The notes below the pieces were generated by a model that was not told the origin of the DNA, did not search any database, and worked only from the letters and a program-made list of their open reading frames with translations. A program made the translations under genes and the position numbers. Below are positions 1-64,000 of a stretch of DNA of 64,000 nt, piece by piece; within the stretch, counting starts at the first letter, position 1, and each line of letters opens with the position of its first letter. The stretch is from Janthinobacterium sp. SUN073 (GTDB lineage Bacteria; Pseudomonadota; Gammaproteobacteria; Burkholderiales; Burkholderiaceae_D), in contig NZ_JAPUBT010000001.1 in NCBI RefSeq assembly GCF_030397665.1, positions 493,926 to 557,925 of the forward strand, read 5' to 3'.

Positions 1-1152
1 ACGCTCAAGGCGTCGCCCTGGATGCGGTCGTCGCCAAAGTTCACTTGCGCGCCCGTCGTGCCGTCATACGTCTTGTTGAGACCAGTAAAACTCACGTTCA
101 GGGTGCGCGCCGCGATGTCGGCCATGGTGCTGCCCGCATTACTGGCCAGCACATAGTTGCCCGCATCGCCACCGCTCAACGCCACATTCGTCACATTCAC
201 GGCCTTGCCGGTTCCCGCGTTCCGGTTGCCAAACGCAGAGCTGCCGCTCACGCTCAAGGCGTCGCCCTGGATGCGGTCGTCGCCAAAGTTCACTTGCGCG
301 CCCGTCGTGCCGTCATACGTCTTGTTGAGACCAGTAAAACTCACGTTCAGGGTGCGCGCCGCGATATCGGCCGTGGTGCTGCCCGCATTGCTGCTCAGCA
401 CGTAGTTGCCCGCATCGCCGCCGCTCAACGCCACATTCGTCACATTCACGACCTTGCCGGTCCCCGCGTTCCTGTTGCCAAACGCGCCATTGCCGCTCAC
501 GCTCAAGACGTCGCCCTGGATGCGGTCGTCGCCAAAGTTCACTTGCGCGCCCGTCGTGCCGTCATACGTCTTGTTGATGCCGTTAAAACTCACGTTCAGG
601 AGGCGCGCCGCGATATCGGCCGTGGTGCTGCCCGCATTGCTGCTCAGCACGTAGTTGCCCGCATCGCCGCCGCTCAACGCCACGTTCGTCACATTCACGG
701 CCTTGCCGGTTCCCGCGTTCCTGTTGCCAAACGCAGAGCTGCCGCTCACGCTCAAGGCGTCGCCCTGGATGCGGTCGTCGCCAAAGTTCACTTGCGCGCC
801 CGTCGTGCCGTCATACGTCTTGTTGAGACCAGTAAAACTCACGTTCAGGGTGCGCGCCGCGATGTCGGCCGTGGTGCTGCCCGCATTACTGGCCAGCACA
901 TAGTTGCCCGCATCGCCACCGCTCAACGCCACGTTCGTCACATTCACAGCCTTGCCGCTTCCCGCGTTCCTGTTGCCAAACGCAGAGCTGCCGCTCACGC
1001 TCAAGGCGTCGCCCTGGATGCGGTCGTCGCCAAAGTTCACTTGCGCGCCCGTCGTGCCGTCATACGTCTTGTTGAGACCAGTAAAACTCACGTTCAGGGT
1101 GCGCGCCGCGATGTCGGCCGTGGTGCTGCCCGCATTACTGGCCAGCACATAG
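1..1152 (-). repeat. Tandem 249-bp YDG-domain repeats inside tpsA
   Basis: Four full units (157-405, 406-654, 655-903, 904-1152) and a part unit running off the left edge, each 83 codons. They are nearly identical at the DNA level. The unit at 406-654 is the most diverged, with INKTYDG and GNGAFGN in place of LNKTYDG and GSSAFGN. Identity this high suggests recent duplication or gene conversion, and copy number may vary between strains. Confidence 0.93.
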
Positions 1153-4100
1153 TTACCCGCATCGCCGCCCGTCAGGTGGCCCGTCGTCACCTGATAATCG
1201 ACCACTTTGCCAGTGCCTGCATGCTTGTCGCGGAAACTGCCCTGCAAGCCGGCCATGGCGACCTGGTCGCCCGTCAGCAGGCCTTCGAAATAGCCATTCA
1301 GGCCCGTTTGCAAGCTGCCGTCGTAGACACGGCTCTGCGCACCCGTGACGCCATAGTTCAGCTGGCGCGCCGTGATGTCGGCCGTGGTACTGCCCGCATT
1401 TCCATTGAGCACATAGTTGCCCGCATCGGCGCCCGTCAGGTGGCCCGTCGTCACCTGATAATCGACCACTTTGCCAGTGCCGACATTCTTGTCGCGGAAA
1501 CTGCCCTGCAAGCCGGCCATGGCGACCTGGTCGCCCGTCAGCAGGCCTTCGAAATAGCCATTCAGGCCCGTTTGCAAGCTGCCGTCGTAGACGCGGCTCT
1601 GTGCACCCGTGACGCCAAAGTTCAGCAGCTGCGGCGTGATGTCGGCCACGCCTTCCACCGTCGTGGCCGCCAAGCTGTAGTTGCCCAGGCCATTGCCCTC
1701 GAGCGCGATGCCGCTCGCGTGCAAGGCCTTGCCGTTGCCCGCGTTCTTGTCGAGGAACACGGCGCTGCCGCTGGCCGTGATGCTGTCGCCCGCCACCACA
1801 TTGCCCAGCACAAAGCTGGCGTTGCCAAAGCCCAGCTGCGCATCGTAGACCTTGCTGCCGCCCACGCTGACCGTCAGCGCGCGCGGCGTGATGGCCAGGG
1901 TGGTCGTGCCGCCCAGACTGATGTCGTACTTGGTCGACCACAGGCCCGTCACATCGTAATTGCCCACATTGCGCGCCGACTGGAAGCCCAGGCTGCCGTT
2001 GGCCGCTGTGTCGCCATCGAGCAAGCCCAGATAGGCGAGCGTGCCGTTGAAGCTGGCGAACTGTCCATCGTAGACCTGGCTGGCAGGCTGGCCCGCCGCC
2101 GTCACTTGCAGCGGCTTCAGGAAAGCCTTCAGCATCGGCGTCGTGTAGCCGTCATAGATGCGCCAGATGGGCGAGGCGCCGAAGGCAAAACCATCGAAGC
2201 TCGACTGGCGCGACATCTGCGCCGCCGTGCGGCCGATGCTGGTACCGCCATCGTTCGCCTGGCCGGAGCTGTCGATATTCCAGTAGGTGCTGGCCAAGGC
2301 GCCGCTATTGCTGCCGACCAAGCCGCCCACCGCACTGAAGCCCCCGCCAGCGATGGCGCCGCTGGCATAGGCATTGCTGATGCTGCCCGTGTTCTCGCCA
2401 GCCAGGCCGCCGATATGCTCGCGCGCGATCCCGGCATCCGCATTGCCGGCCGCCCCGACCGCGCCGGTGGCGTAGACATCGGCCAGCGTACCCTGGTTGC
2501 TGCCCACCAGGCCGCCCAGATTGCGTGCGCCGCTGACGCCGCCGCTGGCGTACGACACGGCAATGCGGCCCTGGTTGATGCCCGCCAGGCCGCCGACGCC
2601 ATCCTGGCCGGTCACGCTCATGCTGCTTTGCACCTGCTCTATCTTGCCGCCCGCGGCGACCACGCCGGCCACGGCACCCACATTGTTGTTGCCGCTGGCA
2701 TTGCCACCCAGCAGGTTCAACTGGCGCACCGTGCCTGTCGTACCGTTACCCAACTTGCCAAACAGGCCGGTGTTCAGGTTGCCGTTCGGCGCGCTCTCGC
2801 CGTGGATCTGCAAGCCGCTGATGGCATAGCCGGCGCCGTCCAGCACCCCGGAAAAACCGCCCGAGTCGCTATGCGCGATGGGACGAAAACCGGCGCCGTC
2901 ATTCCAGGCGCCCGTGCCGCTGGCATCGATATTGCCGGCCAGGCGATAGCTGTTACTCAGGTCCAGGCTGGCGATGCCTTGCAAGCCATACACGTCGGCG
3001 ATGACATACGGTGCGCCCACGCTGCCGTCGCCGTTTGTAGCGCGCAAGAAACTGGCGCCGGGAGCGATAATGAAATTGCCGGCTGAAAAGGCTGGCAGGC
3101 CGGTCGTATTTTGCGTCCAGGTGCCGCTGGCCAACCTGAAGGTCGCACCCACATTGACGGCGCCCGCGGCACTGACTGTCGATCCCGCAGTGAGGCTCAG
3201 GCTGCCGGCCACAGCTAGCGCATGATCGATCGCGATGGCGCCGCCCGTCATCAGTTGCAAGGTAGCCGGCCCCGTGGCGCCGCTCGCCACCGTCACCGCC
3301 TGGTCGACGCCGATGGCGCCTGTCATGGCGGCATGGCCGAGCGTGAGGTTCGCTGCAGAAATAGCATTCAGGTCGGCGCTAGACAGGCTGAGTTTGCCAA
3401 CCGCCTTGCTGCCAAGATTGATTTCACGGTTGGCCGACTCCGCGCGCAAGGTCACCGCGGCGCCGCCCGCCGCACCGCCGTAGGCCACGCCGCCCTGCAA
3501 ATTCATGTTATCGGCCTGCAACAGCAATGTCTGCCCCACCGCCGTGCCGACGATCTGTCCGCCGCTGCCATTGAGGACGATGCGTCCGTCGAATTTGTTG
3601 GCCCGCAGTTCCGCATTGCCGCCGCCGACATTCAAGCTGCCCGCCACGCCGAAGACGATATCGGCGCCCGTCAGCGCAACGCTGCCGCCCTGGCTGGCAA
3701 GGGCCGCATCGACATGCAAGACGGCCGAGCTGCCTTGTGCCGTGGCGCCGCCATTGTCGTTGGCCGACAGGATCAGCGGGCCGCCATTGGTGGTAATGGC
3801 CTGGTTGACGTTGATGCTGTTGCCAGCCTGCGCCGTGAGTCCCACGCCAGCCTGGGCGATGGCGACGACTGCGTTGAAGTTGATGTCGTGCTGCGCCTGC
3901 AGCACCACATTGCTGGTGGCCGCCGAAATCAGGCCCGCGCCGATAGTGGTGGTGCCCGTCGTCGGCGCATCCGAAAAATCATTGACGCCGCTCAGCGCGC
4001 CGCCATTGCCGGCGACCACGTCGATGTCATACGGATCGAGCAGCCAGTCACCCGTCTTGCCGCGCGTCGCGCGGGCGCGCGTATCGACCCTGGCGCCATC

Positions 4101-5306
4101 GACGGCCAGATAGTGCCCCGAGGTTTCCACGAAACCGCCATCGCCGCCGGCCGCACCGCCGCGCGCGGAAATGCTGCCGTGCACCTGGGCCGATTCATTG
4201 CCCCAGGCGATGACCTTGCCGCCGTTGCCGCTGACAATCGCATCGGCATGGACGCTGGCGTCCTTGCCGACGAGTACTTGCCGCGCATTTTGCACGGCCG
4301 CGTTCTTGCCCTGGTAATCGCCGCCCAGCAAGACCGTGCCGCCGCCCGTGGCACCGCTGGCGTCGACGTGCGCATTGCCCAGCAAACCCACCTGCTCGCC
4401 CAGCACGCGCACCTCGCCGCCCTTGCCGGCCGCGCCCGTGGCGCTGGTCACGCTGCCCGCTTCGAGCAAGGCCTTGCCGCTGGCCTTGAGCACGATCCTG
4501 CCGTTCTCGCCGACGACGGCGCTATTCGCGTTGAGCACGCCGCGCTGGCTGACCAGCGCGCCGGCCATGCCGATGCCGCCGCCCTGGGCGATGATCTGCC
4601 CCAGGTTCAGCGCCTGGTCCGTTGGCGCCGAGACCAGCACGCGCAATTGCGGATTGCCGGGGTCGGCCAACTGCACGCTGCGCCCGGCCGCCAGGATCAC
4701 TTCGCCATTCGGCGCCGTGATGATGCCCGTGTTTTCCACGTTCGGTGCGATCAGCAGCACTTGTCCGCCCTTGCCCGCATTGAGCACACCCGCATTGCTG
4801 ACGCCGCCGGCCACGCCGCCCGCCGCGAACTGGCGCTTGCCGGCCAGGAAATCCTCGTTCGTCATGCCCAGGCTGGAGGCCACCAGTCCGTTCACATCCA
4901 CTTTCGCCCCCTGGCCGAAGACGATGCCGTTCGGGTTGATCAGGAAGACCTTGCCGTTCGATTCGAGCGCGCCCAGGATCTTGCTGGGGTCTTGTCCTGT
5001 AATGCGGTTGAGCACGGCGCTATTGCCGTTTTGCTGGATGAAGCGCGTGATTTCGCCCGCATGGATGGAAAAACTCTGCCAGTTGATGATGGTATTGGGC
5101 GTATTCGTGATCGAAAATACATTGCCCTGCTGGTTGAACGTCGCCTGTCCATTGACCACCTGCGGCAAGGCGGGGTTGGCCTGCGCGGCGCCGAAGCAAC
5201 CGGCCAGCAGCAGCGCCAGCGCCGTGCGGCGCAAGGGCGGCGCAAAGGGGGACGAAAAAGATGGCGTCAGGACGAAAACGGAGGCGTGCTGGACGTGATT
5301 GTGCAT
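1..5306 (-). CDS. TpsA-type filamentous haemagglutinin-like exoprotein, 3' part beyond window
   Basis: Secreted partner of a two-partner secretion system, exported through the TpsB encoded just upstream. At least 1768 codons are open with no stop to the window edge. A signal peptide ends at an A-Q-A site near residue 45. A haemagglutinin TPS domain follows at about residues 48-140, with the hallmark NPNGI near residues 124-128. The middle part is glycine- and alanine-rich beta-helix-like sequence, then GLUG-type units (GGLVGSN) around residues 900-1020. The C-terminal visible half is MBG/YDG repeats containing KTYDGT and RVYDGS. I chose the ATG at 5306 because AGGA lies eight bases before it; an in-frame ATG at 5315 is the alternative. 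Adhesin, biofilm or cell-contact role is inferred. The missing end could hold a toxin or anchor domain, so effector function is unknown. Confidence 0.9.
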   Translation of the reverse strand, partial: MHNHVQHASVFVLTPSFSSPFAPPLRRTALALLLAGCFGAAQANPALPQVVNGQATFNQQGNVFSITNTPNTIINWQSFSIHAGEITRFIQQNGNSAVLNRITGQDPSKILGALESNGKVFLINPNGIVFGQGAKVDVNGLVASSLGMTNEDFLAGKRQFAAGGVAGGVSNAGVLNAGKGGQVLLIAPNVENTGIITAPNGEVILAAGRSVQLADPGNPQLRVLVSAPTDQALNLGQIIAQGGGIGMAGALVSQRGVLNANSAVVGENGRIVLKASGKALLEAGSVTSATGAAGKGGEVRVLGEQVGLLGNAHVDASGATGGGTVLLGGDYQGKNAAVQNARQVLVGKDASVHADAIVSGNGGKVIAWGNESAQVHGSISARGGAAGGDGGFVETSGHYLAVDGARVDTRARATRGKTGDWLLDPYDIDVVAGNGGALSGVNDFSDAPTTGTTTIGAGLISAATSNVVLQAQHDINFNAVVAIAQAGVGLTAQAGNSINVNQAITTNGGPLILSANDNGGATAQGSSAVLHVDAALASQGGSVALTGADIVFGVAGSLNVGGGNAELRANKFDGRIVLNGSGGQIVGTAVGQTLLLQADNMNLQGGVAYGGAAGGAAVTLRAESANREINLGSKAVGKLSLSSADLNAISAANLTLGHAAMTGAIGVDQAVTVASGATGPATLQLMTGGAIAIDHALAVAGSLSLTAGSTVSAAGAVNVGATFRLASGTWTQNTTGLPAFSAGNFIIAPGASFLRATNGDGSVGAPYVIADVYGLQGIASLDLSNSYRLAGNIDASGTGAWNDGAGFRPIAHSDSGGFSGVLDGAGYAISGLQIHGESAPNGNLNTGLFGKLGNGTTGTVRQLNLLGGNASGNNNVGAVAGVVAAGGKIEQVQSSMSVTGQDGVGGLAGINQGRIAVSYASGGVSGARNLGGLVGSNQGTLADVYATGAVGAAGNADAGIAREHIGGLAGENTGSISNAYASGAIAGGGFSAVGGLVGSNSGALASTYWNIDSSGQANDGGTSIGRTAAQMSRQSSFDGFAFGASPIWRIYDGYTTPMLKAFLKPLQVTAAGQPASQVYDGQFASFNGTLAYLGLLDGDTAANGSLGFQSARNVGNYDVTGLWSTKYDISLGGTTTLAITPRALTVSVGGSKVYDAQLGFGNASFVLGNVVAGDSITASGSAVFLDKNAGNGKALHASGIALEGNGLGNYSLAATTVEGVADITPQLLNFGVTGAQSRVYDGSLQTGLNGYFEGLLTGDQVAMAGLQGSFRDKNVGTGKVVDYQVTTGHLTGADAGNYVLNGNAGSTTADITARQLNYGVTGAQSRVYDGSLQTGLNGYFEGLLTGDQVAMAGLQGSFRDKHAGTGKVVDYQVTTGHLTGGDAGNYVLASNAGSTTADIAARTLNVSFTGLNKTYDGTTGAQVNFGDDRIQGDALSVSGSSAFGNRNAGSGKAVNVTNVALSGGDAGNYVLASNAGSTTADIAARTLNVSFTGLNKTYDGTTGAQVNFGDDRIQGDALSVSGSSAFGNRNAGTGKAVNVTNVALSGGDAGNYVLSSNAGSTTADIAARLLNVSFNGINKTYDGTTGAQVNFGDDRIQGDVLSVSGNGAFGNRNAGTGKVVNVTNVALSGGDAGNYVLSSNAGSTTADIAARTLNVSFTGLNKTYDGTTGAQVNFGDDRIQGDALSVSGSSAFGNRNAGTGKAVNVTNVALSGGDAGNYVLASNAGSTMADIAARTLNVSFTGLNKTYDGTTGAQVNFGDDRIQGDALS
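1171..1650 (-). repeat. Two 264-bp repeats of a second YDG/MBG type inside tpsA
   Basis: The block starting at 1171 recurs at 1435 with a period of 264 bp (88 codons), encoding modules with RVYDGSLQTGLNGYFEG. They differ clearly from the 249-bp units but keep the YDG core and the GNYVL ending. Confidence 0.85.
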
Positions 5307-5322
5307 GGTGTTCATCCTGATG

Positions 5323-6933
5323 CTAGTAGGCCAAGGCGAGGCGGAAATGCAGGCGGTTGGCGCCCCGCTGTCCCGTGTCGCCGCCATTGACGACATGGGC
5401 GTAATCGAGTTGCAGATTGGCGTAGCGGCTCAACAGCAAACGCAGGCCGAGGCCGCCGCTGGCGATGCCTTGCGACGCGCTTTCGCCGGGCAGCCCATGG
5501 TTGCGGCGCAGCCAGGCCGTGTCATAGAAGGCCAGCGCGCGGCATTGGTAAGCGAGCGCCTGGCCGCACCAGTTCGGCGTGTACAGTTCCAGGTTCAGGT
5601 TGACGCCCGAATCATTGGCCACCTCGCGCTCGGCAAAACCGCGCACGGACGCGGCGCCGCCGGCGCCGAACTGCTCGCCCGGCACCAGCGCGTCCGGGGT
5701 GACTTGCGCGTTGACCAGCGCGCGCCATTGCCAGTCGTCGGCCAGCACGCGCCCCGTGCTGGCGCTCAGGCGCACGGTGTTGTAGGCCGCCTTGGCATGT
5801 GCGCGCACGCGGTCGAAATCGGCTTGCGCGCCGTGCTTGCCACCGGGAATGTTATGCGCGAACGTGACGGCCACGCTGGTCTCGCCCGCGGGCACTATCC
5901 AGTTGCCGATGTAGCTGACGCTGAGCGGATGCACGCTGACGTCGGCGCCCAGTTCCATGCCGAACAATTGCACGCTGTTGCGGTAAGCCTTGTAGTCGAT
6001 GCCATACACGAGCTTGGGTTCGAAATCTCCGCTGCGGGCAAAGTTCTGGTTGTAGCGGATGCCGGCCATGCTGCCCTGCCCGCTGACGGCCAGGTCGAAA
6101 ATACCGGCCGAAACGCTGCCCGAATCGACGTTCGAGTAACTGGCAAAAAAATCCATCGAGTCGCCCAGCGCATACAGCGGCAAGTGGTAGCCGGCGCCAT
6201 ACACGCCCACCTTGTCCGGCTTTTCCAGGCTGCTCGTGTATTGCAGGCTGGCCACATGATCGCGGCCGAACAGGTTGGCATGCTGCAGCACCACGCCCAC
6301 GTGCGTCTTGCCCGTTTGCGCACTGCCCGTATTGTCCACGTTGAGCATGGCTTTCCAGGGCTTTTCATCGGCCACCGTGACGATGGCGTCGATGGCGCCC
6401 GCCGGCTCGTCGGCCTGCAGCCGCACCTCGATCTTGCGCGCCGGGTTTTCATTGGCCAGCTTCAGGCTTTGCGACAGGGCCGGCAAGTTCGGCGTCTCGC
6501 CTTCGCGAAGAAACGGCAAGGCGCGCCGCACGTTGGCCTCGTCGACCCAGGCATTGCCGTTGATGACAAGCTTGCCCAGCGGCGTTTGCAGCACGCTCAG
6601 GCGCACCACGCCACGTTCCAGTTCCTGTTCGGGCAATTGCACCTGCACGGCGCTGTAACCTCGCTCACGGTAGGCCCCCTCCAGCGCCTCGACGGCGCGG
6701 GCGATGTCGGAAAAGTCGTGCTGTGCTCCCACATAGGGCGCCAGCAGGGCTTGCACCTGCGCTTGCGTGAGCAGGGTGTTGCCCTGGACGTCGAAGCGGC
6801 GGATGTCGAAGCGCGGCACGCCGTCCTCCTGCATCGCAGGAGCAGCTTCATCCATGGAAACGGCAGCGCCGGCGGCGCCGACGGCGAACAGCAGCGCGGA
6901 ACCCGCAAGCAGGTGCACCAAACGATAGGTCAT
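5323..6933 (-). CDS. ShlB/FhaC/HecB-family two-partner secretion transporter (TpsB)
   Basis: Outer-membrane beta-barrel of 536 residues that recognises the TPS domain of its TpsA partner in the periplasm and translocates it. It has a signal peptide (cleavage near residues 21-23) and a POTRA-type region at about residues 40-120 (RFDVQGNTLLTQ, then ERGYSAVQVQLPEQ). The rest is a barrel rich in alternating aromatic residues, with the conserved SVRGF motif of the plug loop and a C-terminal strand ending in LALAY. The length is normal for the family. Its stop lies 16 bases before the tpsA start, so the two genes form a tpsB-tpsA operon. The 210-bp upstream gap (6934-7143) must hold the promoter. 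Confidence 0.93.
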   Translation of the reverse strand: MTYRLVHLLAGSALLFAVGAAGAAVSMDEAAPAMQEDGVPRFDIRRFDVQGNTLLTQAQVQALLAPYVGAQHDFSDIARAVEALEGAYRERGYSAVQVQLPEQELERGVVRLSVLQTPLGKLVINGNAWVDEANVRRALPFLREGETPNLPALSQSLKLANENPARKIEVRLQADEPAGAIDAIVTVADEKPWKAMLNVDNTGSAQTGKTHVGVVLQHANLFGRDHVASLQYTSSLEKPDKVGVYGAGYHLPLYALGDSMDFFASYSNVDSGSVSAGIFDLAVSGQGSMAGIRYNQNFARSGDFEPKLVYGIDYKAYRNSVQLFGMELGADVSVHPLSVSYIGNWIVPAGETSVAVTFAHNIPGGKHGAQADFDRVRAHAKAAYNTVRLSASTGRVLADDWQWRALVNAQVTPDALVPGEQFGAGGAASVRGFAEREVANDSGVNLNLELYTPNWCGQALAYQCRALAFYDTAWLRRNHGLPGESASQGIASGGLGLRLLLSRYANLQLDYAHVVNGGDTGQRGANRLHFRLALAY

Positions 6934-7026
6934 GTGTAGGATTTCTTGTGTAACCGGACAAGCGCGCGGCCCGCAGGCGCCAGCGTATCCGGCAATGGAT
7001 TGAAGGCAAATTTTAGACGGCTTTTA

Positions 7027-7049
7027 GTTTCTAGTCAGAAATTTCTAAC
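7027..7049. promoter_or_regulatory. AT-rich dyad upstream of tpsB
   Basis: Within the 210-bp gap before tpsB is a local AT-rich island with TTTCTA twice and the palindrome AGAAATTTCT. It stands out from the GC-rich surroundings and lies about 100 bp before the tpsB start, so it may be an operator or upstream promoter element. The binding protein is unknown. Confidence 0.35.
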
Positions 7050-7143
7050 ATTTCGCCGGGATTTTCATCGCAGTGCAGCAAACAGTGTGCCCGCAATGCT
7101 GAAAAATGGCGCCATTGCCTGCGTTCCCGCCACGACCGCAGGC

Positions 7144-9399
7144 TTACTTGCTATTTAATACGGTCACGCCGTCCCAGTCGGCAGGTGGCGGCAGGTGACG
7201 ATAGTGGTCCAGACGTGCCGCGTACAGGCGGTACAGGCTATCGTCGGGAAAGTCCGCCTGCAAGCGGGCCAGCTGCGCGCTGGCGGCGGCCCAGTCGCGC
7301 GCGCGCAGCATAGCCAGCACCGCGTGCCAGCGCTCCAGCTGCGCCAGCTCTGCCCCGTCGGCGTCGGCCAGCAGGCAGCGCGGTTCGAAGATGGCCACGG
7401 CTTCCTGCTTGCCCAGCACGCGTATGCGATCGATTTCGCGGTAGACAAAGTCCGCAGCGGCGGCGCGCGTGGCCTGGCCCACGACGATGCCCACGCCATA
7501 CAGCTTGCTGGCGCCTTCCAGGCGCGCGGCCAGGTTGACGCTGTCACCCATCACCGTGTAGGCGCGGCGGATGCGCGAGCCCATGTCGCCCACATGCATG
7601 GCCCCTGTATTGATGCCGATACCGATGCGCAGCGCCGGCCAGCCGCGCGCGCAAAACCGCTGGTTCAGCCGCGCCGCGCTGCGCTGCATCAACAGGGCGC
7701 TGGCCACGGCGCGGTTGGCGTGATCGCCAAAGGCGACGGGCGCCCCCCAGAACGCCATCACGGCGTCGCCGATGTATTTGTCCAGGGTGCCGCCATGGCT
7801 GTCGCGGATATCTTCCGACATGGCCGTCAGGTATTCATTGATATATTCGCGCAGCGCGGCCGGTGCAAGCTGCTCGGAAATGGCCGTGAAACCGCGCACG
7901 TCGGCAAACAGCACCGTCAGTTCGCGGTTCTCGCCCTCCATGGTGTAGCGGCGCGGATTGTCGGCCATCTCGGCCACCAGCTCGGGCGCCACATATTCGC
8001 CGAAGCGCGCCACCAGCGCGCGTCCCTTGCGCACCTCGAAAAAATAGCCCCACGCCAGGTTGGCGATGAATAGCGCAACGATCAGCAACAGCAGCACGGC
8101 GCCGCCCAGCACCAGGTCGTGTACGGCGTACAGGTACAGGTTGATGGCGATGGCGGCCGCCAGCGCGCCCACGGTGGCCAGCATCACGCCGGCCGGCGGC
8201 AGCACGGCCAGGGCGCCCGCCAGCAACAGGCCAAACAGCACGATCTGCACCAGTTCGAGGGCCAGCGCGTAGTCGGGCCGCGCCTTGAAGCGCCCGTCGA
8301 GCATGGACTTGATCAGGTTGGCGTGCACTTCCACACCCGGATATTCCGCATTCACGGGCGTGGCGCGGATATCGTTCAAGCCGGGCGCCGTGGTCCCCAC
8401 CAGCACGATGGCGCCCTTCAGCAGCGCAGGCGGCACCGTGCCGGCCAGCACGTCGGACGCCGACACATAGCCGAAGGCGCCGCCAGCGGGACCACCCGCG
8501 CCGCGGTACTGCACCGTGGTGGTCAAGGCTTCGCCCACGGGGATGGCCAGCGCGCCGCGCGGCGTAAACAGCATGATGTGTTCGAGGCCGCCGCTGGCCA
8601 GTGCGCGCGCCGACAGGGTATCGGCCGTGCCCATAAAACGGGGGGCGATGGCGCGCGCCCGCAGGTAGACGGCGACGGTGGCCAGCGACAGCGACGGATA
8701 ATAGCCGTCGCCGATACGCTGCAACAAGGTCGAGGAACGCACCACGCCATCGGCATCGGTCAGCGCCGTGAAGATACCGGCGCCTCGCGCGGCCGCCTGC
8801 AGGGGCGCGATATTGGCTTCGTAACCGCGCGCCACGTAGGCCGTCACGCTGCGCCCGTTCAAATCGGCCACGGTGAAGGCCGGTTTGGGCAGCACGCCCT
8901 TTCTTTGCTGCTCCGAGACGCTGTAGCCCAGCACCACGGGCTGGCCGCGCATGGCCTCGGCAAACAGGCCATCGTAGTCCATGGCCGGACGCAGCTTTTC
9001 CAGCTGCGCCGGCAAGCCGGCCACGCCCGCCAGTTCGCCGCGCGCCAGGCCTTGCAGCACGGCGTAGCCGGAACTGGTGTCCGCTTCGGGAAACGCGATA
9101 TCGAAGCCCAGCGCGGCGACGCCGTAATGCGCGGTGAGCTGGCGCACCAGGCGCGCCTGGATATCGCGGCTCCACGGGAAGCGGCCCACCCGGGCCAGGC
9201 TTTGCTCGTCGATGTCGACGATGACGATGCGGCGGTCCAGCTGCGGCGTCTCGGCCCGCATGCGCCAGTCGCCCAGCATGGCATCGAGCCGCGCGATATT
9301 GTCGTTGCCGGCCAGGCACAGCATGGCCGCCGCCAGCATCAGCAACACGCCCAGCAGCGACCGCGCCCCGTGCTTGCGCCAGGCCAGCGACAGCTTCAA
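7144..9399 (-). CDS. CHASE2-domain class III adenylate/guanylate cyclase
   Basis: Membrane sensor of 751 residues that makes a cyclic nucleotide. An N-terminal membrane helix (about 14-31) precedes a periplasmic CHASE2 domain (about 35-365), then three transmembrane segments (about 378-452) and a class III cyclase domain (about 490-670). The metal-binding aspartates are D500 (FADVRGF) and D545 (KYIGDAVMAFWG); the transition-state pair is N622 and R626 (VNLAARLE). K541 supports ATP, but the position usually holding the second base-reading residue is alanine (RRAYTVMGD), so ATP versus GTP is not settled. The start overlaps the stop of the upstream HD-GYP gene by four bases, so the two are co-translated. 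The CHASE2 ligand is unknown. Confidence 0.92.
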   Translation of the reverse strand: MKLSLAWRKHGARSLLGVLLMLAAAMLCLAGNDNIARLDAMLGDWRMRAETPQLDRRIVIVDIDEQSLARVGRFPWSRDIQARLVRQLTAHYGVAALGFDIAFPEADTSSGYAVLQGLARGELAGVAGLPAQLEKLRPAMDYDGLFAEAMRGQPVVLGYSVSEQQRKGVLPKPAFTVADLNGRSVTAYVARGYEANIAPLQAAARGAGIFTALTDADGVVRSSTLLQRIGDGYYPSLSLATVAVYLRARAIAPRFMGTADTLSARALASGGLEHIMLFTPRGALAIPVGEALTTTVQYRGAGGPAGGAFGYVSASDVLAGTVPPALLKGAIVLVGTTAPGLNDIRATPVNAEYPGVEVHANLIKSMLDGRFKARPDYALALELVQIVLFGLLLAGALAVLPPAGVMLATVGALAAAIAINLYLYAVHDLVLGGAVLLLLIVALFIANLAWGYFFEVRKGRALVARFGEYVAPELVAEMADNPRRYTMEGENRELTVLFADVRGFTAISEQLAPAALREYINEYLTAMSEDIRDSHGGTLDKYIGDAVMAFWGAPVAFGDHANRAVASALLMQRSAARLNQRFCARGWPALRIGIGINTGAMHVGDMGSRIRRAYTVMGDSVNLAARLEGASKLYGVGIVVGQATRAAAADFVYREIDRIRVLGKQEAVAIFEPRCLLADADGAELAQLERWHAVLAMLRARDWAAASAQLARLQADFPDDSLYRLYAARLDHYRHLPPPADWDGVTVLNSK

Positions 9400-11018
9400 G
9401 GGGTATAGCCCGGAATGGCCGCCTCGTCGACGGCATCGATCTGGCTCGGATGCATGTGCTTTTCAGCGAAGGTCAGATAGACTTTGCTGCGGATGAAAAC
9501 GTCGAACAGCTCCGGGTCGATATGCCCGTTCAGGCTGAAATTGCCAAGGATGCGCAGCGATTCGGACAGCGACTTGCCCTTCTTGTAGGGCCGGTCGCGC
9601 GCCGTCAGCGCCTCAAAAATGTCGGCAATCGCCATCAGGCGCGCCGGCACCGACATCTGCTCTTTCGTCAGCCCGCGCGGATAGCCCTTGCCATCCATGC
9701 GCTCGTGGTGGCCGCCCGCATATTCGGGCACCTTCTGCAGGTGCTTGGGCCACGGCAGTGCTTCGAGCATGCGGATCGAGACGCTGATATGGTTGTTGAC
9801 GATGGCCCGCTCGGCCGCCGTCAGGGTGCCGGCGCGGATGGTCAGGTTTTCCGTCTCGTCGGCATCGAGAAAATCGCGCAGTTCGCCGTCGGCCGCGCGC
9901 CAGCGCCGTCTGGCGATCCGCCGCACGCGCTCCTGGTCGGCCTGCGCCATGCTTTCGCCGCCGATGTTGACCGTGCGGATGAAGTCGCGCTCTTCGCGCA
10001 GGGCCGCCTGTTCCTGCGCCAGCGCGCGGGCAATCGCATCCTTGCATTCCGGCTGTGCCGCCTGCTGGCGCAGGGCCGCGATCTCGGCGTCGCGCAGCAG
10101 CACTTCGTAGCGCGTGTCGATCAGGGCGATACGATCAAAAATGGTTTCCAGCTTGGTGGCCTTGTCGACCACGTGCACGGGCGTGGTGATCTTGCCGCAA
10201 TCGTGCAGCAGGCCGGCCAGCCACAGCTGCTTGCGCTCGTTGTCGCTGAGCCGGAAATCGGCCAATGGCCCGCTCTCGGTCGCATGCGCGGCGTCGGCCA
10301 GCAACATCGTCAGTTCGGGCACGAACTGGCAGTGCCGCCCCGTGTAGGGTGACTTTTCATCGATGCCGATATTGATCAGGGTAACGAGCGATTCGAGCAG
10401 CTCTTCCAGCTGCGAAATGAGCAGCTGATTCGTCAGCGCCACGCCCGCCTGCGCGGCCAGCGCCTCGATGAAGCGCTGGTCGGTGGAGGAAAAGGCGCGC
10501 ACCTGGCCTGTGTCGCCATCCAGGGCATTCACCAGTTGCAGCACGCCGATCAGATCGCCCTCGTGGTCACTCATGGGCACCGTCAGGATCGATTGCGTGT
10601 GGTAGCCATGGTGACGGTCAAAGTCGCGCATGCCGGAAAAATTGAAGCCCTCGTCGCGGTAGACATCGGCGATGTTCACGCTGCGGCGCATGTTCGCCGC
10701 ATACGCGGCCACCGAGGCCAGGTTGGGCTGACCAGCGCCATCGAACAGGGGCACGCCCGGCAAGCCCATGTCGGCCCCCTGCGCGATGCCCAAACTGTCG
10801 TTGACGCTGATGTCGAACGCCAGTTGGCGGCCCTCGGCCATGGGCCGGTACAGGGTGGCGCCATCGGCACCGCTCATGCTTTTTGCCAGCAGCACGATGC
10901 GCTGCAATAGCGGTCCGATATCGCGCCCCTGGCCACCGAGGCCGTGGCCAAGCGCGACACTGAGTTCGGTCAATTGCTCCAGTCTGTGGGCGATTTTCTC
11001 AGGGTGCAACTGAGGCAT
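9396..11018 (-). CDS. GAF and HD-GYP domain protein, probable c-di-GMP phosphodiesterase
   Basis: Cytoplasmic protein of 540 residues from the ATG at 11018; an upstream in-frame TTG at 11066 is the alternative, and neither has a good ribosome site. A GAF domain (about 30-200) is followed by an HD-GYP domain with H272-D273 (LLHDCGK), H437-H438 (GGHHERMDGKGYP, GYP at 445-447) and IADIFEALTARDRPY. Metal-ligand motifs look intact, so hydrolysis of cyclic di-GMP is likely. About 110 extra residues, charged and partly coiled-coil-like, separate the HD and GYP halves compared with typical members. It is the first gene of a two-gene operon with the CHASE2 cyclase, which links two nucleotide messengers. 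Confidence 0.9.
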   Translation of the reverse strand: MPQLHPEKIAHRLEQLTELSVALGHGLGGQGRDIGPLLQRIVLLAKSMSGADGATLYRPMAEGRQLAFDISVNDSLGIAQGADMGLPGVPLFDGAGQPNLASVAAYAANMRRSVNIADVYRDEGFNFSGMRDFDRHHGYHTQSILTVPMSDHEGDLIGVLQLVNALDGDTGQVRAFSSTDQRFIEALAAQAGVALTNQLLISQLEELLESLVTLINIGIDEKSPYTGRHCQFVPELTMLLADAAHATESGPLADFRLSDNERKQLWLAGLLHDCGKITTPVHVVDKATKLETIFDRIALIDTRYEVLLRDAEIAALRQQAAQPECKDAIARALAQEQAALREERDFIRTVNIGGESMAQADQERVRRIARRRWRAADGELRDFLDADETENLTIRAGTLTAAERAIVNNHISVSIRMLEALPWPKHLQKVPEYAGGHHERMDGKGYPRGLTKEQMSVPARLMAIADIFEALTARDRPYKKGKSLSESLRILGNFSLNGHIDPELFDVFIRSKVYLTFAEKHMHPSQIDAVDEAAIPGYTP

Positions 11019-11216
11019 GTTGATGGCAATCAGGTAATGGGCAAGCAAAAAAGGAGAAGTCGGCAAGCGCCAGTGTAACGGTCACCCAGCGCACTGTACA
11101 TTACTTAGTTGCAACAAAACGAAATAACTTTCCGTATCGCAACATACATAAATGTTGCCGCCAATTTCATTAATTAGAATAGAATCAACAATAATTACAC
11201 CGTAACAAGGTACTGA

Positions 11217-12113
11217 ATGAAATTCACGTTCAGGGGCGTGCGCGGCTCCATCCCCTCCCCCGGCCCGCGCACGGCGCGCTATGGCGGCAATACCACATGC
11301 ATCGAAGTACGCACCGACAACGATAGCCTGATCATTCTCGATGCGGGCAGCGGCATCTTCTCGCTGGCGCAGCAACTGCCGCCCGGCCTGCCGGTCGACG
11401 CGCACGTCTTCATCACGCACAGCCACTGGGACCACATCCACGGCCTGCCCATGTTCAGCCCCCTGTTCGTGGCCGGCAACCGCATGCGCCTGCACGGCGC
11501 GTACGATGCCGTCGCCGGACGCGGCATCGAGCACGTGATGGCGGTGCAGCTGCAAGGCAGTTATTTTCCCGTCAGCGAAGCGGCCATGGCGGCCAGCATC
11601 GAATACCGCACTCTGGCGCCCGGCGAAACCGTCGAGGTGGGAGGTGCATGCGTGCGCGGCGCGGAAATGAACCATCCAGTGGTCAACCTGGGCTACCGCA
11701 TCGACTGCGGCGGCGCTTCGCTGTTTTTCAGCGGCGACCATGAACCGTTCTACAACCTGCATCCGCCGGGCCATGCCGAGCATGCGGCCTGCACCGAGCG
11801 CAATGTGCAGCGCCAGGCCGGCATCGACGCGGTGGTCGCCGGCGTCGATGCGCTGATCATGGATTGCTCGTACACGCGCGAAGAATACCCGGCCAAGCAG
11901 GGCTGGGGCCACGGCACCTTCGATGCCGCCTTCGACCTGGCCCTGCGCTGCGGCGCGCGGCGCCTGTACTGCACCCACCACGAGCCGACCCGCAGCGACG
12001 AGCAGCTCGAAGCCGTGTTTGCCGACGTGATGGGCCGCTATGCGAGCCGCCTGGATGGCTTGCAGGTGTTCCTCGCCTGCGAGGGGCTCACGGTGGAACT
12101 GGCCGGCGCATAA
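11217..12113 (+). CDS. MBL-fold metallo-hydrolase (PhnP/COG1235-like)
   Basis: Single-domain metallo-beta-lactamase-fold protein of 298 residues. The metal motif HSHWDHIHG lies at residues 68-76 (H68, H70, D72, H73), with later candidate ligands in EMNHPVVNLGY, FFSGDHE and CTHHEPTRS. The N-terminus (FRGVRGSIPSPGPRTARYGGNT) is typical of the phosphodiesterase-like branch, which includes phosphoribosyl and cyclic-nucleotide phosphodiesterases and domains seen in signalling proteins. There is no signal peptide, so it is cytoplasmic. It is divergent from the HD-GYP/cyclase pair and followed at once by a strong terminator, so monocistronic. A cyclic-nucleotide substrate would fit the neighbours but is only inference. 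Confidence 0.85.
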   Translation: MKFTFRGVRGSIPSPGPRTARYGGNTTCIEVRTDNDSLIILDAGSGIFSLAQQLPPGLPVDAHVFITHSHWDHIHGLPMFSPLFVAGNRMRLHGAYDAVAGRGIEHVMAVQLQGSYFPVSEAAMAASIEYRTLAPGETVEVGGACVRGAEMNHPVVNLGYRIDCGGASLFFSGDHEPFYNLHPPGHAEHAACTERNVQRQAGIDAVVAGVDALIMDCSYTREEYPAKQGWGHGTFDAAFDLALRCGARRLYCTHHEPTRSDEQLEAVFADVMGRYASRLDGLQVFLACEGLTVELAGA

Positions 12114-12141
12114 AAAAAGGAACCTTGCGGTTCCTTTTTTT
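12112..12141 (+). terminator. Bidirectional intrinsic terminator after the MBL hydrolase gene
   Basis: A perfect 13-bp inverted repeat, AAAAAAAGGAACC and GGTTCCTTTTTTT, surrounds a TTGC loop. It begins inside the TAA stop codon and has a T run on both strands. Confidence 0.93.
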
Positions 12142-12162
12142 GAATGTACCCAGTTGGCCCAA

Positions 12163-12281
12163 GGCCCTCTGAAAACCGTAGCGAGCAAGCCCGATATCGG
12201 ATTGAGTAGCGAAGCTGTACTTTAGTACAGCGAGCAACGGAGATTCGATAGTGGGCTGCGCAGTAGGTTTGCAGAGGCGCC
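12163..12281. repeat. 119-bp ERIC-like imperfect palindrome, copy 1
   Basis: The ends are inverted: CTCTGAAAACCGTAGCGAGC on the left and the complement of GCGCAGTAGGTTTGCAGAGG on the right. The centre is a GCTGTAC/GTACAGC stem with a TTTA loop at 12214-12231. It ends immediately next to the stop codon of the phosphate transporter gene. A second copy of exactly the same length is at 37572-37690. Confidence 0.85.
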
Positions 12282-13292
12282 TTACATGATGTGGTGGCCA
12301 ATCCACCAGGCGACTGCCGCGACGAAGGCCGAAGCGGGAATCGTGAAGATCCAGGCCCAGACGATGTTGCCCGCGACACCCCAGCGCACGGCCGACATTT
12401 TTTGTGCCGAGCCGACGCCGACGATGGCGCCCGTGATGGTGTGCGTGGTCGACACGGGAATGCCCAGCGCCGTCGAGACGAACAGGGTGATGGCGCCGCC
12501 CGTTTCGGCGCAGAAGCCGCCGACGGGTTTCAACTTGGTGATCTTCTGGCCCATGGTCTTGACGATGCGCCAGCCGCCGAACAGCGTGCCGAAGCTGATG
12601 GCCGTGTAGCACGAGATGATGACCCACAGCGGCGGCATGGCGTCGGCCGCGTTCGAGTAGCCGGCGGCGATCAGCAGCATCCAGATGATGCCGATGGTCT
12701 TTTGCGCATCGTTGCCGCCGTGGCCCAGGCTGTAGGCGGCCGCCGATGCCAGTTGCAAACGGCGGAACCATTTATCGACCTTGCGTGGCGTCGAGCGCAC
12801 GAAGATCCACGACACCAGCAGCATCATGATCGAGCCGAACACGAAGCCCAGCACGGGTGCGATGACGATGAAGGCCACGGTTTTCCACAGGCCGGCCGCG
12901 ACCAGCGCGCCCGTGCCCGACTTGGCGACGGCGGCGCCCACCAGGCCGCCGATCAGGGCGTGCGAGGACGACGATGGAATGCCGTAGTACCAGGTAAACA
13001 AATTCCAGAAGATGGCGCCCATCAGCGCGCCGAAGATCACGTACTGGTCGATCACCGTCGGGTCGATCGTGCCCTTGCCCACCGTGGCGGCCACGGTCAG
13101 CTGGTGGAACACGAAAATGGCGACGAAGTTGAACGTGGCGGCCATGGCAACCGCGGTCTGCGGTTTCAATACGCCCGTCGAGACCACCGTGGCGATCGCG
13201 TTGGCGGCATCGTGGAAGCCGTTCATGAAGTCAAACAGCAGCGCGAGGGCGATCAACAGGCCTAGCACGTAGATGCTGATTTGTATGGTCAT
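12282..13292 (-). CDS. PiT-family inorganic phosphate transporter
   Basis: Inner-membrane low-affinity phosphate symporter of 336 residues with about ten hydrophobic segments. The two PiT signature repeats are visible: GFHDAANAIATVVSTG near residues 25-40 and GGNDAQKTIGIIWML in the second half, plus FGTLFGGWRIVKTMG and TTHTITGAIVGVG. Length matches the short bacterial members. The DUF47 gene lies 42 bp upstream on the same strand, the usual arrangement for this transporter and its accessory protein. The gene ends directly against a 119-bp palindromic repeat. Phosphate is the usual substrate; metal-phosphate cotransport is possible. Confidence 0.93.
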   Translation of the reverse strand: MTIQISIYVLGLLIALALLFDFMNGFHDAANAIATVVSTGVLKPQTAVAMAATFNFVAIFVFHQLTVAATVGKGTIDPTVIDQYVIFGALMGAIFWNLFTWYYGIPSSSSHALIGGLVGAAVAKSGTGALVAAGLWKTVAFIVIAPVLGFVFGSIMMLLVSWIFVRSTPRKVDKWFRRLQLASAAAYSLGHGGNDAQKTIGIIWMLLIAAGYSNAADAMPPLWVIISCYTAISFGTLFGGWRIVKTMGQKITKLKPVGGFCAETGGAITLFVSTALGIPVSTTHTITGAIVGVGSAQKMSAVRWGVAGNIVWAWIFTIPASAFVAAVAWWIGHHIM

Positions 13293-13334
13293 TGTAGTTT
13301 CTTTTCTGATTCTGGTTCAGGACAGGCCCAACGC

Positions 13335-13961
13335 TTACGCGTTTTCGACGATGATGCCTTCGATAATATTGGACACATCTTCGCAACGGTCGGTCACGGT
13401 TTCCAGAATTTCGTAGATCGCTTTCAGCTTGATCAGGTTGCGCACGTCCGGTTCGTCGCGGAACAGTTTGGACATGGCGGCGCGCATCACATGGTCGGCG
13501 TCCGATTCCAGGCGGTCGATCTCTTCGCAGATGGCGACGATCTTGCGCGAGTTGTCCATGTTGTGCAGCATGGCGACGGCGTCGCGCACCTTCTCGGTAC
13601 AGGCCAGCACCAGTTCGGCCAGGCGCTTGGCTTCCGGCGTGACGGCTTTCAGGTCGTACAGCGAGACGGTTTGCGCCGCATCTTCCAGCAGGTCGAGGAT
13701 GTCGTCCTGGCGCGTGATCAGCTGATGGATGTCGTCGCGGTCGATCGGCGTGATGAAGGTCTTGTGCAGCATTTCCACGGTGGCGTAGGTGACTTTGTCC
13801 GCCTGTTTCTCGATGCTTTCGATCGCATGTACGCGGTTTTCCAGGTCATCGAAATTGGTCATCAGGCCGAGCATTTCTTTAGCGCCCTTGACGCACAGTT
13901 CCGCGTGCTGGTTAAACAATTCAAAAAACTTGCCCTCAGTGGGCATCAAGCGTCCAAACAT
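13335..13961 (-). CDS. DUF47 (PhoU-like) accessory protein of the phosphate transporter
   Basis: A 208-residue all-helical protein of the DUF47/PhoU-like family, beginning MFGRLMPTEGKFFELFNQHAELC. Family features are the run around residues 65-90 (KVTYATVEMLHKTFITPIDRDDI, shown only in part) and the LITRQDDILDLLEDAAQ helix. Members are encoded next to PiT transporters and are thought to modulate uptake or polyphosphate and metal homeostasis; the mechanism is not established. It has no signal peptide, so it is cytoplasmic. It is the upstream gene of a two-gene unit with the transporter. Confidence 0.9.
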   Translation of the reverse strand: MFGRLMPTEGKFFELFNQHAELCVKGAKEMLGLMTNFDDLENRVHAIESIEKQADKVTYATVEMLHKTFITPIDRDDIHQLITRQDDILDLLEDAAQTVSLYDLKAVTPEAKRLAELVLACTEKVRDAVAMLHNMDNSRKIVAICEEIDRLESDADHVMRAAMSKLFRDEPDVRNLIKLKAIYEILETVTDRCEDVSNIIEGIIVENA

Positions 13962-13998
13962 GTCATTCTCCGTTAAGCATTGAGTCGTGTTATTTACT

Positions 13999-14028
13999 AC
14001 AGAAAGCCGCCCCGTATGAGGGGGCGGC
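13999..14028 (-). terminator. Intrinsic terminator after dnaB
   Basis: GCCGCCCC at 14006-14013 pairs with GGGGCGGC at 14021-14028. On the minus strand the stem is followed by TTTCT, a weak T run. It lies 27 bp past the dnaB stop. Confidence 0.7.
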
Positions 14029-14054
14029 CAATGGAATATCAGTGCTGCTGAGTC

Positions 14055-15440
14055 TTAGTCGCCTTGGTAAAGCGCCAGGCCACCACTGTAATTGCCAAAT
14101 TTGGTGTACTGCCCCATGAAGGTGAGGCGGATGCTGCCGATCGGACCGTTACGTTGTTTACCGATGATGATTTCGGCCGTTCCCTTGTCTGGCGAGTCGG
14201 GGTTATACACCTCGTCACGGTAAATGAACAGGATCACGTCGGCATCCTGCTCAATAGCGCCCGATTCGCGCAAGTCCGACATCACGGGACGCTTGTTCGG
14301 GCGTTGCTCCAGCGAGCGGTTCAGCTGCGACAACGCGATCACGGGACAACCGAGTTCTTTCGCCAGGCCTTTCAAGCCCCGTGAAATCTCGGAAATCTCC
14401 GTGGCGCGGTTATCGCCCGGGCTATTGGCCGACATTAGCTGCAAGTAATCGACGATGATCAGGCCCAGCTTGCCGCATTGACGCGACAAACGGCGCGAGC
14501 GGGCCCGCAATTCGATCGAATTCAAGGCCGGCGTTTCATCGATGTACAACTGCGCGTCGTTCATCTTTTGAATCGCATTCGTCAGGCGCGGCCAGTCTTC
14601 GTCGTTCAGGCGGCCCGTGCGCAGACGATGCTGGTCGAGCTGGCCGACGGAACCCAGCATACGCATGGCCAGCTGGGCGCCGCCCATCTCCATCGAAAAC
14701 ACGGCCACGGGCAAGCCGCTGTCGATGGCCACGTTTTCGCCGATGTTGACGGAAAACGCCGTCTTGCCCATCGAAGGACGGCCCGCCACGATCACCAGGT
14801 CGCCCGGCTGCAGACCGGAAGTCATGCGGTCGAGGTCGATGAAACCGGTGGGCACGCCCGTGATTTCACTCTGGTTGTCGCGGCTGTACAGCTCGTCGAT
14901 ACGCTCGACCACCTGCGTCAGCAGGGGCTGGATGGCGGTCCAGCCCTGGGCGCCGCGCGCGCCTTCTTCGGCGATGGCGAAAATCTTCGATTCGGCCTCG
15001 TCAAGCATCTGCTTGACTTCCTTGCCTTGCGGGCTGAAGGCCGTGCCGGAGATATCGTCGGCGACGGTGATAAGTTTGCGCAGCACGCCGCGGTCGCGCA
15101 CGATCTCGGCATAACGCCGGATGTTCGCGGCCGATGGCGTATTTTGCGCCATGGCGTTCAGGTAAGCGAGTCCGCCCACATCATCGGCCTTGCCGAGCTG
15201 GGTCAGGGTTTCAAAAACAGTAATGACATCGGCTGGCCTGGAGCCGTTAATCATCTTGACGATTTGCTCGAAGATGATGCGATGGTCATAGCGATAGAAA
15301 TCCTCCGCATGCATGAAGTCGGCGATGCGGTCATACGCTGCATTGTCGCGCAACAGACCACCGATAACGGATTGTTCTGCTTCGATCGAATGCGGCGGAA
15401 TACGGAGGGAATCCAGTTGCGGATCAGAGGGGGCGTTCAT
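14055..15440 (-). CDS. dnaB: Replicative DNA helicase DnaB
   Basis: Hexameric 5'-3' helicase of the replication fork, 461 residues from MNAPSDPQLD. The N-terminal DnaG-interacting domain (about 15-120, PPHSIEAEQSVIGGLL) precedes the RecA-like motor, with Walker A GRPSMGKT at residues 220-227 and Walker B-like LIIVDYLQLM. The ATG at 15440 is chosen because homologues begin like this; an open frame extends 135 bp further upstream but would add an unlikely leader. A near-consensus TATAAT ends eight bases before this ATG with no Shine-Dalgarno sequence, suggesting a leaderless transcript. It lies downstream of rpsF-priB-rpsR-rplI but is separated from rplI by a terminator. Confidence 0.97.
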   Translation of the reverse strand: MNAPSDPQLDSLRIPPHSIEAEQSVIGGLLRDNAAYDRIADFMHAEDFYRYDHRIIFEQIVKMINGSRPADVITVFETLTQLGKADDVGGLAYLNAMAQNTPSAANIRRYAEIVRDRGVLRKLITVADDISGTAFSPQGKEVKQMLDEAESKIFAIAEEGARGAQGWTAIQPLLTQVVERIDELYSRDNQSEITGVPTGFIDLDRMTSGLQPGDLVIVAGRPSMGKTAFSVNIGENVAIDSGLPVAVFSMEMGGAQLAMRMLGSVGQLDQHRLRTGRLNDEDWPRLTNAIQKMNDAQLYIDETPALNSIELRARSRRLSRQCGKLGLIIVDYLQLMSANSPGDNRATEISEISRGLKGLAKELGCPVIALSQLNRSLEQRPNKRPVMSDLRESGAIEQDADVILFIYRDEVYNPDSPDKGTAEIIIGKQRNGPIGSIRLTFMGQYTKFGNYSGGLALYQGD

Positions 15441-15447
15441 GGCGCGA

Positions 15448-15474
15448 ATTATACCCGCTTCGGCGTGCTGGCAA
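15448..15474 (-). promoter_or_regulatory. Candidate dnaB promoter placing the transcript start at the start codon
   Basis: On the minus strand TATAAT (15453-15448) is followed by seven bases and then ATG. A TTGCCA-like -35 element lies at 15474-15469 with a short 15-bp spacer. Transcription would start at or within a base of the A of ATG. Confidence 0.55.
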
Positions 15475-15510
15475 AAATAAAGGGCTGAAATTGAGCGAAA
15501 AAAAGGCCAC

Positions 15511-15536
15511 AAAAAAGCCGGGCGAACCCGGCTTTT
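15511..15536 (-). terminator. Intrinsic terminator after rplI
   Basis: GCCGGG and CCCGGC pair around a four-base loop, flanked by A and T runs, giving a six-T tail on the minus strand. It ends the ribosomal protein unit before dnaB. Confidence 0.88.
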
Positions 15537-15575
15537 CATAGTACGGCAATGCTTGCGGGCCAGGCCCGCAGACAA

Positions 15576-16031
15576 TTACGCGTTCGCGTCTGGTACGACA
15601 GCGATAACGACTTCCACGACCACGTCGGTGTGCAGAGCAACCGAAACGTTGTGCTCGCCAACGATCTTCAGCGGGCCGGTAGGCATGCGGATTTGTGCTT
15701 TTTCAACAGCAAAACCTTGCTTGGTCAGCGCTTCAGCGATGTCGAAGTTGGTGACGGAACCGAACAGACGGCCATCGACACCAGCTTTTTGAGCAACTTG
15801 AACGGTCAGACCGCTCAGTTTTTCGCCCTGGGCTTGCGATGCGGCCAGTTTGGCGGCAGCAGCTTTTTCCAGTTCGGCGCGCTTGACTTCGAATTCAGCC
15901 ACAGCGGTTGCCGTGGCACGACGTGCCAGGCGTTGCGGGATCAGGAAGTTACGTGCGTAACCGTCTTTGACTTTGACGACTTCGCCGAGGTTACCGACGT
16001 TAACAACTTTTTCTAACAGAATGATTTGCAT
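15576..16031 (-). CDS. rplI: 50S ribosomal protein L9
   Basis: Large-subunit protein of 151 residues, full length. The N-terminal RNA-binding domain starts [25 protein letters not shown] and contains [11 protein letters not shown]; a long linker helix (about 45-75) joins the C-terminal domain ([22 protein letters not shown]). It is the last gene of rpsF-priB-rpsR-rplI, with only 27 bp separating it from rpsR and a clear terminator behind it. Confidence 0.97.
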
Positions 16032-16058
16032 AGTTCTTCTCCAGGAATATCTGACCGA

Positions 16059-16349
16059 TTAAGCGTGGTGCAGATCGGTGTATGGCAGCAGCGCGAGGAA
16101 GCGAGCGCGCTTGATTGCGGTGTCGACTTGGCGCTGGTAGTGCGCTTTGGTACCGGTCAGGCGTGCTGGCATGATCTTGCCGTTTTCTTGGACGAAGTCT
16201 TTCAGCGTGTCGACATCTTTGTAGTCGACTTGCTCAACGTGAGCTGCGGTGAAGCGGCAGAACTTCTTGCGTTTGAACAACGGGTTTTGCTGTTTGCGTT
16301 TTTCTTTAAGCTTGAGCTTATTTTTGTCGAACTTTTTACCGAATGCCAT
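16059..16349 (-). CDS. rpsR: 30S ribosomal protein S18
   Basis: Small-subunit protein of 96 residues. It starts with a lysine-rich extension ([18 protein letters not shown]) and contains the family core [21 protein letters not shown] and [30 protein letters not shown]. It pairs with S6, encoded two genes upstream, on the platform of the 30S subunit. Its start is one base past the priB stop, so translation is coupled. Confidence 0.97.
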
Positions 16350-16350
16350 G

Positions 16351-16674
16351 TCAGGCTCCTGTATCTAAATATGCGCTAGTCGGGGTGACTGCACTAAAAT
16401 CAATGATGTGAAACACCAAACTCTTGCTGTTGCGGCTCTTCCTGGCCAGGAAACCCGTGAACTGATACACCCCGCCCAAGCTTGCCTGGCTGAACCGGCC
16501 TGAGATTTCGCCAGCGGCTAGCGCGGCAACATCAAACTCGGTCAAACGGGCAATCCCTGCTTCCATCTGCTGCGAACTGTGTTGCAATACTGCATTCACA
16601 ATCGGCAGCCCTGCCGGGGTATAGCGCAATATTTCGCGCTCGGCAATGATGGCGGTGACTTGTAGCTGGTTCAG
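16351..16674 (-). CDS. priB: Primosomal replication protein N (PriB)
   Basis: Single-stranded-DNA-binding OB-fold protein of replication restart, 107 residues if started at the CTG at 16674. That start restores the first beta strand ([13 protein letters not shown]) expected in PriB, and AGGA lies about eight bases before it. The only standard in-frame start is TTG at 16629, which would remove that strand. Visible core: [47 protein letters not shown]. It sits between rpsF and rpsR as is usual in beta- and gammaproteobacteria. Identity is certain in context; only the start codon is unusual. Confidence 0.9.
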
Positions 16675-16694
16675 CGCACGATCCTGGTCAGAAA

Positions 16695-17084
16695 TTAAGC
16701 TGCTGCTGCGGCTGGAGCGGCTGCTGGTGCTTCGGTGCGGTGGCTTTTGGCCGCGTCTTCGCGTTGTACCGATTTCATCATCGGCGAAGGAGCTGTTTCA
16801 GCTTTCTTCATTTTAACGGTCAGGTGACGCAACACGGCATCATTGAATTTGAATGCTGTTTCCAACTCGACCAGGGTCTCGTTGTCGCATTCGATGTTCA
16901 GGCAGATGTAGTGTGCTTTAGGCAGCTTTTGGATCGAGTAAGCCATTTGACGGCGGCCCCAATCTTCCACGCGGTGAACCGAACCGCCGCGGGTGGTTAC
17001 GCTGGCTTTGTAGCGTTCGATCATCGCGGGCACTTGCTCGCTTTGGTCCGGATGGACGATAAAGACTATTTCATAATGACGCAT
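16695..17084 (-). CDS. rpsF: 30S ribosomal protein S6
   Basis: Small-subunit protein of 129 residues that binds S18. It starts [21 protein letters not shown] and contains [20 protein letters not shown], the strong family signature. After residue 95 comes an acidic and then alanine/proline-rich tail typical of proteobacterial S6. It is the first gene of the rpsF-priB-rpsR-rplI unit; the 261-bp gap to the divergent lexA holds both promoters. Confidence 0.97.
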
Positions 17085-17303
17085 GCAAACTCCTTCAGGT
17101 CGGATTGATAATCGCCCACCCCGGCGTCAAGACGGGTGTGGGAAGGTCAGCCGAAGATTATAACCGCCTTTTGCAAACGTTTCAATCATTCCTTCAACAA
17201 GCGGTCCATGCACGGGGCCAGCCAGACGCTTTTTCCTGCGCATTCCAGTATTTCGCACGAAATTCGCGCAAATAAGGCAAATTCCCTTGCATAGTGGGCG
17301 ATA

Positions 17304-17336
17304 CTGTACAAAAATACAGACTGTTCATATAGACAG
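17304..17336 (+). promoter_or_regulatory. Tandem LexA (SOS) boxes upstream of lexA
   Basis: Two CTGT-N8-ACAG sites, at 17304-17319 and 17321-17336, are separated by one base (17 bp start to start). The first also has the flanking TA of the consensus. They end 24 bases before the preferred lexA start and imply autorepression. Confidence 0.9.
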
Positions 17337-17360
17337 CATTTTAGTATGCACCCACCGCTC

Positions 17361-17996
17361 ATGATCAAGCTGACAGCACGACAAGAACAAATCCTGAACC
17401 TGATCAAGGACGCGATTGAAAACACGGGTTTTCCTCCCACCCGTGCCGAAATCGCCAATGAACTGGGTTTCAAATCGGCCAATGCGGCCGAAGAGCATTT
17501 GCAGGCCCTGGCCCGCAAGGGCGCGATCGAGATTTCACCCGGCACCTCGCGCGGCATCCGCCTGATCGGTGCGGCAGCCGAAGCGCCGGCATCGAAGGTA
17601 CCGGCAGCCCTGCTGATGTCGCTGCCCCTGATCGGCAGGGTGGCGGCAGGCTCGCCCATCCTGGCACAGGAAAACCTGGAAGCGAGCTACAACGTGGACC
17701 CGGCCCTGTTCTCGGCCAAGCCCGACTTCCTGCTGAAGGTGCGCGGCTGGTCCATGCGCGACGCCGGCATCATGGATGGCGATTTATTAGCCGTCAAGAA
17801 GGTCGACAGCGCCAAGAACGGCCAGATCGTCGTGGCCCGCATCGGCGACGAAGTCACCGTCAAACGCTACAAGAAAACGGGCTCCGTCATCGAACTGCTG
17901 CCGGAAAACCCCGACTTCAAGGTCATCACCGTATCGCCGGAAGATGAGTTTGCATTGGAGGGCCTCGCCGTCGGACTGATGCGCAGCTGGCATTAA
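17361..17996 (+). CDS. lexA: LexA SOS repressor
   Basis: Repressor and self-cleaving serine protease of the SOS response, 211 residues from [12 protein letters not shown]. The N-terminal winged helix-turn-helix (about 1-68) includes [24 protein letters not shown]. The cleavage bond is A96-G97 (RVAAGSP), and the catalytic pair is S131 (GWSMRD) and K168 (VTVKRY). An in-frame ATG at 17346 would add MHPPL; the shorter start fits the family. Neither start has a clear ribosome site. Two adjacent LexA boxes lie just upstream. A terminator follows, shared with the convergent sulfhydrylase-family gene. Confidence 0.97.
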
Positions 17997-18010
17997 ACCA
18001 CTGTCCGTAA

Positions 18011-18047
18011 AAAAGGGCCGCAACAGCATGACTGTCGCGGCCCTTTT
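18011..18047 (+). terminator. Bidirectional terminator between lexA and the PLP enzyme gene
   Basis: GGGCCGC (18015-18021) pairs with GCGGCCC (18037-18043), flanked by an A run before and TTTT after, so it can serve both convergent genes. Confidence 0.85.
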
Positions 18048-18062
18048 CATTTGTCCGCCTGC

Positions 18063-19304
18063 TTAGGCATCGAGTGCTTGGAGGAAATCCTCGAGCAAAT
18101 CGGCCTCATCCTCGATACCCACCGACACGCGGATCAGCGATTCGGCGATGCCCATGCTGGCACGGCGCTCGGCACCCATCTCATAAAAGATCGTGTGGGC
18201 GACGGGAATGACCAGGGTGCGCGTGTCACCGAGGTTGCTCGCTGGAATCGCCAGATTCAGGCGATTCAGGAAATCGAAGCAGTCGATGCCCTCTTTTAAT
18301 TCAAAGCTGAACAGCGAGCCATAGCTGCGGAACAAGTCCGTCGCCAGCGCGTGCTGCGGGTGCGACGCCAAGCCAGGATAGTGCACTGCCGCCACTCTAG
18401 GGTCAGCTTGCAACATGGTGGCCAGCGCCAGGGCGTTCGAGCAGGTGCGGTCCATGCGCAAGGCCATGGTTTCCGCGCCCACGGCGATATGGTGCGCCGC
18501 CTCCGGGCCCAGCGAGGCGCCGAAATCGCGCAAGGCCTTGGCGCGGATTTGCGCGATGCCCCACTGGGCTGGCGCCGCCTTTTTATAATTGTCGAAAATG
18601 TTCGGGTACCGCGTCCAGTCGAATACGCCCGTGTCCGTCAAGCTGCCGCCCAGCGCATTGCCGTGGCCGCCGATGGATTTCGTCAGCGCATTGACCACCA
18701 GGCCCGCGCCCACCGCTTTCGGGCGGAACAGGTAAGGCGTCGTCATGGTGTTGTCGACGATGTACAAGATGCCCTTCTCGCGGCACAAGTCACCGATTTT
18801 TTTCAGGTCGGCGATCTGCGTGCGTGGATTGGCGATGGTTTCCACGAACACGATGCGCGTGGCCGGCGTGATGGCGGCCGCCACATTGGCCACCTCGGTG
18901 GCGTCGACAAACGACACGGCGATGCCCTGCCCCGTCACCGTCTGCCACAGGCTGTTGGTGTTGCCAAACAAAAAGGCCGACGACACCACATGGTCGCCCG
19001 CGCGCAGCAGCGACTGCACCACGGCGCCGATGGCGCCCATGCCGGTCGCGAAGCACAGGGTAGCCACGCCATCTTCCATCTTGTTGACCTTGTCTTCCAG
19101 CGCGGACACCGTCGGGTTACCCTGGCGGCCGTAGCGGAAACCGGGCTCCTTGCCCTGGAACACGGAAGCGAGCTGGCGTGCGTCGCTGTAGCCGAACGCG
19201 ACGGAGGTGTGCACAGGCTTGTGCAGCGAGCCGTGCTCGATACCCTTGCGGCGGTCGTTATGCAGGATGGTGGTGGTAAAGCCGTAGGTTTTTTTGGTGG
19301 TCAT
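18063..19304 (-). CDS. Cystathionine gamma-synthase/sulfhydrylase-family PLP enzyme
   Basis: Cys/Met-metabolism PLP enzyme of 413 residues. The PLP lysine is K209 (NALTKSIGGHGN), with the cofactor-phosphate motif FRYGRQGNPT near residues 56-65, ATGMGAI at 86-92 and DNTMTTP near 184-190. Family members act on O-acyl-homoserine or cystathionine, or cleave methionine. The gene occupies the place where pseudomonads carry metZ (after purF), but its sequence belongs to a distinct branch with a KTYGFTTTILHNDR start, so I give no symbol. It is preceded by a GGGGTC hairpin and is separated from purF by a terminator, so it probably has its own promoter. Confidence 0.88.
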   Translation of the reverse strand: MTTKKTYGFTTTILHNDRRKGIEHGSLHKPVHTSVAFGYSDARQLASVFQGKEPGFRYGRQGNPTVSALEDKVNKMEDGVATLCFATGMGAIGAVVQSLLRAGDHVVSSAFLFGNTNSLWQTVTGQGIAVSFVDATEVANVAAAITPATRIVFVETIANPRTQIADLKKIGDLCREKGILYIVDNTMTTPYLFRPKAVGAGLVVNALTKSIGGHGNALGGSLTDTGVFDWTRYPNIFDNYKKAAPAQWGIAQIRAKALRDFGASLGPEAAHHIAVGAETMALRMDRTCSNALALATMLQADPRVAAVHYPGLASHPQHALATDLFRSYGSLFSFELKEGIDCFDFLNRLNLAIPASNLGDTRTLVIPVAHTIFYEMGAERRASMGIAESLIRVSVGIEDEADLLEDFLQALDA

Positions 19305-19353
19305 GGTGGAAGTTCCGGATATTCGATTTGCCGCTTAACCCAAAGCAAATGCC

Positions 19354-19379
19354 GGGGTCAGACCTGAAGGTCTGACCCC
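19354..19379. repeat. GGGGTC-type REP-like hairpin between purF and the PLP enzyme gene
   Basis: Perfect 12-bp arms, GGGGTCAGACCT and AGGTCTGACCCC, around a GA loop. It matches the hairpin at 25874-25900 except at a few paired positions. Confidence 0.8.
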
Positions 19380-19404
19380 AAAAAAAGCCCGGCATCGGCC
19401 GGGC
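19380..19404 (-). terminator. Intrinsic terminator after purF
   Basis: GCCCGGC (19387-19393) and GCCGGGC (19398-19404) pair around ATCG, with seven T residues following on the minus strand. Confidence 0.9.
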
Positions 19405-19411
19405 AGGTTAC

Positions 19412-20935
19412 TTATGCTTCTGTCGTTGCCAGGTTCAGGTTCAGCTGGGAACGTGGCGTATCTTCCGGCGCTGCCGCCTTCGGATGGTGGCGCGCATATT
19501 CCAGGCGGTCCAGGTATTCCTGCGACACGTCACCCGTCACGTACACGCCATCGAAGCACGAAGCCTCGAAGTTCGTCAGTGCCGGATTGACATCGGCAAT
19601 CGCCTGTTTGAGCGCACCGATATCCTGGTACACCAGGTAATCAGCCGTGATTTCACGGCACACTTCTTCCGTCGTGCGGCCGTAGGCGATCAGTTCATCG
19701 CGCGTCGGCATGTCGATGCCGTACACGTTCGGGTAGATCACCGGTGGCGCGGCCGAGGCGAAGATGACTTTCGTCGCGCCCGCTTCGCGTGCCATCTGCA
19801 CGATTTCACGGCTGGTGGTGCCGCGCACGATGGAATCGTCGACCAGCAACACCACTTTATCCTTGAATTCGGACGGGATCGCGTTGAGCTTCTGGCGCAC
19901 GGATTTCTTGCGCGCCGCCTGGCCCGGCATGATGAAGGTACGGCCGATGTAGCGGTTCTTGATGAAGCCTTCGCGGTATTCCAGGTTCAGCGCCAGTGCC
20001 AGCTGGATGGCGGCAGGACGCGAGGAATCGGGAATCGGCATGACCACGTCGATATGCACGTCCGGCAATTCGGCACGGATTTTTTCAGCCAGGTATTCGC
20101 CCATTTTCAGGCGTGTGGCGTACACGGAGGCGCCGTCGATGACGGAGTCGGGACGGGCCAGGTAGACGAATTCGAACACGCAGGGATTCAGGCTGGCATT
20201 GTCGGCGCACTGGGCGCTGTGCAATTTCTTGTCGGCATCGATAAAAACGGCTTCGCCGGGACCGATGTCGCGCACGAAGCGGAAGCCCATGCCTTCCAGG
20301 GCCACGGATTCGGAGGCGATCAGGTATTCGGGGCCTTGCTCCGTTTCATTGATACCCAGGCACAGCGGACGGATGCCGTGCGGGTCGCGGAAGGCCAGCA
20401 AGCCCACGCCGGCGATTTGCGCCACGGCGGCGTAGCCGCCCTTGACGCGGCGGTTCAGCACGGTGATGGCCTTGAAGATGGCTTCCGGGTCCAGGTTCAG
20501 GCCCGTTGTCGCTTCCTGGATTTCATGCGCCAGCACGTTGAGCAGCACTTCCGAATCGGAATCGGTATTGATGTGGCGGCGGTCATTTTTGAACATTTCC
20601 TGTTTCAACTGTTCCCAGTTGGTCAGGTTGCCATTGTGCGCCAGGGTGATGCCGAACGGCGCATTCACATAAAACGGTTGTGCTTCCTCTTCGCTCGACG
20701 AACCGGCCGTCGGGTAGCGGCAATGGCCGATGCCCGTCGTGCCTTGCAGCGAACGCATGTTGCGCGTACGGAAGACGTCACGCACGAGGCCATTGGCTTT
20801 GTGCATGGAAAACATACTGCTGTGATTGGTCGCAATCCCTGCCGCGTCCTGACCGCGATGTTGCAAGAGCAACAATGCATCATAGAGCAATTGATTGACA
20901 GGTTGATGGGAAACGACGCCGACGATGCCACACAT
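19412..20935 (-). CDS. purF: Amidophosphoribosyltransferase
   Basis: First committed step of purine synthesis: PRPP plus glutamine gives phosphoribosylamine. The protein has 507 residues. The mature nucleophile is C2 (MCGIVGVVSH) of the Ntn glutaminase domain (about 2-235), followed by the phosphoribosyltransferase domain with the PRPP loop VVLLVDDSIVRGTTSREIV near residues 365-385. Full length and standard. It is the last gene of accD-folC-SPOR-cvpA-purF; cvpA ends 38 bp upstream. A strong terminator follows its stop. Confidence 0.97.
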   Translation of the reverse strand: MCGIVGVVSHQPVNQLLYDALLLLQHRGQDAAGIATNHSSMFSMHKANGLVRDVFRTRNMRSLQGTTGIGHCRYPTAGSSSEEEAQPFYVNAPFGITLAHNGNLTNWEQLKQEMFKNDRRHINTDSDSEVLLNVLAHEIQEATTGLNLDPEAIFKAITVLNRRVKGGYAAVAQIAGVGLLAFRDPHGIRPLCLGINETEQGPEYLIASESVALEGMGFRFVRDIGPGEAVFIDADKKLHSAQCADNASLNPCVFEFVYLARPDSVIDGASVYATRLKMGEYLAEKIRAELPDVHIDVVMPIPDSSRPAAIQLALALNLEYREGFIKNRYIGRTFIMPGQAARKKSVRQKLNAIPSEFKDKVVLLVDDSIVRGTTSREIVQMAREAGATKVIFASAAPPVIYPNVYGIDMPTRDELIAYGRTTEEVCREITADYLVYQDIGALKQAIADVNPALTNFEASCFDGVYVTGDVSQEYLDRLEYARHHPKAAAPEDTPRSQLNLNLATTEA

Positions 20936-20973
20936 GGTGTGCTCCTAAACTGTGCTACTGATTTTAAAAAAAT

Positions 20974-21462
20974 TCAAAATTTCACATGCTGCGCGTAAGC
21001 GGCAGGCAGATAAGGCTTGATGGCACGCGCGCCCTGCTCCGCGAGCGGGCTGAGCAGCGCATTTTTCCAGAATGACTGCTGCGGCAAGGAAGTCATGCCA
21101 CACAAGATGACGGTGGTCAGCACGATCACCAGGCCCCGCGCCACGCCGAACAGGCTGCCCAGCGTGCGGTCGGCCAGGCTCAGGCCCGTCACCTTGACCA
21201 GTGCGTCGACCGTCATGGACAGCAATCCCATCAAAATGCGCACGCCGATGAACAGCACCACGAAGGCCAGCAACAGGCGGACGGCTTCGCCCGGCACGGC
21301 TTCCGGCAAGAATTTCGCCAGGGTGGCGCCATACGCGTTGGCGATGACGAAAGCCACGATCCAGCTGACCAATGACAGTATTTCCTTGACCAGGCCACGC
21401 ATCATGCTGATCAGCACGGACGTCACCAGCACAAACAGCACCAGGTAATCGAAGATCGTCAC
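20974..21462 (-). CDS. cvpA: CvpA family inner-membrane protein
   Basis: Membrane protein of 162 residues with four predicted helices (about 4-22, 28-46, 60-80 and 105-125). It starts MTIFDYLVLFVLVTSVLISM and contains RGLVKEILSLVSWIVAF, typical of CvpA. First named for colicin V production; the family is linked to envelope stress and is often cotranscribed with purF, as here. Biochemical activity is not established. Confidence 0.94.
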   Translation of the reverse strand: MTIFDYLVLFVLVTSVLISMMRGLVKEILSLVSWIVAFVIANAYGATLAKFLPEAVPGEAVRLLLAFVVLFIGVRILMGLLSMTVDALVKVTGLSLADRTLGSLFGVARGLVIVLTTVILCGMTSLPQQSFWKNALLSPLAEQGARAIKPYLPAAYAQHVKF

Positions 21463-21482
21463 GCGCGTTCAGCCTTGCAACA

Positions 21483-22478
21483 TCACGCCGGCACCAGACT
21501 GCCGCCCAGGCCCAGCTTTTGCAGCTTGGCGCGGGTCTTTTCGGCGTCTTCGCGGCTGCCGAACGGGCCCACGCGCACGCGGATGCGCTCGCCCGCCGGG
21601 CTGGAGACTTTCTGCGTATAGGACTTGATGCCCGCTTCGCGCAGCTTGTCCTGCAATTCATCGACCTTGTCCTGCGTCGCCAGGGCCGCTACCTGCACCA
21701 CGAACTTGCCGCTGCCGGCGTCGTGCGCCTTGTCTTGCGCCTTGTCTTGCGCCTTGTCCTGCACCTTCTCTTGCGGCTTGCCTTCCAGAATCGCCAGCGC
21801 GCGCGCGGCATCGTCGGCCGATTGCGCCGGCTTGGCAGGCTTCGGTTCGGGCTTGGCTTCCGGTTTTACTTCATGCTTGGGCTCAGGCTTGGGTTCGGGC
21901 TTGGATTCGTGTTTCGGCTCGGGCTTGCTTTCGTGTTTCGGTTCCGGTTTCGGCTCCATCTTGACAGGCTTGGGCTCGGGTTTCGGTTCCACATAAGTTG
22001 GCTTGACCGGTGCAGGCTGGGCGGCGGCCAACACGGGTGCCGGTGTGGGCGTCGGCTTGGCCGCAGGCGGCAGCGGCGTATCGACGATTTCCTCGGACTG
22101 GTCCAGGCCATTCGCTGCAGCTTGCGCCGGGACGGCCGGCACGGGCGCCGGTGCAGGCGCGACGGCCTTTTCCTTCGATGGGATGTCGATGGCGATATCG
22201 TTGAATGGCGCTTTCGGCTCGGAATCGAGCAGCATCGGCAAGCCGACAGCCACGCCCAGGGCCAGGGCGATGGCCCCCACCAGGCGGCGGCGGGCGCGCT
22301 TTTTTTCAGGCAAGACCGGGTCCGGCGCTTCCTTGCCGCCACGGCGCGAACCGCCGCCACCGGAGGTGTTGGCGGCGCGTTTGCGGGTCGGCGACTGTGC
22401 TTCGCCAGGGACATAAAAGCCGCTGTCTTCGCCAGAGGATTCTTGCTTGTTTTTAAACAGTTTCGAGAACAAGCCCAT
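21483..22478 (-). CDS. SPOR-domain (DedD-like) cell-division protein
   Basis: Bitopic inner-membrane protein of 331 residues. The short cytoplasmic N-terminus (MGLFSKLFKNKQE) is basic, a single membrane helix lies near residues 65-83, and a long Pro/Lys/Glu periplasmic linker contains KPEPK-type repeats (about 165-225). The C-terminal SPOR domain (about 255-331, KFVVQVAALATQDKVDELQDKL and VRVGPFGSREDAEKTRAKL) binds denuded septal peptidoglycan. It lies between folC and cvpA, the position of dedD. Septal targeting is well founded; the linker probably spans the periplasm. Confidence 0.92.
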   Translation of the reverse strand: MGLFSKLFKNKQESSGEDSGFYVPGEAQSPTRKRAANTSGGGGSRRGGKEAPDPVLPEKKRARRRLVGAIALALGVAVGLPMLLDSEPKAPFNDIAIDIPSKEKAVAPAPAPVPAVPAQAAANGLDQSEEIVDTPLPPAAKPTPTPAPVLAAAQPAPVKPTYVEPKPEPKPVKMEPKPEPKHESKPEPKHESKPEPKPEPKHEVKPEAKPEPKPAKPAQSADDAARALAILEGKPQEKVQDKAQDKAQDKAHDAGSGKFVVQVAALATQDKVDELQDKLREAGIKSYTQKVSSPAGERIRVRVGPFGSREDAEKTRAKLQKLGLGGSLVPA

Positions 22479-22502
22479 GCGTGATTTTCAGTCGAGTGCG
22501 TT

Positions 22503-23801
22503 TCAGTGAAGTGAGGATTTTCGGGCCTTCATCACGCCGGCGACGGTGAGGAAAGAACCAAAGACCACAATTCTATCATTCTCACCGGCCCGGCTCATTG
22601 CATTTGCAAAAGCTTGTGCCGGATCATCGAAAATAGACACAGTATGCTCGCTGCTGTCGGGCTTATCTTCCAGCATGATCTGCACCTTGGCGGCCAGCTC
22701 GGAAGCCGTGGCCGCGCGCGGCGAAGGCAAGCCCGTCAGGCACCAGTGGTCGACGTGTTCGCTCATCGCGGCCAGCACGCCATCGATATCCTTGTCGTGC
22801 ATGGAACCGAACACGGCATAGGTGTATGGGTGAAACCCCATGTTGCCCAGGTTCTGGTTCAGCGCCGCGGCAGCGTGGGGGTTGTGCGCCACGTCGAGGA
22901 TCACGCTGGGGCGCCCAGGCAAGACCTGGAAGCGGCCCGGCAATTCCACTGTCACCAGGCCCGTGCGCACTTCCTGCGCGCCCACGGGCAGTTTCAGCCT
23001 CAGCACTTCCAGCGCGGCCAGCACGGCCGTCGCATTCAGGATCTGGTTGGCGCCGCGCAAGCTCGGGTAGGCCAGCGAATTGCGGCGCTGCTCGCGTCCG
23101 CCGTAGTTCCACTGCTGCTTGTCGCCCGAATAGTTGAAATCACGGCCCATCAGCCACAGGTCGGCGCCGATGGCGGCCGCATGGTCGATCAGCGACTGCG
23201 GCGGCACGGGGTCGCTGCAGATGGCCGCCTTGCCCGGACGGAAGATGCCGGCCTTTTCAAAGCCGATCGCTTCACGCGTGTCGCCCAGATAATCCGTATG
23301 GTCGATGTCGACGCTGGTGACGATGGCCACATCGGCGTCGATCACGTTGACGGCATCGAGACGCCCGCCCAGACCCACTTCCAGGATGGCCACGTCCAAG
23401 TTGGCTTGCGACAGCAAATGGAGGATGGCCAGGGTGGTGAATTCGAAATACGTCAGCGGCGTGTCGCCGCGCACGGCTTCGACGGCATGGAAGCTGGCAA
23501 CGAGCTGTTCGTCGCTGGCCATCTCGCCCAGCACGCGCGCACGCTCATTGAAATCGAGAAAGTGCGGCTTGATGTACAGCCCCACTTTGTAGCCGGCACG
23601 CAACAGCACGGACTCCAGCATGGCGCAGGTGGACCCTTTGCCATTCGTGCCCGCCACCATGATCACGGGGCAAGTAAACGCCAGTTGCATGCGCGCCTTG
23701 ACGGCTTGCACACGGTCCAGGCCCATGTTGATCTGGGTTTCCGAATGGCGGGTTTCCAGCATGGCGAGCCAGTCCGGCAAGGTGGTGGGGAGGTTTGGCA
23801 T
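22503..23801 (-). CDS. folC: Bifunctional dihydrofolate/folylpolyglutamate synthase
   Basis: Adds L-glutamate to dihydropteroate and folates, using ATP; 432 residues from MPNLPTTLPDWLAML. The ATP loop is VAGTNGKGST near residues 49-58, then HFLDFNERARVLGE, EVGLGGRLDAVNV and DIDHTDYLG, all Mur-ligase-like folC motifs. The open frame continues 84 bp upstream, but the ATG at 23801 matches the family. It follows accD across a gap that contains a hairpin and a GGGTCC half-element. Confidence 0.96.
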   Translation of the reverse strand: MPNLPTTLPDWLAMLETRHSETQINMGLDRVQAVKARMQLAFTCPVIMVAGTNGKGSTCAMLESVLLRAGYKVGLYIKPHFLDFNERARVLGEMASDEQLVASFHAVEAVRGDTPLTYFEFTTLAILHLLSQANLDVAILEVGLGGRLDAVNVIDADVAIVTSVDIDHTDYLGDTREAIGFEKAGIFRPGKAAICSDPVPPQSLIDHAAAIGADLWLMGRDFNYSGDKQQWNYGGREQRRNSLAYPSLRGANQILNATAVLAALEVLRLKLPVGAQEVRTGLVTVELPGRFQVLPGRPSVILDVAHNPHAAAALNQNLGNMGFHPYTYAVFGSMHDKDIDGVLAAMSEHVDHWCLTGLPSPRAATASELAAKVQIMLEDKPDSSEHTVSIFDDPAQAFANAMSRAGENDRIVVFGSFLTVAGVMKARKSSLH

Positions 23802-23876
23802 GGGAGACTTCTTGAAAAGAGTGCGCGAGGCAATGAGACGGGTAAACCAACGAAGAGGGCCGGTCCCTGCGGGATC

Positions 23877-23921
23877 GAGATTCACGCCACTGGAGTGAAT
23901 CTCCCCATCGGGTCCGACCCC
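23877..23921. repeat. Hairpin and degenerate GGGTCC element between accD and folC
   Basis: GAGATTCAC (23877-23885) pairs with GTGAATCTC (23895-23903). Just after it, GGGTCCGACCCC (23910-23921) equals one arm of the trp-operon hairpin at 25889-25900; the other arm is missing. It looks like a decayed copy of that repeat family. Confidence 0.5.
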
Positions 23922-23949
23922 GGCAGTTCAGGTTTTGGGGTAAATCCAA

Positions 23950-24822
23950 TTACGCAAGTACTTCAACGGCCTGGTTCTGCAACAAAGCCAGCAGACGGGC
24001 GATTTCTTCGCGCATCTTGCGGCGGTCGACGATCATGTCGACGGCGCCCTTGGTGACGAGGAACTCGGCGCGCTGGAAGCCTTCCGGCAGTTTTTCGCGC
24101 ACGGTGTTTTCAATCACGCGCGGGCCGGCAAAGCCGATCAGCGCTTTCGGCTCGGCGATCACCACGTCGCCCATGAAGGCGAACGAGGCGGACACGCCGC
24201 CCATGGTCGGGTCGGTCAGCACGCTGATGAATGGCAATTTCTTTTCCGACAGCTTGGTCAGCATGGCCGTGGTTTTCGCCATCTGCATCAGCGACAGCAA
24301 GCCTTCCTGCATGCGCGCGCCACCGGTGGCGGTGATGCAAATGAACGGCACTTTCTGTTCCAGCGCGATTTGCGCGCCGCGCACGAAGCGCTCGCCCACG
24401 ACGGAGCCCATGGAGCCGCCCATGAATTCGAATTCGAAGCACGCCACGACGACTGGCAGGCTCATGATGGCGCCGCCCATGACGACCATCGCATCCGTCT
24501 CGCCCGTCGCTTCCATGGCGGACTTCAGGCGGTCCGGGTATTTCTTGCTGTCCTTGAACTTCAGGGTGTCGACGGGCAGGATTTCCTGGCCAATTTCATA
24601 GCGGCCACCCGCGTCGAGCAGGCTGTCGAGGCGTTCACGCGCACGGATGCGCATGTGATGGTCGCATTTCGGGCACACGTGCAAATTCGATTCCAGGTCC
24701 GTACGGTACAGCACGGCTTCGCACGACGGGCACTTGACCCACAGGCCTTCCGGCATGGTCTTGCGCGCGGCAGCATCAGAACGCTGGATGCGCGGTGGCA
24801 GCAGTTTTTCCAACCAACTCAT
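23950..24822 (-). CDS. accD: Acetyl-CoA carboxylase carboxyltransferase subunit beta
   Basis: Beta half of the carboxyltransferase that makes malonyl-CoA for fatty acid synthesis, 290 residues. An N-terminal zinc finger uses C31, C34, C50 and C53 ([17 protein letters not shown]). The crotonase-like domain includes [18 protein letters not shown] and [20 protein letters not shown]. Standard length. It lies between trpA (203 bp upstream) and folC, the normal order. The 197-bp gap before accD shows no clear feature beyond likely promoter sequence. Confidence 0.97.
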
Positions 24823-25019
24823 ATTTTCTCCTTGGGCCCTTGTTGGGGTAGCGTCGGTGGACGCCCCCGGCAGACGGTCAACGGCGACACCCCGCAGGAC
24901 GCCACCAAAAATTTTATCTATTGCACAATAACAGGCAAATCAGTGGCCGAAGTGTAGCCGTTTATCGCCGGGCTGTCGAACTTTGCCGCCAACGCATCTT
25001 GCGTAAACGGCAAGCTTGC

Positions 25020-25817
25020 TCAGGCATCCAGAGCGGCGCGGATGCCTGCCGTAAAGCTGCGCACGGCGTCCACGGCACCCCCTTCCGGGGCATTTTCGAT
25101 TTCCTGGATGATGCGGCTGCCGATCACGACGGCATCGGCCACCTTGGCAACGGCCTTGGCCGTGGCGCCATCGCGGATGCCGAAGCCCACGCCGATGGGT
25201 AATTTTACATGCTGGCGGATGGCCGCGAGACGTTCCGCCACCTGTTCCGTATCAATGTTTCCCGCTCCTGTCACACCTTTCAGCGACACGTAATAGCTGA
25301 AGCCGCCGCCAACCTTGGCCACTTGCGCGATGCGCTCTTCGGTCGAGGTGGGCGCCAGCAGGAAGATCAGGTCGAGACCCGCTTCGCGCATGGCGGCACC
25401 AAACTCCTCGCACTCTTCCGGCGGATAGTCGACGACGATGGCGCCATCGGCGCCGGCCGCTTGCGCTGCCGCAATAAAAGCGGCGCTGCCGATGCGCTCG
25501 ATGGGATTGGCATAGCCCATCAGCACCACGGGCGTCGTCTGGTTCGTTACACGGAACTGGCGCACATAGCCGAACACGTCGTGGATGCCGACATTGAATT
25601 TCAAGGCCCGTTCGCAGGCGCGCTGGATGACGGGGCCTTCGGCCATGGGGTCGGAAAACGGCACGCCCAGTTCCAGTATGTCGGCGCCGCCCTCGACGAG
25701 CGCGTGCATCAAGGGCACGGTGGCGTCAGGGCCGGGATCGCCGGCGGTGATGAAGGTGACCAGGCCGGTCTTGTTGTTGGACTTTAAATTGGCAAAGGTG
25801 GTGGCGATACGGGACAT
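25020..25817 (-). CDS. trpA: Tryptophan synthase alpha chain
   Basis: Splits indole-3-glycerol phosphate to indole, which tunnels to TrpB; 265 residues. It is a TIM barrel with the catalytic E49 ([11 protein letters not shown]) and phosphate loops [17 protein letters not shown] and DAVVIGSR. The position of the E. coli catalytic Asp60 is glutamate here (DPMAEGP instead of DPxADGP). It follows trpB after a 99-bp gap that carries a GGGGTC hairpin, which may act as a transcript stabiliser or partial terminator. Confidence 0.95.
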
Positions 25818-25873
25818 GGATATCTTTCGTGGTGATGGATAGAGGAAATAATTTCAACCCAGGAGCAAAGACC

Positions 25874-25900
25874 GGGGTCGGACCCTGAGGGTCCGACCCC
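25874..25900. repeat. GGGGTC-type REP-like hairpin between trpB and trpA
   Basis: Perfect 12-bp arms, GGGGTCGGACCC and GGGTCCGACCCC, around TGA. It is related to the hairpin at 19354-19379 and to the half-element at 23910-23921. Confidence 0.85.
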
Positions 25901-25916
25901 AGCCGTTATTGGGGTC

Positions 25917-27179
25917 TCAGGAGAAATTGAGTCCCATGCGCTCCGCCACGGTATGCATGTCCTTGTCGCCACGGCCCGACAGGTTGGCCAGCACGATCTG
26001 GTCTTTCGGCAAGGTAGCCGCCAGCTTGGCCGCGTAGGCCAGCGCGTGCGACGATTCCAGGGCCGGGATGATGCCTTCGATATGGCAGCAGTCGTGGAAG
26101 GCCTGCAGCGCCTCATCGTCCGTGATGGACACGTATTGCGCGCGGCCCGAGTCTTTCAACCAGGCATGTTCCGGACCCACGCCCGGATAGTCCAGGCCGG
26201 CCGAGACGGAATGCGTCTCGATGATCTGGCCGTTTTCATCCTGCAGCAGATAGGTGCGGTTGCCGTGCAGCACGCCCGGAAAACCAGCCGTCAGCGAAGC
26301 CGAGTGCTTGCCCGTGTCCAATCCTTCACCGGCCGCTTCCACGCCGATCAGTTTGACATCCTTCTGATCGATATACGGGTAAAAGATGCCCATGGCGTTC
26401 GAGCCGCCGCCGATGCAGGCCACCACATAGTCGGGCTGGCGGCCCGTCATTTCCGGCATCTGCACCAGGCATTCCTCGCCGATCACGGACTGGAAGTCGC
26501 GCACCATCATCGGGTAAGGATGGGGTCCGGCCACGGTGCCGATGATATAAAAGGTGTTTTCGATGTTGGTGACCCAGTCGCGCATGGCTTCGTTCAGCGC
26601 ATCTTTCAAGGTCTTGGAGCCGGATTCGACCGGTACGACGGTGGCGCCCAGCAATTTCATACGGTACACGTTCTGCGCCTGGCGCTTGACGTCTTCGCTG
26701 CCCATGTAGACCACGCATTCGAGGCCGAAGCGGGCGCAGATGGTGGCCGTGGCCACGCCATGCTGTCCCGCGCCCGTCTCGGCGATGATGCGCGGCTTGC
26801 CCATGCGTTTGGCCAGCAAGGCCTGGCCGATCACGTTGTTGATCTTGTGCGCGCCCGTGTGGTTCAAGTCTTCGCGCTTGAAATAGATTTGCGCGCCACC
26901 GGCCATCTCGGACCAGCGCTTGGCGTGGTAGATGGGCGACGGACGGCCGACGAAATGCTTGAGCTCGTAGCGGAATTCTTCGAGGAATTCCGGGTCGACG
27001 CTGTAGCGGGCATAGGCATCTTTCAGCTCGGCCAGCGCGTGCGTGAGGGTTTCGGCAACAAACGCGCCGCCATACGGGCCGAAGTGGCCGCGCAGGTCAG
27101 GGAATGGGTAATCGGTGGCGTGGAACAATGCGGCGGCTGCGCCGGGCGCGGCGCTGTGGTCATTCATGTGGTCATTCAT
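25917..27179 (-). CDS. trpB: Tryptophan synthase beta chain
   Basis: PLP enzyme joining indole and serine, 420 residues from [13 protein letters not shown]. The PLP lysine is K112 ([17 protein letters not shown]). Also visible are [20 protein letters not shown] and [13 protein letters not shown]. The ATG at 27179 is preceded by GAGGA at good spacing and lies inside the last codons of trpF, an 8-bp overlap; the longer open frame upstream is not supported. The N-terminal MNDH repeat and alanine-rich tail are a small lineage extension. Confidence 0.97.
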
Positions 27180-27855
27180 GGTGGTTTCCTCTGGCAATGA
27201 TGGCATCGGCATCCTGCACCGCGGCGATAAACGCGCGGACACGGGACGCGTCCTTGATACCCTTGGACGCTTCGACACCACTGCTGATGTCGACGGCGTA
27301 AGGGCGCACGCGCACCACTGCGTCAGTCGCGTTTTGTACGCTCAAGCCACCACTTAAAACGACCCGAGGCGCGAGTTCTTCTGGAATGAGGGACCAATCG
27401 AATACCTTTCCTGCACCGCCATACGCATCCACATAGGTATCGAGCAAGAGGCTCGAGAACAAGGGACTGGCGGCGCGATAGCGCTGTTCGTATTCTAGCA
27501 AATCTTCACGGGAGGTGTCAGGTTTGACGCGGAACACTTGCGTAAACGGCGTATTGACGGCGCCGGCCAGCGCCGCGCTGTGTTCCGGCGTCTCGTCGCC
27601 ATGAAATTGCAGCAGAGACAAGGGTGCCACGGCCCTAGTGGCCCGCACTTCTTCCACGGTGGCGTTGACGAACAGGCCCACCGTCGTCACGTACGGCGGC
27701 ATGGCGGCGATCAGGGCCGCCGCCTGCCCGGGCGTCACATAGCGGGGGCTTTTCGGATAAAACACGAAGCCGATGGCGTCGGCGCCCGCCGCCACAACCG
27801 CCTGGATGTCTTCAACGCGGGTCAGGCCGCAGATCTTGATGCGTGTGCGTGGCAT
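27172..27855 (-). CDS. trpF: Phosphoribosylanthranilate isomerase
   Basis: Third step of the tryptophan branch, converting PRA to CdRP; 227 residues. It starts [30 protein letters not shown], where the KICGLT cysteine is the general base, and contains [21 protein letters not shown] and [12 protein letters not shown]. It begins 21 bp after truA and overlaps trpB, so truA-trpF-trpB-trpA form one unit. Confidence 0.96.
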
Positions 27856-27876
27856 GTTATTCCTTAAGGTAAACCG

Positions 27877-28707
27877 TCAGAACCAGGGCAAGGCGCTGCT
27901 GCTGTCTTGCGGCAACTCCCACTTGGGATCGTAATCGATCTGCGCCAGGTACAAGCCGTCCGGCATGAAGGTGGGCGCGGCAGCGTGGCGGTCTTTGCTT
28001 TCCAGCAGATGCCCGAGCCAGTCCGGTTTTTCGCGTCCCGTGCCGATGTAGACGAGCGAGCCGACCAGGTTGCGCACCATGTGGTGCAGGAAGGCATTGG
28101 CCGTGATGGTAAAGATGACGCAATCGCCGCGCCGCTCGATGCGGATGTCGTGCATCAGCTTGACGGGCGACTTGGCCTGGCATTGCGCGGCGCGGAAGGC
28201 CGTGAAGTCGTGCCAGCCCAGCAGCGGCTGCACGGCCTGGCGCATCAGTTCCACGTCCAGCGGACGGAAAAAGAAGCCGGCGCGCCCTTCCACCAGCGGC
28301 GAGCGGGTGGCGTTGTTGTACAACACATAATGATAGGTACGCGCGCGCGCGCTGAAGCGGGCGTGGAAGAAATCGTTGACGGTGGGGTCGCCTTCGAGTT
28401 CCTTGGCCCAGCGCACGGCGATGGATTTCGGCAGGAAGGCGTTGACGCCGCGCACCCACGAGTGCACGTCGCGGTTCAGTTCCGTATCGAAATGCACCAC
28501 TTGCTCGAGCGCATGCACGCCCGTGTCCGTGCGGCCGGCGCAGGTGGTGGCCAGGCGCACGCGGGCAAACTGCTCCAGCGCGTTTTCCAGCTGGTCCTGC
28601 ACCGTCTGCCCATCTTCCTGTTTCTGGTATCCGTGCCAGGCCGTGCCGTCATACTGCAGGCCGAGGACGATACGCTTGAATGGGGTTGCTGTCGTAATAT
28701 TTTGCAT
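27877..28707 (-). CDS. truA: tRNA pseudouridine(38-40) synthase TruA
   Basis: Isomerises uridines 38-40 of the tRNA anticodon arm; 276 residues. The catalytic aspartate is D61 in CAGRTDTGVHALEQ. Also seen are GLQYDGTAWHGYQKQ at the start and FLHHMVRNLVGSLVYIGTG near residues 200-218. Standard length. It lies between fimV and trpF as in many beta- and gammaproteobacteria. Confidence 0.97.
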   Translation of the reverse strand: MQNITTATPFKRIVLGLQYDGTAWHGYQKQEDGQTVQDQLENALEQFARVRLATTCAGRTDTGVHALEQVVHFDTELNRDVHSWVRGVNAFLPKSIAVRWAKELEGDPTVNDFFHARFSARARTYHYVLYNNATRSPLVEGRAGFFFRPLDVELMRQAVQPLLGWHDFTAFRAAQCQAKSPVKLMHDIRIERRGDCVIFTITANAFLHHMVRNLVGSLVYIGTGREKPDWLGHLLESKDRHAAAPTFMPDGLYLAQIDYDPKWELPQDSSSALPWF

Positions 28708-28753
28708 CGAAGCATTATACCGGCGCGGCAGCCTGCCGCACCGGCGGGCATTG

Positions 28754-31333
28754 CTAGCTGAGGAGTGCCTTCATTGTGTTCGCCTTGGCGACCTGCTCTT
28801 CGCTGCCGCCTTTGATGACCTCATCGATCAGCTCGCGCGCGCCTTCCTTGTCGCCGATTTCCTGGTAAGCGATCGCCAGGTCCAGCTTGGTATCCATTTC
28901 CATGTGGATGGCCGACAGCGGGTCATCCACACCCACACTGGCCGTCTTGCCATCGTTGAGGTCCAGGTCGATGCCGGACAGGTCGAATTCTTGCGCGGGC
29001 GGTATGGCTTCCGGCAAGGTTGCTGGCGTTTGCGCATCGTCAAACAGGCTGTCGATGGAAGACTCGGTCGCCGCCATCGGTGCGGCAGCGGGCGCCACCG
29101 GTTCGTCGAGGTCGAAATGGGCCAGGTCCACATCCTTCAACGGGTCGGGCAAAGGTGTCAAACCGGCGCCCACGCCATTCACGGGGCCGGCTGGCGGCTC
29201 CAGGTCGAGGCCGAAATCCATGCTGGCGTCATACTGCGCCTCCTGCGTAGTGGACTGCGGCTTGCTGTCCGGCCCCGGCATGACGATCGGGTCGCTGGTG
29301 GAGACGGGCTCGAAATCGAGGCTGTCGAGGTCAAAATCGAGGGGATCGCGCGCATCGCGGGCCGCCACGGACGACACCGGCTCAACCGGCGCCAGGTCGG
29401 CCAGCGGCATTGACGGCTCGTCAGGCAAGTCCATGCTCTGGCCATGCAAGTCGTCGCCGGCGCCCTTGCTCAGGCTGACGACGGCGTCGTCTTCCGTGTC
29501 GCCATACAGGGGATTGGTGGGATCGAGCGCCATGCCCAGCGCGGCCGCCTGCGGCCACTCCTCGCCCTGGCCCCGCGTCAGGCTGTACAGCTCGCTAGCC
29601 TGGTCTTCGAACGCGCGCACATCGTTGCGGGCCGAATAGATTTCCAGCAACTTCAGGCGGGCCGCATGGCGCTCGGGGTGGATGCGCAAGGCTTCCTTGA
29701 GGATATCTTCCGCCTGGCCATCGCGGCCGTAGGCGATATACACGTCCGCTTCGGCGACGGGGTCCGTTTCATTGCCTTCAAGCATGCTGGCGCCCGCCGC
29801 GGCGGCCACGCCGGCTGCGGCGGCGCCCGTGCCGAACAGGTGGTTGCTCGCTTCGGACTGCTGGTCTTCCGGCGCCAGGCCCGATGGCGGCGTCACCGGC
29901 GCTTCCGGTTCAAGCACGGGCGCCACGCTCTCTGGCGCCGGCGGCGCGTCCTTGCGGCGGCGCGCGATCACCAGCGCAGCCACGGCGGCCAGCAATGCGG
30001 CCAGACCGATGCCGATGGCCCCCAGGTGGTCGCTGATCTTGTCGGTGATGGTCGGCTCCAGCGGCGATGGTTTTTTTACCAGCGGCACCGGTTTCGCCTT
30101 GGGTACGGGAGGCAGGGCTTCGGCTGGCGCGCTGGCGATGGCGCTGGCCGGTGAGTTTGCCGACGCGCTGGCAGCGGCCTCGGCCGGTTTGGCGGGTGCT
30201 GGCGCGCTCTTGTCTGCCATGGCCTTGCTCTTGACCGCCATCAACTTTTCCAGGTCGCTGACGTTCTTTTCCAGCTCCTTGACACGGGCGGCCGCTTCAT
30301 CGACCTGCTTCGCCTTGGCGATCTTGTCTTCCTCGCTGGCGATGGCGCTCTTGCCGGCCGACTTGGCCGCCGGCTCCGCCTTCGACAGTTTCAGCTTGTC
30401 TTGCGACTCGCTCACGGCCGTCGGCTTTTCCTGGACCTTGGTCGCGCCGATCTTGCCAGCCGTGCTTTGCGTCGCCTGCGCCGCCTTGGCCGGCTTGCTT
30501 TGCGATACCTGCCCCGCCAGCTTGTTGCGGTAGGCTTCGAAATCGATGGCGTGCGCCGTCACGACGCCCTTCGCTTCGGCCGCGTCGGTGGCGCGCACGG
30601 CGTCCGCGCCCGGCACGGCCAGGATGCGCCCGGCCTGCATGCGGTTCATGTTCTCGCCTCTGAAGGCATCGGGGTTGGCGCGGTACAGGGCGACGAGCAT
30701 CATGTCGAGCGAAACGCCCGATGGTTTCAGTTCGCTGGCGATGCGGCTCAGGGTGTCGCCCGCCTTGACCTTGTATTCGCCAGCCGGCTTCTTGCGTGAC
30801 TCTTGCGCCGCCGTCGGCTCCACATTGCGCCCGGCCCGGCCCGGTTCGGCCGGGGCCGTCACTTGCGCGCCGCGCGTCTGGCGCGCCTCGGGCGTGTCGA
30901 GCACGAACGCATATTCGCGTACCTGGCGCCCGCTCTTGCTGCTCAGTTCCAGCAGCAAATCCACCATGGGCTCGGCCACCGCTTGCGCCGAGCTGATGCG
31001 AATGAAGGATTTGCCGTTGCGGCTTTCCACGGCAAACGTCAGCGCGTTCAGGGCCGGATTGAATTCCACGTTGGCCTGGCGGTAGGCATCCGGCGGCGCC
31101 AGCTTGGCCAGCAGGCTGCTTGCCTCGCCTGGCTTGACTGCCGATAATTCGACCTCGGCGCGCAGCGGCTGGCCGGCGGCGGATAGCACCGTGATCTTGC
31201 CCAGCTCGGCTGCGGATACCGCCGGTGACAATAACACCGCACAGGCGACAGCGCTGCTGAGTGTTTTAATGGCAAGGGAGGCGACCCGGGGACGAGTATG
31301 TACAGGCATAGTTGGCGGCATCTTAGTTGACAT
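28754..31333 (-). CDS. fimV: FimV/HubP-type LysM polar-hub protein
   Basis: Large inner-membrane peptidoglycan-binding protein of 859 residues, linked in other bacteria to type IV pili and polar organisation. Signal peptide at about residues 9-42; FimV N-terminal region from AELGKITVLSAAGQPLRAEVEL; LysM motif YKVKAGDTLSRIASELKP near residues 188-235. A coiled coil is at about 320-370, a membrane helix near 440-460, then an acidic Asp/Pro-rich cytoplasmic part. The C-terminal FimV domain (LDLAIAYQEIGDKEGARELIDEVIKGG) closes it. ATG codons at 31321 and 31309 are possible alternative starts. It sits between asd and truA, the usual place. Confidence 0.92.
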   Translation of the reverse strand: MSTKMPPTMPVHTRPRVASLAIKTLSSAVACAVLLSPAVSAAELGKITVLSAAGQPLRAEVELSAVKPGEASSLLAKLAPPDAYRQANVEFNPALNALTFAVESRNGKSFIRISSAQAVAEPMVDLLLELSSKSGRQVREYAFVLDTPEARQTRGAQVTAPAEPGRAGRNVEPTAAQESRKKPAGEYKVKAGDTLSRIASELKPSGVSLDMMLVALYRANPDAFRGENMNRMQAGRILAVPGADAVRATDAAEAKGVVTAHAIDFEAYRNKLAGQVSQSKPAKAAQATQSTAGKIGATKVQEKPTAVSESQDKLKLSKAEPAAKSAGKSAIASEEDKIAKAKQVDEAAARVKELEKNVSDLEKLMAVKSKAMADKSAPAPAKPAEAAASASANSPASAIASAPAEALPPVPKAKPVPLVKKPSPLEPTITDKISDHLGAIGIGLAALLAAVAALVIARRRKDAPPAPESVAPVLEPEAPVTPPSGLAPEDQQSEASNHLFGTGAAAAGVAAAAGASMLEGNETDPVAEADVYIAYGRDGQAEDILKEALRIHPERHAARLKLLEIYSARNDVRAFEDQASELYSLTRGQGEEWPQAAALGMALDPTNPLYGDTEDDAVVSLSKGAGDDLHGQSMDLPDEPSMPLADLAPVEPVSSVAARDARDPLDFDLDSLDFEPVSTSDPIVMPGPDSKPQSTTQEAQYDASMDFGLDLEPPAGPVNGVGAGLTPLPDPLKDVDLAHFDLDEPVAPAAAPMAATESSIDSLFDDAQTPATLPEAIPPAQEFDLSGIDLDLNDGKTASVGVDDPLSAIHMEMDTKLDLAIAYQEIGDKEGARELIDEVIKGGSEEQVAKANTMKALLS

Positions 31334-31427
31334 GGGAAAACTGTTACTTTTCCAGAGGTATCAACATATCATCATGCCCAGAGCTATGCAAGCTCCGCAT
31401 GGTTGAGCCTTGACGGGCTCAGGACGA

Positions 31428-31457
31428 AAAAAAAGCCGGGAAAACAGCCCCGGCTTG
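31428..31457 (-). terminator. Intrinsic terminator after asd
   Basis: AAGCCGG and CCGGCTT arms around a loop of about eight bases, with a long T run on the minus strand. It lies between the asd stop and the fimV start. Confidence 0.8.
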
Positions 31458-31492
31458 ATCTGCATCAGCAATTGATTGCTGATTTATTGCTG

Positions 31493-32626
31493 TTACGCGT
31501 CCAGCAAAATGCGCAGCATGCGGCGCAGCGGCTCGGCCGCGCCCCACAGCAATTGATCGCCCACGGTGAAGGCGGACAGGTATTCGCCGCCCATGCTCAT
31601 CTTGCGCACGCGGCCCACAGGAATCGTCAGGCTGCCCGTGACGGCTGCCGGCGACAGGTCGCGCACGGACGCTTCGCGCGTGTTCGGGACCAGCTTGACC
31701 CATTGATTGTTGCTGGCGATGATGTCGTTGATTTCATCGAGCGGCACGTCTTTTTTGAGCTTGATGGTCAGCGCTTGCGAATGGCAGCGCATGGCGCCGA
31801 TACGCACGCACAGGCCGTCGACAGGAATTTCCCTGGTGCCGAAATCGATGCCGCGACCGAGGATCTTGTTCGTTTCCGCGCCCGCCTTCCACTCTTCCTT
31901 CGACTGGCCGTTGCCCAGGTCCTTGTCGATCCACGGAATCAGGTTGCCGGCCAGCGGCGCACCGAATTGCTTGATTTCATCCGGGGAATAGCCGTGCTGG
32001 GTGGCCAGCACCTGGCGGTCGATTTCCAGGATGGCGGAAGCGGGGTTCTCCAGCAGCGCCTTGACGGAGCTGTTGATGGTGCCAAATTGCGTCAGCAGTT
32101 CGCGCATGTGCTGCGCGCCGCCGCCCGATGCCGCCTGGTAGGTCATCGACGTCATCCAGTCGATCAGGTCGTGCTGGAACAGGCCGCCCAGGCCCATCAT
32201 CATGCAGGAAACGGTGCAATTGCCGCCGATGTAGTTCTTGACGCCCTTGCCCAGCGCATCCTTGATGACGTGCAGGTTGACGGGATCGAGCACGATGACG
32301 GCGTCTTTTTCCATGCGCAAGGTCGAGGCCGCATCGATCCAGTAGCCATTCCAGCCCGCTGCGCGCAGCTGCGGGAAGACGGCGCTAGTGTAGTCGCCGC
32401 CCTGGCAGGAAATGATGATGTCGCACTTGGACAGTTCGGCGATGTTATTGGCATCCTTGAGGATGGTTTCATTCTTCGCCATGGCCGGCGCCGCGCCGCC
32501 CGTGTTCGAGGTGGTGAAAAACACCGGTTCGATATGGGCGAAATCGCCCTCTTCCTGCATGCGTTGCATCAGGACCGAACCGACCATACCGCGCCAACCT
32601 ACCAAGCCAACTAATTTCATTACCAT
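31493..32626 (-). CDS. asd: Aspartate-semialdehyde dehydrogenase
   Basis: NADPH-dependent reduction of aspartyl phosphate, feeding lysine, threonine and methionine synthesis and diaminopimelate; 377 residues, or 375 from the second ATG at 32620 ([15 protein letters not shown]). The dinucleotide loop is [10 protein letters not shown] and the active-site cysteine is C135 of the shorter form ([10 protein letters not shown]). Also visible are [14 protein letters not shown] and [16 protein letters not shown] with the catalytic histidine. It follows leuB by 39 bp and ends in a terminator before fimV. Confidence 0.97.
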
Positions 32627-32665
32627 TCCTCAAGATGAGACGGCGACTGCCGTCATTAGACTATT

Positions 32666-33736
32666 TTATCCCAGTGCTTTTACAACTGCATCGCCCATCG
32701 CCTCGGTACCGACCAAGGTGGTGCCCGCTTCGTGGATGTCGGCCGTGCGCAAGCCCTGCGCCAATACTTTCTTCACAGCACCTTCGATGCGGTTTGCCTG
32801 TTCTTCGCGGTGCAACGAATAGCGCAGCATCATGGCCGCCGACAAAATCGTCGCCAGCGGATTGGCGATGCCCTTGCCGGCGATATCGGGCGCCGAGCCG
32901 TGCGAGGGCTCATACAAGCCCTTGTTGTTGGCATCGAGCGAAGCGGACGGCAGCATGCCGATCGAGCCCGTCAGCATCGACGCCTGGTCGGACAAGATGT
33001 CGCCGAACATATTGCCAGTCACCAAGACGTCGAATTTTTTCGGCGCCCGCACCAGCTGCATGGCCGCGTTATCGACATACATATGATCGAGCGCAACATC
33101 CGGGTATTCCTTGTGCACATCGGTGACGATGTCGCGCCAGAACTGGAACGTTTCCAGCACGTTCGCCTTGTCCACGCTGGTCAAACGCTTGTCGCGCTTT
33201 TGCGCGGCCTGGAACGCCACGTGGGCGATACGGCGGATTTCGCCTTCCGCATAGCGCATGGTGTCAAATCCTTCGCGCTGGCCCTTGAACGGACCGTCCG
33301 GACACTCGCGCAAGCCGCGCGGCTGGCCAAAATAAATGTCGCCCGTCAATTCGCGGATGATCAGGATATCCAGGCCGGAGACCACTTCCGGCTTCAGGGT
33401 CGAAGCACCTGCCAGTTCCGGGTACAAAATGGCCGGACGCAGGTTGGCGAACAGGCCCAGGTTCTTGCGCAAGCCCAGAATCGCCTGTTCCGGACGGAAC
33501 TGGCGCTCCAGCTTGTCGTACTGGTAGTCGCCCACGGCGCCGAACAGCACGGCATCGGCCGCTTTTGCCAGCGCCAGGGTGCCTTCCGGCAACGGATGGC
33601 CATGGGCCGCATAGCCAGCGCCGCCCACGGGTGTCGTTTCCAGCTCGAACGATTCGCCCAGCACATTCAAGACCTTGACGGCTTGCGCGACGATTTCAGG
33701 ACCGATGCCGTCGCCGGGTAAGATTGCAATTTTCAT
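32666..33736 (-). CDS. leuB: 3-isopropylmalate dehydrogenase
   Basis: Oxidative decarboxylation of 3-isopropylmalate in leucine synthesis; 356 residues from [18 protein letters not shown]. The family substrate and cofactor segments are present: [52 protein letters not shown] and [18 protein letters not shown]. The ATG at 33736 matches the family; the open frame upstream belongs to leuD. It lies 11 bp after leuD. Confidence 0.97.
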
Positions 33737-33747
33737 ATTTTTATCGA

Positions 33748-34395
33748 TTAGATGACGTTGGCGAGCCAGGGCTGATTGGTGAGATGACGCTCTTCGAAGG
33801 CGCGGATATCGTCCGCATGGCGCAGGGTCAGGCCGATATCGTCGAGGCCATTCATCAGGCAATATTTGCGGAAGGCGTCGATCTCGAATGGATACGAAAC
33901 GGAACCATTGCTGGTGCGCACGCACTGCTGCTCCAGGTCCACCACCAGTTTGTAGCCGGGGAAGGCCTTGACTTCATTGAACAGGTGCTCGACCTGGCTT
34001 TCCGACAGCACGATGGGCAGCAAGCCATTCTTGTAGCAGTTATTGAAGAAGATGTCGGCGAACGAGGGCGCGATGATGGCGCGGAAACCATATTGATCGA
34101 GCGCCCACGGCGCGTGCTCGCGCGAGGAGCCGCAGCCGAAGTTCTTGCGCGTCAGCAAGATGGAAGCGCCCTGGTAGCGCGCCTCATTGAGCACGAACTC
34201 GGGGTTCAGCGGGCGGCGGCTATTGTCCTGACCCGGTTCGCCATGGTCCAGATAACGCCATTCGTCGAACAGGTTGGGGCCGAAACCGCTGCGGTGGATC
34301 GACTTCAGGAATTGCTTCGGGATAATCGCGTCGGTGTCGACGTTGGCGCGGTCCAGCGGGGCGACCAGGCCTTCGTAAATCGTAAATTTATCCAT
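33748..34395 (-). CDS. leuD: 3-isopropylmalate dehydratase small subunit
   Basis: Swivelling domain of isopropylmalate isomerase, which works with LeuC; 215 residues from [30 protein letters not shown]. It shows [21 protein letters not shown] and [19 protein letters not shown], both diagnostic. The ATG at 34395 is the family start. It is separated from leuC by a small entericidin gene, an arrangement common in Burkholderiales. Confidence 0.97.
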
Positions 34396-34446
34396 GCTGT
34401 TTCTACTCGGTAGGACGGGCGGCGCACTGCGCCGGCACGTCACGGT

Positions 34447-34569
34447 TTATTTTCCGCCGGCGCCAGTGACGACCTGGCCGACTTTCTGCACATCGCGGCC
34501 GATGCCGGAGACGGTGTTGCAGCCGGACAAGATGACGGTGGCGATGAGGAGGGCGAAGAGTTTTTTCAT
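34447..34569 (-). CDS. Entericidin A/B-family small lipoprotein
   Basis: Forty-residue protein: MKKLFALLIATVIL, then the lipobox LSGC with C17, then NTVSGIGRDVQKVGQVV ending in TGAGGK. The pattern (KK, hydrophobic core, lipobox, N-T-V-x-G-x-G-x-D-V-x-x-G-G/Q) is that of entericidins, which are tiny membrane lipoproteins linked in enterics to programmed lysis and its antidote. Here it is embedded between leuC and leuD on the same strand and probably cotranscribed. Function in this lineage is unknown. It is too short for usual gene-length cut-offs. Confidence 0.88.
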   Translation of the reverse strand: MKKLFALLIATVILSGCNTVSGIGRDVQKVGQVVTGAGGK

Positions 34570-34592
34570 GATGATTTCTTGATAGTAAGTAA

Positions 34593-34632
34593 GGGACCGG
34601 AAACGCTAGTGTACGCCAGCGGCGCCGGTCCC
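34593..34632. repeat. Hairpin between leuC and the entericidin gene
   Basis: GGGACCGG (34593-34600) and CCGGTCCC (34625-34632) enclose 24 bases with a further CGCT/AGCG pairing. There is no T run, so it is more likely a processing or stability structure than a terminator. The motif CCGGTCCCTG also occurs near 23861 and 59786. Confidence 0.55.
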
Positions 34633-34637
34633 TGCCC

Positions 34638-36041
34638 TCATCGCAAGCCCCGCACGTCGACAAAGTGGCCGGCGATACCCGCCGCCGCCGCCATCGCGGG
34701 CGACACCAGGTGGGTACGGCCGCCCTGCCCTTGCCGGCCTTCGAAGTTGCGGTTCGAGGTCGAGGCGCAGCGTTCGCCCGGTTCCAATCGGTCCGCATTC
34801 ATGGCCAGGCACATGGAGCAACCCGGCTCGCGCCACTCGAAACCGGCATCCTTGAAGATGCGATCCAGGCCTTCGCGCTCGGCCTGGTCCTTGACGAGAC
34901 CGGAACCAGGCACCACCAGCGCCAGGGTGACGTTCGAGGCGCGGTACTTGCCACGCACCACGGCGGCCGCCGCGCGCAAATCCTCGATGCGCGAATTGGT
35001 GCAGGAACCGATGAAGACCTTGTCGATGCGGATGTCTTCGATGGCGGTATTCGGTTTCAGGGCCATGTAGACCAGCGCCTTTTCCATCGCATCGCGCTTG
35101 ACGCTGTCTTTTTCCTGGTCAGGATCAGGCACGCGGCCATCGACGCCGACCACCATCTCGGGCGATGTGCCCCAGGTCACTTGCGGCACGATCTCTTGCG
35201 CGTTGAGGGTGACGACCAGGTCGAAGCGGGCGCCTGGGTCCGAATGCAGGGTGCGCCAATAGGCCACGGCGCGTTCCCAGTGCGGACCGGCCGGCGAAAA
35301 CGGACGGCCCTTGACGTAATTGATGGTGGTGTCATCCACGCCGATGATGCCGGCGCGCGCGCCAGCCTCGATGGCCATGTTGCACACCGTCATGCGTCCT
35401 TCCATCGACAGCGCGCGGATGGCCGAGCCGCCGAACTCGATACAGTAGCCCGTGCCGCCAGCCGTGCCGATCTTGCCGATGATGGCCAGCACGATGTCCT
35501 TGGCCGTCACGCCGGCCGGCAAAGCGCCGTCGACCTGCACCAGCATGGATTTGGATTTCTTTTGCAGCAAGGTTTGCGTGGCCAGCACGTGTTCCACTTC
35601 GGACGTGCCGATGCCGTGCGCCAGCGCGCCGAAAGCGCCGTGCGTGGACGTGTGCGAGTCGCCGCAGACCACCGTCATGCCGGGCAAGGTCGCGCCCTGT
35701 TCGGGGCCGATCACATGCACGATACCCTGGCGCTTGTCGTTCATGTTGAAGTAGGTCAAGCCGTAGTGCTTGGCGTTCTTGTCCAGCGTCTCGACCTGCA
35801 GGCGCGAGACCGGGTCGGCGATGCCGTCGACGCGGCTGGTGGTGGGCACATTATGGTCGGCCACGGCCAGGTTGGCGGAAATACGCCACGGCTGGCGGCC
35901 CGCCACGCTGAGCCCATCGAAGGCTTGCGGGCTGGTGACTTCGTGCAGCAGGTGCCGGTCGATGTACAAAATTGTCGTGCCATCATCTTCGGCCCGAACA
36001 ACGTGGGATTCCCAGAGTTTGTCGTAAAGCGTCTTCATCAT
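34638..36041 (-). CDS. leuC: 3-isopropylmalate dehydratase large subunit
   Basis: Aconitase-family [4Fe-4S] large subunit of isopropylmalate isomerase, 467 residues. The cluster cysteines fall in [28 protein letters not shown] and [15 protein letters not shown]; the C-terminal segment [20 protein letters not shown] is standard. The start has two consecutive ATG codons (36041 and 36038). It is the first gene of leuC-entericidin-leuD-leuB-asd. Confidence 0.97.
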
Positions 36042-36372
36042 GATTTATGCAGCGTTGCCACAGCCTGTTTAAGTGATCAAGTGATACCAAGTCATACGGT
36101 GATCCACAAGGATTATGCCATATATTGGCCAACACAGAACCGAAACAGGCAAAAGCGTGGGATTGGCGATACAAAGTTTGGCCACGCTGTTGGATATGAG
36201 CTGGAAATTGCCGATACCGGCACATTGGCGGCATGCCGGCCCCATCCGCAGGCGAGCTGCCGAACGAGTCACGGCGCCGCCAGAAACTGATAATTTTTCT
36301 CAATCTTTCGTGTATTGTATTTCGACAATAATGACCGGTGCGCACACGCACCCACAAGCGATGGGAACCTGA
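36042..36372. other. 331-bp divergent intergenic region between leuC and the S41 peptidase gene
   Basis: I see no credible gene here. The stretch is more AT-rich than its surroundings and must contain both divergent promoters. Near the leuC side, AAGTGATC is followed at once by AAGTGATA (about 36070-36086), a direct repeat around TGATCA that might be an operator. No leader peptide rich in leucine codons was recognised. Confidence 0.5.
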
Positions 36373-37503
36373 ATGAAACTGCACTTCTGGGCACTGGCCG
36401 CCCTCACCCTGGCCAACACGCATGCGCTCGCCGCCGCGCCAGGAGAAACCTGCGTACAGGACTTGCGCGCGATTCCCCCCTTCCTGCTGGAAAACGATAC
36501 GGGCGCACGCGCCCACCTGGCGCAAAAGGGCCAGGCGTATTTCGACCGGGCGCTGGCCACGGCCACCACGGCGGCGGCCCACGCGGCCGACGACAAGGCT
36601 TGCGACGCGATCCTGGGAAACTATGTGGGCATGTGGCGCAAGGGCCATTTGTACGTGAAGCCGGGCAGCGCGCAAGACGTCGCCAAGCCGGCGCCGGCAA
36701 AGCCTAGCGTAGCGGGCCAGGCCGCACCGTCGAAGGAGCCGGCGCTGCAGATCTTGTCAGACTCGACTGTGCTCCTGACCCTGCCCAGCTTCCACGGCCG
36801 CTACCGCGCCGCCGTGGCCACCCTGCTCGACACGCACCACGCGGCACTGGCGGCGCGCCCCAACTGGATCCTCGACGTGCGCCGCAACGGCGGCGGCAGC
36901 GACAGCACGTATGCGCCGCTGCTGCAATGGATCAGCTCGGACGAAATGGTCAGCCTGGGCGCCGAATGGCTGTCCACGCCGGCCAATATCGAGGGCCAGG
37001 AAAGAGTCTGCGCGCTGCTCTCACCCGGCGACCAGGCCTGCGTCGACTTTGCGGCCGATGCCGTGTCACAGATGCGTACGGTCAAGCCGGGCGAATATGT
37101 GCCGCAGGAAAGTGGCGATCTCATCAGCTATACCCGCGTGAGCACGCCGGAGCCGCGCCGCCCCGCGCGCGTGGCCGTGCTGGTGGACCGCGATTGCGCC
37201 AGCTCTTGCGAAGAATTCCTGCTGGCGGCGCGGCAAAGTTTTCATGTCAAATTGATCGGCCGCAACAGCGAAGGCGCGCTCGACTATTCCAACCTGCGCC
37301 TGCACGCCCTGCCTTCCGGCGTGCGCCAGCTGCAATACGCCACCTCGCGCTCGGCCCGTTTACCGCAACTGCAGGTGGACCTGGGCGGCATCATGCCCGA
37401 CATCTACCTGCCGCCACCAAAGGATGAGGCGGGCCGCGCGCAAGAAATCGTGCGCGTGCAGCGCTGGCTGGAAGGCGGCAGTCTACGCCCGGATAACATT
37501 TGA
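36373..37503 (+). CDS. S41-family peptidase-like secreted protein
   Basis: Exported protein of 376 residues with signal peptide MKLHFWALAALTLANTHALAA. The C-terminal half is S41 (tail-specific protease) like: LLTLPSFHGRY, the glycine-rich WILDVRRNGGGSDS near 175-188, and VAVLVDRDCASSCEEF with the likely nucleophile S277 or S278 two or three residues before E280. There is no recognisable PDZ domain, so it is a short, periplasmic member. Substrate unknown. It reads alone, divergent from leuC, with a strong terminator after it. Confidence 0.8.
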   Translation: MKLHFWALAALTLANTHALAAAPGETCVQDLRAIPPFLLENDTGARAHLAQKGQAYFDRALATATTAAAHAADDKACDAILGNYVGMWRKGHLYVKPGSAQDVAKPAPAKPSVAGQAAPSKEPALQILSDSTVLLTLPSFHGRYRAAVATLLDTHHAALAARPNWILDVRRNGGGSDSTYAPLLQWISSDEMVSLGAEWLSTPANIEGQERVCALLSPGDQACVDFAADAVSQMRTVKPGEYVPQESGDLISYTRVSTPEPRRPARVAVLVDRDCASSCEEFLLAARQSFHVKLIGRNSEGALDYSNLRLHALPSGVRQLQYATSRSARLPQLQVDLGGIMPDIYLPPPKDEAGRAQEIVRVQRWLEGGSLRPDNI

Positions 37504-37522
37504 CGCCGCTAGCACCATAAAA

Positions 37523-37548
37523 AAAGCCCGCTAAACATAGCGGGCTTT
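37523..37548 (+). terminator. Intrinsic terminator after the S41 peptidase gene
   Basis: AAAGCCCGCTA and TAGCGGGCTTT form an 11-bp stem around AACA, with an A run before it, so it can work on both strands. Confidence 0.92.
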
Positions 37549-37571
37549 CTCATGAATACAGCGATACTTAC

Positions 37572-37690
37572 GGCGCCTGAGAAAACCGTAGCGAGCGGAA
37601 GGGAGAGGTGGCTAAGAAGCGCAACCGTACTCTAGTACGGTGAGCATCGCAGGCCGCCTATACCGACGCGCAGTAGGTTTTGTCAGGTGC
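37572..37690. repeat. 119-bp ERIC-like imperfect palindrome, copy 2
   Basis: Same length and layout as the copy at 12163-12281: GAAAACCGTAGCGAGC at the left, GCGCAGTAGGTTT at the right, and a central ACCGTAC/GTACGGT stem with a TCTA loop. The central stem differs from copy 1 by paired changes. It ends two bases from the cheA stop codon. Confidence 0.85.
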
Positions 37691-37692
37691 AA

Positions 37693-39573
37693 TCAGGCAG
37701 CTAAACGCACACTACCTCTACACCCGTCCATCAGGAACGACAGACCGACTACCAGCACCAGCTCGCCTTCAGCCGAGCGGGCGGTACCGGTAATGCCTTC
37801 CACGGTGATGGCCGTCATCGGCTTGATCACCAGGTCGGCCGTACCATCGACGGCTGCCACGGCGAGAATGTACGGCTGTGGCGCGGCGACAACAATGCCC
37901 ACGCGCTCGCTGCACGCTTCGTAGCCCAGGGCGCCGGCCAGCGAACGCACGGGCAATGGTCGGCCCTGGTCTTTCAGCACGGGCGCGCCGCCCACTTCCA
38001 TGAAGGTTTCCGGCAATTCGACGACGCGTTGCACCACCGCCATCGGCAGCGCCAGCGCGGCGCCCGAGGTGGACACCAGCATGGTCGGCACGATGGACAG
38101 CTCGATCGGCAGGCGGATGGCAAACTTGGTACCCTTGCCCAGCGTCGACTCGATGTGGATGGCGCCGCGGTTCTTTTCCACGGCCGTCCTGACCACGTCC
38201 ATGCCCACGCCGCGCCCGGAGACGCTGGACGCCACTTCCTTGGTCGAGAAGCCCGGCAGGAACACCAGCTGGAAGCATTCGTCGTTGCTCAATTGCGCGT
38301 TTTCGCTGATCAAGCCTTTTTGCAGGGCCTTGCTGCGCAGGAAGGCCGGGTCCATGCCCTTGCCATCATCCTGCAGCACGATCATGACACTGTTCGCTTC
38401 CTGCCAGGCTTTCAGCGAAATATACGACTTGGCGGGCTTGCCGGCGGCCAGGCGCGCTTCCGGCGATTCGACACCATGGTCGAGCGAGTTGCGCAGCATG
38501 TGCACCAGCGGATCGTACAGGCTGTCGACCACCACGCGGTCGACTTCCGTCTCCGCGCCCTCGATCGTCAGCTCGACATCCTTGCCCAGGTCTTTCGCCA
38601 GTTCGCGCACCAGGCGCGGGAATTTCTGGAACAATCGGCCCACGGGCTGCATGCGCGTGGCCAGGGTGGCCCGCTGCAGTTCCGTCGAGTAGCGCGACGC
38701 GCGTTCCAGGGTTTCCGCCAGGGTCGCCATCAGGGTGGCGGCCTGACCTTCGAATTTGAATTGCAGCAAGCGTTCGAGCAGCACGGCAGCCTGGTTGGCA
38801 GCCTGCACCGACTCGCCGGCTACTTCCAGCAGCGCGTCGAGCTTGACGGCGTCGACGCGGATGCTGTCTTCCTTGACGGGCGCGGCATGGCGCACTTCCG
38901 GACGCTCGTCGCGGCGTTCCGTGCCATCCCATGCCTTGCCGGCCGGCTTGGCGGCGGCGGCAGCGGCAGGCGCGGCGGCCACGACGGCAGGCACAGCGGC
39001 GACGGCGGCGGCCGGTGCGGCAGCGACCTGGCTGCCCGCCGGCACAACGGCGTTATACATGCCTTCCCAGTCCAGGCCATCGGCGCTGATGGTGGAAACA
39101 GCAGCGGCTGGCGCCGCCACGACCACCTCGGCAACCACCACGGCGACTTCCGCCACCACGGCGGCGGCCGGCGCGTGTGCGTCCATGCCCTTGCCTTCGA
39201 TGGCGTTCGTCAGAATGTGTTCCAGCTCTTCCGGCATGGCCGGCAAGGCTTCCGGCGCCGCACCGTTGGCCAGTTCCGTCAGCTGGTCGGCGACGAAACC
39301 GGACGCTTGCAGCGCCGCCTCGATGGCGATCGGGGTCACCGGCGCGGCGCCCGTACGCAGGGCATCGAACAGATTTTCCGTCAGATGGCAGGCCGCCACC
39401 AGTGCCGGCAAGCCCATGAAGCCGGCGCCACCCTTGATGGTGTGGAAGGAACGAAACACGGCATTCAGTGTTTCCTTGTTGTCAGGATCACGCTCGAGGC
39501 GCAATAAGTGCTCTTCAACATTAACCGCAAGATCCATCGCCTCAACGACGAAATCCTTGAGCATATCGTCCAT
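37693..39573 (-). CDS. cheA: CheA-type chemotaxis histidine kinase
   Basis: Cytoplasmic kinase of 626 residues. The Hpt domain (about 1-105) carries H44 (FRSFHTIKGGAGFMG). A long Ala/Val-rich linker (about 130-235) replaces a clear CheY-binding P2 domain. The dimerisation helices (about 245-310), an ATPase domain with N box HMLRNSLDHGVE, DDGKGMD and GRGVGMDVV (about 340-485), and a CheW-like domain (about 490-620) follow. It overlaps cheZ by the TAATG junction. No CheY, CheW, receptor or methylation gene lies nearby, so the partners are elsewhere. It could serve flagellar or pilus-type chemotaxis. Confidence 0.92.
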   Translation of the reverse strand: MDDMLKDFVVEAMDLAVNVEEHLLRLERDPDNKETLNAVFRSFHTIKGGAGFMGLPALVAACHLTENLFDALRTGAAPVTPIAIEAALQASGFVADQLTELANGAAPEALPAMPEELEHILTNAIEGKGMDAHAPAAAVVAEVAVVVAEVVVAAPAAAVSTISADGLDWEGMYNAVVPAGSQVAAAPAAAVAAVPAVVAAAPAAAAAAKPAGKAWDGTERRDERPEVRHAAPVKEDSIRVDAVKLDALLEVAGESVQAANQAAVLLERLLQFKFEGQAATLMATLAETLERASRYSTELQRATLATRMQPVGRLFQKFPRLVRELAKDLGKDVELTIEGAETEVDRVVVDSLYDPLVHMLRNSLDHGVESPEARLAAGKPAKSYISLKAWQEANSVMIVLQDDGKGMDPAFLRSKALQKGLISENAQLSNDECFQLVFLPGFSTKEVASSVSGRGVGMDVVRTAVEKNRGAIHIESTLGKGTKFAIRLPIELSIVPTMLVSTSGAALALPMAVVQRVVELPETFMEVGGAPVLKDQGRPLPVRSLAGALGYEACSERVGIVVAAPQPYILAVAAVDGTADLVIKPMTAITVEGITGTARSAEGELVLVVGLSFLMDGCRGSVRLAA

Positions 39574-40424
39574 TAGAATCCCAAATCCGCAAGAAGGTCG
39601 TCTACATTATCCTGGTCCAGCGCCACCGACGGCACGGACGGGCCCTGCATCAGCGGCACCGGCTTTTGCGCCAGTTTTTCGCGCACTTCGGCCGGCGCGT
39701 TGTCGCGCAGCAGCTGGGCAAGCTCGTGCTCCACCGTCTTGGTGATGTTGACCACTTTTTTGATCAGCTGGCCCGTGATGTCCTGGAAGTCCTGCGCCAT
39801 CATGATTTCCAGCAAGCGCGCTTTTTCCGCTTCCGTTGCCTCGGCAACGGCTTGCGCGAACTGGCGCGAATCGCCGGCCAGGGCCTTGAACTCTTCCAGG
39901 CTCAGCTTGCCATCGAACAGCGCCTTCCAGCGGCTGTCCATGTCCTTGGCTTTCTTCGACAGCACATCTTGCGCCGGCATGCCTTCGTCGAGCGTATTGA
40001 GGACCTTGTTGGCGGCCTGTTCCGTCAGGGTGGCGACATATTCCAGGCGGTCCTGCGCGTCGACGATCTGCGACGACGCTTCCGTCAACGCCTTGTCGTA
40101 GCCCAGTTCGCGCAGCGAATCATGCAGCAGGCGCACGATGCCGCCCAGGCGTTCGAACATCGGCTTGTCGGACTGGTCGACAGGATCGGCCGCTTCGCCA
40201 GGCACGCCTGCGTCAGCCGCGGGTGGCGCTTCCGGCGCGGCGGCGACTGGCGCGGCCGCTGGCGGCACGGCGGCGCTGGCCGACACGGAGTCGAACAGCG
40301 CGTCAAAATCGTCGTCCGCGATCACGGCCGCGGGCGCTGCGGCAGGCGCGGGCTTGGGAGCGGCCGCACTTTGCGCAGATACTTCATCGAATAATGCATC
40401 AAAATCATCAGCGGCGTTGGTCAT
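39573..40424 (-). CDS. cheZ: CheZ protein phosphatase
   Basis: Dephosphorylates CheY-P; 283 residues. After a low-complexity alanine-rich N-terminus (about 15-90) the CheZ domain starts at MFERLGGIVRLLHDSLREL. The catalytic stretch MAQDFQDITGQLIKKV keeps the Asp and Gln of the E. coli active site, and the C-terminal CheY-binding peptide DNVDDLLADLGF is present. It is translationally coupled to cheA, an unusual partner since cheZ is normally beside cheY. Confidence 0.92.
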   Translation of the reverse strand: MTNAADDFDALFDEVSAQSAAAPKPAPAAAPAAVIADDDFDALFDSVSASAAVPPAAAPVAAAPEAPPAADAGVPGEAADPVDQSDKPMFERLGGIVRLLHDSLRELGYDKALTEASSQIVDAQDRLEYVATLTEQAANKVLNTLDEGMPAQDVLSKKAKDMDSRWKALFDGKLSLEEFKALAGDSRQFAQAVAEATEAEKARLLEIMMAQDFQDITGQLIKKVVNITKTVEHELAQLLRDNAPAEVREKLAQKPVPLMQGPSVPSVALDQDNVDDLLADLGF

Positions 40425-40891
40425 ATCCCTGCTTCTCCATAATTTGTCAAAATTCCGCCTGAACTGTGCGTTTTACAGACTGATACCCACAATTTCTCGA
40501 TTAAGATGATTTGAGGCAATACCGCTGCGATGGTGCGAGTGTAGCAGGGCGCCGCCCTGTTGGTAAATCTCAAAACGCGCTTCCTGGTGTAAAGCTGGTC
40601 CACAAGAGCTTTTCCGTCAGGAAATAAGTGTTCCTGCTGTTGTATTTTGAAATACTACCATTGGCGTGCGTGCAAGACCACGCGCCGCACAAGAAATCCT
40701 GCTCACGGGCGGCTGCGCAACAGTGCCCCATGGCTATCGTGACGACTAAAACGCGATCTTTCTGCCAATGTTGTCTATACTGAAGGTGCAATAGTATTGA
40801 TAATTATCAAGTCTTTACATGAATACCATGCTGCCGCCGCGCCTACAATAAGGGGCGTTGCACGCGCTGAGTCACCGCCAAAGGACCTGCC
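40425..40891. other. 467-bp intergenic region between cheZ and the universal stress protein gene
   Basis: No credible coding sequence. It contains CAGGAA and TTCCTG arms seven bases apart (40618-40636), possibly an operator for cheZ-cheA, and an FNR-type box at 40797-40810. A TACAAT at 40844-40849 is a candidate -10 element for the stress protein gene. Confidence 0.5.
40797..40810. promoter_or_regulatory. FNR/ANR-type box
   Basis: TTGATAATTATCAA is an exact match to the FNR consensus TTGAT-N4-ATCAA. It lies 82 bp before the universal stress protein start and about 40 bp upstream of a TACAAT -10 candidate, consistent with oxygen-responsive activation. Confidence 0.85.
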
Positions 40892-41359
40892 ATGTATAAG
40901 AAAATTCTGATCGCCACGGACGGCTCCACCGTCTCCAACTTGACGGCCTGTGCCGGCGTTGCCTTTGCCGAACAGATGCAAGCCGACATCCTTGCCGTGT
41001 ACGTAGCGCCCGAGTACCAGTATCCGGTGTACATCGAAATCATTCCACCGAGCTATCCCAGCGAAGAGGAGTACCGCAGCGCCATGCGCAAGGCGGGCGC
41101 CGACCACTGGCAGCCCATCCTCGACGCGGCCGCCAAGCGGGGTCTGGAAGCGACGGGCCTGACGGCCTTTTCCGACAGTCCTGCCCTGAAAATCGTGGAA
41201 GTGGCGCAATTGCAGCACTGCGACCTGATCTTCATGGGCTCGCATGGCCGCAGCGGCTGGGGGCAATTGCTGCTCGGCAGCGTGACCAACAAAGTGTTGT
41301 CGCACTCGAAATTGCCGGTGCTCGTGCATAGACTGATCAAGGAACCCCCATCGAAATAA
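40892..41359 (+). CDS. Universal stress protein (UspA family)
   Basis: Cytoplasmic nucleotide-binding stress protein of 155 residues. It starts MYKKILIATDGSTVSNLT and has the ATP-binding pattern G-S-H-G-R-S-G followed nine residues later by GSVTNKVL near residues 115-135, so it is of the ATP-binding type. An exact FNR-type box upstream suggests induction under low oxygen, as for many proteobacterial usp genes. It is followed by a NarL-type regulator and an FNR-like regulator on the same strand, but each has its own gap. Physiological role not known. Confidence 0.92.
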   Translation: MYKKILIATDGSTVSNLTACAGVAFAEQMQADILAVYVAPEYQYPVYIEIIPPSYPSEEEYRSAMRKAGADHWQPILDAAAKRGLEATGLTAFSDSPALKIVEVAQLQHCDLIFMGSHGRSGWGQLLLGSVTNKVLSHSKLPVLVHRLIKEPPSK

Positions 41360-41518
41360 GGGGTCACATGGCCAGGCAGGCCGCCGCATCCCGCATCGCG
41401 GGTAAAAGGCAACAGTGCGGCCTTTTCAGTTAAAATGACAACGTTTCTCGTTTCTCAACACCTGGCTGGCCGCCACGAAACGGCCAGGACCAATTACACG
41501 CCTCCGGATTGCGCGCCT

Positions 41519-42163
41519 ATGATACGTATTGTGATTGCCGACGACCACACCATCATGCGGGAAGGATTGAAGCGCATCCTTGACGGCGCGCCGGACATCG
41601 ACATCGTGGGCGAAGCCATCGATGGCTTTGAGGTACTCAACCACGTCCGCCAGGGCGGCTTCGACCTGTTGCTGCTTGACCTGTCGATGCCGGGCCGCAG
41701 CGGGGTCGACCTGATCCGGCAAATCCGCAGCGAGGCGCCCAAGCTGGCCATCCTGATCCTCACCATGCACGAAGAAGAGCAATATGCGGTGCGCGCCATC
41801 CGCGCCGGCGCGCAAGGCTATCTGACCAAGGAAAGCGCGGGCACCCAGCTGGTGGGCGCCATCCACAAGGTGGCGTCGGGCCGTCCCTACATCAGCGCCG
41901 AGGTGGCAGAGCAGCTCGTGCTCAACATCATGATGCCGAATGAAAGCTTGCTGCACAAACAGCTGTCGGACCGCGAGTTCGAAGTCTTTTCCCTGCTGGT
42001 GGCAGGCAAGTCGATCACGGAAATCGCCAACAATCTGCACCTGAGCGTGAAAACCGTGAGTACGCACAAGACGCGCATCATGCAAAAAATGGGCATGAGT
42101 TCGCTGTCGGAAATGGTGCAATATGCCGTGGCACACCGCCTGTTATCCCCCTTCAAGACCTAA
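41519..42163 (+). CDS. NarL/FixJ-family response regulator
   Basis: DNA-binding response regulator of 214 residues from MIRIVIADDHTIMREG; the open frame starts 84 bp earlier but the receiver domain begins at this ATG. Phosphoacceptor D54 (LLLLDLSMPG), acidic pair D8-D9, and conserved YLTKES. The C-terminal LuxR helix-turn-helix (about 147-205) reads LSDREFEVFSLLVAGKSITEIA, then LHLSVKTVSTHKTRIM. No histidine kinase is adjacent, so it is an orphan here. A GTAGGA/TCCTAC hairpin lies 19 bp past the stop. Confidence 0.92.
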   Translation: MIRIVIADDHTIMREGLKRILDGAPDIDIVGEAIDGFEVLNHVRQGGFDLLLLDLSMPGRSGVDLIRQIRSEAPKLAILILTMHEEEQYAVRAIRAGAQGYLTKESAGTQLVGAIHKVASGRPYISAEVAEQLVLNIMMPNESLLHKQLSDREFEVFSLLVAGKSITEIANNLHLSVKTVSTHKTRIMQKMGMSSLSEMVQYAVAHRLLSPFKT

Positions 42164-42182
42164 GCTGCCTACGCGCCAGCCC

Positions 42183-42198
42183 GTAGGAACAATCCTAC
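42183..42198. repeat. Small hairpin after the response regulator gene
   Basis: GTAGGA, ACAA loop, TCCTAC. It has no T run, so it is either a weak 3' stabiliser or part of the control region of the next gene. Confidence 0.45.
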
Positions 42199-42427
42199 AT
42201 CAACTGCCACAGCTCCTACTGCCATATTCAGCCACTGCTGATATTAATTGCATACGGTTGTTGGCATACTGAAACCAGTCATCAAGTTGCTGGGAAGTTA
42301 TTTCATCACATAGCAAGTCTTCAGCGCATTGAGATTTACCAGCCTGGACGCGCGCCGCCCCTTCCCTGCCCGCCGCCCTGTGCACCTTGTCATTCAACTC
42401 TGAACTACCTGTCACCAGGAGATGAAC

Positions 42428-43297
42428 ATGCTGTCCACGCAAACGCCTGAAACCCGCGCTGCCGCTCCATCGCTGCCCCCCTCCTCTCCGATGGAAGCGG
42501 GGCGCCAGCGCCAGGGGCGGCTATGGTCGAACCTGAAGGAGGTGTGCGACCTGCTGCATATCTCCAGCGCCTGCACCATCGCCGCCGATGAACTGCTGTT
42601 CCAGCACGTGCAATTCAAGACGGGCCAGCGCGTGCACACCATCGGCCAGCCCTTCGACACCCTGTACATCGTCAATTCGGGCTTCCTGAAAACCGTGCTC
42701 ATCGATGAATTCGGCAATGAGCAGGTACTCAGCTTTCCCATGAAGGGCGACATGCTGGGCGTCGACGGCATCCACTCGCGCCATTACTCCTCGGAAGCGG
42801 TGGCCCTGTCCGACTGCGACCTGATCCTGCTGCCGTTCAAGAAGCTGACGGCGCTGGGCCGCGTGCACCTGGAACTGGAAAATGTCATGTACGGCGTGAT
42901 GAGCCGCGAACTGGTGCGCGAGCAAGCCATGATCGGCATGCTGGGCGCCCTCAGCGCCGAAGCCCGCGTGGCGCGCTTCCTCGTCTCGCTGGCCGACCGC
43001 TTCGCGCAGATGGGCTACTCGAGCAAGCTGTTCAACCTGCGCATGACGCGCCATGAAATCGGCAGCTACCTGGGCCTGACCCTGGAAACGGTCAGCCGCA
43101 CCCTGTCCGCCTTCAATGAAATCGGCCTGATCTCGGTCGACCAGCGCACCATCGGCATCAAGGACCCGGATGCCCTGAAAACCTTGCGCCGCCTGCCGCC
43201 CTCGCGCTCGCGCGCCAAGCAGCTGGCCGCCGCCAAGCTCAAGGCCGACACCACGGCGGCCGCCACCGCCTCGGCGCAATTGCTGGCCACGATTTAA
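42428..43297 (+). CDS. Crp/Fnr-family transcriptional regulator, FNR-like with altered cysteines
   Basis: Regulator of 289 residues from the ATG at 42428, which has AGGAG six bases before it; an ATG at 42422 overlaps that site. The cNMP-like sensor domain (about 55-165) and the helix-turn-helix (TRHEIGSYLGLTLETVSRTLSAF, about 207-229) are FNR-like, and the E220, S223, R224 trio should read TTGAT-type half sites. The sensor cysteines are unusual: C40, C49 and C130 are present, but the C-x2-C-x5-C pattern of E. coli FNR is not. The C-terminal 35 residues are Ala/Lys-rich. It may read oxygen or redox differently, or not bind a cluster. Confidence 0.88.
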   Translation: MLSTQTPETRAAAPSLPPSSPMEAGRQRQGRLWSNLKEVCDLLHISSACTIAADELLFQHVQFKTGQRVHTIGQPFDTLYIVNSGFLKTVLIDEFGNEQVLSFPMKGDMLGVDGIHSRHYSSEAVALSDCDLILLPFKKLTALGRVHLELENVMYGVMSRELVREQAMIGMLGALSAEARVARFLVSLADRFAQMGYSSKLFNLRMTRHEIGSYLGLTLETVSRTLSAFNEIGLISVDQRTIGIKDPDALKTLRRLPPSRSRAKQLAAAKLKADTTAAATASAQLLATI

Positions 43298-43345
43298 CGC
43301 CACCCGATTCACGCCACCCGATTCCTTCAAGCTTGGCACAGGCTT

Positions 43346-43384
43346 GACCCGGCCAAGGCACACCGCCTTGCCGGGTCTTTTTTA
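43346..43384 (+). terminator. Intrinsic terminator after the Crp/Fnr regulator gene
   Basis: GACCCGGC and GCCGGGTC arms with inner AAGG/CCTT pairing, followed by a run of T residues. Confidence 0.85.
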
Positions 43385-43515
43385 CTGTCCGCCCGTCTTC
43401 CGCCCGCTGGCGCCACCGCGCGCCACGCACACGGCACTCCCCTCCCCGGCAGTCAAAAAAAAGCCTGCATCCGGCACAAATAAGCCTTGCTTTTCGGGCC
43501 ACATTCAACAATAAT

Positions 43516-43534
43516 GCAAATACGAATCATTCTC
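43516..43534 (+). promoter_or_regulatory. Fur-box-like site upstream of hemP
   Basis: A 19-bp stretch reading GCAAATACGAATCATTCTC matches 13 of 19 positions of the Fur consensus and lies 23 bp before the hemP start. Confidence 0.7.
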
Positions 43535-43557
43535 AACTGAGATAAAGAAAGCCCAAC

Positions 43558-43755
43558 ATGCAAAGCTCAAAACCAGCCTTGATCCAGGATGCCGCTACCG
43601 CCCACGTCCGTCCTCCCGTCAGCATGGCGCAACCGGCACGCCGCATCACCAGCGAAGCGCTGCTGCAGCAAGGCCGTGAAGTGGAAATTGAGCACAGCGG
43701 CAAGATCTATCGCCTGCGCGTCACCCAATTGAACAAGCTGATCCTGACTGCCTGA
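43558..43755 (+). CDS. hemP: Hemin uptake protein HemP
   Basis: Small cytoplasmic protein of 65 residues. The C-terminal HemP core is RRITSEALLQQGREVEIEHSGKIYRLRVTQLNKLILT, seen here at about residues 28-64 in pieces RRITSEALLQQG, EVEIEHSGKIYRLR and LNKLILTA. Family members are Fur-controlled and needed for expression of haem uptake genes in several Burkholderiales; the mechanism is not settled. The N-terminal 27 residues are unconserved filler. A Fur-like box lies just upstream. No haem receptor gene follows; instead a small hypothetical gene and a DUF2325 gene do. Confidence 0.88.
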   Translation: MQSSKPALIQDAATAHVRPPVSMAQPARRITSEALLQQGREVEIEHSGKIYRLRVTQLNKLILTA

Positions 43756-43841
43756 AGCAGCACGGCAGCCAGTCACCACACTCGCCAGCCAGTCGCGCCC
43801 CGTGCGCGCAGCCAGCCAAACCACCCGCACAGGAGTGTTTG

Positions 43842-44168
43842 ATGGCGAACGACCGACCTTCCCCGATGTTTCCGTCCCCGCAGGGCCAACAGCCTGAATT
43901 GCTGCTGTCGGCCGTGCTGCATCTGATGTCGCACTACCATGCGGGCAGTCCCTGCGAGAAACTGGCCGGTGTCATCGAACGCCATCTGCAAGTGCTGTCC
44001 AGTTCGCCCGGCCTGGGTCCCGTGTTGCAAGCGACCTGCCAGCAACTGTCGCAGCAATGGGCCACCCTGGTGGCGCTGCATCGGCCTGCACCGCCGAAGA
44101 CCACCCTGCTGGATCGCCTGGTACGCCTGCTGAGCGCCAGGCGCCCCGCCTCGCCCCTGCCGCAATAA
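43842..44168 (+). CDS. Hypothetical 108-residue protein between hemP and the DUF2325 gene
   Basis: I do not recognise the family. The ATG at 43842 has AGGAG seven bases before it. The protein is mostly helical, without signal peptide or membrane segment: PELLLSAVLHLMSHYHAG, then PCEKLAGVIERHLQVLSSSPGLGPVLQATCQQL, and a basic C-terminus with LLDRLVRLLSARRP. It has two cysteines and two adjacent-region histidines (SHYH) that could bind metal, but that is speculation. Context, 86 bp after hemP and 40 bp before DUF2325 on the same strand, suggests one iron-regulated unit. Confidence 0.7.
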   Translation: MANDRPSPMFPSPQGQQPELLLSAVLHLMSHYHAGSPCEKLAGVIERHLQVLSSSPGLGPVLQATCQQLSQQWATLVALHRPAPPKTTLLDRLVRLLSARRPASPLPQ

Positions 44169-44208
44169 TTTCTCTTCAACACCTCCCACCGCCTAACAGG
44201 ATATCGCC

Positions 44209-45438
44209 ATGTGTGACAAAGACCAGTCCCTGCCCGTCATCAGCAATTGTTCCAGCGGCGAGGCCGAAACGGCCGCGCTCGCTTCGCGCCGCCGCAGGCT
44301 GTGGGAACTGTCGCACACCTGCCATTGCCCGCTGGTCGGCGTGGGTTTGCCATTAGGATACCTGCGCAAGCTGGTGGGCAAGATGACGGGCGGACGCGTG
44401 CTGGCCGACGACTACGAAGTGCACGTAGGTGCCGTGACGGAATGCGGGGTGCGCAACCGCCTGTCCGAAGCCCTGCAAAAGGAACTCGAACGCCGCTACG
44501 CTCCCGTCATCCTGCGCTTTCGCGGCGCCAAGACCACGCAACAAGTGGCCGAACTGTGGCGCACGGCCGTCGCCAACGGCGACGTGTCGGGCGCCTTCTG
44601 GGCCGGCCTGACGCACCCGCGCTGCGACGCCGAGCTGGAAGAGCAGATGTGCCGCGATTTGCACATGATTCAGCACCAGGCCGGTGCCTGCGTGCGGGCC
44701 GACATGGGAAAATTTACGGCCTTGCAGGAAGAAAATGCGCGCCTGGCACACGAACTGGCCAAGCTGCAACAGCGCAGCCAGGCCATGCTGATGGAAAAGA
44801 CGGGCGAGCTGGAACGCCAGGAAGCCGTGCTGCTGCGCACGCGGGCCGAATCCATTGGCAAGGATAGCGTCATCGATGGTTTGCGCCTTGATCTGGCGCA
44901 GCTGCAGGCCGCCATCCCCGCACTGGAATCGCGCACGCGCCTGGTCGAGCGCCTGGCGCAAATGGATGAGCGCGAAAAGGAACTACGCCAGCAAATCGCG
45001 GAATTGAAGCAGGCCCAGCCACGCCCGGCCGCCGCCGTGCCGCCACCGGCACCGAAGCTGGAAGTGCCGACGGGCGGCAAGCTGAAAATGCCGATCCGCC
45101 TGGTCGATCAAAGCGTCTTGTGCGTGGGTGGCCGCAGCGGCAATGTCGCCACCTACCGCGCCCTGATCGAGCGGGTCGGCGCGCAGTTCGCCCACCACGA
45201 CGGCGGCCTGGAAGACAATGCCAACCTGCTCGATTCGAGCCTGGCGGCGGCCGACCTGGTGATTTGCCAGACGGGCTGCATCAGCCACAGCGCCTACTGG
45301 CGCGTGAAGGATTATTGCAAGCGCACGGGCAAGCGCTGCGTCTTCATCGACAACCCCAGCATTTCCAGCCTGGCGCGCGGCTTGCAGGAAGTGAGCGGCG
45401 AGATGGAAGCGACGCCGCTGGCCACGCTCCAGCCGTAA
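44209..45438 (+). CDS. DUF2325 domain-containing protein
   Basis: Cytoplasmic protein of 409 residues. N-terminal region (about 1-160) contains several Cys and His (CHCPLVGVGLPLGYL), a coiled coil spans about 165-270 (many Glu, Gln, Leu), and the C-terminal DUF2325 domain (about 298-395) reads VDQSVLCVGGRSGNVATYRALIERVG, FAHHDGGLEDN, then DLVICQTGCISHSAYW and KRTGKRCVFIDNPS. DUF2325 proteins are uncharacterised; the domain looks Rossmann-like with conserved Cys and Ser. Position behind hemP suggests a role in iron or haem handling, but this is inference. It converges on the flavoprotein gene with a 15-bp gap. Confidence 0.82.
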   Translation: MCDKDQSLPVISNCSSGEAETAALASRRRRLWELSHTCHCPLVGVGLPLGYLRKLVGKMTGGRVLADDYEVHVGAVTECGVRNRLSEALQKELERRYAPVILRFRGAKTTQQVAELWRTAVANGDVSGAFWAGLTHPRCDAELEEQMCRDLHMIQHQAGACVRADMGKFTALQEENARLAHELAKLQQRSQAMLMEKTGELERQEAVLLRTRAESIGKDSVIDGLRLDLAQLQAAIPALESRTRLVERLAQMDEREKELRQQIAELKQAQPRPAAAVPPPAPKLEVPTGGKLKMPIRLVDQSVLCVGGRSGNVATYRALIERVGAQFAHHDGGLEDNANLLDSSLAAADLVICQTGCISHSAYWRVKDYCKRTGKRCVFIDNPSISSLARGLQEVSGEMEATPLATLQP

Positions 45439-45453
45439 GCAGCCCCTTCTGTA

Positions 45454-46818
45454 TTAATACACGTCGCGCCGGTAGCGCCCCTCGGCCGCCAGCGCATCGA
45501 GCACGGGCCGACCCAGCATCTCCTGCAGGGCCTGGTCGACGCCGCCCGCCATGCCGGCCAGGCTGCCGCAAATATAGATGGCCGCGCCCTGCTGCAGCCA
45601 CAATGTGATTTCATCGGCATTGCCGCGCAGGCGGTCCTGCACGTAGGTGCGCTCGGCCTGGTCGCGCGAAAACGCCAGGTCCAGGCGCGGCAAGTCACCG
45701 CTGGCGTGCCAGTGTTCAATCTCTTCGCGATAATGGAAATCGTGGGCCGCGTTGCGCTCGCCAAAGATCAGCCAGTTGCGCCGCTGCCCCGCCAGCACGC
45801 GGCTTTTCAAATGCCCGCGCAAGCCGGCGATGCCGCTGCCGTTGCCGATCAAAATCAAGGGCCGCTGGGCATTATCTTCCAGGCGAAAGCGTTTGTGCTG
45901 GCGCAGGCGCAGTTGCACCACGTCACCGACTGCGGCTTGCGCCGTGAGCCAGCCAGAAGCCAGGCCCAGGCTGCCATCGGGATGCGCATGCTGGCGCACC
46001 AGCAAGTGCACGCCGCCATCGGGCGGAATCGAGGCGATCGAATATTCGCGCGGTTGCGATGGGTCGGCCGGCGCGGCCACTTGCACCAGGTCGCCCGACT
46101 GCCAATCCGGCAAGCTGCCTGCCACGGGCGCCAGTTCCACATGATAGATGGCGCCGCCCGCGCTGCCCGGATTGAGCAACTGCCGCTGCATCAATTTCCA
46201 GTCGCCGAAGGCGGGGGCGCTCCAGTCCGGCGCGTCGCTGGTGCCGGCCAGGTGGCTCAGGTGCTGGAACCATTGTTCGATGGCGGCGCTGGCGCTGCGG
46301 TCGACCTCGATGCGTTCGAACAGGCGCGCGGCGCCCTGCCTGGCCAGCCAGGCATCGAGCGCGCGGCCGAAGCCGCAAAACTGGCCATAGCTGCGGTCGC
46401 CCAGGGCCAGCACGGCGTAATGCAATTGCGGCAGCGCCAGTTCGCCCGTCATCAGGCGGCCCATGAAAGCGGCGGCATTGTCGGGCGCATCGCCTTCGCC
46501 ATACGTGCTGACCAGGAACAGGGCCCGTTCCGCTTGTTGCAGATCAAGGGCCGTGAGTTCGGCCAGCGCGCACAGGCGCACGGGGATGCCGGCCAGTTGC
46601 AGGCTGCGCGCCGTTTGCGTGGCCAGCTCCTCGGCATTGCCCGTCTGGCTCGCATACGCCACCAGCCAGGCGCGATTGTTGGCCAGCGCCGCCCTGGCGG
46701 CAGCGGACGCGCGGCGCTTCGCGCGCGCGCGCAGCCAGGGCGCCAGGCATACGCCCGCGTAGCTGAGGGACAAGGTGGCCAGCAAGGCCAGCCGCGTCGT
46801 ATCGTGCGTAAAAATCAT
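45454..46818 (-). CDS. Membrane-anchored flavodoxin/ferredoxin-NADP reductase-type flavoprotein
   Basis: Sulfite-reductase-alpha-like diflavin reductase of 454 residues. A single N-terminal membrane helix (about 8-29) anchors it with the rest in the cytoplasm. Flavodoxin domain about 50-190 (VAYASQTGNAEELATQTA, LVSTYGEGDAPDNAAAFM, LALGDRSYGQFCGFG). FAD/NADPH reductase domain about 205-454 (REYSIASIPPDG, LILIGNGSGIAGLRGHL, YICGSLAGMAGGVDQAL). It should take electrons from NADPH through FAD to FMN. It is the last gene of the Fur-headed PepSY-DUF2271-DUF4198-apbE unit, 13 bp after apbE, and is the likely cytoplasmic electron input. Confidence 0.88.
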   Translation of the reverse strand: MIFTHDTTRLALLATLSLSYAGVCLAPWLRARAKRRASAAARAALANNRAWLVAYASQTGNAEELATQTARSLQLAGIPVRLCALAELTALDLQQAERALFLVSTYGEGDAPDNAAAFMGRLMTGELALPQLHYAVLALGDRSYGQFCGFGRALDAWLARQGAARLFERIEVDRSASAAIEQWFQHLSHLAGTSDAPDWSAPAFGDWKLMQRQLLNPGSAGGAIYHVELAPVAGSLPDWQSGDLVQVAAPADPSQPREYSIASIPPDGGVHLLVRQHAHPDGSLGLASGWLTAQAAVGDVVQLRLRQHKRFRLEDNAQRPLILIGNGSGIAGLRGHLKSRVLAGQRRNWLIFGERNAAHDFHYREEIEHWHASGDLPRLDLAFSRDQAERTYVQDRLRGNADEITLWLQQGAAIYICGSLAGMAGGVDQALQEMLGRPVLDALAAEGRYRRDVY

Positions 46819-46831
46819 GGGGAATAAATGT

Positions 46832-47860
46832 TCATTCGTCGAGCATGGCCAGCATGTGGCTGCTCAGCGTTTCGTGGTAGCCATCGCCGTCGCGCCGCAG
46901 GAAGCGCGCGGCCAGGCCCTGCTCTTCGGCCAGCGCCATGCCGGCGTCTGGGCCCAACACCGTCAGGGCCGTCGACCAGGCATCGGCCGCCATGCATTGC
47001 TCATGCACGACAGTGACGGAAGCGAGTTGATTGGCGATCGGCATGCCGCTGCGCGGATCGATCGTATGGGAAAAACGCACTGTGCCGTCCTGGAAGAAAC
47101 GCCGATAGTCGCCCGAGGTGGCCACGGAGAGGCCGTGCAGCGCCAGCAACAGTTCCGGCGGATGCTGTGCGGCATCCGCACCATCGACCTGTTCCAGCAT
47201 CACCCACCACGGCTGGCCGTCGGGCTTGCTGCCGGCGCCGCGCAGCTCGCCCCCCACTTCGACCAGGTAATGGCCGATGCCCTGGCTGTCCAGGTAGCGG
47301 GCCAGGCGGTCCACGCCATAGCCCTTGGCCACGGCCGACAAATCGAGTTGCAAGCCACCGGGCTGGCGCGCGCGGCGGGCCGGCAAGTCCAGCTCCAGGC
47401 GGCGGCGCTGGCGCTGCGACAGCAGCAAGGCCAGCGTATCGTCTTTCGGCGGCAGGAAGCCCGGTTCATCGTAGCGATTGCGGGGGCCGAAGCCCCACAG
47501 GTTGACGAGGGTGCCCGCGCACGGGTCGTACGCGCCACCGGACGCTTGCGACACGTGCATGGCAAAGCCCAGCACCTCGCAAAAGGCGGCGGGCAGGCTG
47601 TGCCAGCTGCCGGGCTCGGCCCGGTTGAAGCGGCCCAGGTCGGAGTCGTCGCTCCAGTGGCTCATTTGCGCCACGACCAGGTCCAGCTGTTGCTGCAAAC
47701 CCTGCTGCAAGTCGGCGCTGCCGGCGCGGCCCGGCATGGCGGATTCGACCAGACGCACCGACCAGCTGGTGCCCATGGTCAGACCGCGCAAGTCCCGGAT
47801 CGCGGCGCCGGGCGGCGCGACCTGATCGGAAATATGCTGCGGCAGCAGGACCCGGCGCAT
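46832..47860 (-). CDS. apbE: FAD:protein FMN transferase (ApbE family)
   Basis: Transfers FMN from FAD to a Thr or Ser of target proteins. It has 342 residues with the family landmarks LTMGTSWSVRLVES near 27-40, QLDLVVAQMSHWSDDSDLGRFN, SGGAYDPCAGTLVNLWGFG, QLDLSAVAKGYGVDRLARYL, LVEVGGELRGAG and SHTIDPRSGMPIANQLASVTV. Unlike most ApbE proteins, no signal peptide or lipobox is visible in the first 35 residues (MRRVLLPQHISDQVAPPG), which matters for where flavinylation happens. The DUF2271 protein two genes upstream has a candidate target motif. Same unit as the reductase and DUF4198 genes. Confidence 0.92.
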   Translation of the reverse strand: MRRVLLPQHISDQVAPPGAAIRDLRGLTMGTSWSVRLVESAMPGRAGSADLQQGLQQQLDLVVAQMSHWSDDSDLGRFNRAEPGSWHSLPAAFCEVLGFAMHVSQASGGAYDPCAGTLVNLWGFGPRNRYDEPGFLPPKDDTLALLLSQRQRRRLELDLPARRARQPGGLQLDLSAVAKGYGVDRLARYLDSQGIGHYLVEVGGELRGAGSKPDGQPWWVMLEQVDGADAAQHPPELLLALHGLSVATSGDYRRFFQDGTVRFSHTIDPRSGMPIANQLASVTVVHEQCMAADAWSTALTVLGPDAGMALAEEQGLAARFLRRDGDGYHETLSSHMLAMLDE

Positions 47861-47886
47861 CGGCGAGCTCGTAAAGAGGCCGCCGC

Positions 47887-48711
47887 TTACTGCGGCAGCA
47901 CTTCCACGGTGGCCGCGTACGTCATGCGGCGCTCGGGCATGGTTGGCGCCTGACCGGCCACGGCCGGTGTGGCCGCCGGCCAGGTGCTGCTCAGGTAATA
48001 CATGCCGGCTGCCGGCACCGTAAACGTGATCTCGCCCTTGGCATCGGTGCTCTGGCGGATTTCACCCAGCACGCCACGGTAGCGCACGCCGCCTGGCACC
48101 AGGCTGAAGGCCTGGTTCGCCGCCGGCTTGCCGTCGACCAGGAAGCGCCACGTGGCTTTTTCGCCCGCGCGCAAGTCGTTCGGATGCGTCACTGGTACGA
48201 ATTCCAAGCCCACGCCCGTCGGCTTGAACACTTCCGTGCTGGTTTCGCCATTGCTGAAGAAAGTTTCCAGGCGGCTGGCCGTGCGCGTGATTTTCACGTC
48301 TTGCGCATCGGCCGGCATGTCTTTCTTGAAGGTTTCCTCGTTGCCACGGAAACGCTTCTGCTCGCCATTTTGCTTGTAGCTGGCCATCACGTTTTGCGAC
48401 ACGATGGCCGCCTTGTACGTGCCCGGTTTTTCCATCTTCACATCGAAGACGCTGCGCAAGCGGCCCGTGACGGTATTCGCCGGCGCCACTTTCGCGCCAT
48501 CGGGACCGATGACTTGCAGCGCATCCAGGCGCAGCGGCTGGTGGTCGATCTCGAACAGGCCATCGGAGACGGCCGCGTCCACCGTCACCCAGGCGTCCTT
48601 GCTTTCCACCATCGTGCTCGATGGCACCATCCAGCCCCGGTGGGCGTGGGCGTTCATTGCCAGGCCGGCCAGGACCAGGGCGATCAGGGGCTTATTGAGT
48701 TGCTTGAACAT
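47887..48711 (-). CDS. DUF4198 periplasmic protein
   Basis: Exported protein of 274 residues from MFKQLNKPLIALVLAGLAMNA, cleaved after A-H-A before HRGWMVPS. DUF4198 members look like beta-sandwich periplasmic proteins of the type linked to nickel, cobalt or iron handling; here HRGWMVPSSTMVE at the mature start and FEIDHQPLRLDALQVIGPDG are typical, and the C-terminus (SPATPAVAG-like, MTYAATVEVLPQ) is extracellular-like. The mature N-terminal histidine is a possible metal ligand. The ATG at 48711 has AAGG upstream; the longer frame overlaps the DUF2271 stop. Exact role unknown. Confidence 0.85.
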   Translation of the reverse strand: MFKQLNKPLIALVLAGLAMNAHAHRGWMVPSSTMVESKDAWVTVDAAVSDGLFEIDHQPLRLDALQVIGPDGAKVAPANTVTGRLRSVFDVKMEKPGTYKAAIVSQNVMASYKQNGEQKRFRGNEETFKKDMPADAQDVKITRTASRLETFFSNGETSTEVFKPTGVGLEFVPVTHPNDLRAGEKATWRFLVDGKPAANQAFSLVPGGVRYRGVLGEIRQSTDAKGEITFTVPAAGMYYLSSTWPAATPAVAGQAPTMPERRMTYAATVEVLPQ

Positions 48712-48721
48712 GATGTGCGCC

Positions 48722-49237
48722 TTATGGTTTGAGTTGGACGACGACATTGCCGAGTTCTTCCTTGCCTTTGGCAGGAACGGACTGGGCCGATTTCAGCGGC
48801 CACTGGAACGGCACGCGCACCAGTTCGCGTCCACCCGCTTCGCGCGCCGCTTCCACCACCACCTGGTATTCGCCAGCCGGCAGCTTGTCGAGCAAGGCCT
48901 TGGCACCGGGGAAAGTCAGCGTATGTTCGCCCGGCGCACGCGTGGCGCCACTGACGCCATCGACGGGCATGGCCAGGTCGCGGCCGCTCTTGCGCCACCA
49001 TTGACGCATGTCCTTCAGCCATTTCTCGCCTGCCTTGTCCTTCTTTTTCACGTCATACAGCACCGTCAGGTTGCCGACCACCTTTTGATCGGCCGTTTCC
49101 AGCCACGCCGCCACGTAGGGACGGTGATATTCCGCCACGTTCAGTTGCGGGATTTCAAGCTTGAGGGCCAGATCGGCCGCCATCGCCGACGTACCGATCA
49201 GGGGAAGGCCAAGCGCCAGGGAGTAGCGTAATTTCAT
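48722..49237 (-). CDS. DUF2271 periplasmic protein with a flavinylation motif
   Basis: Exported protein of 171 residues, signal peptide MKLRYSLALGLPLIGTSAMA cleaved before ADLALKLEIP. The DUF2271 domain fills the rest: PYVAAWLETADQKVVGNLTVLYD, KWLKDMRQWWRKSGRD. At residues 93-99 it has D-G-V-S-G-A-T, matching the D-x-x-S-G-A-T/S pattern that ApbE modifies in NqrC, RnfG and FMN-bind proteins; T99 would carry FMN. An apbE gene is in the same unit. So the protein is probably a periplasmic FMN electron carrier, perhaps a ferric reductase component. The motif is seen; the modification is inferred. Confidence 0.87.
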   Translation of the reverse strand: MKLRYSLALGLPLIGTSAMAADLALKLEIPQLNVAEYHRPYVAAWLETADQKVVGNLTVLYDVKKKDKAGEKWLKDMRQWWRKSGRDLAMPVDGVSGATRAPGEHTLTFPGAKALLDKLPAGEYQVVVEAAREAGGRELVRVPFQWPLKSAQSVPAKGKEELGNVVVQLKP

Positions 49238-49270
49238 GGTGTGCCTGTAAAAAGGAAAAAATAAAAACGA

Positions 49271-49924
49271 TCAGTGAATAAACAGCAAGGCGATCGCGCA
49301 AGGTATCAAGATACCGAGGCCAACCATCGGCCAGGTAAATGGCCGGTTGGCCGCGTGGAACTTCAAAATCAATAGCCCCGTCAGGCAAAACACGATGCAG
49401 GCGCCGGCAAAAATGTCGATGAACCAGCTCCAGGCCACGCCCGTGTTGCGGCCCTTGTGCACATCGTTGAGCCAGGACACCCAGCCCCGGTCCGTCAATT
49501 CATATTCGGCGGCCCCGTCTTCCAGGCCGATGCGCACCCAGGCGTCGCCACCCGCCTTGGGCAACGGCAGGTAGACTTCGTCGACGCTCCATTCGGCGGG
49601 ACGGCCACCCGCATTGAGCGACCATTGCTGCTTGAGCCAGGTCTCGGCGGCGGCCGGCATGGGCGCGTTGGCGCCATCGTGCTGGGCGGCATACGCGGCC
49701 AGTTGCGTGACCAAAGGGGCAGGCAACGTCGCCTGCTGGCGCGTGATCGCCGGCTTCGCTTCGATCTGGCCGGCGTGGTTCAGGGTGATGCCGGTAATGG
49801 CGAACAGAAACATTCCCAGCAGGCAAAGCGCCGAGCTGATCCAGTGCCATTGATGCAAATTCTTCAGCCAGACGGCGCGGCTGGCGTTGTTCCTGGCCTT
49901 GTCTGCGGCGCCCGCATTACCCAT
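49271..49924 (-). CDS. PepSY-associated transmembrane protein
   Basis: Inner-membrane protein of 217 residues from the ATG at 49924, which has GGGAG seven bases upstream. One helix at about 29-50 (WISSALCLLGMFLFAITGITLNH) leads to a periplasmic PepSY-like domain (about 55-150), then two helices at about 160-183 and 192-214. Histidines flanking the helices (LHQWHW, TLNHAG, NDVHKGRNTG) could bind haem, as in related PepSY membrane proteins involved in siderophore or iron reduction. First gene of the minus-strand unit, with a palindromic Fur box 96 bp upstream. Proposed job: move electrons from the cytoplasmic reductase to the periplasmic DUF2271 flavoprotein. Confidence 0.83.
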   Translation of the reverse strand: MGNAGAADKARNNASRAVWLKNLHQWHWISSALCLLGMFLFAITGITLNHAGQIEAKPAITRQQATLPAPLVTQLAAYAAQHDGANAPMPAAAETWLKQQWSLNAGGRPAEWSVDEVYLPLPKAGGDAWVRIGLEDGAAEYELTDRGWVSWLNDVHKGRNTGVAWSWFIDIFAGACIVFCLTGLLILKFHAANRPFTWPMVGLGILIPCAIALLFIH

Positions 49925-50019
49925 CAATCGCTCCCGGCAAGGAGCGGGCCAGGTGGCGCGACAAGTCAGTGTGCTTCATTCCCATCCTTCAATCAAAGTG
50001 CATGCTGATATTTTCAAAC

Positions 50020-50040
50020 AAATGATAATGATTATCATTT
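50020..50040 (-). promoter_or_regulatory. Palindromic Fur box upstream of the PepSY unit
   Basis: Perfect ten-base arms, AAATGATAAT and ATTATCATTT, around one central G. This is close to the classical Fur site and lies about 96 bp before the PepSY gene start. It is also 148 bp before the divergent split-barrel gene. Confidence 0.9.
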
Positions 50041-50187
50041 ATTAAGTCAATACATGGGGCGCCCCGCCGGGCCAGCGTTTTGTAACAGCTTTGAAACAAA
50101 GCTGGCCTGCTACGTAAGCTGCCGTACAGAGCAGCATGCAGCAAGCGCCTATGCTTGTTGTTCAGGACAACCAACAAGGGAGCACCC

Positions 50188-50685
50188 ATGCAAGCGTATT
50201 CCAGCGAACAACTGGCCAGCATCGCGGCCAGGATCAAGGACGTCAAATTCGGCATGCTGACCACCAGCGACGACATGCGCACCCTCACCAGCCGGCCCCT
50301 GACGCAGCAGCAGGTCGACAACGACGGGCAAATCTGGTTCTTTGTTTCGGACGAGGCCGCCTACACGCGCGACTTGCTGAACAATCCGCAAGTCAATGTC
50401 AGCTTCGTCGACACGGGCGACAGCCTGTATGTGTCCGTCTGCGGCCATGCACAGTTGCTGAAGGACCGCGCCAAGGCGGAGGAATTGTGGAACCCGCTGG
50501 TGAAAGCCTGGTTCCCGGGCGGACTCGACGATCCGAAACTGTCGCTGATCAAGGTGACGATCCAGTCGGCCGAGTATTGGGACAGCAGCGCCAGCAAGAT
50601 GATGCAATTCTATGCAATGGCCAAGGCGGCCATCACGGGCGAGCCGCCGAAAGACCTGGGTGAACACGGCCGGGTCGACCTGTAG
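50188..50685 (+). CDS. Pyridoxamine 5'-phosphate oxidase-related split-barrel protein (general stress protein 26-like)
   Basis: FMN-binding split-barrel protein of 165 residues from MQAYSSEQLASIAARI, with AAGGGAG before the start. Visible features are IKDVKFGMLTTSDDMRTLTSRPL at the FMN site, GQIWFFVSDEAAYTRDLLNNPQVNVSF and VSVCGHAQLLKDRAKAEELWN. It matches the general stress protein 26 branch rather than PdxH. Substrate is unknown; roles in oxidative stress or flavin handling are suspected. The upstream gap holds the Fur box and a CAGCTTTG/CAAAGCTG hairpin. Confidence 0.85.
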   Translation: MQAYSSEQLASIAARIKDVKFGMLTTSDDMRTLTSRPLTQQQVDNDGQIWFFVSDEAAYTRDLLNNPQVNVSFVDTGDSLYVSVCGHAQLLKDRAKAEELWNPLVKAWFPGGLDDPKLSLIKVTIQSAEYWDSSASKMMQFYAMAKAAITGEPPKDLGEHGRVDL

Positions 50686-50772
50686 CAGGGTCACCACATT
50701 TTACCCGGGTGTTATTGATTTTTAATTTAATCCGGGTAAAATTGCGTGCATATCACTTATTGGAGGCAAGAC

Positions 50773-51381
50773 ATGCACGCACCCACCCAACTCACCGCCT
50801 TTGCGGGTCCACACAAAGTTGCCACTGGCACATTGCATGCGGTGGCGCAATCACTGAAAGAATTGGTGACGCGCGATCCCGGGGCGCAAATCCTGATCTT
50901 CGACGACACGAGCGGCAGCCAGATCGACCTGAACCTGCACGGCAGCGTGGCCGAAGTGCTGCAGCGCCTGCCACGCGAACCCGCGCCGGCGCCAGCGCAG
51001 CAGGAGGACGCGCCCCCGCCCGCCCGCACGCCGGGCCGCCCGAAGCTGGGCGTGGTGGCGCGCGAAATCACCCTGCTGCCCCGTCACTGGGAATGGCTGG
51101 CGACGCAGCCGGGCGGCGCCTCCGTGGCCTTGCGCAAACTGGTGGAACACGCACAGCGCGGCAACAAGGCGCACGACGAGCAGCGTCAGGCGCGCGAAGC
51201 GGCCTATAAAGTCATGAATGCGCTGGCCGGCGATGCGCCCGGCTTCGAGGAAGCCACCCGCGCCCTGTTCGCCGGCAAGCAGCCTGCGTTCCTGGCGTGC
51301 GTACAGGAATGGCCAGCCGACGTGCGCGAACACATCTTGCAGCTGGCCCAGCGGGGATGGTCCGGGAGTGAAGAAAGATAG
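50773..51381 (+). CDS. DUF2239 family protein
   Basis: Cytoplasmic protein of 202 residues from the ATG at 50773, with GGAGG eight bases upstream. DUF2239 features: TAFAGPHKVATGTLHAVAQSLK at the start, QILIFDDTSGSQIDLNLHGS, then after a proline-rich linker GRPKLGVVAREITLLPRHWEWL and GGASVALRKLVEHA, and a C-terminal helical part. The GRPKLGVVAREITLLPRHWEW segment resembles a small DNA-binding or ribbon-like motif, which is only an impression. Function unknown; monocistronic. Confidence 0.82.
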   Translation: MHAPTQLTAFAGPHKVATGTLHAVAQSLKELVTRDPGAQILIFDDTSGSQIDLNLHGSVAEVLQRLPREPAPAPAQQEDAPPPARTPGRPKLGVVAREITLLPRHWEWLATQPGGASVALRKLVEHAQRGNKAHDEQRQAREAAYKVMNALAGDAPGFEEATRALFAGKQPAFLACVQEWPADVREHILQLAQRGWSGSEER

Positions 51382-51390
51382 GCGCCCCGG

Positions 51391-51663
51391 TCAGACGCCC
51401 GTGCTGCCCGTGGTGTCGGGGGCATCGTCGGCGCTCTGCCTGCTCTGCCCGGCGGAGCCGGACTGATGATGGGGCAAGCGGTCGGCGCGCCGCACTTCAC
51501 CGATGGAAAACAGATCGTCGCCGATATCGAGTCCTTGCTCGCTATCGACCAGCACAAAGTTCTCGGCCGACTCGGCCGTACTTTGCTTGCTGCCCGGTGT
51601 GGACGGCATGGACGGCGTGCCGCCCTGGCTATTGCCGGGCTGCGGCGTAGTGGAGTTGCCCAT
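51391..51663 (-). CDS. Hypothetical 90-residue low-complexity protein
   Basis: No family recognised. The ATG at 51663 has AGGGGG six bases upstream; another ATG lies directly before it. The sequence is rich in Ser, Thr, Gly, Gln and Pro (STTPQPGNSQGGTPSMPSTP), with one ordered-looking core, AENFVLVDSEQGLDIGDDLFSIGEVRRADRLPH. No signal peptide or membrane segment. It converges on the DUF2239 gene with a 9-bp gap. Composition resembles the neighbouring KGG protein, so a hydrophilin-like stress protein is possible. Confidence 0.55.
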   Translation of the reverse strand: MGNSTTPQPGNSQGGTPSMPSTPGSKQSTAESAENFVLVDSEQGLDIGDDLFSIGEVRRADRLPHHQSGSAGQSRQSADDAPDTTGSTGV

Positions 51664-51836
51664 CATCTTCCCCCTGATCGTGAGTGCGAGTGGATTGCAG
51701 CTTGACTGCGGATTGGCCGTCGCCGGCGCCGCTACTTCATCATAGTGCATGCCTGCTGCATTGCATCAAAATTTTTCGACTGGCCGGCGGCAATGCACGA
51801 TTCCCGCCGGCCAGACTGCCTTGCTACGGCTTGCGC

Positions 51837-52217
51837 TTACTTGTTGCGCGAACCGGACGAGCCCGCCCCTGAACCAGGGCCGCCGCTTTGCTTGTTACCA
51901 CTGTCGCGGTTGCCATCCTGCTTCATGCTGGCATTCTCACGCGAACCGCTGGAACCGGCGGTACTTTGCCGGCTGGCATCGTTCTTGTGGCTTTGGCTGC
52001 CTGCGCGGCGCGCTTCTTCCGACGTGAATTCATGGGCCGTGCCCTTTTCATGCGCGGCACGTCCGCCTTCGCTGGCGATTTCGCGCTGCTGGGCGGGGTC
52101 CATGGAAGCGAAGCCACGCTTGCTGGTATCGCTTTGCTTGTTGCCGCCGCTGCCGCTACTACCACTGCTGCTGTCGGCTTTACTACCTTGCTGTTTATTG
52201 TCGCTCGATGTGGCCAT
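51837..52217 (-). CDS. KGG-repeat stress-induced hydrophilic protein
   Basis: Hydrophilin-like protein of 126 residues with an excellent ribosome site (AAGGAG) before the ATG at 52217. KGG-type motifs: KRGFASMDPAQQREIASEGGRAAHEKGTAHEF (split by me as KRGFASMDPAQQREIA and SEGGRAAHEKG) and EEARRAGSQSHKND. The rest is Ser/Gly/Lys/Asn-rich and surely disordered. Family members are general-stress or desiccation-related in enterics and other bacteria; the molecular role is unknown. Stands alone on the minus strand. Confidence 0.85.
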   Translation of the reverse strand: MATSSDNKQQGSKADSSSGSSGSGGNKQSDTSKRGFASMDPAQQREIASEGGRAAHEKGTAHEFTSEEARRAGSQSHKNDASRQSTAGSSGSRENASMKQDGNRDSGNKQSGGPGSGAGSSGSRNK

Positions 52218-52410
52218 GATGATCTCCTTGATCGATGAATCAGAAAACAGTGCAAACAATGCAATTCTTCCCCCTCGCACGGCAAGGGAAGCCTCATCTT
52301 AGTGCGCACATGGGACACAAGAAATAGGAGGATGGCAAGAGCGCATGTAGGATGAGTCCCGCCCGTGGTGGCACAGTTACTTTCAGTTTTCCACCAAAAG
52401 TACCAGACAC

Positions 52411-53100
52411 TCAGCAGTTAGCGGGTATAGCAAAAATCGCCGCGTCCGCCGCCACATACACGCGCTCGCCAGCACCTGGCAGCACCGCATGGCCGCCCGT
52501 AAAGGCGCCAAACGCGGGCAGGATGGCGCGCTGCGGGCCCAGCAGGAAACACGGCAGGCGCAGGCCGTCACCGCGCAATCCCCTCCCTGTTGCGCGCAGG
52601 TGAAACACGGGATGCACATGACCGGCCAGCACATAGCCGGGCGCCACGATGTCCGGGTGATGGCAGAACGACAGATTACCCACCTGGTGCGGCTCATCGA
52701 CCATGCGGATGCCCAACGCGGCGGCCGGATCGCCCGCATGCGCATCATGGTTGCCGCGCACCACAGTCAGGCGCACGTTGGGATGGCGCGCGCGCCAGGC
52801 CAGCATGGCCGCCACGGTGGCGTCCGCATGCGCGGCGCGCGCGTGCAAAAAATCGCCGAGAAAGACGATTTCCTCGCAGACGTAACTGGCCAGCAAGGCG
52901 TCCAGCGCCAGCAGGTTTTGCGTGGTGGTGCCGCGCGGCACGGGTACGCCCAGCGCACGAAACGCGGCCGCCTTGCCGAAATGGATGTCGGCGATAATCA
53001 GCATCCGGCGCGCCGGCCAGTACACGGCCTTGTGCGCCAACAGCCAAACCCTCTCGCCAGCCAGGTCCACCGCGCAGTACGCTTGCCGCTGCCCGCTCAT
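52411..53100 (-). CDS. pdeM: Ligase-associated DNA damage response endonuclease PdeM
   Basis: Calcineurin-like metallophosphoesterase of 229 residues, last gene of the four-gene ligase-associated cassette. Metal motifs: [11 protein letters not shown] near 34-44, [26 protein letters not shown] and the late [10 protein letters not shown]. It starts inside the stop codon of the helicase gene (4-bp ATGA overlap), so it is translationally coupled to it. Expected activity is a metal-dependent nuclease or phosphodiesterase in DNA repair. Confidence 0.92.
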
Positions 53101-55331
53101 GCGGCCGCCTTTTCCAGCGCGCTCACCAGGCGCGCCACCCGGTCCGACAGTTTTTCCGTCGTCAGCTGTTCGCGGAAACGCTCGACCATGAGGCCGAAGG
53201 CAAACGGCGAGGCACGCTCCAAAGGCTGCAGGCTGATGCGCCGGCCGTGCAGCTCGCGCAAGGTGGCGCGCAAGCGCGTCAGCTCCAGTTCCTGCTCCAG
53301 CACTTCGCGCTGCGCCTGCGTGAGCAGCAAATTGGCCGCGTCGTGCTTGCGGAACACTTCAAAGAACAGCGAGGACGAGGCCTGCAGCTGGCGCGCGCTT
53401 TTCGGCTGCCCCGGATAGCCTTGGAACACGAGGCCGGCGATGCGGGCGATTTCGCGGAAGCGCCGCTGCGACAATTCCGTCGCGTTCAGGCTGGCCAGCA
53501 CGTCCTCGAGCAAGTTGTCCGTGCTGAACAGGGCAAGATCGGCGCCGCTGGCGCCCGACAACAGCGGCGCAAATGCGATGTCGTCCGCGCCCAGCAATTC
53601 AAAGCCGTAATCGTTGACGGCGATCGACAAGGTGGCCGGCTGCACGCGCGCGATGCGGTAGGCCAGCAGCGACGCCAGTCCCAGGTGCACGGAGCGACCC
53701 GCAAACGGATACACGAACAGGTGCTGCCCTTCGCGGCTGGACAGGGTTTCCACCAGCAGACTGGCGCGCGTGGGCAGGCTGGACCATTTCTGCTGGATCG
53801 CCAGCAGCGGCGCCAGCGCGCGCATTTCCGGCCCGCTGGCTTTCCCTTCTTGCGCCAGCTGCAACTGGTCCAGCACGGCATGCGCCAGTTCCGACGACAG
53901 CGGCATCTTGCCGCCCTGCCAGCGCGGCACGGCGCCGCGGCTGCCTGTTGCGCGCCGCACGTAGGCCGTCATCTCGTGCACGCGCACGAATTCCAGGATG
54001 CGCCCGCCAAACAGAAAATGGTCGCCCTGCTTCAGGCGCGCGATGAACGATTCCTCAATACTGCCGATCCGTCCCCCGCCGAGGAACTTGACCTGGATCG
54101 CCGCCTCCGAGACGATGGTGCCAATGCTCATGCGGTGGCGCCGCGCCAGCGCCACGTCCGGCACGCGGTACACGCCTTCCTCATCGGGCAGCACGCGCCG
54201 GTATTCCGGGTACACGGTCAGGCTTTGGCCGCCGCGCGCGACGAAATCGAGCGCCCATTGCCACTCGTCCAGGCTCAGGTGGCGATACGACCAGGCCGCG
54301 CGCACTTCCTCGTACAGCGCCAGCGATGCAAAACCGCCGCCCAGGGCGATCGTCACCAGGTGCTGCACCAGCACGTCGAGCGGCTTGTCCGGCACGGGGC
54401 GCGCTTCCAGGTGGCCCTGCGCCAGTGCCGCGCGGGCGGCCGCCGCTTCCAGCAATTCCAGGCTGTTGGTGGGCACCAAAGTGACGCGCGAAATGCGTCC
54501 CGGCGCGTGGCCGCTGCGCCCCGCCCGCTGCACCAGGCGCGCGATGCCTTTCGCGCTGCCCACTTGCAGCACCCGTTCGACGGGCAGGAAATCGACGCCC
54601 AGGTCCAGACTGGAGGTACACACGACGGCTTTCAATTCACCCGTTTTCAAGTGCTGTTCGACCCACTCGCGCACTTCGCGGTCCAGCGAACCGTGGTGCA
54701 GGGCGATCAATCCCGCCCAGTCGGGGCGCGCGTCGAGCAGGTGCTGGTACCACAGCTCCGCCTGCGAACGCGTATTCGTAAACACCAGCGTGGTGGCGCT
54801 GCCTTCGATCTCGGCGATCAGCGGTTGCAGCATCTGGATGCCCAAATGGCCGCCCCAGGGAAAGCGCGTGGGGTTCACAGGAATCAAACTATCGACGAGG
54901 ATGCGCTTTTTAATTTTACCTTCCACCAGCACGCCATCGCTTTGTTCTCCCAACAAGACGTCCTGCGCCTGCCGCAAATTGCCCAGGGTGGCCGACAGAC
55001 CCCACGTCATCAGGTTTTCCTGCCAGCGGCGCAAGCGGGCCAGCGCCAGCTGCACCTGCACGCCGCGCTTGCTGCCCATCAATTCGTGCCACTCGTCAAC
55101 GATCACCGTTTCCAGCAGGCTGAAGCGTTCCTGCGCGTCCGCCTGGCTCAGCATCAGGGACAGGCTTTCCGGCGTCGTGACGAGCACCTCGGGCCAGGCT
55201 TTCGCCTGCCGTGCCCGCTGCGCGGCGCTTGTGTCGCCCGTGCGCGCCTCGATGCGCCAGCCGGGAGCGAGATCCGCACCCGAGGCTTGCAGCGCGCGCA
55301 CGGTGTCGGCCGCCAGCGCGCTTTTGCTCAT
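53097..55331 (-). pseudogene. Ligase-associated DEXH-box helicase (Lhr-like), N-terminus and P-loop missing
   Basis: Reads for 744 residues and is otherwise normal: [12 protein letters not shown] (Walker B, motif II), GLSATLGNL (III), [13 protein letters not shown] (IV), [13 protein letters not shown] (V), [13 protein letters not shown] (VI) and the Lhr C-terminal domain with [15 protein letters not shown]. But its first residues ([15 protein letters not shown]) begin at motif Ia, immediately after the ligase stop. The Q motif and Walker A lysine, normally in the first 70-90 residues, are absent and there is no room for them upstream. Without a P-loop it should not hydrolyse ATP. Either a real deletion of roughly 250 bp or an assembly gap; I call it a probable pseudogene that still carries a long open frame. 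Confidence 0.75.
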
Positions 55332-55338
55332 CGCTTGC

Positions 55339-56979
55339 TCATGCAGCGGTCGCCAGCATGGCCTTCAGGGTGGCCAGGGTGTCCGCGTCGGCGATGGCCT
55401 TGTCCACACGCCGGCGCAGGATGCGGGGAAAGCGCACGGCGATGCCCGCCTTGTGGCGGCTGGACGCGGCGATGCCTTCGAAGCCGATCTCGAACACCAT
55501 CGTCGGCTGCACGCTGCGCACGGGGCCGAATTTTTCTATCGTCGTCTTGCGGATGGCGGCATCGACTTGCGCGATCTCCGCATCCGTCAAGCCCGAATAC
55601 GCCTTGGCGAACGGCACCAGCTTGCGCTCCTCGCCACCTTCACCACCCTCCTCATCCCATACGGCGAATGTGTAATCCGTGTACAGCGACGCGCGGCGGC
55701 CGTGGCCCGCCTGGGCGTAGATCAGCACCGCGTCGATGGCATACGGGGCTATCTTCCATTTCCACCACGTGCCCACATCTTTCGTGCGACCCACGCCATA
55801 CGCGGCCGACACGGCCTTGAGCATCAGGCCTTCCACGCCGCGCGTGCGCGATTCCTCGCGGATGGCGGCCAGCGCCTCCCAGCTGGCAGCCATGATGCGC
55901 GGCGACAGGCGCAGCGCGGGAGCATCTACCTGCGCCACGACGGTTTCCAGCAGCGCGCGCCGCTCCAGCTGGGGCAGTTGGCGGACATCCACGCCATCGA
56001 GTTCCAGCACATCGTAGGCCACCAGCACGGCCGGCAATTCCGCCAGCAGCTTGGCAGGCAGCGTCTTGCGGCCCATGCGTTGTTGCAAATCGGCAAATGG
56101 CGCCGGCACGTCGCCCGGCTGCCAGACGAGGATTTCGCCATCGAGCACGGTGCCTTCCGGCAATGCCAGCTGCGCCAGTTCGGGAAAGCGCTCCGTGATC
56201 AATTCCTCGCCGCGCGACCACAGCCAGTTCACACCCTCGCGGCGCAGCAGCTGGGCGCGCATGCCGTCGTATTTCCATTCGACCAGCCAGTCGCCGATGT
56301 CGCCCAGCGTCTCCGGCCCCGCCTGCAAGGGGTGCGCCAGGAAAAAGGGGTAAGGCTGGCCGCCGCGCAGCGCATGTTCGTCATCCGACGGCGCGGCGAT
56401 CAGTTTCAAGAATCCCGCGCCCGTGGGGCTGACCTTGCCATCGGTCCAGCCCATCAGGCGCTGGGCGATCAGCTTGCTGTCCACGGCGGCGATGGACGCC
56501 AGCGCGCGCGTCACCAGCAGTTTTGAGACGCCCACGCGAAAGCCCCCGCCTATCAGCTTGATCAATAAAAAACGTTCGCGCGTTTCCAGCTCGTCCCAGT
56601 ACGCCAGCAAGTTGGCGCGGATGGTGTCGGGCGCCGCGCCGCGCAACGGTGCGATGCGCTGCTCGACCCAAACGGCCAGGCCGATATCGCTGCGCCTGGC
56701 GGGCGCGGGCAGGATCAGGGCGATGGTTTCGGCCAGGTCGCCCACGGCGTGATAGGCCTCGTCGAACAGCCAGGCATCGAGGCCCGCCCGTTCGGTCGCG
56801 TATTCGCGCAGCAATTTGGTGGGCACGGCCTGGCGCGGCTTGCCACCGGCCAGGAAATACACGGCCCAGGCCGCGTTCTCGGGCGACGCGCCGCGAAAAT
56901 AGGCTTGCAGCGCCGCCAGCTTGCGGCTGGTGGAGGTGGTCTCGTCGAGTTCCGCGTACAAGCGGGCAAAGTCACGCAT
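55339..56979 (-). CDS. ATP-dependent DNA ligase (ligase-associated cassette)
   Basis: ATP-dependent ligase of 546 residues from [20 protein letters not shown]. The adenylated lysine lies in [13 protein letters not shown] near residue 222, followed by VLDGEILVW and [29 protein letters not shown] with the downstream active-site lysines. The N-terminal domain of about 200 residues is DNA-binding. The ATG at 56979 lies inside the exonuclease stop (8-bp overlap). Second gene of the cassette. It is intact to its C-terminus even though the helicase that follows has lost its start. Confidence 0.94.
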
Positions 56980-58003
56980 GGGGCGCTGCCTCCGGCTGTG
57001 CAACTACGCTGTCGTCCGCCTCGTCATCGCCATACTCCGTCTCGAAGCCGCCCGCCTGCCAGCCGTTCTGCCGCAGCCAGCGCACCATCACGGGGATGGA
57101 CCCATGCGTGACGATGACGCGTTCGGCCCGCGTGGCCGTGATGGCTTGCATCAGGCCGGGCCAGTCGGCGTGGTCGGACAGCACGAACCCCCGGTCCACG
57201 CCGCGCCGCCGGCGCGCGCCGCGTAGCAACATCCAGCCGCTGGCAAACGCATCGCTGTAGTCGCCGAAGCGCTTCATCCAAGGCGAACCGGCCGCCGATG
57301 GAGGCGCGATCACCATGGCCGTCTTCAGGGCGGCCTTCTCCGTCACCTCGCCCACCATCACGGTGGCGGGCAAGGCCACGCCAGACTCGCGGTAGACCTG
57401 CGTCAAGGCCTGCGCCGCGCCATGGCAGATGATGGGACCAATGCTGGCATCGAGGCCCGCCAGGATGCGCTGCGCCTTGCCGAAGGCATAGCAGAACAGC
57501 ACGCTGGTGCGCCCCTCGGCCGCATTTCCGCGCCACCACTGGTTGATGTCGTCGTATATTTCCTGCGGCGCCTGCCAGCGGTAGATGGGCAGGCCGAAGG
57601 TCGATTCCGTGATGAAGGTGTCGCAGCGCACGGGCTCGAACGGTACGCAGGTGGGATCGGGCTGCAGCTTGTAGTCGCCCGATGCCACCCACACTGTACC
57701 GCCGTGCCGCATGCGCACCTGGGCCGAACCGAGCACGTGGCCGGCCGGATGCAGCGACACTTGCACGCCGTGGTGTTCGATGCTGTCGCCATACGCGAGC
57801 GCCTGGATGGAGACGGGGCCCAGGCGCGCGCGCAGCACTTGCTCGCCGGGAGCGGCGCACAGGTAATGCCGGTGTCCGACACGCGCATGGTCGGCATGCG
57901 CATGCGTGATGATGGCGCGCTCGACGGGGCGCCACGGGTCGATGTAGAACTGACCCGGCACACAGTACAAGCCTTCCTTGCGCACCACCACCATGTCTGC
58001 CAT
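56972..58003 (-). CDS. Ligase-associated DNA exonuclease (MBL fold)
   Basis: Metallo-beta-lactamase and beta-CASP protein of 343 residues, first gene of the cassette. Metal motif THAHADHARVGH near residues 33-44, LHPAGHVLGSAQV, WVASGDYKLQPDP, TESTFGLPIY and the late FVLSDHADWPGL and VTHG. Expected to be a DNA exonuclease acting with the ligase, helicase and PdeM. A gap of about 86 bp separates it from the recQ-like gene upstream on the same strand. Confidence 0.92.
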   Translation of the reverse strand: MADMVVVRKEGLYCVPGQFYIDPWRPVERAIITHAHADHARVGHRHYLCAAPGEQVLRARLGPVSIQALAYGDSIEHHGVQVSLHPAGHVLGSAQVRMRHGGTVWVASGDYKLQPDPTCVPFEPVRCDTFITESTFGLPIYRWQAPQEIYDDINQWWRGNAAEGRTSVLFCYAFGKAQRILAGLDASIGPIICHGAAQALTQVYRESGVALPATVMVGEVTEKAALKTAMVIAPPSAAGSPWMKRFGDYSDAFASGWMLLRGARRRRGVDRGFVLSDHADWPGLMQAITATRAERVIVTHGSIPVMVRWLRQNGWQAGGFETEYGDDEADDSVVAQPEAAPHA

Positions 58004-58089
58004 GCCCGACTCCTTACGAAAAACCGCGTTGGAATGGGCTGATTCTAGCGCGCTTGCGCCCGATCACTGTTCGACAGCGCACTATGGGT

Positions 58090-59774
58090 TCAAGCCGGTG
58101 CGACAAACTCGGCCATGAAGGTGCGCGTGGTGTTTTCCGGAAACGCAATCGTGACCTGGTCGCCCGCCACCGACAGCACGGTGCCGATCTGGTAGCGGGG
58201 CACGCGCACGCGGCTGCCGACGGCGATCTGCGGCGCTGGCGGCGGAGCTTGCGCGGGCGCGGGCGGCAACTCGTCCAGGGTGATGGGCGCGGCCAGCGCC
58301 GGGGGCGACAGGCAATTGTCGCAGGTGCAGCAGCGCGCGAAATCGGCGGTGTCGCCAAAGTAATCGAGCAGCAGTTTCCAGCGGCACAAGCCGCTTTGCG
58401 CATACGCCACCATCTGCTCGAGCGCCTGCTTGTCGCGCTCCTGCTTGTCGACGTAGATCTGCGCCAGCTGCGCATACGAAGGCGTGGCAGCCGAGGGCGC
58501 TTTCAGGCTGTAGCCCAGCTTGCGGTCCTGGCGCAGCAGCTTGCCGTCTTTCAACAGTTTCAGGCACACCTTCAGGTGGCCGTCGGAAAACTCGGGCAGG
58601 CTGGACGCCAGCGCAGCGAAAGTAAACGTGGCCGGCAACGCTTGCGCGACCGCCACGATGGCGGCCAGTTCTTCGGCCGTGGGATAGTGCTTGGCCAGAA
58701 AGAATTGCTGCACCCGCTTGTCTTCCTGGAAGTACAGCAAGGTGCAGTCGGCGGGCAAGCCGTCGCGTCCCGCGCGGCCCGATTCCTGGTAGTACGCTTC
58801 CAGGTTGGCCGGCACCTGCAAGTGGATGACGAAGCGCGTGTCGGGCTTGTCGATGCCCATGCCAAAGGCATTGGTGGCCACCATGATGCGGCGCTCGCCA
58901 TTCATGAACAAGTCCTGGTTGTGCTTGCGCGCGCGCGCCGCCAGCTTGCCGTGATAGCAGGTGACGCTCTCGCCCAACGCTTCCAGCCGCGCCGCCAGGT
59001 CTTCGACGGCCTTGACGGTGGCCGCGTACACGATGCCCACGCCCGGCGTCTCGCGCAGCAGGCGCTGGACTTCGTCCTGTTTTTCTCCCGCATTGGTGAC
59101 CTGGATCACGCGGTAGCGCAAATTGGCGCGGTAGATGCCGGTATTGATGACGTTCAGCTTGCGCGCTTCGAGTTGCGTATCGATATCGGCCATGACTTCC
59201 CCCGTGGCCGTGGCCGTCAACGCCAGCACGGGCGGGCGGCCCAGCGCGCGCAGGGCGGCCGCGATTTCCAGGTAGGCGGGACGGAAGTCGTGCCCCCACT
59301 GGGAAATGCAATGGGCTTCATCGATGACGACCAGGCTGGGCGGCGCGCCGGCCAGCAGGGACAGGAAGGCGGTATTGCTGAGGCGTTCCGGCGTGCAAAA
59401 GATGATGAGTCTGCCACCCCGGGCTATGCGGGCGATGGCGTCGTCTTCCTCGGCGCGCGACAGGCTGCTGTTGAGCTGCACGGCCGTGATGCCCAGTTCG
59501 TGCAGCTTTTCCAGCTGGTCTTTCATCAGAGAAATCAACGGGGACACCACCACGGTGGCGCACGGCAACAGGCGGCGGGCAGCTGGTAGCACAGCGACTT
59601 GCCGCTGCCTGTGGGCATGATGGCCAGGGTGTCGCGCCCGGCCAGCACGCTGTCGATGACGTCCTGCTGGCCCGCGCGCAGCCGCGCCACGCCAAACACG
59701 GAGCGCAGCAGGCGCTGGATCTTGCGCTGGCGGGCGCTGCCCGGATCTTTCACTGCAGAAATGGTAGTCGCCAT
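58090..59774 (-). pseudogene. RecQ-family ATP-dependent DNA helicase, one-base frameshift
   Basis: The gene starts at the ATG at 59774 ([17 protein letters not shown]) and shows Walker [16 protein letters not shown] in that frame, then continues in another frame with [61 protein letters not shown] and ESGRAGRDG. The switch falls at about 59572-59580, where one C appears to be missing in a GCC-rich stretch. The RecQ zinc motif CCTCDNC lies near residue 470 of the restored 561-residue product. The C-terminal end is a short beta-rich stretch (RVPRYQIGTVLSVAGDQVTIAF) rather than an HRDC domain. Sequencing error or true mutation cannot be told apart here. Confidence 0.85.
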
Positions 59775-59880
59775 CGTGGTCCGGTCCCTGACATGCCGGC
59801 GCCAATTGCCAGCTTGCCGCCACTTTACGGCCGGGTCTGGCGTACGACCATAGGACGGCTGCTACAGCCAGCGTAGGAAT

Positions 59881-60279
59881 TCAGGAAGCAAACAGGATGG
59901 CCCAGAACAGCATCAGCAGCCCGGCAATCGACACGCACCACACGAGCGTGCGCACGACGGGCACGCCGAACGCGTACAAGGGCACATACAGTACGCGGGC
60001 GGCTAAATACAGGGCGGCGCCGTACAGGGTCAGCGCGCTTTCCTGCGCCGTCACGTGGGCGATCAGCACGGCGGCGGCGAACAGGGGCAGGGTTTCGAAC
60101 AGGTTCGCCTGGGCCCGCCGCAGGCGGCCCGTGATCTTGCCCACGGGCGGCCCGTCGCCGTCGCGCGCGCTCACGTTATAGGCCGTGCCCGTTTCGCGCG
60201 TGCGAAACAGCGCGGGCAGCAGGATTTGCACCAGCGCCAGCACCAAGGTACAGGCCAGCATCGTCAGTTCAGGGGTCAT
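59881..60279 (-). CDS. MAPEG family membrane protein
   Basis: Small inner-membrane protein of 132 residues with four helices (about 5-26, 58-78, 82-100, 105-130). MAPEG features: FRTRETGTAYNVSARDG, then RLRRAQANLFETLPLFAAAVLIAHV and the AALYLAARVLYVPLYAFGVPVVRTLVW signature. Eukaryotic relatives are glutathione- or eicosanoid-linked; the bacterial ones are uncharacterised. Stands between recQ and the hybrid kinase on the same strand, with no obvious link. Confidence 0.88.
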   Translation of the reverse strand: MTPELTMLACTLVLALVQILLPALFRTRETGTAYNVSARDGDGPPVGKITGRLRRAQANLFETLPLFAAAVLIAHVTAQESALTLYGAALYLAARVLYVPLYAFGVPVVRTLVWCVSIAGLLMLFWAILFAS

Positions 60280-60327
60280 GCCTTACCTCTACGAGTGAGA
60301 CGGGCGGGCCGAAGCGGCGCGCGTCCG

Positions 60328-63300
60328 TCAAGGTTGGTCGAGTGCCGCTTGCAACTCCATCAAATCATAGGGCTTGCGCAAGACACTGGCGGAAAAACCC
60401 AGCTCATCCATCGATTCCTTGCCATAGCCCGTGGAAAAGATGATGCGCATGGCCGGTTTATCGCGCAGCACCATGCGCGCCAGCGCGATGCCGGACATGC
60501 CGGGCAGGCTGACATCCGTAAACAGGATATCGAAGTCTTGCTCGTTGAGCAATTTCCACGCCGCCTCGCCATCGGACACACCGCTGACCGTGTGGCCCAG
60601 CATGCCCACCAGCTCGCACACCATCAGCTGGGAATCGAGATTGTCTTCCACCACGAGTATCTTCATCGATGTCGGCATGTCACCCTGCGGTGTTGGCGCA
60701 TGGCCCGTCAGGTCCAGCCCCGGCGTACCGCTTCCCAGCACGCTGGCCGCCGTGCTGCCGCTTGCCGGAGAGCCGGCCACCGGCGCGCCGGACCGTTCAA
60801 ACTGGCGCGCGCGCATTTGCTGCTGGCGGTTGGCCAGCACATGGCGCAGCTTGCGCGCCAGCTCTTCGCGCCGGTACGGCTTGCTGAGCAATTCCACCCC
60901 CGCGTCGAGCCTGCCCTCGTGCACGATCACATCCTGCGCGTAGCCCGAGGTAAACAGCACGGCGATGTCGGGCTGCAATTCGCGCGCCTGGCGCGCCATC
61001 TCCGTGCTGCTGACGGGGCCGGGCATGATCACGTCCGTAAACAGCAAGTCGATCTGCGCGCCGCTATGCAGCACGGCCAGCGCGCTTTCGCCATCTTCGG
61101 CTTTCAGCACCGTATAGCCGAGCGCGCCGAGCATGTCGACCACGGTGGTGCGCACACCCACGTCGTCTTCCACCACCAGTACGGTTTCCGTGCCGCCCGT
61201 GACGACACCGCTCAATTCCAGTTCCTCGTCCGCTTCGGCCATCAGGGAACGGGGCAAATAGATTTTGACTCCCGTGCCCACGCCAGGTTCACTGTAGATG
61301 CGGATATGGCCGCGGCTTTGCGTGACGAAACCATACGCCATCGACAGGCCCAAGCCCGTGCCCGCGCCTTCCGGCTTGGTGGTGAAGAAGGGCTCGAACG
61401 CGCGCTGCAGCACGGGGCCGCTCATGCCGCGGCCCGTGTCCGTCACCGACAGCATCACATACTGCCCGGCCGGCACGTCGACCAGCTTGTGCACATACTG
61501 TTCGTCGAGCACGACATTGCCCAGTTCGATGGTCAGCTTGCCCGCGCCATCCATGGCGTCGCGCGCATTGATGGCCAGGTTCAGGATGACGTTCTCGATC
61601 TGGCTGCGGTCGACCAGGGTATTCCACAGCCCGCCGCCGCCCACCAGCACGATGTCGATCGCTTCGCCCAGGGCGCGCCGCAGCAGCGCATCCATGTTGC
61701 GCACCACGCGGGCCAGGTCGGCCACCACGGGTTTCAACGGTTGACGCCGCGCAAACGCCAGCAGGTGCGACGACAGCTTGGCGCCCCGCTCGACGGCGGC
61801 AATCGCCGTGTCCAGGCGCTGGCGCATGAGGCCATCCGTGCCCGCCAGATGCTGCAGCAAATGCAAATTGCCGGAGATGATTTGCAGCACGTTGTTGAAG
61901 TCGTGCGCGATGCCGCCCGTCAGTTGGCCCACGGCTTCCATCTTTTGCGCCTGGCGCAAGGCGTCTTCCGCCTTGGTGCGCTCACCCACTTCCTGTTCGA
62001 CACGGTGTTCCAGCGTTTCGTTCAATTCATGCAGCGCCTTTTCCACGCGGCGCCGGTCCGTGATATCGGTCTTGACGGCGATCAGGGAACGTGTCTGGCC
62101 ATGCTCGTCCAGCAGACGGCTGACATTGCTCGATACCCACACTTGCGAGCCGTCGGGTTTCAAATAGCGTTTTTCCAGCGAGAACGACTCGCCCGTTTCC
62201 ACCAGGCGCTGGAACAGTACGCTGTTGCCGGGCACATCCGCCGGATGCATGATGTCGTTCATGTTCAGGCTCAGCAGCTCTTCGGCCGAGCGGCCCAGCA
62301 TGCGGCACAGGGCCCCGTTGACCCTCTGGAAACGGCCATCGAGGCCCAGCTCTGACAAGCCCACGGAAGCCTGGCCGAAAATGGCCGCCATGCGCTCCTG
62401 GCTGGCATTCAGTTCATCCTCGATCTGGCGCCGCTCCGTCACGTCGAACGATACGCCCACGTAGCGGCGCTGGCCCGGCACCCGGCCGGCCACCACCTCG
62501 CCCTGGCGCGCGATCCAGCGCAGCGCGCCGTCGGCAGGACGGCGGATGCGGTATTCCACATACTCGAGGGGATTTTGCGCCAGATCAAGCTTGCTGGGTC
62601 CGATCTTCTGCAAGTCCCGTTCGTCAACCAGGCTCACCAGCAACTGCTGCGTGACCTCTTCCCCGTCGGCAATGCCCCACAGGCGACGGAACATGGGCGA
62701 CACCAGCATCGCCCCCGTCTCGGGGAACCATTCGAAGGTACCGATGCCGCCCGCCTGCTGGGCCAGGCGCAGCCGCTCCTCGCCTTCCATGCGCTCGGTG
62801 ACATCGATGCCCTCGACGAGGATGCCCGTCACCACGCCCTCGTCATCCTTGATGGGCTGGTACACGAAATCGATCTGGCGCAGGCCAGTCTGCCCATCCG
62901 CCGTCCGCAAATCCACCTTCATCTGGCGCCCTTCGAAGGGCTCGCCCGTGCGGTAGACCTGGTCGAGCAGTTCGATGAAGCCTTGTTCCTTGACTTCAGG
63001 CAGGGCCGATTCGACAGTCTTGCCCAGTAAATCGCGGTGGCCCACCAGGCGCAGATAATGCTCATTCGCCAGTTCGAACACATGCCGCGGCCCGCGCAGC
63101 AGGGCCATGAAGCTGGGCGCCTGCTGGAACAGGGCGCGCAGCAGCGCGCGCTCCTCGCCCAGGCGGCGGTTGGCCGCGCGCACGGCCTCGCTCTCGGCCT
63201 GCAAGGTGGTGTTGAGTTGGCCCAGCTCGGCCGTGGCCAACTTCAGCTGGCGCCCCTCTTCCATGCGCGCCGTCAATTCCAGCGCCGTGCACAGCACGCC

Positions 63301-63726
63301 GTCCACCTGGCCGTCGGCGCCATGCACGGGCGTGTAAAACAGGTCGAAACAGACATCCGCGCGCTGTCCGCCGCGCAACAGCGGCAGGCTGCATTCGCGG
63401 TGCACCTGCATCTCGCCGCGCAGTCCCGCTGCGAGGATGCGCGCGTTCCAGTCCCAGATTTCGGGCCAGACCACGGGCACCGTGCCGCCCAGCGCCGCCG
63501 GATGGCGCGCGCCGGCGATCTGAATGTAATCATCGTTGTAAATCATGACGTGCTGCGGGCCCCACATCAGCACCATCGCCATCGGCGAATTGAGCATGAT
63601 GTCGACGCTGGTGCGCAAATTGGCGGGCCAGCCTTCAAGCGCGCCCAGGCTGGTGGCGGACCAGTCATGCTGGCGCACCAGTTCGCCCATGCCGCCGCCG
63701 CCGAGCGGCCAGGCTGGAGCGCTCAT
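60328..63726 (-). CDS. Multi-PAS hybrid sensor histidine kinase with two receiver domains
   Basis: Cytoplasmic kinase of 1132 residues from the ATG at 63726, which overlaps the upstream kinase stop by four bases. A PAS-like domain (about 35-160), further PAS domains (about 190-310, 325-435, 445-565), a short coiled coil, HisKA with H608 (GGIAHDFNNVLQI), HATPase (about 715-830, GTGLGLSMAYGF), REC1 (about 845-960, D898 in LFTDVIMPG) and REC2 (about 1010-1130, D1071 in LFTDVSLPG). No transmembrane segment, so it senses an internal signal. The two receivers suggest a branched or terminal phosphorelay without an Hpt domain here. Output unknown. Confidence 0.92.
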   Translation of the reverse strand: MSAPAWPLGGGGMGELVRQHDWSATSLGALEGWPANLRTSVDIMLNSPMAMVLMWGPQHVMIYNDDYIQIAGARHPAALGGTVPVVWPEIWDWNARILAAGLRGEMQVHRECSLPLLRGGQRADVCFDLFYTPVHGADGQVDGVLCTALELTARMEEGRQLKLATAELGQLNTTLQAESEAVRAANRRLGEERALLRALFQQAPSFMALLRGPRHVFELANEHYLRLVGHRDLLGKTVESALPEVKEQGFIELLDQVYRTGEPFEGRQMKVDLRTADGQTGLRQIDFVYQPIKDDEGVVTGILVEGIDVTERMEGEERLRLAQQAGGIGTFEWFPETGAMLVSPMFRRLWGIADGEEVTQQLLVSLVDERDLQKIGPSKLDLAQNPLEYVEYRIRRPADGALRWIARQGEVVAGRVPGQRRYVGVSFDVTERRQIEDELNASQERMAAIFGQASVGLSELGLDGRFQRVNGALCRMLGRSAEELLSLNMNDIMHPADVPGNSVLFQRLVETGESFSLEKRYLKPDGSQVWVSSNVSRLLDEHGQTRSLIAVKTDITDRRRVEKALHELNETLEHRVEQEVGERTKAEDALRQAQKMEAVGQLTGGIAHDFNNVLQIISGNLHLLQHLAGTDGLMRQRLDTAIAAVERGAKLSSHLLAFARRQPLKPVVADLARVVRNMDALLRRALGEAIDIVLVGGGGLWNTLVDRSQIENVILNLAINARDAMDGAGKLTIELGNVVLDEQYVHKLVDVPAGQYVMLSVTDTGRGMSGPVLQRAFEPFFTTKPEGAGTGLGLSMAYGFVTQSRGHIRIYSEPGVGTGVKIYLPRSLMAEADEELELSGVVTGGTETVLVVEDDVGVRTTVVDMLGALGYTVLKAEDGESALAVLHSGAQIDLLFTDVIMPGPVSSTEMARQARELQPDIAVLFTSGYAQDVIVHEGRLDAGVELLSKPYRREELARKLRHVLANRQQQMRARQFERSGAPVAGSPASGSTAASVLGSGTPGLDLTGHAPTPQGDMPTSMKILVVEDNLDSQLMVCELVGMLGHTVSGVSDGEAAWKLLNEQDFDILFTDVSLPGMSGIALARMVLRDKPAMRIIFSTGYGKESMDELGFSASVLRKPYDLMELQAALDQP

Positions 63727-64000
63727 GTGGCCAGTCCCGCTTGCACGCGCACCTGGCACTGGCGCGGGATGCGCACCGTCGCCAGCGTGCCCTGCGTGGC
63801 CGTCGAACTGATCTCGACCGTGCCGCCGTGGGCCTTGACGAACATGTTCACCGTGTACAGGCCCAGTCCCAGGCCCTGCCCAGTCCGGCGCTTCTCGCCC
63901 GCCTGCTGGAACGGCTCGAACAGGGTCGGCAGCAAAGCGGCGGGAATCACACCACGATTGGCGATGCGCAACTCAATGCAGTCGGCGGCGCGCCCGTCGA
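63723..64000 (-). CDS. Sensor histidine kinase, C-terminal part (5' end beyond window)
   Basis: Partial; only about 92 codons are visible, running off the right edge. It is the end of a HATPase_c domain: ELRIANRGVIPAALLPTLFEPFQQ (F box), GQGLGLGLYTVNMFVKAHGGTV (G2) and VEISSTATQGTLATVRIP. The stop TGA overlaps the start of the following hybrid kinase by four bases (ATGA), so the two kinases are translationally coupled. Confidence 0.88.
   Translation of the reverse strand, partial: DGRAADCIELRIANRGVIPAALLPTLFEPFQQAGEKRRTGQGLGLGLYTVNMFVKAHGGTVEISSTATQGTLATVRIPRQCQVRVQAGLAT

Follow-up and report, generated by a model that had tools for sequence, protein, structure and literature searches.

A Fur-controlled five-gene operon of Janthinobacterium sp. 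SUN073 as a candidate for transmembrane electron transfer in iron assimilation

A compact group of five genes in the window (the whole stretch of 64,000 nucleotides of Janthinobacterium sp. SUN073 DNA that was analysed) raises the question of whether their products could carry electrons from NADPH across the inner membrane to reduce ferric iron, as a reading made from the sequence only had proposed. The minus-strand unit described in that reading was confirmed in its coordinates, its gene calls and its five families, and the Pfam matches of all five proteins were above the curated cut-offs. The features, in window positions, are as follows:

49927 to 45454, minus strand: whole operon
50022..50050, minus strand: sigma-70-like promoter, TTGACT-17-TATCAT, 10 of 12 consensus bases
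50020..50040, minus strand: perfect 21-bp palindrome read as a Fur box, 10-1-10 (ten bases per arm, one central base), from pattern searches
49271..49927, minus strand: PepSY_TM_like_2 membrane protein (Pfam), start at ATG 49924 or TTG 49927
48722..49237, minus strand: DUF2271 exported protein (Pfam) with the motif DGVSGAT (motif search), Thr99 being the predicted FMN acceptor
47887..48711, minus strand: DUF4198 protein (Pfam) with a Sec-type signal peptide; ATG 48711 is the preferred start, and the longest ORF begins at 48747
46832..47860, minus strand: ApbE, FAD:protein FMN transferase (Pfam), no signal peptide, N-terminus MRRVLLP
45454..46818, minus strand: CysJ-like diflavin reductase with an N-terminal hydrophobic stretch (residues 11-29), a flavodoxin domain and an FAD/NADP reductase domain

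The operon and its Fur box

Since the gaps between the five genes are only 10 to 33 bp (assuming the DUF4198 start at 48711), it is likely that all five are carried on a single transcript. Their co-occurrence, on which the earlier proposal depended, held among near relatives, where the same order was found in 75 of 80 loci; the remaining five comprised three with extra DUF2271 and DUF4198 copies and two cut by contig ends. In a phylum-wide sample the full set was present at 23 of 60 DUF2271 loci.

The perfect palindrome reported ahead of the operon proved to be the sole 0-mismatch site for AATGATAATNATTATCATT in the genome, and the same pattern with up to 3 mismatches gave 27 sites genome-wide versus 1 for the reversed pattern. 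Within the 64-kb window, a 19-base sequence that we take to be the Fur consensus had a single match at a tolerance of ≤3 mismatches (at 3 mismatches), and 0 of 100 shuffles had one. Upstream of PepSY, 54 of 80 near-relative loci had a Fur-like site matching at 15 or more of its 19 positions, compared to at most 14 for the best site in any control stretch of the same loci. Fifteen of the 27 Fur-like sites, including the operon's own, were fetched as loci, and 8 of the 14 others precede feoA, TonB-receptor or sigma-factor genes. A Pfam scan of 10 proteins at nine of these loci, picked by eye after the ORFs had been read, identified iron-type genes in eight and a LysR regulator in one. Based on the weaker copies before feoA, TonB-receptor and sigma-factor genes, the palindrome reads as a Fur box, and it covers the -10 element and most of the spacer of the sigma-70-like promoter, which is the arrangement predicted for a member of the Fur regulon.

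Components of the predicted electron path

The reductase has the parts that had been described for a membrane-anchored diflavin enzyme, namely the hydrophobic stretch, Flavodoxin_1 (1.9e-28) and NAD_binding_1 (1.6e-09). Scoring of the reductases across the loci covered 74 of 78. Its match to CysJ (3.5e-79) is at 267 bits, below the 668-bit NCBIfam equivalog cut-off, and it is best regarded as a protein that works like CysJ, the sulfite reductase flavoprotein, without being a member. S384, R385, Y392, Q394 and, at the C-terminal end, Y454 hardly vary among the reductases, and these residues presumably resemble the NADPH and flavin positions of CPR and CysJ.

The PepSY protein (PepSY_TM_like_2, 1.7e-78; PepSY_TM, 2.2e-10) is predicted to form three long helices, all of them potentially membrane-spanning, with approximately 105 residues between the first two. 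The helix-flanking histidines noted earlier were borne out, as they lie close to the ends of these helices: His28, His51, His157 and His191 are candidate haem ligands, and there is in addition a C-terminal His218. His28, His157 and His191 are each kept in 80 of 81 and His51 in 77 of 81, and His28 and His157 are kept in 48/48 of the phylum sample. On the predicted helices, His28/His191 and His51/His157 would form pairs at both faces of the membrane, which is the trait of a bis-histidine, two-haem FoxB-type PepSY reductase. A profile search of the PepSY alignment against the PDB gave no match up to E 10 and Foldseek none at E 0.001; a weak match to the FoxB fold (7ABW) appeared only in the VIA second look and was not above noise.

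The DUF2271 protein (Pfam 6.9e-51) has an N-terminus, MKLRYSLALGLPLIGTSAMA-AD, that was read by eye as a signal peptide; comparison with PDB sequences gave no meaningful match. The ApbE motif claimed for it was confirmed, with the single [ST]GA[ST] occurrence among the five operon proteins being DGVSGATRA (SGAT at 96-99), and a second ApbE target inside the operon was therefore rejected. The motif together with the acceptor Thr predicts flavinylation by ApbE. In the phylum sample the acceptor position is Ser or Thr in 52/52 loci, which led us to reject the idea that operons without apbE have lost the acceptor, and the strict motif is present in 24/52 (variants include TGPT, SSAT and SGPT).

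The sequence-only reading had named the DUF4198 protein (Pfam 2.3e-51) without its metal-binding-protein fold. The predicted mature N-terminus is a conserved histidine (His36, numbered from the 48747 start), and His69 and His188 are mostly conserved.

What the analysis itself establishes is gene content, conservation, the Fur box, conserved residues and leader status, and we infer every electron-transfer step, the substrate and the metal of DUF4198. Under low iron, Fur would leave the promoter and the five products would be made; the anchored reductase would pass electrons from NADPH via FAD and then FMN to PepSY. Two b haems in PepSY, each with bis-histidine ligation, would conduct them through the inner membrane to a covalent FMN that ApbE would have placed on periplasmic DUF2271. 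The substrate of DUF2271 would be ferric iron or a chelate of it; the Fe(II) formed is plausibly the divalent metal that DUF4198 would bind in the periplasm, and FeoAB would take up the Fe(II). We consider the whole scheme, an operon for iron assimilation that Fur represses and whose products transfer electrons across the membrane, probable at roughly 0.75. The path from NADPH to a periplasmic FMN for ferric reduction put forward earlier is supported at the level of a hypothesis, and it is close to the published PepSY-like flavinylation proposal, as given in the sections of PMC8238504 cited here.

Where the predicted carrier would receive its FMN

A point absent from the earlier reading is that the operon's ApbE (Pfam 7.1e-78) has neither the N-terminal signal peptide nor the lipobox of a canonical periplasmic ApbE, and it was therefore classed as an ApbE family enzyme that is not of the exported type. 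The 11-residue hydropathy of the leader regions is 0.57 for ApbE, 1.6 for DUF2271 and 2.8 for DUF4198. Across the loci a value of 1.9 was reached by 6 of 115 ApbE, 56 of 132 DUF2271 (one an empty read, -9) and 121 of 122 DUF4198 regions, in a rough test that sets ApbE clearly apart from DUF4198 but only in part from DUF2271. The six ApbE regions comprise one true lipoprotein leader (L158), three MHRVLIPVALAAPPP starts and two stretches reaching before the likely start. A leader missed through start choice was rejected for L049, L062, L059 and L069: in each, the conserved start (MRRVLLP or VRRVLLP) is preceded within 1 to 5 codons by an in-frame stop. Tat export of DUF2271 was likewise rejected as a general cause of the leaderless ApbE, given that an RR pattern occurs in 14/132 leader regions; 13 of these are MRRL or MRRM starts (ten in Cupriavidus loci lying between L097 and L110, and L142, L143 and L161), and none matches what we take to be the full Tat consensus.

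The set of in-operon ApbE proteins numbers 30, three of which had no ATG, GTG or TTG within 75 residues upstream and were left out of scoring; one of the 27 scored stand-alone proteins has a clear signal peptide and one further case is unclear. The in-operon ApbE is the sole ApbE of 26 of the 30 genomes, and all 18 genomes with an operon lacking apbE have a lipoprotein ApbE elsewhere. The expectation that ApbE and DUF2271 go together stood at the level of the genome, with an ApbE in 65/65 genomes over the DUF2271 cut-off, but not at that of the operon, outside which the ApbE lies in 18 sampled genomes.

As most stand-alone ApbE proteins are leaderless while DUF2271 is exported, these observations suggest that FMN is attached to DUF2271 in the cytosol, before export. 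In a fuller version, which we would hold to be evenly balanced, the transferase of operons with a separate apbE stays cytosolic and loads FMN before or during Sec export, and since the flavinylated chain itself crosses the inner membrane, no periplasmic FAD would be needed; lineages with FMN_bind and a lipoprotein ApbE could drop apbE, with the periplasmic enzyme loading after export, and an ApbE-DUF2271 fusion would regain the leader. Beyond DUF2271, the search for ApbE targets covered FMN_bind, one of several target types that also include DUF3570 and NqrB/RnfD. Against such a rule are the unclear in-operon ApbE of G186, which scores 2.13 (L262; scattered cluster L189, outside the 30), and G118 and G122, which have a leaderless in-operon ApbE and a lipoprotein ApbE elsewhere; a second ApbE is also present in four more of the seven genomes sharing their operon type. 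Several of the 18 genomes with an apbE-less operon carry further ApbE genes beside the lipoprotein, at least one of them without a clear leader in G397 (L240, L243) and perhaps likewise in G405 (L239). In some lineages this one substrate family seems to receive its FMN from a leaderless enzyme, in others from a lipoprotein, which makes a vague question, where an exported flavoprotein gets its FMN, simply testable.

Known systems and competing explanations

The Janthinobacterium operon is a further member of an already reported five-gene, iron-controlled operon type, for which periplasmic ferric reduction has been proposed in the literature as far as cited here, and the interpretation is reasonable rather than new. 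CC3059-CC3063 (CCNA_03155-03159) of Caulobacter crescentus, of another bacterial class, was likened to it by families and order, as both have the five families, that order and a Fur-controlled promoter (PMC3751524, PMC12004947). Table values in PMC3751524 give iron and fur responses of 12- to 51-fold for the Caulobacter operon, together with a reporter assay and an experiment said to validate the Fur sites, and insertions in it are reported to lower fitness in EDTA (PMC12004947). The PepSY-like clusters of Meheust et al. 2021, with PepSY (PF16357/PF03929), DUF2271, DUF4198 and ApbE, were also proposed to reduce iron (PMC8238504), and our locus likewise places a PepSY protein of this kind near DUF2271 and ApbE genes. 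In the same report, DUF2271 of A. ursilacus was flavinylated at the motif Thr by its own ApbE; this ApbE is said to have been expressed with its signal peptide removed and so seems to be leader-bearing, unlike that of Janthinobacterium (PMC8238504). The ferric or ferrisiderophore reductases FoxB, HiuB and VciB, as described in the sources consulted, share a PepSY-type membrane protein with the operon, and FoxB and HiuB also share conserved histidines at both faces. The operon's PepSY differs from the larger FoxB in its three long helices and one small periplasmic domain, and from all three in its partners, DUF2271 and the reductase.

The same electron path could instead serve another metal, either by reducing Cu(II) for the assembly of oxidases or by handling Ni/Co/Zn via DUF4198. 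We regard this as unlikely, because the operon's control element is the genome's best match to the Fur pattern and because the Caulobacter operon responded to iron and Fur in the data cited from PMC3751524. Nor do the DUF4198 metal proteins of known structure favour it: on our reading, His18, the second ligand of IsDUF4198 (9GCB), is absent in the operon's protein, and His142 of Zcp (9MHI-9MHN), known from the structure entry title and one residue differing between two aligned Zcp sequences, faces a non-histidine, in a comparison limited to this residue since the alignment span excludes Zcp His29 and His31.

It is less probable still that the operon maintains envelope redox under iron starvation, as a flavin-based cytochrome substitute feeding periplasmic proteins. 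Replacement of cytochromes by flavinylated proteins in iron-poor settings is discussed in PMC8238504, but the operon itself encodes a cytochrome-like PepSY with haem-type histidines, DUF4198 with its metal-protein fold belongs to the conserved set of 75/80 loci, and the EDTA fitness data, as cited from PMC12004947, point to iron supply. That PepSY is an inner-membrane siderophore permease assisted by the other proteins is very improbable. Larger PepSY proteins of Alteromonas were predicted as permeases in the cited part of PMC7190382, but the operon's protein has only three long predicted helices, the first two of them so widely spaced, and FoxB-type relatives are described as reductases. With ferric reduction for iron assimilation as the preferred reading, this complete and compact operon under Fur control becomes a candidate for ferric reduction driven by NADPH in a genus of soil and water.

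Operon composition and gene order

The sequence-only reading had described a minus-strand unit that could carry electrons from NADPH across the inner membrane to a periplasmic FMN, most plausibly for ferric reduction. Its gene list and coordinates proved correct: there are five contiguous ORFs, all named by Pfam and each above its family's cut-off.

Features of the operon and its surroundings (window coordinates)
49927 to 45454, minus strand: PepSY, DUF2271, DUF4198, ApbE and diflavin reductase genes, end to end
50020-50040: palindrome upstream of the operon, read as a Fur box
50155-50685, plus strand: Pyrid_ox_like (PNPOx-type) gene assigned by Pfam, divergent from the operon
44209-45438, plus strand: DUF2325 gene, convergent with the operon, 15 bases between its end and the reductase stop

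The ten best named loci for the DUF2271 protein were all from Janthinobacterium (97-100% identity). Genome contigs were scanned for DUF2271, which gave at least 480 loci. In the best 80, named records from Oxalobacteraceae, Cupriavidus and further Burkholderiales, the order PepSY-DUF2271-DUF4198-ApbE-reductase was kept 75 times. Within these best 80, L051 and L104 were broken off by contig ends, and L092, L094 and L096 carried additional DUF2271 and DUF4198 copies; the latter three are Oxalicibacterium-type loci with two genes of each family per cluster. The first four genes were present in all 30 short same-genus loci (L001-L030, of which L019 is the window's own), which stop before the reductase. 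In an even sample of the phylum, DUF2271 exceeded its cut-off in 65 of 398 genomes, and 60 loci from 59 of these were sorted with profiles made from the 80 loci. The full set was found in 23, one of them scattered (L189), while eight were without apbE, eight without a detected reductase and eight without both, the remainder being other or fused types. The PepSY chain ends in His (last codon 49274-49276) in 80 of the 81 proteins from Burkholderiales and in 34 of 48 across the phylum, and a role for this residue at the periplasmic face is possible.

The same five families occur in the same order in Caulobacter CC3059-3063, for which the available parts of PMC3751524 report a strong response to iron and Fur, a reporter test and a further test described as validating Fur sites. 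From what is accessible of PMC12004947, insertions in these genes reduced fitness in EDTA, and periplasmic ferric reduction is said to be their proposed role. A 2021 catalogue lists PepSY-like clusters with DUF2271 (2833 clusters) and DUF4198 (1500) and, in the portion available, suggests iron reduction (PMC8238504); FoxB and HiuB connect PepSY proteins to ferrisiderophore reduction (PMC13038864 and PMC13001220, in part). Given these publications, the operon type and the ferric-reduction proposal are already known, and the electron-transfer interpretation, sound as a hypothesis and near the published proposal, is not novel.

The probable Fur box and other Fur-like sites

The palindrome, AAATGATAAT-C-ATTATCATTT, overlaps the -10 element and most of the spacer of a TTGACT-17-TATCAT promoter. 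Its core pattern, allowing up to three mismatches, occurred at 27 sites in the whole genome versus one for the reversed pattern, and the only perfect site was the operon's own. Fifteen of the 27 were fetched, including the window's own, and Pfam was run on ten proteins, hand-picked after inspection of adjoining ORFs, from nine of the 14 other loci. Sites adjoined FeoA (one), TonB-dependent receptors (four) and small sigma-70-family proteins (three), the last read as ECF-type from their size; the ninth locus had a LysR regulator, and one of the ten proteins was without a match. Iron-type genes were thereby identified at eight of the 14 sites, nine of which had been scanned. Because sites of the same pattern adjoin iron-type genes, the palindrome reads as a Fur box. 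A full-length feoB match lies ~0.7 kb past the site beside feoA, and the Fe(II) importer likewise reads, on sequence, as having a Fur box.

Upstream of PepSY in the relatives, a site with at least 14/19 matches was present in 68 of 80 loci and one with at least 15/19 in 54, versus none above 14/19 in control stretches of the same loci; the 12 loci under 14/19 were six from Cupriavidus and six other distant ones. The Pyrid_ox_like gene and the Fur box occupy a common intergenic region. A relative was present in 39 of the 80 loci, directly upstream and on the opposite strand in the 30 listed, and the gene's control may be common with that of the operon. Elsewhere in the window's genome (contig C1, 915365-922084), a second DUF4198-like gene and a PepSY_TM gene of full size follow a Fur-like site at a distance of ~5 kb; this is probably another iron-uptake unit.

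ApbE leaders and the site of flavin attachment

The operon's ApbE starts MRRVLLP, with 28 residues to the conserved MGT and no hydrophobic stretch, and starts of this kind were seen throughout the Burkholderiales loci. Leaders were scored by 11-residue hydropathy, a rough proxy for a signal peptide, in the 30 phylum-sample genomes with a separate in-operon apbE; L189, whose genes are scattered, is excluded, as are fused genes and operons of a second type that includes a large reductase-type protein. A clear leader was apparent in one of 27 scorable ApbE proteins (the lipoprotein of L158, genome G451), the next highest scoring 1.92, while DUF2271 reached at least 1.8 in 32 of 40 cases (the same loci and ten more without apbE). 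The in-operon ApbE was the genome's only one in 26 of 30, and FMN_bind proteins, the classical ApbE target and the only target family searched, were absent from all 26. In the second operon type ApbE was leaderless in 7/7, and another ApbE was present in six of the seven genomes. The ApbE of genome G186, at 2.13 with no clear signal-peptide layout, counts against the rule that stand-alone ApbE of such operons mostly have no signal peptide. No statement of this rule was found in the literature searched, including the available parts of PMC8238504, PMC11334425 and PMC12052999, which does not prove its absence.

All eight genomes with a PepSY-DUF2271-DUF4198-reductase cluster without apbE encoded a lipoprotein ApbE elsewhere, and all eight had FMN_bind proteins. 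A lipoprotein ApbE was also found elsewhere in 10/10 sampled genomes with still smaller clusters (the G393 lipobox judged by eye), and some of these 18 genomes encoded additional ApbE proteins, of which a few showed no clear leader. ApbE-DUF2271 fusions had a hydrophobic N-terminus in 4/4 (1.72 to 2.73). ApbE occurred in all 65 genomes above the DUF2271 cut-off versus 225 of 333 without DUF2271 (Fisher 2.6e-10, ignoring relatedness). Since the window's genome has a second ApbE with an RR leader, next to a gene read as NosR-like, the leader rule alone does not tell which enzyme acts there; five genus members (G003, G008, G012, G016 and G032) keep the operon, and its ApbE is the only one in their genomes.

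In 28 of 52 phylum-sample DUF2271 proteins (L142-L193), TGPT, SSAT, SGPT or similar replaced [ST]GA[ST] with the acceptor Ser/Thr retained; ApbE may recognise a broader motif than has been described. Cytosolic loading of DUF2271 is supported by co-expression in E. coli of DUF2271 and ApbE, each with its signal peptide truncated, which yielded flavinylated DUF2271 (PMC8238504), and by a leaderless Klebsiella ApbE that works on a cytosolic target (review PMC12052999), as far as the accessible text of both sources goes. On the simplest reading, DUF2271 can take FMN on either side of the membrane, and the ApbE encoded in the operon loads it in the cytosol, before export; the site of flavin attachment is the part worth pursuing.
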